A stretch of DNA of 64,000 bases from the NCBI GenBank assembly GCA_026545225.1, contig CM048845.1, positions 100,250,033 to 100,314,032 on the forward strand. Direction: 5' to 3'. The translations under genes and the position numbers were made by a program. The stretch's first letter is position 1. Every line of letters begins with the position of its first letter. Of this stretch, positions 1 to 64,000 are shown piece by piece. This DNA is from Cornus controversa. Taxonomy: Eukaryota > Streptophyta > Magnoliopsida > Cornales > Cornaceae. The notes beneath the pieces were generated by a model. It was not told the DNA's origin and searched no databases. It worked only from the letters and a program-made list of their open reading frames with translations.

Positions 1-340
1 TAAATCTTGAGTTAGCAATAGATTGATTTCTGGATTGTTACTCTAAATTTGAGAATTAATAAATGAATATTAGAAGCTTCATGGATTTAATGGTGGTGGA
101 ATCTGACACCTTAGTTATTTTCTCTATTTGATTTTAATAGTGTTATTTTATTTGCATGTTAGTTTAATTTATCTCAAATCAACCAACTTGTGTTTAAACT
201 AGATTAGTTTTAAATTAATTTGAATTTGTGTTAGTTTTTCTTCTCAAAGCATTCCCTTGGGTTCGATCTCGTTCTTGCCGAACTATACTTTAATAGATTC
301 GTACACTTGCGAGTTATTTAACAATTTTAAAACAATATCA
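1..340 (+). repeat. 5' LTR of Athila-like element (3' part only)
   Basis: The LTR is cut by the window edge. It ends at TATCA (336-340), six bases before the primer binding site. Bases 1-290 match 5678-5967. Bases 291-340 have no counterpart in the right LTR. Confidence 0.85.
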
Positions 341-346
341 AATTTT

Positions 347-364
347 TGGCGCCGTTGCCGGGGA
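347..364 (+). other. Primer binding site, tRNA-Asp type
   Basis: The 18-base stretch beginning TGGCGCCGTTGCC is complementary to the 3' end, with CCA, of plant tRNA-Asp(GTC) as I know it. This primer is characteristic of Athila elements. It sits just inside the left LTR, which fixes the plus orientation of the element. Confidence 0.85.
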
Positions 365-1556
365 ATTGCAAACAAGAAAACTAATCAAATTTCGATTGAT
401 TTAATTCTTCTACTAGTTATAATTTAGTTTTTTTTTCTTTCTTTTGTTTTATTATTATCAAAAAGAAAAAAAATATTTCCAATTTTAATTATTTGTTCTA
501 GGTTTTTTTTAAAAAAAAATAAAACTTTTTCTTTATTATTATAGTTTAGTTTTAGTTTTAGTTTTAGTTTTATTAATTTTATTTTTATTATTATTTTTCT
601 TAGTTTAGTTTTAGTTTTATTTTATTGTTTTTGTTTTACCTGATACTTCTTGAATTCTGTAGGTGGTATTATTGAAAATTGCCTTTTTCGCATGTTCTTA
701 GGCACTACTTTGGAATCCAAGTAAGTACATTTTTTTTTCTTTTCGTTTATTTATATTTTTCTTTTCTTAGATTAGGAAAATATAGATTTTTGTTTTAGGT
801 TGATAACTTTTTGCATGAGAACTTTAGGATAGAATAACTTAGAAATAGCCTTAGGGTCACACTTTCTTCAAGTTTATTTTATATTTTATTTTATTTTCTT
901 TCTATTTTAAAAAAAAAAAGAAGAAGAAAGACCACACACTCACTCACTTTTTATTTTTATTTTATCTTTATTTTTATGGTGTATTTTGTTTGTGCATTTT
1001 AATTTAGCATTCTTGCATTAAAATTTTAATAAAGGCACAAACCTCCAACAAGATAAGGATTGGATTTCATTACCAATTCCTTGCCCAACTAGGTTAAAAA
1101 TCTCCTTGCATTTGTCTATCCCAAGCCAAATTTAGTTTAAATTTAAAATCAAGTAGACATTAGCCATAAGAATTCATATAGCTTATAGGACTCTCTTGAA
1201 CAGAGTTAACTTTTGGTAACTACAGTGAGCACCTTCCAACTTCACAATGTCTAGGAAAGTTCTGAGAAGATTGGTTTTTAAGTGGGACCGTTTGTGACCC
1301 CTCCAATCTATCTTAGAAACTTTCCTGGCTGTATTGTTGGTGGGGCTTAACTGGTAATCCCCTAGTTCCTCTGAAAGGGAGTAGAAGCTGTCTAACTAGG
1401 TAAGAATTATTTTGGAACTAGTTCAGATAATTCTTTAGGAAAATAAAAAAAAAATTAAAATAGAAATCACTAACCTTGAATTAAATTTGAAAAAAAAAAT
1501 AAAATAAAATTTTTGCTTGTTTATTTGATTGGTGTTTTTGTGAGTCATTTTAGTGT
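365..1556 (+). other. Untranslated leader between primer binding site and gag
   Basis: About 1.2 kb of T-rich sequence with runs of TTTTAGTTTTAG (541-620) and no open frame of note. A long leader before gag is usual for Athila-type elements. I see no separate gene here. Confidence 0.6.
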
Positions 1557-3153
1557 ATGTTAGGTCGTCGATCACTGAATCCAGAGTTGCTCCCATTAGA
1601 TCTTGAGATTGAGAGAACCTTTCAAAAGGGTGTGAAAAATTCTATTGTTAGAGATCCTTCTTTGTCCAATATGGCAGATCCTGTTGAAACTAAATCCCTT
1701 AAGGACTATTACACTTCCGTGCATATTACAAACCCATCTTGCATTGTGTTACTTACTACCCAACATGGACATTTTGAGATACGGGCGGCGGTAATTAATT
1801 TACTGCCCACTTTTAGAGGTTTTAGCTCTGATGATCCTTACCTCCATGTCAATGAATTTTTAGAGATTTGCTCCACACTACAATTTTAAAATATTTCTGA
1901 GGAGTCAATTAAATTGCGGTTATTTCCATTCTCTTTAAAAGAGAAAGCAAAATTCTGGTTATACTCACTCGAACCCACGTCTGTCAATTCATAGAATGGG
2001 TTATGCACCAAATTTCTTACCAAGTTCTTTCCCATGCACAAAACTAACTCCCTTCGTCGAAATATCATGCAATTTACTCAAAAAGAGGGTGAAGAGTTTT
2101 ACATATGTTAGGAGAAATTTAATGATATTCTCCTTAAGTGTCCACATCATAGTTTTACCAAGTGGTAATTAGTTCAATTCTTTTATGAGGGGTTGTCACC
2201 CTATAATCGTCAACTAATTGAGTCACAAGGTGGGGTAGAATTCATGTCTAAGAATGAGGATGAAGCATGGAAATTTCTTGATGCGTTATCAGAGAACTCT
2301 CAACAATGGGAGTACTCAGGGAGGGTTGAAAGGAGTGGTCTATCAGTGCTCTCAAAACCCAAAAGGGAGGAATTTACGAGTTCCGAGAGGAGACCGATTT
2401 GAGTGCGAGGATAGCTAGTCTAACTAGGAAAGTAGAGGCTATAGAGATGAGTAAAGGAAGTAATTCTTCTGTTCATGTAGTTAATGAGATGTGTCAATTA
2501 TGTGGAAGTTCTTCTCATACGGCACAAACTTGTCCATCTCTTGCATCTTTTCATGAGTGTATAGCCGAACAAGCTAATGCACTTAATTAATATAAGAAAC
2601 CATTTGGCAGCCCCTATTCTGACACATACAATCCTAATTGGAGGAACTACCCTAATTTTTCTTGGAGGCAAGACCAACCTCGGAACAACCAAGGGGTGCA
2701 ACCTACGTAACCCCAAGGGCAACCACAATTTTCATATCCTTCCATGTCCCAAAATGCCCCTTTGTATGTTCCCCCACCTCAACAAAGACCAACTTTAGAG
2801 GATACTCTCCAACAGTTCATGCAATAGACCAGTCAGTCAATTTCTAAGTTAGAAACTCAAATAGGTCAATTAGCCACTGTTGTAGGAGAGAGGGAGAAGG
2901 AAAAGTTTCCTAGTCAACTTGTGCCTAACCCAAAGGACCAGTTTCATATTAGTGACCAATCCACTTCTGGTTCACATGAGCAGGTTCACTCTATCACAAC
3001 TTTAAGATCAGGTAGACAAGTTGATAATGGAGTCCAAATGCCTATACATAATGAGGGAATTGAAAAGGACCATATTAGCGGTTTAGTAAGGGATGACAAA
3101 ACTACATCTGAAGTTGAGTCAGAAATTGACGCCGGACAGAATAGTGATTATTT
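1557..3153 (+). pseudogene. Broken gag of Athila-like element
   Basis: Translation across several frames gives a recognisable plant Ty3/gypsy gag. The retrotransposon gag core (LRLFPFSLKEKAKFW near 1916-1960) is followed by CPHHSF near 2140 and a CCHC zinc knuckle, CX2CX4HX4C, at about 2490-2535 (CQLCGSSSHTAQTC). After that come the motif YNPNWRNYPNFSW (about 2627-2665, another frame) and ITTLRSGRQ (about 2995), which normally precedes the protease. The frame is interrupted by stops after LQF (1887), at about 1993, 2109 and 2166, and by frameshifts before the zinc knuckle. It therefore encodes no intact capsid protein. Protease and reverse transcriptase are absent. Confidence 0.85.
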
Positions 3154-3651
3154 TGTAGGCTAAGAGCAACAGAAAATAAACAGAAAGAAAGCATGAGAAT
3201 TGCCCAAAAACTCAGAGAAAAGTCTCTGGTATTCAATATTATTATTCAAAATCAAAAGTGCCTTCGAATCAACCCACAAGCCGGGTTATATAGCTGAAAT
3301 TCGTCAACATTACCAAAAATAGTAAAAACCTAATATTCTTGCCAAAATAAAATACGAAATAAAAGAAGGAAGTTGCCAGAATTCTGGCCCAAATCAAGCC
3401 CAGAATCTCTTCCTAATCAACAAAATAAATATTACCAAAAAAGGAAAGAAATAACTAAAATTAGGGATTCGGAGGGGAAAACAGTGGATTTTGGCCTCGA
3501 AAAAATACTCACCCAACTTTAGTTAGGTGCCCACGACGTGCGCGCCGAACCAAGCTTTCCGAATTGTGGTCATAAAGGCGATTCTGACACCTGTAGCCAA
3601 AGTTATGGCCAAAATACTGAAGCGCATCCAAAAATACCCTAATTAGTGACA
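3154..3651 (-). repeat. LTR of a reversed Ty3/gypsy fragment
   Basis: On the minus strand the segment starts TGTCACTAATTAG at 3651, just after the stop of the integrase-side frame, and ends TAGCCTACA at 3154. A TATA-like CTATATAACCCGG lies near 3285. Position directly downstream of pol and TG...CA ends fit a 3' LTR of about 500 bp. No second copy is visible in the window, so the outer boundary is tentative. Confidence 0.55.
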
Positions 3652-4982
3652 AGGTCACGATTTCCTATCATCTTTACGCTGATCTGCCAACTCAAGATAT
3701 TTCAGTGCCATCAACGTGTCGTCTGACAGCTCAGCATCATCTGACTCGGATGCTCCTGCATCAGTCACCTCGGGTTGGAAAGAACTCGTCCTCGAGTTTA
3801 CAGCAGCTTCATCAGAATCCATAAAACAAGGACTCAGATGTTTCACATTAAAGTCCTCAAATGACTGGGGAGGCGTAGTCTGTATGCGTTATCATTGATC
3901 TTCTGCAGGATCTCACAGGGACCAATCTTCCGCTCCTTTAGTTTGTTATACTCTCCAACAGGGAAACGATCACGAGTTAATACCGCCCAAACAAAATCAC
4001 CAACGTCAAAAAGTACTTGACGACGGTGGCTGTCAGCCTGAACCTTGTACTTGGCATTGCTCTCGTGAATGGCCAGCTTGACCTGCTCATGGATACCTCG
4101 AAGATGTTCTGCCATCTCATCTGCCTTGCGATTGAAACGACCGACGCGCGGAATAGGGGCTAAGTCAAGCACCCCAGATGGGTTCTGACCATAGACAATC
4201 TCAAATGGGCTCAATCCTGTTGATCTGTTCTTTGACCTGTTATAAGCAAATTCTGCTTGAGGTAATGTCAAATCCCACTACTTTGGTTTAGTTCCTGCCA
4301 AACTCCTCAAAAGGTTCCTCAAACTCCGGTTCACCACCTCTGTCTGACCATCTGTCTGAGGATGGTAAGCACTGCTAAAATTCAACTTCGTTCCCAGTTT
4401 CTCCGATAGACTCTTGCAGAATTGACTCATGAACTTGGTATCACGATCTGAGGTAATGGATTGGGGAACACCATGTGAACGCACAATCTCCTTGAAGTAA
4501 AGATGGGCGACTCGGGTAGCATCCATTGTTTTCCTGCAAGCAACAAAATGGGCCATCTTGGAAAACCGGTCGACCACAACCAAAATAGAATCCACGGCCA
4601 GTTGGGTACAAGGTAAGCCCAACACAAAGTCCATACTGACATCAAGCTAAGGGGCTTCAGGGACCGGTAAAGGTGTGTACAGGCCCGTATTAGTGAGAAC
4701 TCCCTTGGACCGCTGACACACATAACAACGCTCCACATAATGAGCCACATCACTGGTCAACTTAGGCCAATAATAGTTGGAAGAGATCAGACCCAACGTC
4801 TTGTCTCGCCCAAAATGACCCTCGTTATGAAGTTCACTAATAATCTGTTGCCTTAGTGAACAGTCTGGGATGCACAACTTTAATCCACGAAACAGGTAAC
4901 CATTGTGCAAAATAAAATCATGGCGTTGACCATCAGTTACCTCCTGAATTATCCTCCCATTTTGAAAAGTGGTCTGAAAAGC
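3652..4982 (-). pseudogene. Integrase region of a Ty3/gypsy pol, reversed inside the Athila-like element
   Basis: Minus-strand translation gives the H2C2 zinc region of integrase (HNEGHFGRDK and CYVCQ, 4647-4910). The catalytic core follows (4278-4634) with [20 protein letters not shown] and GQTEVVNR supplying the D, D and E residues. The C-terminal domain (3843-4271) contains GPCEILQKINDNAYRLRLP. The first three blocks share one frame broken by TAG stops at about 4644 and 4275, which look like Trp and Gln codons. A shift occurs near 3845. Gag, protease and reverse transcriptase are absent, so only the 3' third of the donor is here. Class is Ty3/gypsy, probably chromovirus. The exact lineage is uncertain. 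Confidence 0.85.
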
Positions 4983-5105
4983 TTATTTTCGAGTGTCAAT
5001 TCGACTTAATTCTCATTTAATTTGAACAAAATTCGATTCTGGACACTTTTGTATTTCACGTAAATTTTGTGAATCGGACTTCTATTGGGTCAAACTTGTG
5101 CCGAA

Positions 5106-5967
5106 TGTTAGCAGAAAAATATACATATTTAGGGCTGCGGGAAAATCCCAATTATCTCCTAATTGGATTAGGACTTTATCTCCTAATTGGATTAGGACTT
5201 TATGTATTCTCTTAGAGTATAAAGAGGTGAATTGGAGGCTGTTTTGGAAAAAAAAACAAGTGGAAGCCAAGGCAGAGAAGACAGAGACAATTCGAATTTT
5301 ATTTACTTATTATGTCTTTTATTTATTTGTTATCTTCTTCTTCTATCATGTGTAACTAAATTCTTCAACTAGAAACCTCCATTAATGAAGTGAAGTTCTT
5401 TTGTTAATTAATTGATTCCAACGTTATGATTTAAATTCTTATGATTTTCGCTTCTTGTGATTAATTATTTTATAGTTCTTTCACCATCTATATCATGTAT
5501 ATGTGGTAGTTAGAGAGTATTATAATTAATCTAAGCTTGGGTTTGTATTTCTTAAAAGTGATAATCTTTGATCTTATGTTTTTTATTAAATTGGATACAT
5601 AGGATGCTTAGAATTTTACACTAGTGAAGCGAAGGAAACTCTACCTTTTTGATATATTTTTCATAGTGCCTTATTGATAAATCTTGAGTTAGCAATAGAT
5701 TGATTTCTGGATTGTTACTCTAAATTTGAGAATTAATAAATGAATATTAGAAGCTTCATGGATTTAATGGTGGTGGAATCTGACACCTTAGTTATTTTCT
5801 CTATTTGATTTTAATAGTGTTATTTTATTTGCATGTTAGTTTAATTTATCTCAAATCAACCAACTTGTGTTTAAACTAGATTAGTTTTAAATTAATTTGA
5901 ATTTGTGTTAGTTTTTCTTCTCAAAGCATTCCCTTGGGTTCGATCTCGTTCTTGCCGAACTATACTT
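5106..5967 (+). repeat. 3' LTR of Athila-like element, 3' end truncated
   Basis: Starts near TGTTAGCAG (5106, tentative because no clear polypurine tract precedes it). It carries a TATA box (TATAAA, 5218-5223) and an internal 24-bp tandem duplication (5154-5177 and 5178-5201). From 5678 it repeats bases 1-290, then diverges at 5968 where the left LTR still has 50 more bases. Confidence 0.75.
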
Positions 5968-6841
5968 ATATTACAATGCAAACAATCAACCGAGAAAGTC
6001 CAACAATCAATATTCACAAAATTTGCTAGTCACATATGTCAATTTTTTGGCCAAATTCTATTGTTTAAGTCTTTTTTTCACTTCTAAATCAACTTTTATT
6101 TAGTCAATAATACTCAGCAATTCACAAACAAATAAGTATACTATCGTAATCTATACAGAAAGGAAAAAAAAATATAAAAGTAGACAGGAATTATCTAAAA
6201 TTCTTAAAAAATAAAAAGTGATGTTATGCTCACAACTAAGACATGAGACATAGGTATGATATGATACGGATCCAACGTATGTCAAAAAATCAAATAAATA
6301 AAAATATATTATAATACATAAAAATTATTATTTTTTTCAAATTTTGAGTAATACCATACACATTCTAGGAAATGTCTTTACTTTTTCTCTTTCACTGAAT
6401 GAACTTCATTTTGACATGAGACGTTAGAACAAAGCTTCAGCCAAAAAAATGAACAGAAGATATGAATGCATTGACGTTGTTGTTGTGTTTTTAGGCATAT
6501 ATATATATATATTATTTTTTTTTTAAAACATTTTTACGGACTTAAAATTTTAATTTCAAGATATACCGCATGATTATTTTTAAAATTTTTTTTACAAATT
6601 GACTTTGTTGTGTTCATCTAAAAAAATAATCATCCTAAAATGTGAATAATTCTAGCAATGTCCGACATGTGTCTAACCTATCCCTAACTTGTCCGTGTCC
6701 TTCCTGCCCCCACCCGAGGCCATTTACTAGATTTTTCACTACTACAATTCCTAGCATGTATCTGTCGAACATGAATTCCCGCCTCACATGAGGGCATTTA
6801 CTAGCTTCAGAATGTTTTACATTTGTAAGATATTATATATA
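5968..6841. other. Intergenic AT-rich sequence, no gene seen
   Basis: No coding signal. The stretch 6640-6800 has degenerate copies of the TCCGACATGTGTC type seen in the hAT-like elements elsewhere in this window, so it may be an eroded relative. Confidence 0.4.
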
Positions 6842-7816
6842 TCTATATTTATACAATTATTAAAGTACAAAGAGTTTCCAATTTTTTTATAATGTATTTT
6901 TATTTTTTATAATATTATTTATTACAATAAATATATAGTTTCATACTTCTTAAACAACAGGATTCTTTTTCTAATTCTATTTCTTCTCTTAAACATCATA
7001 CCTAACACCAATTCTTTCGTCCCAAAATTTAAAGAGAAAAATCAATACTATATCCCTCACTCTCCTCCTTTCGTACTAATATACTCCTAATTCCTTACCT
7101 TCTTAACCAATTTTAAGAATTCTATATGAACTTAAATAACTAATTTACAAATTTAATAACAACAAAAGATTTATTTCAAAGAATTCTATATGAATTAAAT
7201 ATCTAATTAAATAACTAATTTACAAACTTAATAACACTATAAACTCTACTTTCATTCTCTCTCTTTTACACTTCAAATACTCACAATTATTAATTTGTAT
7301 AATAATTTTAATTAAAATTATAAATCAGAGTTTCCAATAATTTTTATTTTTATAATGTATTTTTAATTTTTATAATATTATTTATTGCAATAAATATATA
7401 AAAACATAACTCTTACACAACAAGTATTCTTTTCTAATTCAATTTTTCTCTTAAACTTCACACCTAACACAAATTCTTTTATCCCAAAATTTAGAAAAGA
7501 AAATTAATTTACATCTCCCCCACTCTCCTCTTGTACTAATAGACTCTTAATTCCTCACTCTATTAACCAATCTTAAGAATTGTAATGAATTAAATAACTA
7601 ATACACAAATTTAATAACAACAAAAGCATTATTTCTAAGAATTCTATATGAATTAAATATCTAATTAAATAACTAATTCACACACTTAATAACAACACAA
7701 ACGCTACTTTCATTCTCACTCTTTCACACTTCATAGCTAACAATTAATAATTTATATAATAATTTCAATTAAAATTATAAATCACTTCTCATCATGTGCA
7801 CTTGCGTTTTAACTAG
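6842..7816 (+). mobile_element. Non-autonomous Helitron-like element
   Basis: The start (A, then TCTATATTTATACAATTATT) resembles the TCTATACTATTAAAAG type 5' end of plant Helitrons. The right end GTTTTAACTAG followed by T fits the CTRR-T rule, with a short GTGCAC palindrome about 20 bases inside. There are no terminal inverted repeats and no coding capacity. The interior is two diverged direct copies of about 460 bp (about 6868-7326 and 7327-7786). The 3' hairpin is weak, so the call is less secure than the element at 22176-24879. Confidence 0.5.
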
Positions 7817-7830
7817 TATTTATAAATATA

Positions 7831-8499
7831 AGAGTTAAGTACATTGCAAAAATTCCCTTGAACTACAAATTGGCCCCTTGAACTATTACTAGATTACAAG
7901 AAATTCCCTGAACTACAAATTGGCTCCTTACACTATCACCAAATTGCAAGAAACCTCCCTGAACTATAAGAAACACACACTTAAGGACAAATTGTCAACT
8001 AGCATTTAACGAAAAAATCAAATTACTTTTTTGTTCTTAGTTAATATGTATGATTATTGGTGAAGTAGACTAAGGCTTTGGTAGCACTTTTGATTTTAGA
8101 TTTCAGCTTTCATTTTCATTTTTTTGGAAGTTACAGTAGAAATCGCGTTTGATAATGAAGTTTTCATTTCTGAAACAATGAAAGTGATGTCAAAATTTTG
8201 ACAATTCTTAAGCATAATTTGAAAGCTTTCAGTTTCAGATTTCATTTTTCAGTTCAAGTTTTCATTTATGATTTTTTTATAAAATAAAATAAATAAAAAA
8301 ATTTCTTGGTCAAAAATATAATATAATATAATACAATAAATTAAAATTTTATAAAAAAAAAGAATAAAAAAAATTAGAAAATACAATAAATACAAAATTG
8401 GTGACTCAAAAAATATACATATAACAAAATAAAATACAATAAATAAAAAATATAAATAAAATTCAATAAGTCAATAAGAATAAAAATCTTTTATAAAAT

Positions 8500-8554
<55 letters not shown>

Positions 8555-9041
8555 AAGAAAATACAATAAAATAATAGCTATATATAAATACAATTATGTA
8601 TAATATAAAAATATAATATAATAAATACAAAATTATAAGTCAATAAGAATAATTTTTTTTATAAAATACAATAAAAAAATATAAATATATGTAATATATA
8701 CATAAAGAGATAGGTAAGAAGAAAATACAATATTGTAGAGGTTGAGATATAGGGCATATTTATATATATAATGGGTTTAACAATCATAAGGGTATTTTTG
8801 ACATTCTAAATTTGGAGTGGGTTATGTGTGTCAACTAAGGTTAGATTTTTGACAGTAATTTAACGATTTGGGATTTATTGTAGAAAGAGAAGATAGTTCA
8901 AGGGGTTAAATGTCCAAATGATAGTTCACAGAATTTTTTAAGAGAGCAGATAGTTCAGGGGGTTAAGTGTCCAAATAATAGTTCAGGGGAGTTTTTTGAG
9001 AGAGAGAAAATAGTTGAAGGGGATTTAATGCACTTAACCCT
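7831..9041. mobile_element. TIR element with microsatellite interior
   Basis: Left end AGAGTTAAGTACATT and right end AATGCACTTAACCCT are inverted copies with two mismatches, and the CCCTTGAACTA / TAGTTGAAGGGG motifs just inside repeat on both arms several times. The interior carries no reading frame and is largely AT-rich. Flanks are so AT-rich that the target duplication (taaatata / aaaatata) is only suggestive. Probably a Mutator-like or hAT-like non-autonomous element. It begins 14 bases after the end of the Helitron-like element. Confidence 0.6.
8506..8552. repeat. (AT)n microsatellite
   Basis: Uninterrupted AT dinucleotide run of about 47 bases within the TIR element at 7831-9041. Confidence 0.95.
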
Positions 9042-9797
9042 AAAATATAATAAGTGCATGTATAAGACATTTCAAAATTTTACATATACTAAAGCCCTTT
9101 ATGTTTTGAAATAACAAATAGCCAATCTCACAAACACAAGAAAATATATTTGAGTTACAAGTAATCATTATTTTTTTCATGTTAACAAATGCATAATATT
9201 AGTAAAATTTTAAAATACAAAAAAGTAATACTATATTTTTATTTTTAAAATAATACTAACTAAGCATAAGTTATGAACGTTCATGAAGGAAAATAAATCA
9301 ACTTTGAATCCACATAATATAAGCAAAGAGATCTCTTAAAAAACTATTAATCAATGGTTGAATGTATGAATAAATCTATTCTAGTCGTACATGTATTTAT
9401 ATTAGTAGGAATTCTAAAAAACAATCCAATTTGTTACCGTTCTCTAAAAATTATGAAATATGGAGATAAAACCTAATCACTAAATACCAAAAATCAGTCG
9501 AATTCAATTATTTAAAAAGAAAAATCAAAATATTCAACCATCTTTCTCTAAAATGTAATTTCGAAGCCTTAAACGAAGGAATTCAATCATGAGCCACTAG
9601 CTAAAGTTAGTGAATTTTGATTATTGGATCATTTTTGATCAGAAATACATCTTATTGAGTTGAAACGATCTTAACAAATCCACAATAGCTTGGACTATTG
9701 CCATTTTTCTCGGAAAAAGATGACTATTCTATTTTCTTTTCAAAATTTTTATCTTAGTTAAATTGTTTTCACTAAAGAAATTTTAATTATTTTATTA
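9042..9797. other. UGT-unit distal flank without gene
   Basis: From about 9590 (CTAGCTAAAGTTAGTGAATT) to 9790 the sequence matches flanks found upstream of the UGT genes at 14090-14190, 25650-25740 and 49905-50060. This suggests that another UGT unit once lay to the left and that only its 5' distal flank remains. No frame of note. Confidence 0.6.
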
Positions 9798-10559
9798 GGA
9801 TAATATTTACCTACTAACCAATGCGTAGGTAAACCTTACTGATGTGGTCCAATAAAAAAAGAACAGATCAATCTTAATTACTGAATCAAAAAAGTTATAA
9901 ATTGTTCTGCATCGACCCAGGTTCCATTAGATAGTTGCTTTTGAATTCTCTATTTTGCACGCTTCATCTGCTTTCCTTCTCTTTCACCCTTCCCACATTC
10001 ACGCCCTCTCTCCATTGTTCTTCTTCCTCTCACCTCTATGGGAAAGTTTAATCACTCAATAGAATATAACTGCTCGATCAAGTTTTGATTATTGACCAAA
10101 TTTTAAACAAAAAGATATAAACTGAAGTAAATAAACTTAGGTCACTAATGGAGATCCAATGAATTTGCAGCATTATATTGTGTGTCTCACTGATAGTAAT
10201 GCAACCTATATAACTCAACTTTCTGGCTGGTCACCTTATTGACAACCTTTTTTCTTCTTATTTTATTTTTTATTTTCGGTAATTCAAACTTTTAGATGAT
10301 TTGTGGAGAAACTGAAATCTGATTCAAGGAAGGAAACTAATTAAGTTTTTTTTTAAGAATGGAATGAAGAGATAAGTAAAGCCAATGGAGCGTGAATGAG
10401 GAGAATTCATATGTCAATTACCCAGTGGATCAGGTTTGATTCAGAACAATTTATAACTTTTTTTGATTCGGTAATTAAGGTTGATGTATTATTTTTTATT
10501 GGACTACATTAACGGTCAGTAGAGTTTACTTATTCACTAATGAATAGGTAAGTATTATC
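9798..10559. mobile_element. Long-TIR MITE, Mutator-like
   Basis: The ends GGATAATATTTACC and GGTAAGTATTATC are inverted, and complementarity continues inward for more than 100 bases (for example TGTTCTGAATC-type ends of both arms near 9910 and 10440). Flanks ATTTTATTA (9789-9797) and ATTTTATAA (10560-10568) form a 9-bp target duplication with one mismatch, as expected for Mutator-like elements. It interrupts the UGT-unit flank, which continues at 10569. The TIR is related to the arms repeated at 19605 and 20150. Confidence 0.65.
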
Positions 10560-10568
10560 ATTTTATAA

Positions 10569-11344
10569 TATTCCTTTTTGCTGAAAGTGTGAAGTAGACA
10601 GCTTGAGATGTTAGTTTTTCTCCTCTGTATTTTGTGGTTGTAATATTGAAACCGGCATGTATTTATGGTGCATATTTTAATAATTCTTATTTCAATATTT
10701 ATAAGAGTTGCTATTTAAATTCGAGGATATGAAAAATCTTCGCTTGTCAAATATTGTGATTAATGCAAGTGTGTGCATAGTATTTACTGTGCAGTAAAAC
10801 AAAATTAAACTTAGCAACGTGTCATTATTAGAATAAAAAAATTTCTCATGTTTGATGTACCCTATCAGCTCAAAATAATAATAATAAAAAATAAATAAAT
10901 TGGAAAAAATAAAAGAAAAAAAGAAACTAATGCATATTTCTGTTTGATATGACGTGAGGTTTCTGTGTTGATTTAAAATTTTACAAAGGTTGTCTTCTTA
11001 TGCTGGTCACACGGTGGGAGGTCAAAACTAAAGCTAGAATTAACTTTTACTATTATTTTGTACAAAATGATTGTTGTTCGAGTAAGCATGCCTCAACCCA
11101 AACTTTTACCAATGCATCAAGGAATATTCAGTTATAGAATAATTTGAAATTTGATGTTAAAATGAAAAATGAAAAAGAAAAGAAAAGATGGAAATGGAAA
11201 ACTGGAGTATGAATTTCAAATTTCTTCTCTAGTTTTTTAAGTAGGCTTTGTAGCAGTATGTCCACATGACATTACTAGTAGAAATTTTCACAACTTTCAT
11301 TTAGCAAATTGTCCAAGGAAGCTATAAGAATAAAAAAAGGAAAA
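10569..11344. other. Spacer and 3' flank of UGT-1
   Basis: 10580-10720 matches 14830-14950 and 50085-50180 (UGT 5' distal flank). 10850-11230 matches 62060-62350 (UGT 3' flank). The junction between two array units therefore lies here. No gene seen. Confidence 0.6.
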
Positions 11345-13261
11345 TCAACCCTTAATTTGTTCAATGAAGTCATTGAAATTCTTGAATGATGATCCACCTT
11401 CACTGATACTCTGTCTACCCAATTCCTTCATCTTCACTGCATTTGCTCTTATACTCCCATCAGACAGCAACATTTCCATCTGTCTTTTTATCTCATTCCT
11501 AGAGATGATCCCATTTCCCTCAGATTTCAATCCTAGACCCACCCTCCAAACATCACAAATATATTTCCTAATGAGAAATTGATCTGTAAAGTAAGGCCAA
11601 CACAGAAAGGGCACACCCATGCTTAGACCCTCTATGGTTGAGTTCCAACCACAATGGGTCAGAAAGCAAGCAATAGAAGGGTGAGCCAATACCTTCTCCT
11701 GAGGTGCCCATTTGACTATCTTTACATGATCACCAACTCTCTCCAAGAACCCATCAGGGTATTTATAAATAAGCCCATTAGTAAGGTCTGATCTCACAAC
11801 CCACAAGATTGGTTGTGCTAACAATTCAAGTCCTAGTGCTAGTTCTTCAAATTGTTGAGCATTGAAGATTGTTATGCTGCCAAAAGCGACATATATGACT
11901 GATTTGGCCGGTTGTGCATCGAGCCAGGTTAAACAAGTTGAGTCCTCAGGCCAAAAGTTTCCTGTGGGTTGCCCAAAATCATCACTTGACAGTAACGGAC
12001 CGATAGATAGGAGGTTTGGGATCGATTTACAAGCCAAAGACTCGAGCTCATTGAATGAGTTGCAAAGAAGCCAATTTGAAGTTTTGGCAGCTTCAATAGA
12101 GGACAATATTGCAAATGCCAGCTTTTGTATGGTTAGGTCGCCCGGGCAGTTCCATGGAAAATCAGTAGTACTCACGGCAGGCATGTCCGGTGACAGCCAG
12201 ACCATCTTATTTTTCAAGGTAGTTCCTATGAAAAAAAAAATCAAATATATCTATAAATAAAAGCAAGAATAAATGCTATCCTTGTTAAATTAATTTTGTG
12301 AATGACAACGATAAATGGAAGGTCCAGAAAATGAATCTGCATACATGATTATTTTCTTTGAGTAATGCTATCAACTGAGTCCTCTCAGGCTCTTATAACA
12401 AGAGTCATGAGATACTTTTTCGATATTTTTTGACACACGTAAAAGTCAAATGATTCATTAAACACGGTCTATCAATTTAAGACATTCGAAGGATTGACTT
12501 TATGATCAAATAGTACTTGAACCAATTGAGAATTAAACAACATAAAACTCAAAACTGTGATATATCCAGGTTTAGGCATTTTAACATGGGAAAACTTAGA
12601 AATTTTTTTGTTCTCTCTTTTGCACACACGTTCACACCTCGCAGTATTTTGTTATGTAAAAAGTAAACTTGGATGGTCTAATTAACCACAAGTTTACATT
12701 TATCAGTACTAAACATGGAAATTTAAAACTACTTGTCCTGTTAAAGTAGAGTAAGAATAGAATGGTACCATTATTATCAATTATTCCAGCCTCAATGAGC
12801 TTTGGAATGTGGAGACTCCAGGCAAAGACTGTCACTGCAGTAGGCCAAAACATGGCATGCTTGATTCCCATCTTCTGAGCAATTCCCAGAGCCCATGAGA
12901 CAGTGACTTCAGCAATGACACAAGTGATGTGTTCATCATCATCACTTGATAAATTGATCTTGTTAATCAGATCCTCCAAATGACCAGGCATGACTTTCAG
13001 AATAGATTCACTCAGCTTTGTCACGTCTTTTCGATCATCCCCTGGTTCAAGTCCATCAGGGATCGATACCATCTCAATCCGGTTTTGCTCTTCACGTACC
13101 TTCTCCCCCAATGCTGCCAAGATTACATCATGTATGAACTCTGTGTTCACAAATGTAACCTTGACACCGCGATTAGCAATCCGTTGTGACAGCTTCATGA
13201 GTGGCCGTACATGGCCTTGTGCAGGGTATGATACTACTAGGACATGCGCTCGCTTGCCCAT
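11345..13261 (-). CDS. UGT83A: UGT-1: UDP-glycosyltransferase, UGT83A1-like, two exons, intact
   Basis: Predicted family-1 UDP-sugar glycosyltransferase (GT-B fold), a cytosolic enzyme that usually moves glucose from UDP-glucose to a small hydroxylated acceptor. Exon 1 is 13261-12769 and exon 2 is 12225-11345. The 543-nt intron has GT at 12768-12767 and AG at 12227-12226, phase 1, giving 457 aa. ATG at 13261 (MGKRAHVL) is chosen because family homology begins there. The upstream in-frame Met adds only MLSDI. The N-terminal acceptor domain carries catalytic His17 (PAQGH). The dyad position, normally Asp, is Glu118 (CVIAEV). The C-terminal donor domain has a full 44-residue PSPG box, Trp337 to Gln380, with HCGWNS (His355) and Glu363. 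Terminal Gln predicts UDP-glucose. The family placement rests on motifs such as SIPDGLE, LSPDMP and WLLCNSFNELE. Acceptor unknown. Confidence 0.92.
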
Positions 13262-14210
13262 GATATCTGATAACACTTCGACATATGCTTTGACATGTGT
13301 GTGTCTATGTATACATACAGAGCTAAATATCTCGTCGAGTTCAAACCTCTCTCACTCTTAGCGTGATAATTAAAATTGAAACATATATTAAACCAAAAGA
13401 GATTTACACCAAAAGAAAGTTTGAACCTTGATAATGATAATTAAACAGGACCAAAAGAAAGTCGAGTTCAAATCTCACTGCCCTAATAATGATAATTAAA
13501 TACATATTGGACCAAAAGAAAGTCGAGTTCAAATCTCACTATGATAATGATAATTAAAATTAATATACATGCTATGAGAAAACGTATTAAAATATTTATT
13601 TATTTAAGTTATACATAAGAGACATTTAATTCTGATGCCATGTTTAAATTTTTAGACAAGTTGATGGTTAAAATATATATATATATATATATATATATTT
13701 TGGTGTTTGCTTGCGTGATGAAGAGAAAACAGATATGCATTTGTTCTCAGGTGCATAAACTTGTCATTTTAATTATTGAAGCAATAAGATCTCACTTATT
13801 AAATCACAGTTTCATATTTTGTTTTTTTTTTCTTTGTGATGGGATGCTGATGTTGATAGATTAACAAACAGATGAGTGGACTTCTCAATTAAACTATAAA
13901 TTTCATACAAGACGTAAAGAAAGAGGGTAGAAAACAAGCTTTAGTCTCAACTAGTTACTTCAATAGCACCAAAATATTATTTTCTCTATATTAAAAAAAT
14001 AATAAACAGAGAAAGATATCTTTTTGGTGTTTAATTATTTATTTGTTTTCTTTCACCTGTCAATTCTATTCCGTGGCACTTTTGGAATCTAGCTAAAGTT
14101 AGTAGATTGTGATTATTTAATGATCTAGACTTCATCTTTTTAAATCAAAACGATCTTATCCAACATGGGCCACCATGACTGTCATCATTTCTCTCCAATA
14201 GAATGATGAT
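13262..14210. other. 5' flank of UGT-1
   Basis: No gene. It holds a degenerate tandem repeat of about 55-60 bp (about 13396-13560, unit containing ACCAAAAGAAAGTCGAGTTC), an AT microsatellite (about 13672-13698), and from 13700 sequence matching 49590-49990 upstream of UGT-3. No convincing TATA box for UGT-1 was found. A weak TATACATA lies on the minus strand near 13310. Confidence 0.6.
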
Positions 14211-14766
14211 CTTGAAAGCACGGACACTTCATCGAGGGTGTCGTATCCGTGTCGGACACTCGGACACCTTGTCGGACACTCAGACACTCCGCGGACACGT
14301 GTCGGACACTTCGTACCTGTGCCCTGACATTTTTCTTTTTAGGACACTTCTCGGACACTCCTTGGACACTTCTCGGACACTTCTTGGACACTCCTCAAAG
14401 ACGTATCGGACACTTCATAGCAGTGATGTATATTCAAATATTTCGGATGAAAATTATATGATACTAAGTTATGATTAAAATCTAAGCTAAATATATATAG
14501 AAGACTAAATAAGTCTAGTTCTTTAATTTATTTTAATCTATTTGTCTATTTTTGTTTATAACTTTGTTTTGTTTTTAATTGTTTGATGATGAATTGAAGT
14601 ATTTATGTAATGTAGTATTTTTTTATTGAATAATTAATATATATTATATTATTATTTTATAGTCGTATCCTCCCCGTGTCCGTGTCCTATTTTTTTTAAA
14701 TTTTTCGTATCGTCGTATCCGTGTCGTGTCGTACCCGTGTCTCGTGTCCGTGTCCATGCTTCCTAG
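14211..14766. mobile_element. hAT-like non-autonomous element with perfect 8-bp target duplication
   Basis: ATGATGAT flanks both sides (14203-14210 and 14767-14774), and the sister flank at 50020 has one uninterrupted copy, which shows the empty site. Ends CTTGAAAGCACGGACAC and GTGTCCATGCTTCCTAG are inverted with three mismatches. Subterminal regions are packed with repeats of the type TCGGACAC in the left arm and CGTGTCC in the right arm. No transposase. An 8-bp target duplication and a short TIR fit hAT. Confidence 0.85.
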
Positions 14767-14774
14767 ATGATGAT

Positions 14775-15503
14775 TCTATTTTTTCTTTGAAAAATGTTAT
14801 CTTAGTTAAATCGCTCCCACTAAAGGTAATTATACTAAAAGTATGAAGTAGTCAGCCTAGATCTTGAGTTTTTTTCTCTATATTTTTGTCCTTGTATATT
14901 TATGGTGCACATTTTTATAATTATGATTTCAATTTTCAAATCCCTGTTGAGCAGGACTAGCCTAAAATGTTTGTAAGGGCCTTTGTTTTTTGGTTCCCAA
15001 AGCGCTTGATTAAGGAGTTTCTAGTTCATATATGCTATATAACCATTGAAAAGGGACATCTTGTGTTTATACGAGTTACACCAAAAAAAAGTGCTTTTTT
15101 TGTTTTTCAAATTACACTTATATCTCCAAAAATTTGTTAATATGACACACCTCCTTTTTAAGTTTCATAATTTCACATAATAAAATACATTTTTAACCTT
15201 GTTTACCAATATACAGTTACTTATATGCTCTTGAATTATTAACTAAAATTTACCGCAACGTCTTTTGGTTATATATATATATATATATATATGCTACTAC
15301 CCATTTTTATGATATTCTGTCCCTCCTTCCAGCCATTATATCAGCTTTCTCTCTCTCTCTCATTCCCTACCAAAAGTATATACGTATAGGTATGCTCTTG
15401 CCATACAAGTAATTATAGCCTTATTTAGAAGCTTGAGGACAATCAATTGAGTAATTCATAGGTTCTCAACTTTGCGTTAGGGAAACCGCAGTAGTAGTGT
15501 AAA

Positions 15504-15540
<37 letters not shown>

Positions 15541-16833
15541 TGCGGAGCACTGAGAGCTTCAGCAGCCATGGGGCTCTGAACTGGCTGAAAGTAGAAAGTA
15601 CCAATTTTGATAATTCATGAGAATAATGCCTCCGCCGCACGCGTTGGAGAAACAATTGAATGAGGCGGCAAAATTCAATTTTAGACGTCCAAATGGAGGA
15701 GACCATTTAGAATGACAAGGAGGATATCAAGAGCTGGGCAAGAGTGGTAAATCAGAAAGATACCAAACTATATTTATTTTTTAATTACTACTTAAAAATT
15801 TCAACATTTAAAATTCAACTCTTAAAATTTTCGGTACTTAGATTTTACTTTTATCAAACAACACGTGTGTGTGTGTGTGAGTTACGCGGTGATTTAGTAT
15901 AAGATGCTATTTCGTAGACTCAGGGAATGTGAATAAGTCTTCTTACTTATATGATTTGATTAATTTTTCACAATGATTAACAATAAAACATTCAAACTAA
16001 TTACAAAATAAATAAAGTAAGTAAGACAAGTTAGAGATGACGCTAAGAATTTTATGTGGAAAGTCCGAGAAGGGAGAAAACCACGGGATGAGACAAAAGT
16101 TATCGGAGAAACCAATCCATTATCTTGAAGCAAAGTACAACAAACTTTGTCTCAGACTCACACTAACTCCACTCTGACAATAATTTGATACTAAACGTCA
16201 CAATCTTTTAGAAGGGTAGCTGGAAGAAAATGAAAGTTTCACGAACAAATTGTCCCTTTTGTAGTGATTGTTTCTTCCTCCTTCCAAACAAATAGAATCA
16301 ATGTTGAATTAAGGAATCACCACTTATGCTCTGATCAAATTGTGTACACTGGTGATATCTTTGAAAACCTAGTTGATCAGATTGAGAAGATTATCACAAC
16401 TTAAAACACTCCATGTGTGCGCTCTCAAAAATATTTTTAGAACAAAGCTTCTCTTATAAATTTTTCCCTCATCTCTGAAAAATATGTTTTCTCTGTTATG
16501 GATTGTGTCTCTCTAAAAAGTATCATTAAACTGAAGCACAAAGAGGTATTTATAAACATAAAGAGTTCTAATATTTCATGAAAAGCAAGTTAAAATTCAT
16601 ACTAGGACTTCTCATAAGATTTCAAACTGATATAGAAACAAAAATCGAATTAAACAAATTAGTCCGCATATATCAGCTAAGTACGATTGGTTGCACTCTA
16701 TAGGTTTTGAAAATTGCATAAATCCCGAGATATGCTGGAGCGGTTGGACTTTGCAAAAAAACTTATTTTTTTTTCCTGAAAATTCATTTTTCTAAGTCCC
16801 AAGACCTCCCACACTTCAAACATAATGTTCTTA
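14775..16833. other. Spacer between UGT-1 and UGT-2 units
   Basis: 14830-14960 is UGT 5' distal flank. An AT run (about 15270-15292) and a GA microsatellite (about 15509-15537) lie in a stretch of unrelated sequence. From about 15770 to 16800 it matches 62540-63690 and marks the start of the UGT-2 3' flank. A minus-strand open frame at 15443-15706 (begins MVSSIWTSK) spans the GA run. I do not recognise it and do not call it a gene. Confidence 0.55.
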
Positions 16834-17375
16834 TGTAGTAACCCTTGTGGACGGGTGTGAGTGAGCGAGTGCGAAAATAGACACTGAGTTAAGCTACCAC
16901 ACTGACAAGGTACAGGGTGCTCAATCCCACATCGCCTGGATGTGAAAAAGGAGATGTGCTTATATGTAGTATGTTCTCTTCAAATGGTAGAGGCCTTTTG
17001 GGGTAAAACCCAAGAACAAAATCAAACGGGCTCAGGCCCAAAGTGGACAATATCATACCATGTGTTGGAGCGGGGTATTACAATTGGTATCAGAGCCTAA
17101 ACCCAGCCGGAAGTGTGCCGACGAGGACGTCGGGCCTCATAAGGGGGTAGATTGTAGTAACCCTTGTGGACGGGTATGAGTGGGCGGGTGCGAAGATAGA
17201 TACTGGGCTGAGCTATCACACTGACAGGGTACATGTGCTCAATCTCACATCACCTGGGTGTGGAAAAGGCTTCAAATGGTATGAGGCCTTTTGGGGTAAA
17301 ATCCAAGAGCAAAACTGTGCGGGTTCAGGCCCAAAGCAGACAATATCATAACATGTGTTGGAGCGGGGTATTACA
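16834..17375 (+). mobile_element. TRIM (terminal-repeat retrotransposon in miniature)
   Basis: A 542-bp element with two direct LTRs, 16834-17082 (249 bp) and 17153-17375 (223 bp), both starting TGTAGTAACCCTTGTGGACG and ending GGGGTATTACA. Between them lie a primer binding site TGGTATCAGAGC (17085-17096, initiator tRNA-Met type) and a polypurine tract AAGGGGGTAGA (17141-17151). Flanks TCTTA and CCTTA form a 5-bp target duplication with one mismatch. The empty site survives downstream of UGT-4 (GTCCTTACCCTC, about 52400). It carries no coding sequence and must move with enzymes from another element. Confidence 0.9.
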
Positions 17376-17630
17376 CCTTACCCTCATACCTGTGCTAAAT
17401 GATGTTTCTCATTTGATTGAAGGCATCCTGATACTTTCTATTCAGCTCCAATAACCAAGACATAAGATTGAACACCAATTACAACTCAATCAACAAATTT
17501 TGACACCGAATTTTGCTAACATACAATTATATATTTTCACGGAATGCCCACATTACATTACTAGTAGAAATGTTCAAAATTTTCATTTAGAAATTTGTGC
17601 AAGGAAGATAGAAGAATAACAAAAATAAAA
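17376..17630. other. 3' flank of UGT-2
   Basis: Matches 52405-52658 (UGT-4) and, in part, 63725-63835 and 33662-33797. It includes the site AACTC|AATC (about 17483) at which an LTR element is inserted in two other array copies. Confidence 0.7.
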
Positions 17631-19454
17631 TCATCCCTTAATTTGTTCGATGAAGTTATTGAAATTCTTGAATGATGATCCACCTTCACTGATACTCTGT
17701 CTACCTAATTCCTTCATCTTCATTGCATTTGCTCTTATACTGCCATCAGACAGCAGCATTTCCATCTGTCTCTTTATCTCATGCCTTGAGACGATCTCAT
17801 TTCCCTCTGGATTCAATCCTAAACCTACCTTCCAAACATCACAAATGTAGGTCCTATTGGGAAACTGATCTGCATAGTAAGGCCAACACAGAAAGGGCAC
17901 ACCCATGCTTAGACCATCTAAGGTTGAGTTCCAACCACAATGGCTCAGAAAGCAAGCAATAGAAGGGTGAGCCAATACTTTCTCCTGAGGTGACCATTTG
18001 ACTATCTTTACACGATCAGCAACTCTCTCCAAGAACCCATCAGGGTATTTAAAAATAAGCCCGTCAGTGAGGTCTGATCTCACAACCCACAAGATTGGTT
18101 GTGCTAGCAATTCAAGTCCTAGTGCTAGTTCTTCAAATTGTTGAGCACTGAAGATTGTTGAGCTGCCAAACGCGACATATATGACCGATTTGGCAGGCTG
18201 TGCATCGAGCCAGGTTAAACAAGTTGAGTCCTCAGGCCAAAAGTTCCCTGTGGATTGCCCAAAATCATCACTTGACAGTAATGGACCGATAGATAGGAGG
18301 TTTGGGATCAATTTGCAAGCCAAAGACTCAAGCTCATTGAATGAGTTGCAAAGAAGCCAATTTGAAGTTTTGGCAGCCGCAATGGAGGACATCATATATT
18401 CAAATGCCATCTTTTGTATGGCTGGGTCGTTCGGGTCGTTCCATGGAAAATCAGCAGTATTCATGGCAGGCAAGTCCGGTGACAGACGGATCATCTCATT
18501 TTTCAAGGCAGTTCCTATGAAACAAGTATGTTTTAGCCTCTGATTGGTTCTTCAAAACTATGAGGGAAAGGAACAGAAAATGCATCTATATGCATGACTG
18601 ATTGTTTTCCTTTCCTTCTTTTTCCCTAAAAATCAAAAGATCCTTAAAACATTCAAAGAATTTATTGTGTGATCAAAAGAATACTTGAACCAATTAAATA
18701 TTAAACAACTTGAAACTCAAAACTTGAACCAATTGAATATTAAACAACTTGAAACTCAAAACAGTGACATGTCCAGCTTTAGGCCTTTAACATGGTATCA
18801 CTTGCTGTTGCTTTCAAATCTTAGGGAATATCTTTGTTCTCTCTCTCTCTCTCTCACACACACAGTCACATCTAGCTTTATTTTGTTCTGTAAGAAGAAA
18901 AATTGGATGGGCTAACCACAAGATTACCTTAAGACTAAACTATTTGTCCTGTTAAAGTAGAGTAAGAATAGAATGGTACCATTATTATCAATTATTCCTT
19001 CCTCGATGAGCTTTGGAATGTGGAGACCACAGGCAAAGACTGTCAGTGATACAGGCCAAAACAAGGCATGCTTGATTCCCATCTTTTGAGCAATTCCTAG
19101 AGCCCAATTGACTGCTACTTCAGCAATGACACAAGTGATGTGTTCATCATCATCACTTGATGAATTGATCTTGTTAATCAGGTCCTCCAAATGACCAGGC
19201 ATGACTTTCAGAATAGATTCACCCAGCTTTGTCACATCTTTTCGATCATCCCCTGATTCAAGTCCATCAGGGATCCTTACCATCTCAATCCGGTTTTGCT
19301 CTAATGAATCCGGTTGTACATCAGGTATGAACTCTGTGCTCACAAATGTAACCTTGACACCGCGATCAGCAATCCGTTGTGAAAGCTTCATGAGGGCCCG
19401 TACATGGCTTTGTGCAGGGAATGACACGGCTAGGACATGCGTTCGCTTGCCCAT
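17631..19454 (-). CDS. UGT83A: UGT-2: UDP-glycosyltransferase, UGT83A1-like, two exons, intact
   Basis: Same predicted reaction as UGT-1: transfer of a sugar, probably glucose, to an unknown small acceptor. Exon 1 is 19454-18980 and exon 2 is 18514-17631. The 465-nt intron has GT at 18979-18978 and AG at 18516-18515, phase 1, giving 452 aa. ATG at 19454 (MGKRTHVL) is preferred. The longer in-frame extension upstream only translates an AT microsatellite. His17 is present but its neighbour is Ser16 (PAQSH) instead of Gly. The dyad position is Glu112. The PSPG box spans Trp332-Gln375, with His350 and Asp358 where UGT-1 has Glu. Nearly identical to UGT-4 by eye. The intron has lost about 80 nt beside the acceptor relative to UGT-4, but TTTCATAG remains. 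Its 5' flank and first codons are tandemly duplicated upstream. Confidence 0.9.
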
Positions 19455-19484
19455 GATTTCTGATAACACTTCTACAATCTGCTT

Positions 19485-19486
<2 letters not shown>

Positions 19487-19532
<46 letters not shown>
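19487..19532. repeat. (AT)n microsatellite in UGT-2 5' UTR/promoter
   Basis: A 46-base AT run starting 33 bases upstream of the UGT-2 ATG. The UGT-4 counterpart at 54597-54627 is shorter, and the duplicated promoter copy near 20060 is very short. It may supply the TATA function. I see no other TATA box. Confidence 0.8.
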
Positions 19533-19534
<2 letters not shown>

Positions 19535-19978
19535 ACGTTTGTTTGCTTGATGAATAGAATTTATATAAGCAACTCAAATGCATTGAAAGATATTTCAAAT
19601 TGGACAATACTTACTCACCGGTGTGTAAGTGAGCCCTCCTGACCACTGATATATTCCAATAAAAAATGAACACATTTAAAGTGTAATAAATAAGTATAAT
19701 AAATGAGGTCAATCTCATTTATTATACTTATTTATTGCATTTTAAATTTAATTTTGTAATTAAAGTTGATGTGTTCATTTTTTCCTGAACACATCAGCGG
19801 TGTCAATCTCATTTATTATACTTATTTATTGTATTTTAAACCTCATTTATTATACTTATTTATTGCATTTTAAATTTAATTTTGTAATTAAAGTTGATAT
19901 GTTCATTTTTATTAGAACACATCAGCGGTCAGGAGGGCTCACCTATACACCGATAAGTAGGTAAGTGTGTGTGTGTGT

Positions 19979-20002
19979 GTGGGGGGTGGGGGGGGGGGGG
20001 GG
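19979..20002 (+). repeat. G-rich tract at duplication junction
   Basis: A run of more than 20 bases, nearly all G, follows a (GT)n stretch and ends exactly where the second duplication unit begins. Its counterpart at the end of unit 2 is 20507-20556. Runs of this kind can form quadruplexes and cause replication slippage. Confidence 0.8.
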
Positions 20003-20506
20003 GCACATGCGTTCGCTTGCCCATGATTTCTGATAACACTTCTACAATCTGCTTTGATTTATATATATATTGACATTTGTTTGCTTGATGAAGAGAATTT
20101 ATATACGCAACTCAAGTGCATTGAAAGATATTTCAAATTGGACAATACTTACTCACCGGTGTGTAAGTGAGCCCTCCTGACCACTGATATATTCCAATAA
20201 AAAATGAACACATTTAAAGTGTAATAAATAAGTATAATAAATGAGGTCAATCTCATTTATTATACTTATTTATTGCATTTTAAATTTAATTTTGTAATTA
20301 AAGTCGATGTGTTCATTTTTTACTGAACAGTAGTGTCAATCTCATTTATTATACTTATTTATTGTATTTTAAACCTCATTTATTATACTTATTTATTGCA
20401 TTTTAAATTTAATTTTGTAATTAAAGTTGATGTGTTCATTTTTTATTAGAACACATCAGCGGTCAGGAGGGTTAACCTACATTCCGATAAGTAGGTAAGT
20501 GTGTGT

Positions 20507-20556
20507 GTGGGGGGGGGGGGGGTGGTGGGGGAGTGGCGCGGGGCGTGGGGAGGGAA
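20507..20556 (+). repeat. G-rich tract ending the second duplication unit
   Basis: About 50 bases that are mostly G with scattered T, A and C, at the right edge of the duplicated UGT-2 promoter unit. Confidence 0.8.
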
Positions 20557-20620
20557 GCATTTGACTTTTTTTTTCCCAGTTTAGATTTGAGGCATCAAGG
20601 CATAGTTGACTTTATCTGAT

Positions 20621-20819
20621 GAGAAATGCTAAACGTCATGAAATTATTTCATGAATTTGTATCATGAATGATGTGGCATGTAATGTGGAGAGTTAGTATT
20701 GGTGGAATTCAGTGATAATATCATGGGACTATGTGTATGGGGGAATTCCACCAATAGTAACTCTCCACGTTACCTGCCACATCATTCATGAAATAATTTC
20801 ATGATGTGTAGCATTGCTC
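20621..20819. mobile_element. Foldback MITE with perfect 9-bp target duplication
   Basis: TTATCTGAT lies on both sides (20612-20620 and 20820-20828). Arms from GAGAAATGCTAAACG and TGTAGCATTGCTC are inverted over nearly the whole 199-bp element, meeting at GTGGAATTC / GAATTCCAC. A 9-bp duplication fits a Mutator-like MITE. Confidence 0.9.
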
Positions 20820-20845
20820 TTATCTGATTTGTAAATATAAATCAA

Positions 20846-21057
20846 GAGCAATACTACACTTCTCGAATAAATATCATGAATTTTAACTCGAATCTATGTA
20901 GCAGGTGATAGAGTCCATTATTTTAGGAGATAAAATTAAATGGTATGTTATTATTGGTGGGATTCTCCCTATGCACGAAGTCCCTATGGTATTAACACTT
21001 GCCACGTAAATTCGAGTTAAAATTTGTGAAATAAAATTGTAACGTTTAGCATTTCTC
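20846..21057. mobile_element. Second MITE with perfect 9-bp target duplication
   Basis: ATAAATCAA lies on both sides (20837-20845 and 21058-21066). Ends GAGCAATACTACA and TAACGTTTAGCATTTCTC share the family of the preceding MITE. Arms include TTTTAACTCGAA and TTCGAGTTAAAA. It lies 17 bases after the first element's target duplication begins to the right. Confidence 0.88.
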
Positions 21058-21410
21058 ATAAATCAATTGGGTTGTTGAGAAGTAAATTTTATTGCGTAGA
21101 AATTAGAAAACACAGGCTGGATGGATCTTGTTTGGTTCAATGTGTCCTGTGCACGTTGATTACCTCTCCATGGTTGCATTGAGCCACTTGGATTTAGAAT
21201 CAGACAAGTTGAAACACTGGCAATTCAACGCTATTGACTACAGCAATTAAAAAAACAAGGTAAATTAATTCACGAGATTCGATCTAATTACGAGAACATT
21301 AAACTAATGAATTTTGTTACAATGATCTTCCCTTAACATAATTGAACTAGCAACATTAACATTTGAATGAAAGATATACTCTTAATATTATACTAATATA
21401 AAAATTAAAA

Positions 21411-21446
<36 letters not shown>

Positions 21447-22175
21447 GATACTTTTATTCAACTAATATAATAATATTTACTATATATAGTAAATATTATT
21501 TTATGTATATACATGTGTGTGGACAGGAGCCGAGAAACTCCAAGTCTTTACGGTCATTATTGAGCATCGGTCATCTTCTTCGGCCACACCACCATTGCGG
21601 GCAATTATTCAACATCAATCACCAACCAATTGCTCCAATCACCCTCTGATCGACATCGCACCAAGACCACCACCACCACTAACCAGACCACCCATGAGCA
21701 CTACCATCATCATTGTAACAAAATTGATATAGCAGTGGATTCAATACATTTTAATCACAATATTCAATGGATTCATATATCATAGATGGTTAGATACATA
21801 TAGCAAGCAATTTAATTTCGTGATTTCTGAGCTTCAGGCCCCAAAATACCATTCACAATAGATGTAGCAATCACAACCCCAATAAACTCTGCCACCGCCA
21901 CCGCCGATTCGATCTCCTTCTCCGTCAATTCAATCTCCTTCTCCGTCGTTTTGATTCCTCTCTCCGTTGCCAGGATTCCTTTCTCGAGCTTCTCTTCCAC
22001 TTCCTCCTCCACTTCTCTCAACTCCTTTCTCAGCGCCACCACAACCAGCCACCAGCCATTGCCACCGTGAAGACCCCCACTCGATCACCACAGCACTGTA
22101 ATCTAAAATTCGTATATATATATATATATATATATATAAAATCTTATTATAATATGAAATTGATATATATATACA
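21058..22175. other. UGT 5' flank carrying a repeated module
   Basis: 21135-22120 matches 55765-58490 upstream of UGT-4. It holds one copy of a module (about 21700-22090) present twice there (57720-58080 and 58085-58470). An AT run is at 21414-21442. Apart from the small open frame listed separately, no gene is visible. Confidence 0.6.
21812..22042 (-). CDS. Hypothetical small coiled-coil protein with hydrophobic C-terminus
   Basis: Open frame of 76 codons. The first half is highly charged with a repeating pattern (KELREVEEE, TEKEIELTEKEIE) that would form a coiled coil. It is followed by a hydrophobic stretch (FIGVVIATSIVNGIL, about residues 54-68) and ends GPEAQKS. Two further copies of the coding stretch lie at 57811-58071 and 58233-58466. 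The first of these keeps the frame to the same C-terminus and the second is frameshifted before the hydrophobic segment. I do not recognise the family. It may be a captured exon or chance. No promoter or splice evidence. Confidence 0.3.
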   Translation of the reverse strand: MVALRKELREVEEEVEEKLEKGILATERGIKTTEKEIELTEKEIESAVAVAEFIGVVIATSIVNGILGPEAQKSRN

Positions 22176-22874
22176 CTAGTTTAAAGGGCGTGCGATGCAT
22201 GTTGATTAAAAATAAATTAAAATTTTACTATGACACTCAAAATAGTCAAAACTATTATAACACATTAATTAAAACACTTAAAACTATTTCCATTATGTAA
22301 CTTTGGTAATATAAGTTAACTATTATTTACATGGAAATAATCAAATATAAACTATAAGAAATCAAAAGGTATAATTTAAAAATAAAAAATAAAAAATATT
22401 TTTCTTTTTTAAATTTAGAAATTAGAAATAAAAAGAAAGGGTTTTGCTTGGGTAATTCTATTCTTTTAATTTCAAAATAAATAAGAAAAGGATTTTTATT
22501 GGATAATTCTATTTTTTAATTTAAAAATAAAAAAATAGTGTACTGAAACTAAAAAAATCCTTTGTACTTTTGTATTATTTAATGGTCTCAAGTATATACT
22601 ATCTATGTAAGACGAACTTTAAAACTATTAATATAATAAATATTTTAATTTGTAAAAGGATTTTACCCATCTTTATATATTAATATGTATATGTTTGTTT
22701 AATTCTAATTATTCTTTCTCTTACACTTCATTCCTAACACAAAATCTTTCTATTTTTAAAATTTAAATAATTTAATTAGAAAAAATAATTTACGGAGTTT
22801 CAAATCATTTAATTTAATTAGAATTATTTTTTTTCTTAAATGTCTAAAGAATTTCAAATCCATTTAGAGTGGCT

Positions 22875-23840
22875 TAATTAGGTTAGAATTCCAATTTAGT
22901 TCATACTTCATCCCTAACACAAATTCTTCCTATTTCAGAAAAAAAAAATTATAAGTCTTATTTTTATAACTTTTCTAATTCTATTTATTCTTTTTTTACA
23001 CTTTATTCCCAACACATCATCTTTTTATTTTTAAAATTCAAAAAAATAAAAAAATATATATTATAATTCTTATATATTAATATTTTTTCTAATTCTATTT
23101 ATTCTCTCACTAACCTCATTCCTAACACATACTCCAAAAATATAATATTATTTAAATAAATATTTTTTTTCTAATTCTATTTCTTCACTCTCTAACTTCA
23201 CCCCTAACACAAACTCCTAAAATATAATATTATTTATTACACAACCATTATCAATTATATATCTCTAAGTGCATTATGCATATAAAATCTAATTATTTTC
23301 TGTTAGAATTAATATTTCGAGTTAGACACAAAAAAATTACACCAAATATATATGGCGTAATTAGGTTAGAATTTCAATTTAGTTCACACTTCATCCCTAA
23401 CACAAATTCTTCCTATTTTAAAAAAAAGAAATAGAAATAAAATTATAATTCTTACTTTTATAACTTTTCTGATTCTATTTATTCTTTCTCTCACAACACT
23501 TTATCTCCAACACACCATCTTTTTATTTTTAAAATTCAAAAAAATAAAAATATATATATTATAATTCTTATATATTGATATTTTCTATAATTCTATTTTT
23601 TCTCTCACTAACTTCATTCCTAACACATACTCCTAAAATATAATATTATTTAAATAAATATTTTTTTTTCTAATTCTATTTCTTCACTCTCTAACTTCAT
23701 CCCTAACACAAAATCTTAAAATATAATATTATTTATTACACAACCATTATCAATTATATATCTCTAAGTGCATTATGCATATAAAATCCAATCATGTTCG
23801 GTTAGAATTAATATTCCGAGTTAGGCACAAGAATTCTACA
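22875..23840. repeat. Tandem duplication, unit about 483 bp
   Basis: Copy 1 (22875-23357) and copy 2 (23358-23840) both begin TAATTAGGTTAGAATT and run through CCTAACACAAATTCTTCC to the motif AAGTGCATTATGCATATAAA. They lie inside the Helitron. Confidence 0.85.
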
Positions 23841-23944
23841 CCAAATATACTTCTAGCAGTTGCATCAAATGTAAAAAAAAGAGACCATACATATATCTAT
23901 GTATCCTACTTACGACATACAAGTTGATTACCAAGAGAGATGGT

Positions 23945-23981
<37 letters not shown>

Positions 23982-24147
23982 GTACCATAATTATTACTAT
24001 ATGTTGATCAATGATTACCAAGATACACTGTACATGTTTCATAGATCATATAGACGTACATAAATGCATATATATGCATAATACGTACTGTGCATTTAAT
24101 TAGTACACAAACACACCAAATAAAAAGAATTCATGTAAAACATACTG

Positions 24148-24865
24148 GACTAAGATGAACATGCATGTATGGTAGTTTAAGAAAATTAATTGCAGAACGT
24201 TTTGAAACTTTGTGAAGATTAAATCTTCTGAAATCACCCGCTTTAAATTATTGAATCTCTTGTACTGTAATAATACATGACCAAGTTAATTGTTTATTTA
24301 TATATATAAAGGAAAGGGTTTTGCTTGAGAAATAATTTAAATAAAAAAGTAAATTTAGAAATTAGAAATAAAAAGAAATGGTTAATAAAAAAGGAAAGGG
24401 TTTTGTTTGAGAAATAATTTAAATAAAAAAGGAAAGAGTTTTGCTTGGATAATTCTATTTTTTAATTTAAAAATAAAAAAAATAGTGTACTGAAATTAAA
24501 AAACCCTGAACTAAGATGAACATGCATGTATGGTAGTTTAAGAAAATTACCTGCAAAACGTTTTAAAACTTTGTGAAAAAATCACTCGCTTCAAATTATT
24601 GAATCTCTTGTATTGTAATAATACATGACCAAGTTAATTGTTTATATATATATATAAAGGAAATGGTTTTATTTGGGAAATAATTTAAATAAAAAAGTAA
24701 ATTTAGAAATTAGAAAGAAAAAGAAAGGGTTGATAAAAAAGGAAAAGGTTTTGCTTGAGAAATAATTTAAATAAAAAAGAAAAGAGTTTTGTTTAGGTAA
24801 CTATATTTTTTAATTTAAAAATAAAAAAATAGTGTACTGAAACTAAAAAATCCCTTCGTACTTTT
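24148..24865. repeat. Tandem duplication, unit about 361 bp, next to Helitron 5' end
   Basis: Copy 1 (about 24148-24508) and copy 2 (about 24509-24865) both begin GAACTAAGATGAACATGC or a close variant and end in TGTACTGAAA-CTAAAAAA. A third, degenerate copy of the end is at about 22360-22600, where it terminates in a Helitron-start-like CTTTTGTATTATTTAATGG. Confidence 0.8.
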
Positions 24866-24879
24866 AATAGTAGTATAGA

Positions 24880-26830
24880 TATATAAGTTGATGGGCATTT
24901 TTGTCCGTTCATTTAAATTTTTTTTTTTTTGACAAAGCTATAGAAATTTGGGATGAAGGTGACTTTGTTGGAATAGAGCAAATCTGAAAAAAGCACGGTG
25001 CAACAAAACTCATTAATTTTATGACAAGTATAATTAGGTTAATTTATCCAAAAGAAACACAAGTATATAATGGGAAATCTTAAGTGATTCATAATGTGAT
25101 GGAGAGAATCCTGATACACAATGGGGGATCCGAGAGCTTTAATTTAATGTGGAGTCGTTGTAGATAAAGGCAGGTCATCACATGCTCATCAACACTCTAT
25201 ATATATATATATATATATATGTTCGTTTGCTAGATGAAGAGAAAATATACACGCAACTCAAGTGCATTGAAAGATATTTCAATGAGTCAGCACCAATTTA
25301 CCAAGTTCTTTCCGAACTTTTTGTTCATTGGCGTTTTGTTAGATCACTGTTGAATATTCAAGTCATTTTTTTTCCCCTTAACGATGAGATGATACTGTTG
25401 ATAGATTAACAGATGAATGGACTTCTCAAACTATAAGTTTCACATTAGACATGAAGAAAGATAATAGAAACAAGCTTTTAGTAGCAACATGTTAGTTAAC
25501 AAGATTGCTAAAGGCATCTTTCTGCAATAGCACCAAAATATTATTTTCTCTATATGAAAAACTAATAAACAGAGAAAGATATTTTTTTGGTGTCTAGTTA
25601 TTTATCTGTTCTCTTTCACCTGTCAATTTTATTCGTGGCTCTTTCGAAGTCTAGCTAAAGTTAGTGAATTTTAATTATTGAACTATTCTTTTCGAATCAG
25701 AACACATCTTATCAAACATGACCCACAGTGACTATCATCATTTTAGTTTGGGGCTTCTATTGGTCCACACTCGCCGGTGACCTTGGCTTTGCTGTCTGCA
25801 GACTCGTCGGCCGATCCACCATCAACATCATAATCGTCCTCTCTCAGGCCGATTTCTACACTGGAATCAACCCACCAAGCTTCTCCGGCGGCACAACCCC
25901 ATCGATCTCCTCCACCTCCGAAATGACGAGAATAGAAGATGGCCTCTGAGAGAAGGTGTTTTTCTTGAAAGCTTGCAAGAAATGACGAGCCGCCAATGAT
26001 TCATCGATCGACAGTGTCAGTGAACTATGTGATATGTAAAACGTCTCCTTCAACGCCATTGAAGATCCCCAATCTCCTCTAGCTGTTTTATCTCTCCTCT
26101 TTATTTACAATATAAAGAAGGAAAACGATCTGCGGCACAATAATAGCCAATAAATACTATAGTGCAGTATATTTTTACCCGACAGATCTTAGCATTATAC
26201 ATATATATATATATATATTATATAATTTATATTGCAGTATATATATACATTGAATGCCAGAGGAGAGAGAGAAGGAGAATGAGATTACATGAACCCTAGA
26301 TATGACATAAGATGATAAGGGTAATTTAGTATTTTAACATAACAAGTTTTTTATAATTAAAAAATCTTAAACCGTAGAGGGCTATATTGGTCATTTCACC
26401 ATTTTGGGTCTCTGACAACTCTGACAGGGGAGGTCAGTGTTATTTTTGAAACAGCAGGGGTTATATGTTATTTTGCCTATTTACAAGGGAGGTCATTGTA
26501 ATTTTCCCTTTTCATTATTATAGAAAATCATAAAAAATAGAATCTTATTAGCGATGGAATTCCCCAATACATGAAATTTCTGTGGTATTTAATAAATTTT
26601 TATGTCTGTGTATGTCTCTCTATCTATCTAAGTTATGCCTTGCAATTTACCCCTACAACAGTAAAAGATTAATTACCTTACGTGGTGCTCTATGTATAAA
26701 TCTCTTTATCTATCTGAGTCTCTCGAATAATTCTACAATATTCCAAAAATTTCTTAAATGTAGGTATTTCACCACTAATAAAAAAATATTTTCCATTATT
26801 ATAGGAAATCATACAAAATGGAGTCATACT
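24880..26830. other. UGT-2 5' distal flank and unidentified insertion
   Basis: 25180-25740 matches 58540-59125 (UGT-4 flank). From 25741 the two diverge. 25741-26065 is clearly richer in G and C than its surroundings and holds open frames on both strands (minus 25856-26059 begins MALKETFYISH), none of which I recognise. 26100-26830 is AT-rich with TE-like remnants; 26580-26720 resembles 51690-51800. Confidence 0.5.
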
Positions 26831-27197
26831 TGATGAAGCAAAAATTTACCCCGAACTGGTTAAACGCTAACTTGTAAAAAAGGAGAAAAGAAGGGTAATC
26901 GAGAGGGCACCGGCGTGGTGTCGGTCGACTACGCTCTGACGATCAAGTCAGAAATTGAAAGGGCTTTCCAAGTTATAAAGGAACTCAGGGGGTATTAATT
27001 GCGTACCTTAGTATATGAACCGTCCTATATTTATAGTGACCAAGTGAGGGTGTGCCCTAGTAAAACTCTATTTCTTCAGCTTCCCTTTCCCACTTAGAGA
27101 CAATCAGTCTTGGTCTAAGCATTCTTCTTATCCACATCACCTTTAGCACTATCCTCCCACGTTATACATTTCATATTAGGAGTCAAACACCCCATCA
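26831..27197 (-). repeat. 3' LTR of the Ty3/gypsy element at 26831-32255
   Basis: 367 bp. A minus-strand TATA-like CTATAAATATAGG lies near 27031. Pair partner 31889-32255. Confidence 0.9.
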
Positions 27198-27479
27198 GAT
27201 GCCCCCTGTTCATGAGGGTTGCTTGTCGAACATTTGGTGTTCTAACAGATACTTGATCCACCAGCCTGGCCCAACTCTTTTTTTTTTTTTTTTGCAGGCC
27301 TGGACTTACACATGCGCGTGGGCCACGCACCTGGCTCCTAGCCTCAGGCAGCTCCCCAAGCGTCCAGCCTAGGCTTGGCGCCTGGCCTCAGACAAGGCCA
27401 GGCTGCCTGGCCTCGAGCTAGGCGCCCGACCTTGGGCAAGGCCCGGGCCTCCCAGCCTCGGGCTCGGGGGCCAGCAGGT

Positions 27480-27775
27480 TTTTTTCTAGGCCCGCCGCTT
27501 AGTCAGGCCAGCTTTTTCTTGGGCCGTCGCTTGGTCGGGTCGGATTCTTCTTAGGCCCGTTACTTGGTCGAGCCGGTTTCTTCTTGGGCCTGCTGCTTGG
27601 TCGGGTCAGTTTCTTCTTGGACCCACCATTTGTTTGGCCAGGTTTATCCCTGACTCAATTTTTGGTTGGGCCAATTTCTTCTTTGGCCCGCCGCTTGGTA
27701 GGGCCAGTTTCTTATTTGGCCCACCGCTTGGTCTGGTCGGTTTCTTCTTTGGTCCGGCCCTTGGCTGGTATATAA
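27480..27775. repeat. GC-rich minisatellite, unit about 36-40 bp
   Basis: Seven to eight degenerate units containing GCTTGGTCGGG-CAGTTTCTTCTTGGGCC. The adjoining 27290-27480 is also GC-rich (AGGCCTGG/GCCTCGGGC words). Both lie in the 3' untranslated part of the gag-only element. Confidence 0.8.
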
Positions 27776-27869
27776 GAACCCGATTTATATATATATATAT
27801 ATATAATGATTGTCACTTTGAAGAATTGAACCTTAGCTAATAAACTCTAATGGTCTCACTTTAACCATT

Positions 27870-28990
27870 ATGCCAATGATGTGAGATATAAATTTGTAAT
27901 TGGCATATTTCAGTGATAAAAATCTGATTGATCGAGTTGTAATTTTCAATTTATTCTTTGTATAGATTATCGACTACTACGAGTTGATATTCAAGTGCAT
28001 GGATGCAGACAAATCAGTTAGAACACTATAGAGTACAAATAAGTATGGTAAGAACACTCTGCACTTTTTATTTCCGAGCCTATTTTGAAAAACTAGGGTT
28101 TAAATGCAAAAATTAAGGTTTTTCAAAAATAGGACCGGTCCAACTTTTCTTTGCAGTTTAGTTTCTACAGGTTTTCAAAAAGTTCCACCGATCCTATTTA
28201 TTTGGCACTGGTCCCACTTAGCCTGTTCCAAATAGATTCCTATTGGGTTTGAAACTTCTAGAAAAGTTCTATTTTGGTATTCAACTTCTTTTTCAAGTAG
28301 AATTAGGACTTCCTTGCCTATATATATGTATTCATATTTTCTCTACAAAATAAGCCCTGAAGAATAAATATTTTAGAGAGAGAAAGTATATACAATATAA
28401 TTAGGGTTATATATTTTTAAGAACACATATCCATACTTCACGAGTGATATTTAGGATGGTGTTCTACTTCTGATTAGCTACTCAGAGACTGCATCAAATC
28501 TATTTGCTGATCAGAACATTGGATTGAAGGTTCTTCGTTTGCTTACTTGCTGAGGAAGAAAGGTGACCAGATTGCACTACGAAGGGAACAAAATACTTGC
28601 TGAGTATTTTGGTTCTTCCAGCAACCTTTTTGTAAGGGTGGTGACGTTAGCCGGAAGTCTGCAGCAGTTGGACGTGTTGTCGCAATCATAAGCCTGAAGT
28701 GTTCCGCATCAGATCCTTGACAGAGTGAAGAGGGGTGTGAGATTAAGACAGAGTCTGTTGTACTTTGCTTCATCATAGTGATTTGGTTCCCTGAGGCGTA
28801 CCGCCTCCCTCCGTGGTTTTTTCCGCCTTGGATTTTCACGTATATCTAGTGCATTCTTTTCTTTACTTACACTTTATTTATTTCCTTACTTTAATTGTTT
28901 GGTTAATTGGACTTAAAATTGAATTGATTAAAAATTAAGCAAACGACCAAGTGATCCTATTCACCCCCCCTCTAGGTTCTAAAATACTTT
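27870..28990 (+). mobile_element. Possible solo LTR of a Copia-type element
   Basis: A 1.1-kb block unlike the rest of the host element. It has a TATA-like CTATATATATG (near 28320), a downstream ACCGCCTCCCTCCGTGG region and a terminal TTCACCCCCCCTCTAGG near 28975, a form I associate with Ty1/copia LTR ends. No internal region, no clear target duplication found. Tentative. Confidence 0.35.
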
Positions 28991-29139
28991 TCGCAACCGC
29001 TTCTGCACCGCGTAACTCACAAATGACTCACTTGGTTAATAAACTTTAACTAATAAACTTCATAACACAGCTCTTGATAAGCCATGCGACAACCTTGGCT
29101 GGACTTACCCGCCATTTGCTAAAATTTCTTTTAACGGGT

Positions 29140-29815
29140 TATGCCCCTGTAGGGTCGGTTGACAATGTTCTCTGGATTAATTATCCCACCTTTTTTCATT
29201 AAAGTCCCTTTGAAGAGGTGTGTTCCCGTAGAGCCGTGTCCTCGTGGTTGGGCAGGGCCCCCGTAGGGGTTGTGTCCCTGTAGGGCTAGCTGTACGTAGG
29301 GCTGTGCCCCTGTAGGGTTATTTTAACAATGTTCTCAGAATTTATCCATCTCGCCTTTTTCATTAAAGGCCCTCCTTAGAGGTGTATCCCTGTAAGGTTC
29401 TGCTCCCGTAGGGCTAGCCGTGTGTAAGGCTGTGCCCCCGTAGGGCTATTTTAACAATGTTCTTGGAATTCATCCATCCCATTTTTTTCATTAAAGGCCC
29501 CCCTTGGAGGTGTATCCTCGTAGGGTTGTGCCCACGTAGGGCTGTGCCTTCCATCCCGCCTTTTTCATTAAAGGCCCTCCTTGGAGGTGTATCCTCGTAG
29601 GGTTGTGCCCACGTAGGGCTGTGCCTTCCATCCCGCCTTTTTCATTAAAGGCCCTCCTTGGAGGTGTATTCCTTTAGTGTTGTGCCCACGTAAGGCTGTG
29701 CCTCCGTAGGGCTATTTTAACAATGTTCTCAGAATTTATCCATCCCGCCTTTTTCATTAAAGGCTCTCCTTAGAGGTGTATCCCCGTAGGGCTGTGCCCC
29801 CGTAGAGCTATTTAC
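29140..29815. repeat. Minisatellite, unit about 90-130 bp
   Basis: About six units combining CCCGTAGGGCT, TTTTAACAATGTTCT, ATCCATCCCGCC and TTTTTCATTAAAGGCCC. One 77-bp segment (near 29505-29660) is repeated almost exactly. It lies between gag and the 3' LTR of the gag-only element. Confidence 0.85.
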
Positions 29816-30218
29816 TTTTTGTTTTAGTTATAACAACATATTTTGAAACAAAAATGACTGTTATTGATATTTTAGTAACAAATAGAGAATTATTAGAGCA
29901 AAAACCTCAGAGCTCGATATTAAATTGAGTTTCAACTATAATTATTAAAATAAATACAACTTTTAAATGAAAATCTTACTGATGGCACTTCCTTAGATGC
30001 TCAGTATTTCAAGGATGGGCCAACTGTCTCCCTTATAATGTTTCAAGTCAATATGCCCCCTGCCTCCTCTAAGTCCACCAGAGATAACTCTGATTTCCCC
30101 CAATAGATGATTTTTTCAAGTGTTGTCACCTTTACCATCCCCATCCCATTGGCGGTTCCGTGTTCCCCTTTCATCTCCAACCACGTATCTTTGTAGTTGG
30201 CCCCTATGAATTAAACTT

Positions 30219-31790
30219 TCAATATGCCTTTTTTAAGTCTATGCACTCATCTGTATCGTGGTCATGGTCACAATGGAACCTGCAATACTTATCGCGGGAT
30301 CTCTTGGATGGATCGGTTCTTAGTTTTGGGGGCCAAGCAACAACCGGGTCATCTTGGATATTGAGGAGGATTTGACTTATTGACGTGTTTAAGGGGGTAA
30401 AGGTGTTGAATCCCTTTTCATGACGTGATGCTTTATCGGTCTGCTCCCGTGACATTCTGCCATGCTTGGGGTCTCTATCTTCCTCACTAGACTGTCCCCC
30501 CTTTTCCTGTCTGCCTTTTTCGCATCAAGGGCCTCCTTTGCGTTCATATACTTTTGGGCCTTCACGAGTAGCTTAGACATACTTTTTGGAGGGCGCTTGG
30601 AAATTGAATACAAGAACTTTGAAGACAATAGGCCCCCCATGAATGCGGTAACTGCCACCTTGTCGTCCAGGGCATCGACCTGCAACATCTCCCTATTAAA
30701 CCGGTTAATGTAGTCTCGCAATAACTCCCCTTTAGTCTATCTTACTTTTAGGAGATAGGTGGTGGACTTTCTGTGCCTTCGAGTTGCAATAAAATTGCCT
30801 ATGAACAATTGACTCAGTTCTTTGAAGGAATGTACAGATGCTGGCTTCAAGTTGTTAAACCATGACTGGGCAGAACCTTTCAATGTAATAGGAAAAACTC
30901 TACATAGGATTTCATCTAGTATTCCTTGGAGGTGCATTAGAGCCTTGTAGGTCTCCAGATGATCTAGTGGGTCCTTGGTCCTATCAAAGCTTTCAAGGGT
31001 GGGCATCTTGAACTTGTTGGGCAAATGACAGTTCATTATCCCCGTGGAGAAAGGGAGGTTGGTTTGTTGGACCAGCTCCTTTATTGTAACAGGGCCCTTC
31101 CCCCTTATGGCATGGGCCATGATTTCTACCCTGGCTCTGAGGTCCTACATCTTCATGTCATAATAGGTAGTTTTCCCTGGGTGCCCTAGGTCTCCATGGG
31201 GTTGGTTCTTTTCGAGTGGGACTAGGTGACTGGGGTTCGTCCCACCTCTTACTCAGCTCTGAGTTGTGTTATCCGTTGGGACTTCACTGTCTCACCCAAC
31301 ACCATCCCCTTCTGAATCAACAGGCCTAAGGTAACCCGGTGAAGGCGATGGTACTAGCACCACAGGAGGGAAGCGCTGAAGAATTGTCGCATTTTGTTAG
31401 AGTATTTGGGCCAGACTTTGATTCAAGTTTCAGACCTGGTATTCTAACGCTGTGATCTGTCCCTGGTCGTTTAGGATTTTGGGGCATGCCCCAGGGAAAT
31501 CCATCTATCCAGGGGGTTGCATGTCTCCCTGTCCTGCAGCTGGCACGTTGCAGCTGAGAAGATTAGGGGCGGCTAGCGGGCCCTGTCCAACTAGAGGGCC
31601 TTGTCCGCCAGGAAGGTCATGGCTGACAGAATCCTGTGCAGCAAGAGGATTGTGACCTGCAGGAAGGTCCTGCGTTGGAGGATTGTGGCTGGCAGAAAGG
31701 TCTTATGTTAGAGGATTGTGGCCGGCAAGAAGGCCCTGTGTTGGAGGATTGTGGCAGGCAGGAAGGCCCTGCGCAGGAAGGTCCTGTACG
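30219..31790 (-). pseudogene. Broken gag of Ty3/gypsy element
   Basis: Reads leftward. The segment 31120-30737 encodes a retrotransposon gag core (FDRTKDPLDHLETYKALM, FPITLKGSAQSWFNNL). 30721-30389 continues it (MRDYINRFNREMLQ, DKVAVTAFMGGL) and 30455-30219 ends in a CCHC-like knuckle (YCRFHCDHDHDTDECIDLK). The three segments are in different frames or separated by stops, so gag is broken at about 30735 and 30420. The N-terminal part (31130-31790) is degenerate and contains a 36-bp repeat (about 31620-31790). The combination resembles gags of Tat-lineage elements. Confidence 0.8.
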
Positions 31791-31888
31791 GCCGTAATCT
31801 CTAACCCAGATCTTAGGTGCATCAATCTTTGTATATGATTTATGTAGAACAATCAAGTTTGTGATTGTTTCCCACAAACGATGCCAAC

Positions 31889-32255
31889 TGATGAAGCAAA
31901 AATTTACCCCGAACTGGTCAAATGCCAACATGTAAAAAATGAGAAGAGAAGGGTAATCAAGAGGGCACTGGCGTGGTACCGGCCGGCTACACTCCGACGA
32001 TCAAGTCAGAAATCGAAAGGTCTTTCTAAGCTATAAAGGAACTCAGGGGGTATTAATTGCGTACCTTGCTATATGGACCGTCCTGTATTTATAGTAACCA
32101 AGTGAGGGTGTGCCCTAGTAAAATTCTGTTTCTTCAGCGTCCCTTTCCCACTTGGAGACAATCAGTCTTGGTCTAAGCATTCTTATTATCCACGTCACCT
32201 TTAGCACTATCCTCCCACGTTATACGTTTCATATTAGAAGTCAAACACCCCATCA
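31889..32255 (-). repeat. 5' LTR of the Ty3/gypsy element at 26831-32255
   Basis: 367 bp, TG...CA ends, directly followed on the right by target duplication ATACT. The primer binding site lies just to its left (about 31868-31887 on the minus strand). Confidence 0.9.
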
Positions 32256-33125
32256 ATACTAGTGGTGGGATTCCCTAATACACGGAATTTCCGTGATATT
32301 TATTAATTTCCCGAGTCTCTCATATCATATCAAAATATTTTGGGTAAATACCACTTACACTCCTTCATTTTAGGCCATATCCCGACTAGAGCCCCTCTAG
32401 TTTCAATAATCCCGACTACACCCCCTGTAACTAATGACCGTCAATAATAGTAATTTTTTTTTATAATTTTACCGTTTTACCCATTATTATTATATTACAT
32501 TTAATTATTTATTGGAGCAAATACAGGTCAAATCAATTAGGTCAAACTCAGACCAAACTCATGGGTCGATCTTCTTTTTTCCCAAATTGGTTCCTTTCAA
32601 CAGAAAACCCTACTGCAACATACAACACCCACAATCAAATTCTAGCACCAACCTTTATAGATCTCCCATGTACAAACCACTCCACTACCAGAAATACATC
32701 ATTTTCTTTTCTATTTTTCTTTTCTTTTTCTGAATTCTTCTCTCTCCTCTCTATGCAAGTCACTCTTTTCTTTGTTCTTTCTTGGCTGCAACCATGGGTG
32801 GTGGTGATGATGGCTGTATGGTGGTGTGCAAATACGGTGAGATAAATACATGGGTCTTTAATGGTGGCAGGTGGAGCATGAGGCGATAACATCAATACCA
32901 TCACCACCATCTCTAGTGAGACACCATCCGAGGCTCTACTTTCGGCTGCTGGGTCCTTGTTGTCGGCAGGATTGGATATTGATTTCGTTGCCCACGATGG
33001 TTGCATTCTCGACTAAACGTCAGAGCTCTGTTTATGGCTGAAATGGTTGGGTGTGCAGTGGTGTGGAGGTTCATCCTTGGGTTGCTCCGACGAAGAAATG
33101 GTGGTGTAGATGAGGTACATAAGAA
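32256..33125. other. Unassigned intergenic sequence
   Basis: 32256-32330 continues the sequence interrupted at 26830. 32335-32520 has TE-like phrases (GGGTAAATACCACTTACAC). 32510-33120 contains short open frames on both strands, none recognisable. No gene is called. Confidence 0.4.
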
Positions 33126-33661
33126 TCTTGTAGGTCTCAAGATGATCTAGAGGATCATTGGTCCATCTAAAGTTTTCAAGGATGGGCATCTTGAACTTGT
33201 TGGCCAGAGGTTAGATCGTAGGTGCATCATGTTTCGTATATGCTTTGGGTAGAACAACCAAGTTCATGATAGTCTTTTTTCACAGATGGCGCCAACTGAT
33301 GAAGTAGAAATTCACCCTGAGCTGGTCAAACGATAACCTGTAAAAGGACAAGAGATGGGTAATCGGAAAGACACTGACGTGGTGCCAGTTGATTCTCCTT
33401 CGACACTCAAGTCAGATATCGAAAAGACTTGTTGAAGCTAGAAAGATACTCAGAAGGTATTAATTGAGTACATGGTATATGGACCATCTCTATATTTATA
33501 ATAATCAAATGAGAACGTATCCTAATAGAAGACTGACTGTTCAGTTCCCTAGACTCATCTGAGGATAGAAAAATCCTGGGCAAAGTATACTTTTTATCCA
33601 CGTCACCTTAGTCTCAACTTTCATGTTATACGTGTTACAATTGGAGTCAAACACTCTATCA
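33126..33661 (-). mobile_element. Remnant of a second Ty3/gypsy element: gag fragment plus 5' LTR
   Basis: 33297-33661 is a 365-bp LTR (TGATGAAG...CTATCA) related to the LTRs at 26831 and 31889 and closer to the LTR at 63836. Left of it are a primer binding site (minus strand TTGGCGCCATCTGTG) and a gag fragment (33126-33215) matching 30940-31030. The 3' part and the outer LTR are missing. The LTR is followed by AACTT and then UGT 3' flank. Confidence 0.8.
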
Positions 33662-33797
33662 AACTTGATCAACAAGTTTTGAGACCAAAATTTGCCAACA
33701 TACAATTATATATTTTCACGGAATGCCCACATTACATTACAAGTAGAAATGTTCATAATTTTCATTTAGCAAAGATATAAGAATAACAAAAATAAAA

Positions 33798-34329
33798 TCA
33801 TCCCATAATTTGTTTGATGAAGTTCTTGAAATTCTTGAATGATGATCCACCTTCACAGATACTCTGTTTACCCAATTCCATCATCTGTACTGCAATTGCT
33901 CTTACACTGCCATCAGACAGCAACATTTCTATCTGTCTCTTTATCTCGTGCCTTGAGATGATCTCATTTCCCTCTAGATTCAATCCTAAACCCACCTTCC
34001 AAACATCACAAATGAAGTTCCTATTAAGAAACTGATCTGCAACTCAAGGCCAACACAGAAAGGGCACACTCATGCTTAGACCCCTCTATGGTTGAGTTCC
34101 AACCACAATGGGTCAAAAAGCAAGTAGTAGAAGGGTGAACCAATACTTTCTCCTGAGGTGCCCATTTGACTACCTTTACATGATCACCAACTCTCTCCAA
34201 GAACCCATCAGGGTATCTATAAATAAGCCCATCAGTAAGGTCTGATCTCACAACCCACAAGATTGGTTGTGCTAACAATTCAAGTCCTAGTGCTAGTTCT
34301 TCAAATTGTTGAGCATTGAAGATTGTTAT
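33798..34329 (-). pseudogene. UGT-3 pseudogene, exon 2, 3' part
   Basis: C-terminal half of a UGT83A1-like protein from PILWVVRSDL through the PSPG box (WAPQEKVLVHPS, HCGWNSTIEG) to the normal end (stop 33800-33798). Two lesions are visible. One extra C near 34083 shifts the frame after STIEG, and TGA at 34046-34044 replaces the Tyr codon near the end of the PSPG box. It stops at 34329, where an LTR retrotransposon interrupts exon 2. The exon resumes at 41200. It was probably a relative of UGT-1 before decay (STIEG and the GTTAT site are shared). Confidence 0.9.
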
Positions 34330-35340
34330 TGTAGACACATAAATTTTATGATGGTTTAATCACCGTCCGATTGGTCAATAAGTCAAACACTTTTGATCAA
34401 TTTAATTCTACGATTGTGGGTCCCAACAACAGACACGTGTCAAAATCGTGAAGGTTTAGGCCTTTAAAAAAAAACATTTGTGATAATTCAAATTTAAATT
34501 TAATTTATTTCCATATAAAATGAGGCAAAATCTCTTTTTATGGAAGTTGGCACAATTAAGGGGGAGTTACCAAATTAAACCTCCACCCCTTTTGCCTATA
34601 AATACAAGGTCACCCTACATATTCGGGGGAAAAAAAGGGAGGACAGACACAAAGAGTTCAAGAGAACACAAAAGCTCTGCCGAACCTCTGCCTCAACGAA
34701 GACTCGAAGTTCTGAAGATGAAGAACATCAAGCACGCCACACAAGTGCCGTTTTACCTCACAGACTTTAAATCCTCGAAGAATCTGAAGAAGAAGAACAA
34801 CAACAAGCACGCCACACAAGTGTCATTCTTCATCTAAGACCTTCAACCATCGAAGAATCTGAAGACAAAGAATAACAAGCACGTCACACAAGTGCCGTTC
34901 TACTTCTAAGACCTTAAATCCTCGAAGAATCTGAAGACGAAGAACAACAAGCACGCTACACAAGTGCCATTCTATTTCAAAGACCTTCAACCCGCGAAGA
35001 GTCTGAAGACGAAGAACATCAAACACGCCACACAAGTGTTATTCTTTTTCGAAGACCTTCAATCCACCGTTCGAGATCAAGCTCTATCGGCACTCGATCA
35101 GAAATCCAGTCAAGCCTTTCCTCAATCTTGAAGATTTGAAGAAAGCTCTTCACCACTGGTTCAAGAACAAGCTTTTAGTGCCCTTGCACCAAACATCAAG
35201 GAGATTGAATCAGAGGAAGATTCTTTGTTATAAAAGAATCGACCACAGAGAATTGTATCCATTTTTCTGAAATTAATAAAATTGATTGTTTGTTACTCAA
35301 TTTCGTTCCTAGGTTTTCGGACACGAAATTTGTGTGTACA
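34330..35340 (+). repeat. 5' LTR with five 72-bp tandem units
   Basis: A TATA box (CTATAAATA, 34596-34604) is followed by about five 72-75 bp units (about 34700-35050), each containing GAAGAATCTGAAGACGAAGA and CACGCCACACAAGTG. The right LTR is 73 bp longer, accounted for by one more unit. Outside the array the LTRs differ by roughly one base in twenty by eye. Confidence 0.9.
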
Positions 35341-35346
35341 AATTTC

Positions 35347-35365
35347 TGGCACGCCCGGTGGGACC
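35347..35365 (+). other. Primer binding site
   Basis: TGGCACGCCCGGTGGGACC begins six bases after the 5' LTR. I believe it corresponds to a tRNA-Arg 3' end as in Ogre/Tat elements, but the tRNA identity is from memory and uncertain. Confidence 0.7.
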
Positions 35366-35426
35366 TCTCTGCCTCTCATCTCTATCTCTTTAATTAATTC
35401 ATCAAATATTTTCCTCACTTGCATCG

Positions 35427-37826
35427 ATGGCCCCCAAGAAGGTTCAACTCGGTCAAGGCTCAAAGAATGTTATAAAGAATATTGCCGCTACAACAATCAA
35501 CAACTCTCTTGTTAAGAAGGACACTAAGAATGTTATGGCTCCATCAAGTGGTAGCAGCACCTCTACTGGACCAACCACTCTTAGCAAAACAAAGGCACCT
35601 GCTTCTTTAGCACAGAAACAAAGTATGAAGGATGTCAACTCGACCAAGCCTGCAAGTGGAAAAGCTCGTCATTCATTTATCACTCTCGAGTCCTTGAGGA
35701 TAATGAACTTCAACAACACGAATCTTGAAAAAGTTCCTCTAGTTTCTGAAGGCTCTTTTCCAAAAGGCATGTCACCGCGCTCATCTCGCTCTATGTCGGA
35801 TTCTAATTCGAATACGGGATCGCGCTCAGTTTCTTCCCCTAGATCTCCGAAAGAGTTGATTTCTCCAAGGCACTTAGATTCTCATACACAATCACAATCA
35901 ACCAATATGCAGGTTATGGTGACCGATACAACATCGGTAGAGGAAGAACTTGCGACCATGGCTAGCGCTATTGAAAAGCTCACCAAAACCATTGAAGAAA
36001 AAGTCTTGCAGATTGCTTCCCTCATGAATAGATTGGAAGCTCAGAAATCTAAGGAGCCAAGTCAAGAACTCTCACACCCGCCCGATTTTGCACCACAAGG
36101 GTCTACAGCAAACAAGGCTCACCATGGAAGCAGATCCGAACAAAGGGCAAATCATCCCAGTTTTGCTCCCTCTATCGCTTCGTTGTCTGTTCAACAACTT
36201 CAAGACATGATCACTAACACAATCAGGTCACAGTATGGCGATGTTTCTCAAAGCTCGCTCATGTATTCGAAGCCTTACACAAGACGAATTGACAACATGA
36301 GGATGCCAGCTGGGTATTAACCTCCCCAGCTTCAACAATTCGATGGAAAGGGCAACCCTAAGCAACACGTCGCTCATTTTGTGGAGACATGCAATAATGC
36401 TGGCACCAAAGGGAACCTCTTAGTCAAGCAATTTGTTTGTTCCCTCAAAGGAAATGCATTTGATTGGTACACAGATCTCAAAGCTAGGAGTATTGACTGT
36501 TGGGAGCAAATAGAGCAAGAGTTTCTCAACCGCTTCTACAGTACTCATAGAATAGTAAGCATGCTAGAACTCACTAACACTAAACAAATGAAGGACGAGC
36601 TTGTGGTTGACTATATCAACTGCTAGCGAGCGCTAAGTCTTGATTGCAAAGATCGTCTTTCTGAAGTCTCAGTAGTCGAAATGTGTATGCAATGCATGCA
36701 CTGGGAGTTGCTCTACATTCTACAAGCAATCAGGCCTCGTACATTTGAAGAACTGGTTACTCGTGCCCATGATATGGAGCTCAGCATAACAAGTAGTGGT
36801 GCAAAGGTTTTTGCCTTTCCCAATATGTCTGACGACTTTCCTAAAGATGAAGGGATTGAGTCCAAAGAGGAAGACAAAATACTTATTAACTCGGACGATG
36901 AAATAGATACGTCTTATGTCACAAGCATTGTCTCTAAAGAAATGTATCAAGAAACACATCATATTTCAATGACTTCATCTGAAGGTTCGCAGTTACATAG
37001 TGCATTGAGTCAAGAAAATCTTGGTAGAAGACTGGACAAACAGGGGGCAAACCCTCCATACAAAGTTCATTCTCAACTATCTCATATGAAATACTCTTGG
37101 CAAGGGAGTAAGGTTCATGCATGTCCTTTAAAAAGACCTACGCATTTTCTTAAAACTCAAAATAAGAAAGAGGTCTCAAAAAAGGAACAAGAAAAATTAA
37201 GGCATAACAAAAGTGACAAATTGCAAAGATTTGCATCAAAGAAGCATTATGAAGGTAATTTTTCAAGTTCTCCTCAAACAACTTCTAATGGAAAGGATCA
37301 AAAAATTGTGCTTAGTTAGAGGCCAAAAAAGAATGCTCAAGAAGGGAGTGGTTCTAAAAAGATCTCACATGAATCATTGGCTGGAAATATACAAATGACA
37401 TCTCAAGTAATTTCTTCCCAATATGTCATTGACAAGCACCAAGGTAAGAGTCTGAAACTACAAAGTGAGGAACAAGAACAAAATCATCTACAATCTCAGA
37501 TGGAACGAAAGGCTTGAGAAATCAAAAGACTAGAGGAAGAGAAAGTGTGGGGATTGAAGCCCGAAGATGCTGTCTGGATCGAATCTCGCAGTGAAATGAA
37601 AGCATACTGGGTGAGGTTCAATCCGCCTACATAGACCATGACAAATGAAATATCTCTATCTTTTGGGTGGGGAGACGAGTTCGAAAGAGATGTTTCTTCT
37701 CAAGTACAAGAAGAGTACAATGAAGAAACAAAGCAAAACAGAAATCTTCAAATTGATGCCGAGCTGGTTCACACTTTTCAACACAAGTTTAGACTGTCTT
37801 CTGAATCTTGCAGAGTTGAAGAATAA
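35427..37826 (+). pseudogene. Gag-like frame with five in-frame stops
   Basis: One frame runs 2400 bases from ATG 35427, broken only by TAA 36318, TAG 36624, TAG 37317, TGA 37515 and TAG 37632. It begins MAPKKVQLGQGSK, has a Ser-rich low-complexity region, a short coiled-coil-like stretch (about residues 170-215), then a retrotransposon gag domain (QQFDGKGNPKQHVAHFVE, LKGNAFDWYTDL, FLNRFYSTHR). No zinc knuckle, protease or reverse transcriptase follows. Every stop is one C-to-T change from a Gln or Arg codon. It cannot make a full protein now. Confidence 0.85.
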
Positions 37827-38037
37827 TCAAAGACGAAGTGCTCCTGATTGCATGAGCCTAAACTGCGCTGCACTCCTGGCCCGCACGAAGATAAACTGTG
37901 TACGGCCTAAAAAAGAAAATTTTAATTTGTTAATCTGAACTACGTAAATGACTTGATCCCTGTTAAGGGTACGTAGGCAGCTTGGAGGTTTGTTCCGAGT
38001 TCAGTCATCCAAAAAAAAAAAAAAGAATTTTCTTATG

Positions 38038-38272
38038 ATACTCCGTGACACGAGTATAAACTGTCTGCAAAAAAAAAAAAAAATTACTCCTTGACACGAG
38101 TATAAACTGTCTACAAAAAACAAAAAATTTACTCACTGACACGAGTATAAACTGTCTGCAAAAAACAAAAACAAAAATTTACTCCCTGACACGAGTATAA
38201 ACTGTCTACAAAAAAAACAAAAACAAAAATTACTCACTGACACGAGTATAAACTGTCTGCAAAAAAAAAAAG
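38038..38272. repeat. Tandem repeat, five units of about 45-58 bp
   Basis: Units share GACACGAGTATAAACTGTCT followed by an A-rich spacer of variable length. Confidence 0.9.
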
Positions 38273-38277
38273 TCACG

Positions 38278-39055
38278 CCTTCCAGACTGGTGCACAAGAG
38301 TGCAATTGTACATACAGTTGAAGTCTTCCAAATCACGAATTCCAGACTGGTGCACAAGAGCGCAATTATACACGCAGCCGGAGTCTTCCAAATCACGCCT
38401 TCCAGACTGGTGCACAAGAGCGCAATTGTAGACACAGTCGGAGTCTTCCAATCATGTCTTTCAGACTGGTGCACAAGAGCGCAATTGTACACACAGTCGG
38501 ACTCTTTCAAATCACGCCTTCCAGATTGGTGCCCAAGAGCGCAATTGTACACACAGTCGGAGTTTTCCAAATCACGTCTTCCAGACTGGTGCATAAGAGC
38601 GCAATTGTACACATAGCCAGAGTCTTCCAAATCATGCCTTCCAAACTGGTGCACAAGAGTGCAATTGTACACACAGTCGGAGTCTTTCAAATCACGCCTT
38701 CCAGACTGGTGCACAAGAGCGCAATTGTACACACAGTCGGAGTCTTCCAAATCACGCCTTCCAGACTGGTGCACAAGAGCACAATTGTACACACAGTCGG
38801 AGTCTTCCAAATCATGCCTTTCAGACTAGTGCACAAGAGCGTAATTGTACACACAGCTGAAGTCTTTCAAATCACGCCTTCCAGACTGATGCATAAGAGC
38901 GCAATTGTACACACAGCCGGAGTCTTCCAAATCACGCTTTCCAGACCGGTGCACAAGAGCGCAATTGTACACACAGTTGGAGTCTTCGAAATTACGCCTT
39001 TCAAACCGGTGCACAAGAGCGCAATTGTGCACACAGTCAGAGAGTTCAAAGATAC
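38278..39055. repeat. 60-bp tandem repeat, about 13 copies
   Basis: Near-perfect 60-bp periodicity (one unit is 59 bp). Units contain CCAGACTGGTGCACAAGAGC, GCAATTGTACACACAG and GGAGTCTTCCAAATCACG. Because 60 is divisible by three, long open frames appear on both strands. These are periodicity effects. It lies between gag and the 3' LTR. Confidence 0.95.
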
Positions 39056-40100
39056 TCACACAAATTCACTTGTGCAAACCGCGGTCACATCTTTTTCGAG
39101 ATTGTTACACAAGTGCACATCTTAGTCTGCAAATTTATGTTACATAGGCATGCTACAAGAGAAATTTTTACTTCTAAAAAAAAAAAAAAAAAAAGGTATT
39201 GGCCATACCTATGTGGCTGAGAGTTTCTTCCCTTGAGTCAGTTGATTTCCAAGCTTCTGCGCCAAAAAAAAAAAAAAATTGAAGTTGCATGTTATATGAT
39301 TTTTCAGAAGTTTATGATACATAGGGTAGTGCAAGAGAGATGGTATGGCATTGTAATAATTCTCTTTGAGGTCTCAAGTTCAAAACTAATAGGCACCATA
39401 ATGAAAATCATTTTTTAGTTTTGTTTTACTCAAAAAAAAAAAAGAGGAAGAAGAAAGTGGCGTGAAGAAGAAGGAGAAGAGAAGAGAAGAGAAGAAAAAA
39501 GAGAAGAAAGTGGCGTGAAGAAAAAAAAAACGGAAAAGGGAAGAAGAAGAGGGGTGAGAAGAAGAGAAAGAAAGAAGAAAAAAAAAAGGAAGAAGAAGAG
39601 GCGGCTGAAAGAAGAAAAAAAAGAAAAGAAAAAGAAGAAAAAAAAAAAAAGAAAAAGAAGAGAAAGAAAGAAGAAAAAGAAAATCGATGAAAAAAAAAAG
39701 AGAACTTACGGTTGTTAGGTGTGAGCTTCTTCTAACTTTCTTTCAGTAACAGTTTAAGAGACTTCTCTCCAGTCTTCTCAGTTGGTGGGGCTTCTCTCCA
39801 TTATTCTCTGATGTGAAGGGTCTGAAGTGTAGGCTACATATATATAATGGTGAATTAATCCTATTTCTAATAGGATTCTCAAATTTCTAATAGGATTTTT
39901 AAATTTCCAATTCTGTTTGGAAAAGGAAAAAAAATCCTATTTCTAATAGGATTCTCAAATTTCCAATTCAGTTTGGGAAAGAAAAAAAATCCTATTTCTA
40001 ATAGTATTTTCAAATTTCTAATTCTGTTTGAACAAAAAAAAAATTAAATACTTCAAGTCCCGCTTTAAAAACATGACAAGCTCAATATAGCGCGAGACTT
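39056..40100. other. 3' untranslated part of gag-only element: purine-rich tract and repeats
   Basis: 39430-39710 is an almost pure A/G tract (GAAGAA words, GAAAGTGGCGTGAAG twice). 39860-40030 holds three to four copies of a unit with CCTATTTCTAATAGGATT and CAATTCTGTTTGG. No gene. Confidence 0.8.
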
Positions 40101-40110
40101 AAAGTGGGGG
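40101..40110 (+). other. Polypurine tract
   Basis: AAAGTGGGGG, followed by CAATT and then the right LTR at 40116. Marks plus-strand priming and confirms the orientation. Confidence 0.85.
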
Positions 40111-40115
40111 CAATT

Positions 40116-41199
40116 TGTAGACACATAAATTTTATGATGGTTTAATCACCGTCCGATTGGTCAATAAATCAAACACTTTTGATCAATTTAATTCTACGAT
40201 TATGGGTCCCAGCAACAGACACGTGTCAAAATCGTGAAGGTTCAGGCCTTTAAAAAAAACATATGTTCTAATTCAAATTTAAATTTGATTTATTTCCATA
40301 TAAAAGGAGGCAAAATCTCTTTTTATGGAAGTTGACACAATTAATGGAGAGTTACCAAATTAAACCTCCACCCCTTTTGCCTATAAATACAAGGTCACCC
40401 TACACATTCAACACACAGACAGAAGGAGAGGAGGACAGACACAAAGAGTTCAAGAGAACACAAAAGCTCTGTCAAACTTCTGCCTCAACGAAGACTCGAA
40501 GTTCTGAAGACGAAGAACATCAAGCACGCACACAAGTGCCGTTCTACTTCAAAAATCTTAAGTCCTCGAAGAATCTGAAGACGAAGAACATCAAGCACGC
40601 CACACAAGTGCAGTTCTACTTCAAAGAGCTTAAGTCCTTAAAGAATTTGAAGACAAAGAACATCAAGCACGCCACACAAGTGTCGTTCTACTTTAAAGAT
40701 CTTAAGTCCTTAAAGAATCTGAAGATGAAGAACATCAAGCACGCCACACAAGTGTCGTTCTACTTCAAAGATCTTAAGTCCTTGAGGAATCTGAAAACGA
40801 AGAATAACAAACACTCCACACAAGTGCCGTTCTTCTTCAAAGATCTCAACTCCTCAAAGAATCTGAAGACGAAGAATAACAAGCACGCCACATAAGTGCC
40901 ATTCTTCTTCGAAAACCTTCAATCCACCGTTCGAGATCAAGCTCTATCGGCACTCGATCGAAAATACCATCAAGCCTTCCTCAATCTTGAAGATTTGAAG
41001 AAAGCTCATCAATACTGGTTCAAGAACAAGCTTTCGAAACCCTTCTACCGAACATCAAGGAGATTGAATTAGAGGAAGATTCTTTATTATAAAAGAATCG
41101 ACCACAGAGAAATGTACCCATTTTTCTGAAATTAATAAAATTGATTGTTTGTTACTCAATTTCGTTCCTAGGTTTTTGGACATGAAATTTGTGTGTACA
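40116..41199 (+). repeat. 3' LTR with six 72-bp tandem units
   Basis: 1084 bp, TG...CA. Tandem units of exactly 72 bp at about 40500-40920 keep one frame open (repeated peptide containing KHATQVSFYFKDLKS). I regard this frame as a by-product of the 72-bp period. Confidence 0.9.
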
Positions 41200-41556
41200 G
41201 TTATGCTTCCAAAAGCGACATATATGACGGATTTGGCAGGTTATGCATCGAGCTAGGTTAAACAAGTTGAGTCCTCAGGCTAAAAGTTTCCGATGGGTTG
41301 CCCAAAATCATCACTTGACAGTAATGGACCGATAGATAGGAGGTTTGGGATCGATTTACAAGCCGAAGACTCGAGCTCATTGAATGAGTTGCAAAGAAGC
41401 CAATTTGAGTTTTGGCAGTTTCAATGGCGGACATCATATATGCAAATGCCACCTTTTGTGTGGTTGGGTCATCCGGGCAGTTCCATGGAAAATCAGCAGT
41501 ATTCAAGGCAGGCAAGTCCGGTGACAGACGGATAATCTCATTTTTCAAGGCAGTTC
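41200..41556 (-). pseudogene. UGT-3 pseudogene, exon 2, 5' part
   Basis: Resumes after the retrotransposon with the second GTTAT. It encodes the stretch from the intron acceptor (AAAG at 41560-41557, then GTALKNEIIRLSPDLP) to near SVIYVAFGS. A single-base deletion near 41408 (TTTGAGTTTTGG where intact copies have TTTGAAGTTTTGG) shifts the frame after AKT. The acceptor is changed from CATAG to AAAG but keeps AG. Confidence 0.9.
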
Positions 41557-41747
41557 CTTTGAAAAAAAAATCAAATAAGTACATAAATTGAAACAAGAAT
41601 AAGTGCTACTTTTGTTAAATTAATTTTGTGGATTGTTGGCTTTTGTACAAGTATCTTTTAGCCTTTGATTGGTTCTTGACAACTACGAGGGAAAGGAACA
41701 GAAAATGCATATATATGCGTGCATATTTGTTTCCTTTCTTTTCCTTT
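41557..41747 (-). other. Remaining UGT-3 intron, left part
   Basis: Matches the UGT-4 intron (53543-53735). It ends in the pyrimidine-rich site CCTTT at which the next retroelement is inserted; the intron resumes at 48984. Confidence 0.8.
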
Positions 41748-42925
41748 TGTAAATGGTAGGGTTCGATAGTGCTGGAGGAATCATTCACACTCAAGACTAA
41801 ACTATAGAATAGGGAAAGGGAAAGGAGATTGGGAGGTGAGGATGAATTGAGAGAGAGAGAAGACAAAAGGAATCTCAGACTGATCTGCAAGAATCTCCTC
41901 CATCTGTGCCACAAGTGCTCCACTATTTATAGGGCTCTTGGCACAGATCCCTGATAGCTGTCATGATGTCCAGTCCATTATTCCTTCTGGTCAGTCTGCG
42001 GATATGGCTGACGATTCCTTCTCTCAAGCCACCATGCCACCACAACCCAATTTCTCCATGCCTTCACACATCCCTATTAATATATGCTTAATACCACCTC
42101 TTTACAGTTGCCCCCTTGCATTCAATGATCTTTTAAGAGCGCGTGAATGAAAAATCCTACCTTTGCCTATTTCACATTTCCTAAGATTTGTCTTCACCAT
42201 CCAAATTCATTAATCACCATTTGAGTAATCACAACAATCTCCTAATAAAATCCACTCATGAGTCTACTCATCCCTTCATTCAAAAATTTTGTGAGTTCCA
42301 AGTTCAAAATTCATTCCTACCTTATATTTGTTTTTGCCTCGAGAAAAATCACTCGAGAACATCAAAAATACCTGACGCTGCTTACCGAGACATACCTATG
42401 AGAGGATATTGCCCCCTAATTCCTTCTTATCATTCGCAAGTTAAAGCCACTTGCGACCGCTTCATAAGTTAAAACCACCCATGATCGCTAACCTTAATCG
42501 TCGTGAGTTAAAGCATTCACGAGCACTTGTAATACCTTCGCGGGTTAAAGTCACCCGCTCCTGCTTACCATATCATAACCTTCGCAGGGTAAGGCTACCC
42601 GCGACTGCCAACCTTCGTAAGTTAAAGCACTTACGACCACTTAACCTTTCATAATTGCGTTTTTCAGAACCTTCGCGAGTTAAAGCACCCATGACTGCAT
42701 TTTCAGAACCTTCGCGAGTTAAAGCCACCCACGGCCGCTTCATGAGTTAAAGCACACATGACCGTTTTTCCAGAACCTTTGCGAGTTAAAGCCACCCGCA
42801 ACCGCTTCATGAGTTAAAGCACTCATGACCGCTATTTTTCATAACCTTGGCATGTGTGGTTCATAACTCTAGCAATGAATCAACAAGCTAGAAGGTGTAC
42901 CAGTTTTGAAATAGACTAGACTACA
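41748..42925 (-). repeat. Left LTR (minus orientation)
   Basis: Minus strand starts TGTAGTCTAGTC (42925) and ends ACCATTTACA (41748), 1178 bp. The TATA box CTATAAATAG lies at 41942-41933. U3 contains a repeated motif of about 50-60 bp (42430-42850; CGAGTTAAAGCCACCCGC and variants). No polypurine tract is evident at its inner edge. Confidence 0.85.
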
Positions 42926-43340
42926 ACTAGAGTTGAAATTAGTAGCACAAACAAAACCTCGAATACAAGTAGAGCTCAAATGACAGACAACATGAATTCA
43001 ATTGAGTATAATCAACATTATAAAAGTTCAGAAAAATCAGCAATATGGATCAACACAACAGCAATGGAATTCAGCCCCAAACAATAACTTATTTCAGCAA
43101 AAACAACAATATGTTTCAGCACCAAACAACAATGAAATTAAAAAAAAAAAAGCAATAGTTTCAACACCAAACAACAATAGATTCATCAAAAAATAGCAAT
43201 ATAAAATCAGCAAAAACAACATATTAATTCAGCAAAATCAGGATATAAAATCAGCAAGAATCAACATATAAAATCAGCAAAAAAAAAGCATATTAATTCA
43301 GCGAAATCAGCATATAACATAAGCAAGAATAAGCATATAA
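42926..43340. other. Interior of LTR element, A- and CAGCAA-rich
   Basis: Low-complexity sequence with AATCAGCA words; no gene. The kinase fragment begins at its right edge. Confidence 0.6.
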
Positions 43341-44561
43341 AGAAGACCATTAACTCAGTCAACAACCCAAGCTCTGGAGGAATCAAACTTACTATGTGAT
43401 TAGTATCTAGTTGTAGTTGTAAGAGGCTTGAAGCATTGGAAAAAACAGATGGGATTGAACCAGAGATATTATTGTTGCTAATCATCAACTCTGCAAGCAT
43501 AGAGAGGTTCCCAATTGACTGAGGTATGCTTCCTGATAAGAAATTCAAAGAAATATTGATAATCTTTAGGCTTCTGCAATTCCCAACTTCGTCTGGAATA
43601 GGCCCAACAAGATTGCTCTGCCAAAGTAACATCTTCTCTAACTTCTGAAGCTTACCTAACTCCAGTGGAAGCGCACCTGAGAGGCTATTTTCATACAGAT
43701 ACAAGTCAATCATCTCTGAACAGTTGCCCAAATATGGTGGTATTTCACCAGAAAGCATTGTACTATAGATAGACAATGTTTGAAGCTTGCTTAGTTTACC
43801 CAATGCAGCAGGTAAAGAACTAGAAATTTTAGTATCTTCAAGACCTAACACCTTTAGATTCTTGCAGTTTCCTATCTCATCTAGGATTTTCCAGAAGTTT
43901 CTTTGTTCCCACCTGCTCGTACAACTTCCAAATTTGACAATTTTCCTAGTTCAACTGGAAGATCCCTACTAAGCATATTATCAAACAGTAGGAGATTCTT
44001 AACATTAGTGCAATAGCCAAGCTCTAATGGGATCTTCCAAGTGAGCTGGTTGGAGTTCAATATCAAGTCTTGGAGGTTCAAGAGCTTACCAATGCTTGTT
44101 GGAATAGTACCTATAAGATTGTTTGAACTGACATAAAGAATTGTAAGTGAAGTTCAGCCTCCAATGTCAGGTGGGATTGTTCCCGTGAGATTAGGTCCTG
44201 AAATAATAAGTGTTTGGAGGAAAGGAAATGAGGAAAGATTGGAAGGGAAAGGAAGAGCTAAGTGCATGAATTGTATATTGATTTGGGTAACAAAGTTTTT
44301 GGTAGAATAAGTGATGTATGACCAGTTACAAGGAGTGGGGTCTAAAGGGTTCCAGTTTGAGAAAGCAGGAGGGTGTGGTATTGAAGAAGATGTGTGAAGC
44401 CATGAAAGTAGTGTAATGGCTTTATTGTTTGTTGTAAAAGTAGAAACTGATGATACAACAAGTATAGTGACTAGGAAAATGAGATAGTGGTGGCGGTGGC
44501 TGTGGGTGTTGAATGATTGCCTCGGCCTCGGCATCGACATTGGCATTTGCATTGGCCTCAA
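43341..44561 (-). pseudogene. Captured 5' part of an LRR receptor-like kinase gene (RCH1/RGFR-like)
   Basis: Starts at ATG 44561 (MRPMQMPMS) with a hydrophobic segment (IFLVTILVVSSVSTF), then an LRR N-terminal cap (TLLSWLHTSSS, NWNPLDPTPCNWSYI) and about ten leucine-rich repeats (LQDLILNSNQLT, LQTLSIYSTMLSGEIPP, LQLQLDTNHI) up to LLTELMVFF, where the similarity ends abruptly. Kinase and transmembrane parts are absent. The source gene would encode an LRR-XI type plasma-membrane kinase for root-growth peptides or a close relative (family assignment by motif recall). It is broken by TGA near 44154 and a frameshift near 43885. It is in the same orientation as the element's left LTR. About 300 bp of likely 5' UTR and promoter (44562-44870) came with it. 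Confidence 0.85.
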
Positions 44562-44880
44562 ATTCCAAACCAGTCTTCTTGGTTTTGCATTGTGTGTTTG
44601 TGTATGTGTGTGTGTCTGTCTCTTGGTTCTTTTCTTGCAGTCCCTCTGTTTAGTGCAATTAAATTATTACTATTCTACTTGCTTTGTAGTCAAGCAAGAA
44701 AAGAAGACACAGAGAAAGAGGAAATTTAATTAAAAAGGCTAACACTCACAACACCTCCACCATCTCCTCTGGGTTCTCTACTATGCTCTCTATTTACTTT
44801 CATTATAATTTTGAATTTACCCATTGTTAGATAGATTGCTCACACTAGTACACCATGTGGTCTTGCATTGTTTTCATTAC
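44562..44880 (-). promoter_or_regulatory. Probable captured 5' UTR/promoter of the LRR-kinase
   Basis: Sequence directly upstream of the kinase ATG differs in texture from the element's CAGCAA-rich interior: a (GT)n run at about 44593-44618 and pyrimidine-rich tracts. No TATA box identified with confidence. Confidence 0.4.
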
Positions 44881-47346
44881 CATAGTCAGTGATATTCAGC
44901 ATATACAACATCACAATTCAACATTATGTAATTCTCAAAATAGATTGTATAAATTTCAGTAACACGGAATTTAAGAACAGATTTCACAAACAGAATTCCA
45001 CAAATAGATTTCCACAAAACAGAATACCACAAATAGATTTTCAAAAAATAGGTTTCCACAAAGCAGAATTCCACAAACAAGTTTCCACAAAGCAGAATTC
45101 CACAAACAGATTCCTCAAAAATAGAGCATTCAACATATATCAATTTTGGACAGTAATATTACAAATTCAGCAAACAGAAATTTTGGACTGCAATATTATA
45201 AATTTAGCAATTCAGCATTGTAAAGGCAACTCAGCAATTTAGCATTTTAAATTCAGCAAATCAGCACATTTTTAATTCAGGCTCAACAATATATTAGTCT
45301 CTCAAAATCATCATTATTTATTCACAAATCAGCAAGTTTAAAAACCCAAATCAGCAATACAATAGTCTCTTGACAGCTCCACTTTGGATTATAAATGAGG
45401 TGCAGTTGAATAAATAATGATGTAACAACTTTCACAGGTTTAACTTGATTCTTACTGATCAATTATATAAATATACACATGTCAGGACTAAGGCAAGCAC
45501 CTTTGTAAATATTGTGAACAAATCAGTTCCTATTTGCATCTTTTGACAGTAGAAATAAATAGTAAATGGATAGAGTTAAAACTAATCTCAACCTTAGCCG
45601 AACAGTTTAAAAAAAACAACTCTAATGAACTTTAATGAGCATGCTAAAACCCTTTTGAGCTTAACCTACTACTGGAGGAAACATTGAATCAATTAAGAGC
45701 ATAACAGCAACAAATGTCTTAACAGTCACTGTTCACATCTTATATTGAGGTTTCAGAATATGAATTTGAGCTGTACTCAGTGAATTAAATTTAACTTAGA
45801 AATTATAGCCTTAATGTAACAAAATACATTTACTAAGCTCAAATAAAATAGTTATGATGTTTACTAAGTAAGTTTTGGTAGACTAAGGGTTTTGACAGGT
45901 TATTTGAGGTCAAAAGAGAGGTTTAGGTGTACAGATTCAAGGGCAGCCTCAATTTTAATTCTAAATCAGCATTGACAAATATGAAATGATAAATCCAAAT
46001 TGCAGACAGCAAACATAGTAGCTCAGAAACTCTTTAAACCATATTTTGAGAAATAGAATAACTCAAACATATTTTTAGCAATAGACACAATCACACAGAT
46101 TTTCAGAAGTAGAAATTTGGGGAAAAATAAATGTATTTCTAGGTCAGTACAAATGCAATTCAAATAAGAGAATAAACATGTATGCCAGTGAGTTATGTAT
46201 AAAAATATTTAAAGCACAAATTATAGCAAATTGATGTGTGCTTGTGCTTGTGTGAAAGAGAAGAGTTTAGAAAGATTATACCAAGTTTGACGAATCGAAA
46301 TGAGTCAAGTTTCTGGCGTTAAGAATGAACCGAGTAAGCTGTCGAAGAGAATGAATCAAGTAGTCTATCGAAGATGATGAACAAGTAGGCCGTCGACTAT
46401 GAATCTATATTCTGTTAAAGGATTGACGAAATTGATTTGCGAATCTGAAGATATCAGCGAAGATGATTCAAACAACTGAGAATTCGTGACTCAATCGGCG
46501 ATGATGATGAACTGAAACTCTATCAGCGATGATGATGAACACAGACTCAATCAGAGATGATGATGAACTAAAACTCGATCGGTGATGATGATGAACAGGG
46601 ACTCAATCGGTAAAAACTCGATTAGCGATGATTTCGAACACAAACTCAATAGGAGATGATGATGAACTGAAACTCGATCGGCGATGATGATTCCAGTGAT
46701 CGATGATGCCGAACAGAGATGATTCTACCGATCAATGATGTCGAACAGAGATGATTCCAACTATCGGTTCCAGCGATCTATGGTGCCGGATATGATGATT
46801 TCAGCGATCTATAATGAACAGAGACTCGATGATTCTGGCGAAGATTCTAGCGATCTTGATGCCAAACTGGATCGATGATGCTAGTGAAGAAGTTGATTTC
46901 AGAATCCCTTCTTTTCTTTATATTTCGCCCCCAACTCTCTATATTTTTTGTTCTTATTGTATGTTCTTTGTATGTGTGCTCAGTGAGAAGTGTGTGTCAA
47001 CAATTGGCAATGATGATGAACAGGGACTCGATTGACAGAAACTCAAATGAACACAGACTCAATCGGAGATGATGATGAACTGAAACTTAATCGCCGATAA
47101 TGATGAACAAGGACTCGATCGGCAGAAACTCGATCGCGACAATGATGAACAACCATCTCTCAGTCTCACATTCTGTCATCGAACTCTCATAATCGCACGC
47201 CAAAGAACCATCGAATCTGTCTACCTCTCCTCTTCCTCAAATCTCTCTCCATTTTTTTTTATTTTCTCCTCCCATCTCAGACCCCCACGACTGTTACCTT
47301 GAACCAGCTATGGTGTGAAGCCATCCTCCCCAGTGAAGTTGCCAAA
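44881..47346. other. Interior and leader of the LTR element, no gag or pol
   Basis: 44881-45370 repeats words such as CCACAAACAGATTTC and AATTCAGCA. 45370-46260 is AT-rich without frames. 46290-47150 is a degenerate 30-35 bp minisatellite (GACTCGATCGGCGATGATGATGAAC). The leader and primer binding site end at 47346. No protein domain found. Confidence 0.7.
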
Positions 47347-47785
47347 TGTAAATGGTAGGGTTCGATAGTGTTGGAGGAATCATTCACACTCAAGACTAAA
47401 CTATAGAATAGGGAAAAGGAAAGGATATTGGGAGGTGAGGATGAATTGAGAGAGAGAGAAGGCAAAAGGAATCTCAGACTGAGAGGGGCTCCATGATCTG
47501 CAAGAATCTCCTCCCTCTGTGCCACAAGTGCTCCACTATTTATAGGGCTCTTGGCACAGATCCCTGATAGCTGTCATGATGTCCAGTCCATTATTCCTTC
47601 TGGTTAGTTTGCGGATATGGCTGACAATTCCTTTTCTCAAACCACCATGCCACCACAACCCAATTTCTCCATGCCTTCACGCATCCCTATTAATATATGT
47701 TTAATACCACCTCTTTACAGTTGCCCCCTTGCATTCAATGATCTTTTAAGAGCGCGTGAATGAAAAATCCTACCTTTGCCTATTT
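47347..47785 (-). repeat. Truncated minus-oriented LTR (U5 side)
   Basis: Matches 41748-42178 base for base with few changes, then stops at CCTTTGCCTATTT and is joined through a few AT bases to the start of the inverted LTR. Confidence 0.85.
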
Positions 47786-47791
47786 TAATAT

Positions 47792-48983
47792 AGTAGTCTA
47801 GTCTATTTCAAAACTGGTACACCTTCTAGCTTGTTGGTTCATTGCTAGAGTTATGAACCACACACGCCAAGGTTATGAAAAAAAGCGGTCATGAGTGCTT
47901 TAACTCATGAAGCGGTTGCGGGTGGCTTTAACTCGCGAAGGTTCTGGAAAAATAGTCATGGGTGCTTTAACTCATGAAGCGGCCGTGGGTGGCTTTAACT
48001 TGCGAAGGTTCTGAAAATGCGGTCATGGGTGCTTTAACTCGCGAAGGTTCTGGAAAACGCAATTATGAAAGGTTAAATGGTCGTAAGTGCTTTAACTTAC
48101 GAAGGTTGGTGGTCGCGGGTAGCCTTACCCTGCGAAGGTTATGATATGGTAAGCAGGAGCGGGTGACTTTAACCCGCGAATGTATTACAAGTGCTCGTGA
48201 ATGCTTTAACTCACGACGATTAAGGTTAGCGATCATGGGTGGCTTTAACTTATGAAGCGGTCGCAAGTGGCTTTAACTTGCGAATGATAAGAAGGAATTG
48301 GGGGGCAATATCCTCTCATAGGTATGTCTCGGTAAGCAGCGTCAGGTATTTTTGATGTTCTCGAGTGATTTTTCTCGAGGCAAAAGCAAATATAAGGTAG
48401 GAATGAATTTTGAACTTGGAACTCACAAAATTTTTGAATGAAGGGATGAGTAGACTCATGAGTGAATTTTATTAGGAGATTGTTGTGATTACTCAAATGG
48501 TGATTAATGAATTTGGATGGTGAAGACAAATCTTAGGAAATGTGAAATAGGCAAAGGTAGGATTTTTCATTCATGCGCTCTTAAAAGATCATTGAATGCA
48601 AGGGGGCAACTGTAAAGAGGTGGTATTAAGCATATATTAATAGGGATGCATGAAGGCATGAAGAAATTGGGTTGTGGTGGCATGGTGGCTTAAGAGAAGG
48701 AATCGTCAGCCATATCCGCAGACTGACCAGAAGGAATAATAGACTGGACATCATGACAGCTATCAGGGATCTGTGCCAAGAGCCCTATAAATAGTGGAGC
48801 ACTTGTGGCACAGAGGGAGGAGATTCTTGCAGATCATGGAGCCCCTCTCAATCTGAGATTCCTTTTGCCTTCTCTCTCTCTCAATTCATCCTCACCTCCC
48901 AATCTCCTTTCCCTTTCCCTATTCTATAGTTTAGTCTTGAGTGTGAATGATTCCTCCAGCACTATCGAACCCTACCATTTTCA
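47792..48983 (+). repeat. Right LTR (plus orientation, inverted relative to the left LTR)
   Basis: Reverse complement of 41748-42925. The start has AG for TG (AGTAGTCTAGTC) and the end reads CCATTTTCA. The TATA box CTATAAATAG at 48785-48794 would direct transcription to the right, antisense to the UGT exons. Confidence 0.85.
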
Positions 48984-49042
48984 CCTTTCCTTTAATTCCT
49001 TTGCCTGATAATCAAAAGAACCTTAAAACATTCAAAAAAATT

Positions 49043-49522
49043 TACTGCAGCCTCAGTCAGCTTTGGAATGTGGAGACCACAGGCAAAGACTGTCACTGAT
49101 GAAGGCCAAAACATGGCATGCTTGATTCCTATCTTTTGAGCAATTCCTAGAGCCCATGAGACAGCTGCTACATCAGCAATGACACAAGTGATGTGTTCAT
49201 CATCATCACTTGATGAATTGATCTTGTTAATCAGGTCCTCCAAATGACCAGGCATCACTTTCAGAATAGATTCACTCAGCTTTGTCAAATCTTTTCGATC
49301 ATCCCCTAGTTCAAGTCCATTAGGGATCGATACCATCTCAATCCGGTTTTGCTCTTCACCCTTCTCCCGCGATGCTGCCAAGATTACATCATGTATGAAC
49401 TCTGTGTTAACAAATGTAACCTTGACACCGCCATCAGCAATCCGTTGTGAAACCTTCATGAGGGGCCGTACATGGCCTTGTCCAGGGTATGATACTACTA
49501 GGACATGAGCTCGCTTGCCCAT
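49043..49522 (-). pseudogene. UGT-3 pseudogene, exon 1, splice donor deleted
   Basis: ATG at 49522 (MGKRAHVLVVSYPGQGH) and 160 open codons, with His17 and Asp at the dyad position (CVIADV), unlike the Glu of the intact genes. There is one extra Ala codon after it. A deletion fuses the end of exon 1 (KLTEAA) directly to mid-intron sequence (TTTGAATGTTTTAAGG), removing IIDNNG, the GT donor and about 300 nt of intron. The gene could not be spliced even without the two retroelements. Exons 2 pieces lie at 41200-41556 and 33798-34329. Confidence 0.92.
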
Positions 49523-51056
49523 GATCTCTGATAACACTTCTGCATCTGCTTTGACATATGTGTGTGTATATATATATAAATATTTTGGTGTTTGCTTGCT
49601 TGATGAAGAGAAAACAGATATGCATTTGTTCTCAAGTGCATAAACTTGTCATTTTAATTAAGAGCTCCCTTGTTAAATCACAGTTTCATATTTTGACTTC
49701 AATTATCTCTTTTTTTCTTTTCTTTTTTTTTTTCTTAGTGATGAGATGCTGATGTTGATAGATTAACAAACAGATGAGTGGAGTTCTCAATTAAACTATA
49801 AATTTCATACAAGACGTAAAGAAAATGAGTAAAAAACAAGCTTTAGTATCAGCAAGTTAGTTCACAATATGAAGCTCGCTAATGGCATCTTTCTTCAATG
49901 GCTAAAGTAAGTGGATTTTGATTATTGAATGTCGAGGCTGGTCCTTTTTTGAATCAAAACGATCTTATCCAACATGGCCCACCATGACTTTCATCATTTC
50001 TCTCCAATAGGATGATGATTCTATTTTTTCTTGAAAAATGTTATCTTAGTTAAATCGCCCCAACTAAAGATAATTTAATTATACTGAAAGTATGAAGTAG
50101 TGAGCGTGCGTAGATGTTGGGTTTTTTCCTCTGTATTTTTGTGCTTGTATGTATTTATGGTGCACATTTTCAAATCCCTGTTGAGCAGGACAACACATGT
50201 AGCATGAGAATAAGCACCAAGCCTTAAACGTTTGTACCTTCCCTCTGTTTTTTTGGTTCCCAAAACGCTTGATCAAGGAGTTTCTTGTTCATGCATGATC
50301 TCTTATATTAGGCTTTATAATAAGCGAGGCGATATTTGCACTTCTTTTCTCTCTTATTGTATTTCATTTGTCTTTTTTTTTTAAAAGAAATGACAAAAAA
50401 GTTTATAAACTCATTCATGCATCAAATTTTATTTTATAATAACATAATTACCCTTTATCTTATAAACTTTAATTCTTTTTACCTTCTTTAATACTTTTTC
50501 TTTTTGTTTTTTTTTGGAGTAATGTCAGAAGATATAATTTATTCCATAGAGATAAAAAAATTTTGGCCCTTTTTTTTCGTACTATATTTTTTCCTCAAAT
50601 GAGATTATTTATTCTACCTATGATAACTATTTTTGGGTCATGTCAAAATAAATAATTAACATTTTTTTGCGTCTTTTTTTTTTCAGTTCTTGTCAAAAGA
50701 AATCTTTTTATACAACGTAGATAAACTTTTTTTTTTAATCCGGTAAAAAGAGATAATTTATTTTGCATAAATAACTTTTTTTTTCTTTCATTTCAAAAAA
50801 GAACATATTTAGAAGATATGACTTTTGTTTTAGATTCTCTCAAAAGAAACCTAAAATATTAAAGATGAAAAATAATGAGGAGATATCTTATAAGGTAGTT
50901 ATGTAACTTGATAAAAATTATAATCATTCACTTATAAAATTAGGATTATAATGTCATTTCATTTATGATGAAAGTGCAAATGTATAAAAGCGGAGTGCAA
51001 ATATCGCCTCCCAATAATAAAAGAGGTTTAGCTTCTTTTTACGATTGTGTCTCTGC
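49523..51056. other. 5' flank of UGT-3, duplicated segment
   Basis: No gene. 49915-52160 matches 59415-61628 almost throughout. T-rich and A-rich runs at 50380-50780. Confidence 0.75.
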
Positions 51057-51662
51057 CTACAAAGCAGGGATACTCCAAAAGTAGTGCCGTGGCCATATCG
51101 GACATGTATCCGATACGGATACGGCCAGGATACAGCCGGATACGTGTCTGATACGGCTAAGAAGTATCCCATTTTTGTTTTTTTTTTTTTTAATATTAGA
51201 TACGGCTAGGATACGCGGGGGATACGGCCAAGATACGCGGGATATGTCAGGATACGTTTGGAATACGGCTGGGATACTTTTCGGGACAAATTTGTAATTT
51301 TTTATTCTATAAAATGGGGTTGAAATTGTAAGATTAAAAACTTTATAGATAAGAAAATAAGGCTCATTTTATAATAAAACAAAAATATTTTTAAAACCCT
51401 CGAGTAAGTGAGTTATTGTAAAAAATATTAAAAATTATAGTAAATTTCTAGATTTTAACTTCTTATATTTTGTTTAATTACTTTGATTATATATATTATA
51501 TGGTTGAAGAATAAAAATTAATATTTTATGTGTAACATTATATTTTTATTTATTTATTTATTTGATTGTCATGTTTGTATTCTATTTTTTTGAAATTTTT
51601 TGCCGTATCTGTATCATGTTGTGTCCGTATCCCGTGTTTGTGTCCGTATCCGTACTTCCTAG
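51057..51662. mobile_element. hAT-like element with CGGATACG subterminal repeats
   Basis: Ends CTACAAAGCAGGGATAC and GTATCCGTACTTCCTAG resemble those of 14211-14766. Subterminal repeats GATACGG and CCGTATC. Flanks GTCTCTGC and GTCCCTCG are a degraded 8-bp target duplication. A copy carried by segmental duplication is at 60555-61139. Confidence 0.7.
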
Positions 51663-52658
51663 GTCCCTCGCGTTCTTGTGCGCATAAGTGCCCCTATCTA
51701 TCTAAATTATATCCCTGTAATTTACGATTGTGTCCGTAGTAAAAGATTAGTTACCTTACGTGGCACTCCTTCAGCCACGCCTCTGTGTTAGTCTCTCGAG
51801 CCTCTCATATCATATCAAAATATCAGCTCCCGTAACGGTAGCAATCCTCTAAGTTAATTTCCGAATGTGCCCCTACAAGTCCCTGTCTGTGTATAAGTCT
51901 CTCTGTCTATCTAAGTTATGCCCCTACAATTTACGATTTTGTCCCTGCAGCATTAAAATATCTAATATCCCTTGTTTTGTATCTATCTCTTGTCCCTCTC
52001 ACAACTCTAATATCTAATATCCTTCGTTTAAGATAATATATTTTACTCGTCTTTTTTGTGTAGACTGAAGAAAATTCATTTTTCTCTCTTTTTGATACAG
52101 TGATTTGTTTTGTGCACGACGATCTTCAATTACACAGGGCCAAACAAAGAAAAAAAAAAGTTCTAATATTTCATGAAAAGCAAGTTAAAATTCGTACCGG
52201 GACTTCCCATAAGATTTTTCAAACTGATATAAAAACAAAAATTGGATTAAAAAAATTAGTTTGCATGTACCAACTAAGTGCGATTGGTTGCACTCTGCAG
52301 GTTTTGAAAATTACATAAATCTCAAGATATGTTGGAGCGGTTAGACTTTGCAAAAAATGTATTTTTTTAAGTCCCAAGACTTCTCACACTTCAAACATAG
52401 TGTCCTTACCCTCATACCTGTGCTAAATGATGTTTCTTATTTGATTGAAGGCATCCAGATACTTTCTATTCAGCTCCAGTAACCAGGACATAAGATTGAA
52501 CACCAATTACAACTCAATCAACAAATTTTGACACTGAATTTTGCCAAAATACAATTATATATTTTCACGGAATGCCCACATTACATTACTAGTAGAAATG
52601 TTCATAATTTTCATTTAGAAATTTGTGCAAGGAAGATAGAAGAATAACAAAAATAAAA
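51663..52658. other. Spacer and UGT-4 3' flank
   Basis: 51663-52155 matches 61140-61620. 52160-52330 matches 16570-16770 and 63445-63650. 52400-52658 matches the UGT-2 3' flank and holds the empty sites for the TRIM (about 52405) and the LTR element (about 52515). No gene. Confidence 0.7.
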
Positions 52659-54564
52659 TCATCCCTTAATTTGTTCGATGAAGTTATTGAAATTCTTGAA
52701 TGATGATCCACCTTCACTGATACTCTGTCTACCCAATTCCTTCATCTTCACTGCATTTGCTCTTATACTGCCATCAGACAGCAACATTTCCATCTGTCTC
52801 TTTATCTCATGCCTTGGGACGATCTCATTTCCCTCTGCATTCAATCCTAAACCCACCTTCCAAACATCACAAATGTAGGTCCTATTGGGAAACTGATCTG
52901 CATAGTAAGGCCAACACAGAAAGGGCACACCCATGCTTAGACCATCTAAGGTTGAGTTCCAACCACAATGGCTCAGAAAGCAAGCAATAGAAGGGTGAGC
53001 CAATACTTTCTCCTGAGGTGCCCATTTGACTATCTTTACACGATCAGCAACTCTCTCCAAGAACCCATCAGGGTATTTAAAAATAAGCCCATCAGTGAGG
53101 TCTGATCTCACAACCCACAAGATTGGTTGTGCTAGCAATTCAAGTCCTAGTGCTAGTTCTTCAAATTGTTGAGCACTGAAGATTGTTGAGCTGCCAAACG
53201 CGACATATATGACGGATTTGGCAGGGTGTGCATCGAGCCAGGTTAAACAAGTTGAGTCCTCAGGCCAAAAGTTTCCTGTGGATTGCCCAAAATCATCACT
53301 TGACAGTAATGGACCGATAGATAGGAGGTTTGGGATCAAATTGCAAGCCAAAGGCTCAAGCTCATTGAATGAGTTGCAAAGAAGCCAATTTGAAGTTTTG
53401 GCAGCCGCAATGGAGGACATCATACATGTAAATGCCATCTTTTGTATGGCTGGGTCGTTCGGGACGTTCCATGGAAAATCAGCAGTATTCATGGCAGGCA
53501 AGTCCTGTGACAGACGCACCATCTCATTTTTCAAGGCAGTTCCTATGAAACAAAATCAAATAAGTACATAAATTGAAGCAAGAATGAATGCTACTTTTGT
53601 TAAATTAATTTTGTGGATTGTTGGCTTTTGTACAAGTATGTTTTAGCCTCTGATTGGTTCTTGACAACTATGAGGGAAAGGAACAGAAAATGCATCTATA
53701 TGCATGAGTGATTGTTTCCCTTTCCTTCCTTTTCCCTAATAATCAAAAGATCCTTAAAACATTCAAAGAATTTATTGTGTGATCAAAAGAATACTTGAAC
53801 CAATTGAATATTAAACAACTTGAAACTCAAAACTTGAACCAATTGTATATTAAACAAATTGAAACTCAAAACAGTGCTATGTCCAGCTTTAGGCCTTTAA
53901 CATGGTATCACTTGCTGTTGCTTTCAAATCTTAGGGAAAATCTTTGTTCTCTCTCTCTCTCACACACACACACAGTCACATCTAGCAGTATTTTGTTCTG
54001 TAGGAAGAAAAATTGGATGGTCTAACCACAAGATTACATTAAGACTAAACTATTTGTCCTGTTAAAGTAGAGTAAGAATAGAATGGTACCATTATTATCA
54101 ATTATTCCTTCCTCGATGAGCTTTGGAATGTGGAGACCACAGGCAAAGACTGTCAGTGATACAGGCCAAAACAAGGCATGCTTGATTCCCATCTTTTGAG
54201 CAATTCCTAGAGCCCAATTGACCGCTACTTCAGCAATGACACAAGTGATGTGTTCATCATCATTACTTGATGAATTGATCTTGTTAATCAGGTCCTCCAA
54301 ATGACCAGGCATGACTTTCAGAATAGATTCACTCAGCTTTATCGGATCTTTTCGATCCTCCCCTGATTCAAGTCCATCAGGGATCGATACCATCTCAATC
54401 CGGTTTTGCTCTAATGAATCTGGTTGTACATCAGGTATGAACTCTGTGCTCACAAATGTAACCTTGACACCGCGATCAGCAATCCGTTGTGAAAGCTTCA
54501 TGAGGGCCCGTAGATGGCTTTGTGCAGGGGATGACACAGCTAGCACATGCGTTCGCTTGCCCAT
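52659..54564 (-). CDS. UGT83A: UGT-4: UDP-glycosyltransferase, UGT83A1-like, two exons, intact
   Basis: Predicted sugar transferase acting on an unknown small acceptor, closest to UGT-2 (roughly 20 amino-acid differences in 452 by eye). Exon 1 is 54564-54090 and exon 2 is 53542-52659. The 547-nt intron has GT at 54089-54088 and AG at 53544-53543, phase 1. ATG at 54564 (MGKRTHVL) matches the family N-terminus. The open frame upstream is only AT-repeat. His17 (PAQSH, Ser16), Glu112 at the dyad position, PSPG box Trp332-Gln375 with His350 and Asp358. The 3' flank lacks both the TRIM of UGT-2 and the LTR element of UGT-3. The 5' flank has an AT run at 54597-54627 where a TATA box would be expected. 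Confidence 0.92.
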
Positions 54565-54594
54565 GATATCTGATAACACTTCTACAATCTGCTT

Positions 54595-54627
<33 letters not shown>

Positions 54628-54630
<3 letters not shown>

Positions 54631-54836
54631 GGACGTAGCCAGAAATTTGTACAAGTGGGTACGAACGCAAAAGTTCGGACTATAATTTGTTTTTTATAAA
54701 ACTAAGTGGGTACATGACTCAAAATTTAATAAGTGATTACATTTCTAAACTCCAAAAAATTGCATTTACTATATATATAAAAAAAAAATTATAGAGTTAA
54801 GTGGGTACTAATGTACCCACTGCGGCCTTAATGGCT
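54628..54836. mobile_element. Unclassified 209-bp insertion in UGT-4 upstream region
   Basis: UGT-2 reads straight from the AT run to GACGTTTGTTTGC, whereas UGT-4 has an extra segment from CACGGACGTAGCCAG to AATGGCTA between AT runs. It contains GTGGGTAC three times. No inverted ends or target duplication are clear because of the AT flanks. Confidence 0.5.
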
Positions 54837-54868
54837 AATATATATATATAGACGTTTGTTTGCTTGAT

Positions 54869-54940
54869 GAAGAGAAAACATATACGGAACTCAAGTGCAT
54901 TGAAGAAGAGAAAACATATACGGAACTCAAGTGCATTGAA
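54869..54940. repeat. 36-bp tandem duplication
   Basis: GAAGAGAAAACATATACGG plus following CAAGTGCATT is repeated with a period of 36 bases (54869 and 54905). UGT-2 has one copy. Confidence 0.85.
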
Positions 54941-54964
54941 AGATATTTCAAATTTTCAATGAGT

Positions 54965-55757
54965 CAAATCAGCCACTGCCTATGAGTCGCCGGCTCATTC
55001 TTCAACAGGCACGCGGTCAGAGCCCCGTACAACGTCTATGAGCATTGAGCCTGGAGGGTGGTGACGTCAGCATGTTAGAGCTCAAAATTCCTCACCCTGG
55101 ATCGCGAGATCTACTGGGGTTGGATTAGTTTCAGGTAGGGAAGGAGCCAGACTAAAATTGACCTCTCTCTGCAATTGAACATGGTTTCAAGGTTAGTAAG
55201 AGAGAGACGATCCATCAGCCAGTCAGGAATGGTGGGGGAATCAGGAGGTCTTTTTTTTGTCTCCTTTTTTTTAGTGATTTAGAATAGAGCAAATAGTCAG
55301 ATGTAGGAAAATGTCTAGGAATTTCCATCTCAGGATTTAGAAAAAAGAAAGCAGGCTCCTTCCTCTATGGATTTGCCATTGATTTCACCTTTAGGCGAGG
55401 TATCGTTCTAATTAGCATCAGCTTCAGAAAGCCAACTCTCAAAAGAAAAAAGCCATTTCCGAGGCGCGCTCATTTCAAGTAGAATAGAACAAGTACTCCC
55501 AAAGACCTTGAGGCAAGAATGGTTAGGGGGAGTTGGTCCGGAGAAATGCCAAATAGAACGAAAGACGGTGAATCAGATAGACGAAGGTTAGGACGACCTC
55601 TGCCTAGAACTATCGAGGAATAGAGGCAGAAAGCGCATGAGCTTGAGCTGTCTAAAAAATTGTGCAATGCTTTCGCTCAGCTACTTCGTTATGTTCGGAA
55701 GTATGGGGGCAAGAATGCCGATGAAGAATGCGTCGAGGAACTTCAACATTTTTTTTT
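54965..55757. other. Possible organelle-derived (mitochondrial) segment
   Basis: An island with balanced base composition between AT-rich flanks, absent from the UGT-2 flank. Phrases such as TTCAACAGGCACGCGG and CAAAGACCTTGAGGCAAG have the feel of plant mitochondrial intergenic DNA, but this is recall and not a search result. Open frames (for example 55660-55850, containing FAQLLRYVRKYGGK) are unrecognised. Could equally be a nuclear gene fragment. Confidence 0.3.
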
Positions 55758-55835
55758 TTGTTCAATGTGTCCTGTGCACGTTGATTGCCTCTCCACGGTT
55801 GCATTGGCCACTTGGATTTTAGAATCAGACAAGTT

Positions 55836-55943
55836 TTTTTTTTTTTTTGGGCTTTGACAAGCTTCTCACATAGGGGAGATTCGAACCCTAAACCTCTCGT
55901 ATGGAGAGGAGAGACCAGGAAGTACCACTCGACTAAGAAGGCC
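55836..55943 (-). mobile_element. tRNA-derived SINE
   Basis: On the minus strand it starts at 55943 with an A-box-like TTAGTCGAGTGGT, then a B-box-like GGTTCGAATCTC, and ends in a run of about 13 A (plus-strand T run 55836-55848). It is flanked by AGACAAGTT (55827-55835) and AGATAAGTT (55944-55952), a 9-bp target duplication with one mismatch. The empty site is at about 21205 in the paralogous UGT-2 flank. Confidence 0.85.
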
Positions 55944-55952
55944 AGATAAGTT

Positions 55953-57719
55953 TAAACACCCGCAATTCAACATATTGATGACATCAACTAAAAAATAAGG
56001 ATAAATTACTAATTACAGTCAATATCAAAAGAATTTTGTTACAATGACTTTTCTTTTAACATAATTGAACCAACAACATTAATTTTTGAATGAAAAATTT
56101 ATTATATTCTTAATATTATATTAATATAAAAGTTAACATATTTATATATATAATAATACTTTTACCTATCTAATATAATAATATTTACAATATATATAAT
56201 ATAATAAATATTATTTTATATATATACATATGTGTGAACAAGAGCCGAGAAACTTCAAATATTTACGGCCATCATTGGAGCATGGGTCATCTTCTTCAGG
56301 CCACACCACCATGCAATCATTCAACGTCAATCACCAACCAATTGCTCCAATCACTCTCTCATCCACGTCACACCAAGACCACCACCACCACTAACCAGAC
56401 CATGAGCACCACAAGATGGGATCCTCTGCCTTACTGGGAACATGCCCTACCCGTGCCCTACCCGGATACTATGTCGTTTTGTTTAGTAATGCAAATTTGA
56501 AGACCGAATGATCCTTTCCTCTTCCAGTCACTCTCTCCTCTTTCTGTTATAATAGTTTCATATATTATATTATACACTTTTAACTTTTCTCCACTGAACT
56601 CTACCTTCCAAATATTATAATATAATATTATTTTTCTTAAACTCCCTTCAAATATTATATTAATATATATTATAATATTAGTATTATATAATATTAACAT
56701 GCTATTAATACATTTCTTCCTGTGTTAAAATTAAAATGTATAATATGAAATTAAGGATAGTAAAGATAAGTTTATGTTAATATATATTATAATATTAGTA
56801 TTATATAATATTAACAAGCGATTAATACATTTTTTACTGTGTTAAAATTAAAATGTATAATGTGGATTTAAGGATAGTAAGGATAAGTTTATGAGTGATG
56901 AATCATAAATTAATTGTATTGGCAAAACAAAATTTAACCTAAAAATATTTTATAGGCATAAGATTAGTGAAATGTGAATTTAAAGATGGTAGAGTTAGGT
57001 TTAAAGGAGGTGAAATCTAAATTAACTATGTTACAAAAAAAATTAAACTCAAAATAATTTAATATTTTATAGATATAAAAATAATGAAATCTAGATTTAG
57101 AGGTGGTGAAGTTAAAACCTAGATTAATTTTATTGACAAAAAAATTGATTTCGAAAAAGTGAACATTTTGTAGGCATAAGGGTGTTGGAATGTGGATTTA
57201 AGGGTGGTGGAGGTAGGTTTAAGAGTGGTGAAACCAAAGTCTAACTGTGTCAACAAAAAAATAAATTGAAAAAAATTAAGATTTAATAAGTTAAGGTGGT
57301 AAAATGTGGGTTTAAAGGTAGTGAAGATATGTTTAAATTACTGAAACTTAAATTAACTGTGATGAAAAAAATAAAATAGAAAAAAGTTTTAGATGTTGTA
57401 GGTATAAGAGTAATGTAATATTGATCTAAGGTTTTTAGGTACAAGAATGGTGAAATATAGATTTAAGGGTGGTGAAATATAGATTTAAAGATGGTGAGGT
57501 ATAGATGAAATGTGGTGACAAAAATTTAACTAATAATATTTCAAGTCATTTTTAGGTATAAGGGTGGTGAAATATAGATTTAAAGATGGTGAGGTATAGA
57601 TGAAATGTGGTGATAAAAATTTAACTAATAATATTTCAAATATTTTTTAGGTATAAGGGTAGTGAAATATAGATTTAAAGATGGTGAGTTATAGATGAAA
57701 TGTGGTGACAAAAATTTTA
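55953..57719. other. UGT-4 5' flank with degenerate tandem repeats
   Basis: 55953-56410 parallels 21206-21705. A 125-bp duplication is at about 56655-56880. 56880-57719 consists of degenerate units of about 95-110 bp (GGTATAAGGGTGGTGAAATA, GATTTAAAGATGGTGAGG). No gene. Confidence 0.65.
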
Positions 57720-58490
57720 ATACAACAGTGGATTCAATACATTTTAATCACATTATTCAGTGGATTCATATATCATAGATGGTTAGATATATATAGCAAG
57801 CAATTCAATTTCATGATTTCTGAGCTTCAGGCCCCAAAATACCATTCACAATAGAAGTAGCAACTACAACCCCAATAAACTCCGCCACTGCCACCGCCGA
57901 TTCGATCTCCTTCTCCACCATTTCGATTCCTCTCTCCGTCGCCAGAATTCCTTCCTCGAGCTTCTCCTCCGCTTCCTCCTCCACTTCTCTCAGCTTCTTT
58001 CTCAGTCCGAACAGCGGTATATCATGTGCCATCGAGGGCACTAAGACCACCGCCACCACTAACCGGACCACCCATGAGCACCTCCATCATCATTGTAACA
58101 AAATTGATACAGCAGTGGATTGAATACATTTTAATCACAATATTCAGTGGATTCATATATAATAGATGGTTAGATACATATAGCAAGCAATTTAATTTCG
58201 TGATTTCTGAGCTTCAGGCCCCAAAATACCATTCACAACAGAAGTAGCAACCACAACCCCAACCCCAATAAACTCTGCCACCCCGCCGATTCGATCTCCT
58301 TCTCCGTCGATTTAATCTCCTTCTCCGCCGTTTCGATTCCTCTCTCCGTTGCCAGGATTCCTTCCTCGAGCTTCTCTTCCGATTCCTCCTCCACTTCTCT
58401 CAGTTTCTTTCTCAGCGCCACCACAACCAGCCACTGCCACCGTGAAGACCCCCACTCCATCACCACAGCACTGTAATCTGAAATTCGTAT
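57720..58490. repeat. Two tandem copies of the coiled-coil ORF module
   Basis: 57720-58080 and 58085-58470 each contain ACAGTGGATTCAATACATTT-like sequence, a GAGCTTCAGGCCCCAAAATA block and the minus-strand frame related to 21812-22042. The first (57811-58071) is open with the C-terminus preserved. The second (58233-58466) has a frameshift before the hydrophobic part. Confidence 0.75.
57811..58071 (-). CDS. Hypothetical small coiled-coil protein, second copy
   Basis: 86 codons. The N-terminus differs from the 21812-22042 copy, but from LREVEEEAEEKLEEG to GILGPEAQKS the two align with few changes and one 7-residue deletion. It has the same acidic/basic heptad-like stretch and hydrophobic tail. 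Not recognised; could be a transposed gene fragment. Confidence 0.3.
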   Translation of the reverse strand: MVRLVVAVVLVPSMAHDIPLFGLRKKLREVEEEAEEKLEEGILATERGIEMVEKEIESAVAVAEFIGVVVATSIVNGILGPEAQKS

Positions 58491-58543
58491 ATATGTACAT
58501 ATACATATATCTACATATATGTCGAAGTTTCAATGAGTCATCA

Positions 58544-58585
<42 letters not shown>

Positions 58586-59247
58586 TGTTTGCTAGACGAA
58601 GAGAAAATATACACGCAACTCAAGTGCGTTGAAAGATATTTCAATGAGTCAGCGACAATTTACGAAGTTCTGTTCGAACTTTTTTGTTCATTGGCGTTTT
58701 GTTAGATCACTGTTGAATATTTTGGCTTCAAGTCATTTTTTTCCTCTTAATGATGAGATGATACTGTTGATAGATTAACAGATGAATGGACTTCTCAAAC
58801 TATAAGTTTCATATTAGACATAAAGAAAGATAATAGAAACAAGCTTTTAGTATCAATCAACATGTTAGTTCACAAGCTTGCTAATGGCATCTTTCTGCAA
58901 TAGCACCAAAATATTATTTTCTCTATGTGAAAAAATAATAAACAGAGAAAGATATTTTTTTGGTGTTTAATTATTTATTTGTTCTCTTTCACCTGTCAAT
59001 TTTATTCGTGGCTCTTTCGAAGTCTAGCTAAAGTTCGTGAATCTTAATTATTGAACGATTCTTTTTGAATCAGAACACATCTTATCGAACATGACCCACA
59101 ATGACTATCATCATTTCTCTCCAAAAGGACAAGATTACATTAAGTATTCTGTTCTGTAAGAAGAAAAATTGGAGGATGGTCTAACCACAACAATACATTA
59201 AAACTAAACTATTTGTCCTGTTAAAGAAGAGTAAGAATAGAATATAC
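58491..59247. other. UGT-unit 5' distal flank and UGT-5 intron remnant
   Basis: AT runs at 58548-58582. 58583-59125 matches 25220-25735. From about 59130 to 59247 it matches the start of the UGT intron (compare 53990-54089). No gene. Confidence 0.65.
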
Positions 59248-59410
59248 CATCATTATCAATTACTGCAGCCTCAATCAGCCCTGGAATGTGGAGACCACAG
59301 GCAAAGACTGTCACTGATGAAGGCCAAAACATGGCATGCTTGATTCCCATCTTTTGAGCAATTCCTAGAGCCCATGAGACTGCTACATCAGCAATGACAC
59401 AAGTGATGTG
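59248..59410 (-). pseudogene. UGT-5: exon 1 fragment of UGT83A1-like gene
   Basis: Encodes ITCVIADVAVSWALGIAQK through FWPSSVTVF and HIPGLIEAAVIDND up to an intact GT donor (59247-59246). The start, the first 110 codons and all of exon 2 are missing. The 5' break falls at CACATCAC, beyond which the distal flank (ATTATTGAATGATCGAGG) follows directly. It retains Asp at the dyad position, like UGT-3. A relic of a sixth array unit. Confidence 0.88.
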
Positions 59411-60554
59411 ATTATTGAATGATCGAGGCTGGTCCTTTTTTGAATCAAAACGATCTTATCCAACATGGCCCACCATGACTTTCATCATTTCTCTCCAATA
59501 GGATGATGATTCTATTTTTTCTTCAAAAATGTTATCTTAGTTAAATCGCCCCTACTAAAGATAATTTAATTATACTGAAAGTATGAAGTAGTGAGCGTGC
59601 GTAGATGTTGGGTTTTTTCCTCTGTATTTTTGTGCTTGTATGTATTTATGGTGCACATTTTCAAATCCCTGTTGAGCAGGACAACACATGTAGCATGAGA
59701 ATAAGCACCAAGCCTTAAACGTTTGTACCTTCCCTCTGTTTTTTGGTTCCCAAAACGCTTGATCAAGGAGTTTCTTGTTCATGCATGATCTCTTATATTA
59801 GGCTTTATAATAAACGAGGCGATATTTGCACTCCCTTTCTCTCTTATTGTATTTCATTTGTCTTTCTTTTTTAAAAAAAAGGACAAAAAAGTTTATAAAC
59901 TCATTCATGCATCATATTTTATTTTATAATAACATAATTACCCTTTATCTTATAAACTTTAATTCTTTTTACCTTCTTTAGTACTTTTTTTTTTGTATTT
60001 TTTGGAGTAATGTCAGAAGATATAATTTATTCCATAGAGATAAAAAAATTTGGGCCCTTTTTTTGTGTACTATATTTTTTTTTCCTCAAATGAGATTATT
60101 TATTCTACCTATGATAACTATTTTTGGGTCATGTCAAAATAAATAATTAACATTTTTTTGCGTCTTTTTTTTTTTTCAGTTCTTGTCAAAAGAGATCTTT
60201 TTATTTTTATACAACATAGATAAACTTTTTTTTTTAATCCGATAAAAAGAGATAATTTATTTAGTATAAATAACTTTTTTTTTCTTTCATGTCAAAAAAG
60301 AACATATTTTGAAGATATGACTTTTTTTTTAGATTCTCTCAAAAGAAACCTAAAATACTATAGATGAAAAATAAATTGGAGATATCTTATAAGGTAGTTA
60401 TGTAATTTGATAAAAATAATAATCATTCATTTGTAAAATTAGGATTATAATGTCATTTCATTTATGATGAAAGTGCAAATGTATAAAAGGGGAGTTCAAA
60501 TATTGCCTCCTAATAATAAAAGAGGTTTAGCTTCGTTTTACGATTGTGTCCCTG
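59411..60554. other. Duplicated flank, no gene
   Basis: Matches 49915-51056 with small indels. Ends at the hAT-like element. Confidence 0.75.
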
Positions 60555-61139
60555 CCTACAAAGCACGGACACTCCAAAAGTAGTGTCGTGGCCGTATCGG
60601 ACACGTATCCGATACAGATACGGCCGGATACGTGTTCGATACGGCTAAGAAGTATCCCATTTTTTTTTTTAATATCGGATATGGCTAGGATACGACCAGG
60701 ATACGCGGGATATGTCAGGATACGTTTAGGATACGTCTGTGATACGGCTGGGATACTTTTCGGGACAAATTTGTAATTTTTTGTTCTATAAAATGGGGTT
60801 GAAATTGTAAGATTAAAAACTTTATAGATAAGAAATAAGACTCATTTTATGATAAAACAAAAATATTTTTAAAACCCTCGAGTAAGTGAGTCATTATAAA
60901 AAATATTAGACAAGAGAGTGAATTTTTAGATTTAACTTCTTATATTTTGTATAATTACTTTAACTATATTTATTATATGGTTGAAGAATAAAAATTAATA
61001 TTTTATGTGTAATATTATATTTTTATTTATTTATTTATTTGACGTATCTTTACCGTGTCTATATCCTATTTTTTTGAGATTTATTATATCGCCGTATTCG
61101 TATTGTATCGTATCCGTATCTCCTGTCCGTACTTCCTAG
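60555..61139. mobile_element. hAT-like element, duplicate of 51057-51662
   Basis: Ends CTACAAAGCACGGACAC and GTCCGTACTTCCTAG. Flanks GTCCCTGC and GTGCCTAC match in six of eight bases. It sits at the same place in the duplicated segment as the copy at 51057, so it inserted before the duplication. Confidence 0.7.
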
Positions 61140-61643
61140 GTGCCTACATGGTGTTGTGCGTATAAGTCTCTCTATCTATCTAAATTATATCCCTGTAATT
61201 TACGATTGTGTCCGTAGTAAAAGATTAGTTACCTTACGCGGCATTCAGCCACGTCTCTGTATTAGTCTCTCGAGCCACTCATATTATATCAAAATATCAG
61301 CTCCCGTAACGGTAGCAATCCTCTAAGTTATTTTCCGAATGTGCCCCTACAAGTCCCTGTCTGTGAAGTCTCTCTGTCTATCTAAGTTATGCCCCTACAA
61401 TTTACGATTTTGTCCCTGCAGCATTAAAATATCTAATATCCCTTGTTTTGTATCTCTCTCTTGTCCCTCTCACAACTCTAATATCTAATATCCTTTGTTT
61501 AAGATAATATATTTTACTCGTCTTTTTTGTGTTGATTGAAGAAAATTCATTTTTCTCTCTTTTTGATACAGTGATTTGTTTTGTGCACGACGATCTTCAA
61601 TTACACAGGGCCAAACAAATAAAAAAAAAAGAAGGGAATTTAG
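61140..61643. other. Duplicated flank, no gene
   Basis: Matches 51663-52155; the duplication ends at about 61628. Confidence 0.7.
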
Positions 61644-61943
61644 TCAATTTTTGGTGACGTCACAGAAAATTTTTAGATCCTCTAAACTGTTAGTGAGGCA
61701 AGCGGGCCAAAACATGTTGGACTTAATTCGAAGCGCCCATTGGCTAATGGAGTAGGCTGTGATATTACAATTTCTAGGGACCCAAAGAAGGGTTGATGGA
61801 GAAGGAAGCATAAGCTTGATGTCATCAATGAGAGTTTGCTGAAATGGAGTGGACAACGTTGATTTAGATTCACAAATCTCAGGGGATAAGTGTAATTTGC
61901 CTTTTTTAAAACAAAATTTTAAATAAAATGAAGTGATCGTCAT
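61644..61943 (-). pseudogene. RNase H-like (RVT_3 type) fragment, probably from a LINE
   Basis: About 70 residues (LIDDIKLMLPSPS, LLWVPRNCNITAYSISQWAL, FWPACLTNSL) fit the C-terminal part of the plant RNase H-like domain found at the end of LINE polyproteins and in stray gene fragments. The usual VPR..N..AH..A.WA pattern is visible with H replaced by Y. The N-terminal catalytic half is missing. Surrounding sequence shows no LINE tail. Confidence 0.55.
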
Positions 61944-63835
61944 TTAAAAGTATTATCATATTTCAATTTGTCCCAATAGAGCTACTCTCGTGCCCACTAG
62001 TGGGGGGCACAGAAAAACTAGGTAGTTTCATAGTTAATGTAACATGTATACAATTTTTAAAAAAATATTAATACAAATAAATTGGAAAAAAAAAAAACTA
62101 ATGCATAGTTCTCTTTTATATGAGTTGAGGTTTATGTGTTGATATAAAATTTTACAAAGATTATCTTTGTCACACACAGTGTTGGGAGGTAAAAACTAGA
62201 GCTAGAAGAACTTCTACTATTATTTGCGTCAACCCAAACTTTTATCGGGAATATTCAAAATTTGATGTTAAAATTAAAAATGAAAAATAAAGAAAAAAAA
62301 AATAAAAAATAGGAGTATAAAGTCCAAATTTCTTCTACTAGTTTTTAGTATGCTTTGTATTAGTATGGTGTTGTTTGATAACTCAATTGAGCGCTTAATT
62401 CTGAAGAGATTAATTACTTATTCAATTAAGTGCATTTGATAACGCAATTTGAATATTCTGAAAATGATAAGCACCGTTTAAAATGAAATAAAATTTTAAG
62501 TGATAGGGACATCACTTATTACTGAATACTAAACGAGCTGAAAATTCAAAAAGATATCAAATTATATTTATTTTTTAATTAATTTATTTTTTAATTACTA
62601 CTTAAAAACTTCAGCACTTAAAATTCAACTATTAAAATTTTCGGTACTTAATTTTCAGTTTTATCAAACAACACCTATGTGTAAGTTACGCAGTGCGAAA
62701 AAAGTTCAATTAATTTAGTGTGAAATGTTATTCCTTAGACCTAGAGGGAGATGAATAAGTCCTTTTGTCCAATTTTTACGATTGATTAATTTTTCACAAT
62801 TATTAACAATAAAGCATCCAAACCAATTATAAAATAAATAAAGCAAGTAAGAAAAGTTAGAAATAGACACTAGAAATCTTACGTGAAAACTCCGAAAAGG
62901 GAGAAGACCACGGAATGAGACAAAAGCCTCTAGAGAAATCAATCCACTATCTCGAAGTAAAGTACAACAAACTCTGTCTCAGACTCACACTCACTCCACT
63001 TTGATAATAATTTGATGCTGAACACCTCAAGCTTACTCTTACGACTCTACGTCTAATTGCCGTTGACTTCAGGATAACGTCACAATCCTTTCAGAAGGGT
63101 ATCTAGAAGAACACGAAACTTCTACGAACAAACTGTCCCTTCGTAGCGATTGTTTCTCCTTCCTTCCAAACGTATATAATTAATGTTGAATTAAAGAATC
63201 ACCACTGTTACACTGATCAAATTGTGTTGACTGATGATATATTTGAGAACCTCGTTGATCAGATTGAAAAGAGTATCACAACTTAAAACACTTTATGTGT
63301 GTACTCTCAAAAATATTTTCAGAACAAAGCTTCTCTTATAAATTTCTCTCTGATCCCCCAAAAACATCTTTTTTTATTCTGGATTGTTTCTCTCTAAAAA
63401 GCATAATTAAATTAAAGCACAAAGAGGTATTTATAAACATATAGAGTCCTAATATATCTTGAAAAACAAGTTAAAATTCGTACTAGGACTTCCCATAAGA
63501 TTTCAAACTAATATAGAAACAAAAATTGAATTAAACAAATTAGTTCACACATATCAACTAAGTGTGACCAGTTGCACTTTGCATGTTTTGAAAACTATAT
63601 AAATCTCGAGATATGTTGGACCATTTGTGAAGTGGGACTGGTTGGACTTTGCAAAAATTATATTTTTTTACTGAAAACTCATTTTTCTAAGTCCTGAGAT
63701 CTCTCATACTTCAAACATAGTGTCCTTACCCTCATACTTGTGTTAATTGATATTTCTCATCAGATTGAAGGCATCTAGACACTTTCTCTTTAGCTTCATT
63801 GACCAAGACATAAGATTGAACACCAATTACAACTC
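61944..63835. other. 3' flank of a UGT unit whose gene lies beyond the window
   Basis: 62060-62350 matches 10850-11230 (UGT-1), 62540-63690 matches 15770-16800 (UGT-2), and 63715-63835 matches 17376-17487 and 52400-52515. In the other units this order leads directly to the UGT stop codon, so a minus-strand UGT is expected to the right. No gene inside this stretch. Confidence 0.7.
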
Positions 63836-64000
63836 TGATGAAGCAGAAATTCAACCCGAGCTGCTCAAACGCCAACTTGTAAAAGGACAATAGAAGGGTA
63901 ATTGAAAAGACACCGGTGTGGTGCCAGCCAACTCTCCCCGACGCTCAAGTCAGATATCAGAAAGGCTTGTTGAAGCTAGAAAGGCAATCAGATGGTATTA
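63836..64000 (-). mobile_element. LTR of a Ty3/gypsy element, cut by window end
   Basis: Begins TGATGAAGCAGAAATTC, most similar to the LTR at 33297-33661 and less to 26831-27197. It is preceded by AACTC, the same target position as in UGT-3 (AACTT at 33662-33666). By analogy the element is minus oriented and this is its 3' LTR. Confidence 0.75.

Follow-up and report, generated by a model that had tools for sequence, protein, structure and literature searches.

Integration of LTR retrotransposons is usually pictured as involving one U3 end and one U5 end. Inverted terminal repeats are the normal state in the DIRS elements, which have a tyrosine recombinase. The closest described relatives of the structure reported here are three-LTR complexes in direct orientation, with duplications, which Sabot and Schulman (2007; PMC1950507) attributed to template switching. 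In those complexes all LTRs have one orientation, two complete cores are present, and the outer ends are an ordinary U3 and an ordinary U5 end. The present locus lies in a 64,000-nucleotide stretch of DNA (hereafter the window; contig C1, 100250033-100314032), which was analysed together with searches of the 771.7 Mb genome assembly, a plant genome to judge from the genes it contains.

LTR boundaries and anatomy of the composite insertion

Nine loci of the retrotransposon family were each compared with themselves for LTR pairs. Full direct pairs were found in four (L011-L014), a partial pair in one and none in the remaining four. The LTRs of L011-L014 start with TGTAAAGAGG or a near variant directly after AGGGGGCAAC, and end in TTTACA. 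The PPT-like string AGGGGGCAAC followed by TGTAAAG was present at 8/8 LTR starts displayed, and the primer-binding-site-like TGGCRACTYCACTGGGGA followed the inner U5 end in all six cases displayed. LTR length is about 370-450 bp in other family copies and 373 bp here (TGTAAAGAGG...CCATTTACA). By these boundaries, the window contains three LTRs: LTR_A (41748-42106, minus strand, 359 bp), with a 14-bp deletion relative to the other two, LTR_B (47347-47719, minus, 373 bp) and LTR_C (48611-48983, plus, 373 bp). The first-pass annotation had assumed LTRs of about 1.2 kb; the direct pairs elsewhere in the family show that these consist of an LTR and a repeat-rich 3′ internal tail.

The ordinary family copies have direct LTRs with TG...CA ends, and all four complete copies are flanked by a 5-bp target-site duplication, exact in L012 and L013 and matching at 4/5 bases in L011 and L014. 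Pfam searches with 10 of the 20 window ORFs of at least 60 aa and with 3 of the 9 ORFs of L011 and L013 gave only LRR matches and no gag/pol, so that the gag and pol ORFs of an autonomous Ty1/copia or Ty3/gypsy element were absent from the ORFs scanned. We infer that the family is a non-autonomous plant LTR retrotransposon with integrase supplied in trans. In each genome search for the family 40 matches were scored, of 247, 190, 126, 67, 65 and 121 candidates.

On the plus strand, the insertion reads LTR_A(-), tail_A(-), interior(-), LTR_B(-), tail66(-), TAATATA, tail818(+), LTR_C(+). The element begins at the left boundary with the U5 end of LTR_A. Next to it lies tail_A (42107-42956, minus), the repeat-rich 3′ internal region with the PPT-like GCAAGGGGGCAAC at its end; the portion of tail_A common to tail818 is 42107-42924. 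The interior (42957-47346, minus), with no gag/pol match found in the ORFs scanned, includes at about 43340-44660 part of an LRR receptor-kinase gene, a degraded 5′ fragment in the sense of the element. LTR_B has the primer-binding site (TTTGGCAACTTCACTGGGGA) on its U5 side, and on its U3 side the PPT and tail66 (47720-47785, minus), 66 bp of 3′ internal sequence upstream of the LTR. These positions of PPT, tail and primer-binding site indicate that LTR_B is a middle LTR rather than a truncated outer one, and the stretch 47347-47785, previously taken for a truncated minus LTR, is a complete LTR plus a PPT-bearing tail. The minus copy ending at 47785 adjoins the plus copy beginning at 47793, as first described, across a 7-bp joint, TAATATA (47786-47792), which may be filler or scarred microhomology. 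Beyond it, tail818 (47793-48610, plus) is 818 bp of the 3′ internal region, an inverted copy of tail_A, and leads into LTR_C, whose U5 end is the right boundary. The U5 ends of LTR_A and LTR_C thus both abut host DNA. The left edge (TGTAAATGG) is exact to the base and the right edge (CCATTTTCA) has one substitution.

The empty site and the age of the three LTRs

The right flank matches nine other places on the same contig between 100.26 and 100.39 Mb, which form a local cluster of UDP-glycosyltransferase-like (UGT) genes. The joined flanks of the insertion were aligned to seven of these nine loci. Six of the seven paralogues aligned across the join without an insert, while the seventh stopped short of it. 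Compared with the empty paralogues, the sole addition at the insertion point, besides small pyrimidine-tract differences, is a unit of 7,236 bp. One insertion at this site is well supported.

Two U5 outer edges, each next to CCTTT (41743-41747 and 48984-48988), had already been seen in the first-pass annotation and are present as described; CCTTT is a candidate target-site duplication. Its weight as evidence is lower than first stated. CCTTT is frequent in the six empty paralogue tracts, where 24/215 breakpoints give a 5-bp match without any duplication; in the insertion's own flanks a chance 5-bp match arises in 17/1296 cases (40 bp) or 91/38416 (200 bp). The duplication is therefore weak evidence, and an earlier caution that the pyrimidine-rich flank would weaken the match was borne out. 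Because CCTTT is not diagnostic, the case for integrase has to rely on the exactness of the U5 edges. Assemblies are known to go wrong at inverted repeats, and a palindromic chimeric read, for example, could yield such arms. However, the arms are 2-4% divergent and the flanking DNA is unique, single-copy sequence of the UGT cluster, and we regard an assembly artefact as scarcely credible.

The kinship of the three LTRs was then estimated. The inverted copies recognised at first pass, 41748-42924 and 47793-48983, differ at 9/359 sites (2.51%) in the LTR part (A-C) and at 18/752 (2.39%) in the tail part. The other LTR distances were 12/359 (3.34%) for A-B and 15/373 (4.02%) for B-C. Private changes numbered 3 in LTR_A, 9 in LTR_B and 7 in LTR_C, with no three-state sites. 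A tree of 13 LTRs split the three window copies from the others at 98% and joined them as a star whose inner branch has zero length; a second tree, of 13 tail-plus-LTR sequences, paired A and C at 100%. The LTR_C piece differs by 2.4% from A, compared with 9.6-19.9% from the 11 other copies compared. A single age for the three LTRs is well supported by these comparisons, although distances of 3.3-4.0% do not prove simultaneity.

These data bear on whether the plus and minus parts arrived separately. Two independent insertions could happen to abut if a minus element had struck an older plus element, and the family has many copies, with tail-LTR units in tandem or side by side at C2:92.45M and C1:67.26M. 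Against this, plus-strand element sequence is absent to the left of 41748, no host DNA separates LTR_B from LTR_C, the empty site in the paralogue introns is a single point, and the A-C distance is far below that from either to any of the other 11 copies compared. Two insertions are thus very improbable. Alternatively, a normal minus element could have inserted first, and a template switch during replication or repair could afterwards have added the C piece by copying the element's own 3′ end in reverse. A and C are indeed mutual closest relatives among the copies compared, and the CCTTT on the right might stem from the duplication made when a normal element inserted. Such a copying event, however, would have to halt exactly at the U5 end, and would also have to account for the 66-bp tail upstream of LTR_B, which normal 5′ LTRs lack. 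Moreover, the A-C divergence matches part of the A-B/B-C range, so that the later copy would be nearly as old as the insertion itself. We consider a later addition of the C piece unlikely, if less so than two insertions.

The joint and the proposed inverted cDNA

The joint was used as a genome query, and 40 of 67 candidate matches were scored. Among these 40, the window alone covers both sides of the joint and 39 cover one side, so a search for the same junction elsewhere, which the first-pass annotation had proposed, found none among the scored matches. Three of the 39 start at position 83 and continue through the 7 bp; the sequence was compared in two of them and is ordinary tail, not the window joint (the third lies at C9:51.99M). 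The candidate that the filler was copied from the LTR was rejected. TTAATATA is in the LTR, but random fillers of element composition match in 509/1000 trials, and all-A/T random fillers do equally well in 899/1000.

The proposal of a single integration of an abnormal cDNA by way of two U5 ends emerges as the best reading, given six of seven empty paralogues, the 98% LTR star and a joint unique among the 40 scored matches. In the form that we favour, at somewhat better than an even chance, two sibling cDNAs were joined at their non-U5 ends and the inverted composite was inserted through two U5 ends. The two reverse transcripts would come from the same or nearly identical RNA. The first cDNA would be full length. 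Its plus strand would have started upstream of the usual PPT junction, by 66 nt, and this start would account for the extra sequence on its U3 end. The second would be an unfinished minus strand comprising only LTR_C and 818 bp of tail, complete at its U5 end. The non-U5 ends of both would have been joined either ahead of strand transfer or immediately after it, leaving the 7-bp joint, and integrase acting in trans could then have used the two remaining U5 ends to insert the composite into intron-side DNA of a UGT gene copy. That two unusual cDNAs are required counts against this reading. Retroviral precedents for several errors within one reverse transcription are given in PMC9278108.

On the other hand, a single DNA strand could have been made by template switching in the particle and then integrated. 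The minus strand would run through LTR_A, the interior and LTR_B and then through 66 nt of the tail of a second RNA, before jumping to another minus-strand cDNA at tail position -818 and copying it to its 5′ end, the U5 boundary. This route accounts for a PPT-bearing middle LTR, as in the direct complexes (Sabot and Schulman, 2007; PMC1950507), and run-off would give both exact U5 ends. Moreover, the native sequences at the two breakpoints have ATTTCA in common. The joint, however, is not a clean ATTTCA switch, and random 7-mers match such a switch joint equally well in 256-1729 of 5000 trials, the number varying with allele and composition. The joint is compatible with a template switch at this microhomology and does not decide between the models. 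We hold the single-strand route to be possible but rather doubtful.

Two further head-to-head joints were found in the family, on C3 and C8. The C3 pair (C3:48558863-48567493) consists of LTR, tail, interior and LTR on the minus strand, then a 311-bp tail, LTR, interior, tail and truncated LTR on the plus strand. For a 1,701-bp query from the right interior, 40 of 65 candidates were scored, and among these the left arm, at 88%, was the only one besides the query itself to match over the full length. K2P distances were 0.106 between the interior arms, 0.117 and 0.146 for the LTR pairs, and 0.141-0.187 for LTRs between arms. The left-arm LTRs cluster at 87%, so the star is imperfect, which argues against a single event. 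A plain nested insertion was also considered for C3 and rejected, as the left half of the plus element was not found in the stretch examined.

At the C8 joint (about C8:3746415-3750282), a minus LTR with a 57-bp tail faces a plus LTR, which is without about its first 21 bp and continues into primer-binding-site-like sequence. C8 was rejected as a proven single event, because the LTR distances do not support it and the flanks, CTAAA and CTGTA, do not match. The larger piece of the left LTR differs by 13.9% from the middle LTR and by 14.9% from L014; for its U5 piece the values are 8.1% from the middle LTR and 6.2% from L010. The downstream LTR at 3762.9 kb is at a distance of 0.21 from the middle LTR.

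The tails at the three joints (66, 57 and 311 nt) open with 6, 7 and 7 purines of 8, in the window's letters, a pattern that was tested only after it had been noticed. For comparison, at least 6/8 purines follow 197/842 positions of tail_A, and at least 7/8 follow 54/842. The start of tail818 has no purine tract and falls outside the pattern. The purine-rich starts suggest misplaced plus-strand priming. As a tentative extension, the family may repeatedly make head-to-head dimer cDNAs through frequent plus-strand priming at purine stretches upstream of the true PPT. The U3 end would then be unusable by integrase and insertion through two U5 ends would be an escape; the window, C3 and C8 would then represent three of these events, each with its own joint.

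Relation to known retroelements

The family presumably resembles LARD-like elements, large non-autonomous LTR elements without coding capacity. It shares with them LTRs, PPT, primer-binding site and the absence of gag/pol matches in the ORFs scanned. It differs in the host LRR-receptor gene fragment in its interior and in the inverted composite insertion. With DIRS elements the window insertion has inverted terminal repeats in common. Unlike in DIRS, the inversion is a one-off: the complete family copies have direct LTRs, a primer-binding site and a PPT, and no recombinase was found among the ORFs scanned. Like HIV-1 proviruses whose LTRs are asymmetrical or which carry inversions (PMC9278108), the insertion would be an integrated faulty product of reverse transcription; the relevant parts of that source describe deletions and inversions, and no two-U5 head-to-head composite.

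The structure appears to be a rare trace of the copying and insertion of an element going wrong. A dated two-U5 insertion with an empty site and sibling LTRs would document, in a natural genome, that insertion can go ahead despite a dead U3 end. If such events recur, they would be a source of large inverted repeats, with potential for hairpin RNA, in plant genomes, and such repeats would stem from reverse transcription rather than from later rearrangement. In the open literature searched, to which subscription journals do not belong, no inverted two-U5 plant element was recognisable, which is no proof of absence.

The complexes of Sabot and Schulman (PMC1950507) share with the window insertion three closely similar LTRs, for which one reverse transcription and one integration are the probable origin, and a middle LTR placed after 3′ internal sequence and before a primer-binding site. 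The window insertion does not have two cores in direct orientation; its second part is inverted and without interior, and U5 lies at both outer ends. CCTTT is present at both flanks, in a target tract that is itself CCTTT-rich. By analogy, the window insertion would belong with these complexes to one stage of the life cycle, though without their direct orientation. The direct three-LTR template-switch complexes are the nearest known structures.

A receptor-like kinase fragment in the element interior

According to Pfam LRR matches, the minus-strand stretch 43340-44660 is what is left, in degraded form, of the 5′ portion of a gene for an LRR receptor-like kinase, and it runs in the same sense as the element. 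The top PDB match of this fragment was GSO1, and the fragment matched At4g26540 contiguously. Among the matches listed in the genome search, C3:43691373-43692951 (C3 being another contig of the assembly) matched window 43339-44895 at 93%, and this locus may be the donor or a further captured copy. Portions of 43665-46273 were also found, among the matches listed, at many other genomic sites with 84-93% identity and without the remainder of the element, which suggests captured sequence common to different families.

The interrupted host gene and its left flank

The insertion interrupted a minus-strand UGT-like gene copy, putatively UGT83A, leaving two parts at 41100-41557 and 48992-49648. Frame breaks were present in its exon 2, and about 280 bp of the intron adjoining exon 1, compared with paralogues, was absent at ~49042-49047. 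Further left, the ORF listing gave two long open frames of tandem repeats with a unit of about 20 codons (38322-39125 and 40272-40895), which are probably repeats rather than genes.

Related loci

A related element, whose interior matched at 90%, was located at C1:76898710-76905990 (L032/L019). Beyond its 3′ LTR, primer-binding site and leader sequence continued for about 85 bp, which makes this a further odd element end. At L017 (C2:92.45M) and at C1:67.26M, the tail and LTR were repeated in tandem as tail-LTR, tail-LTR in direct orientation, and these layouts resemble those of known complex elements.
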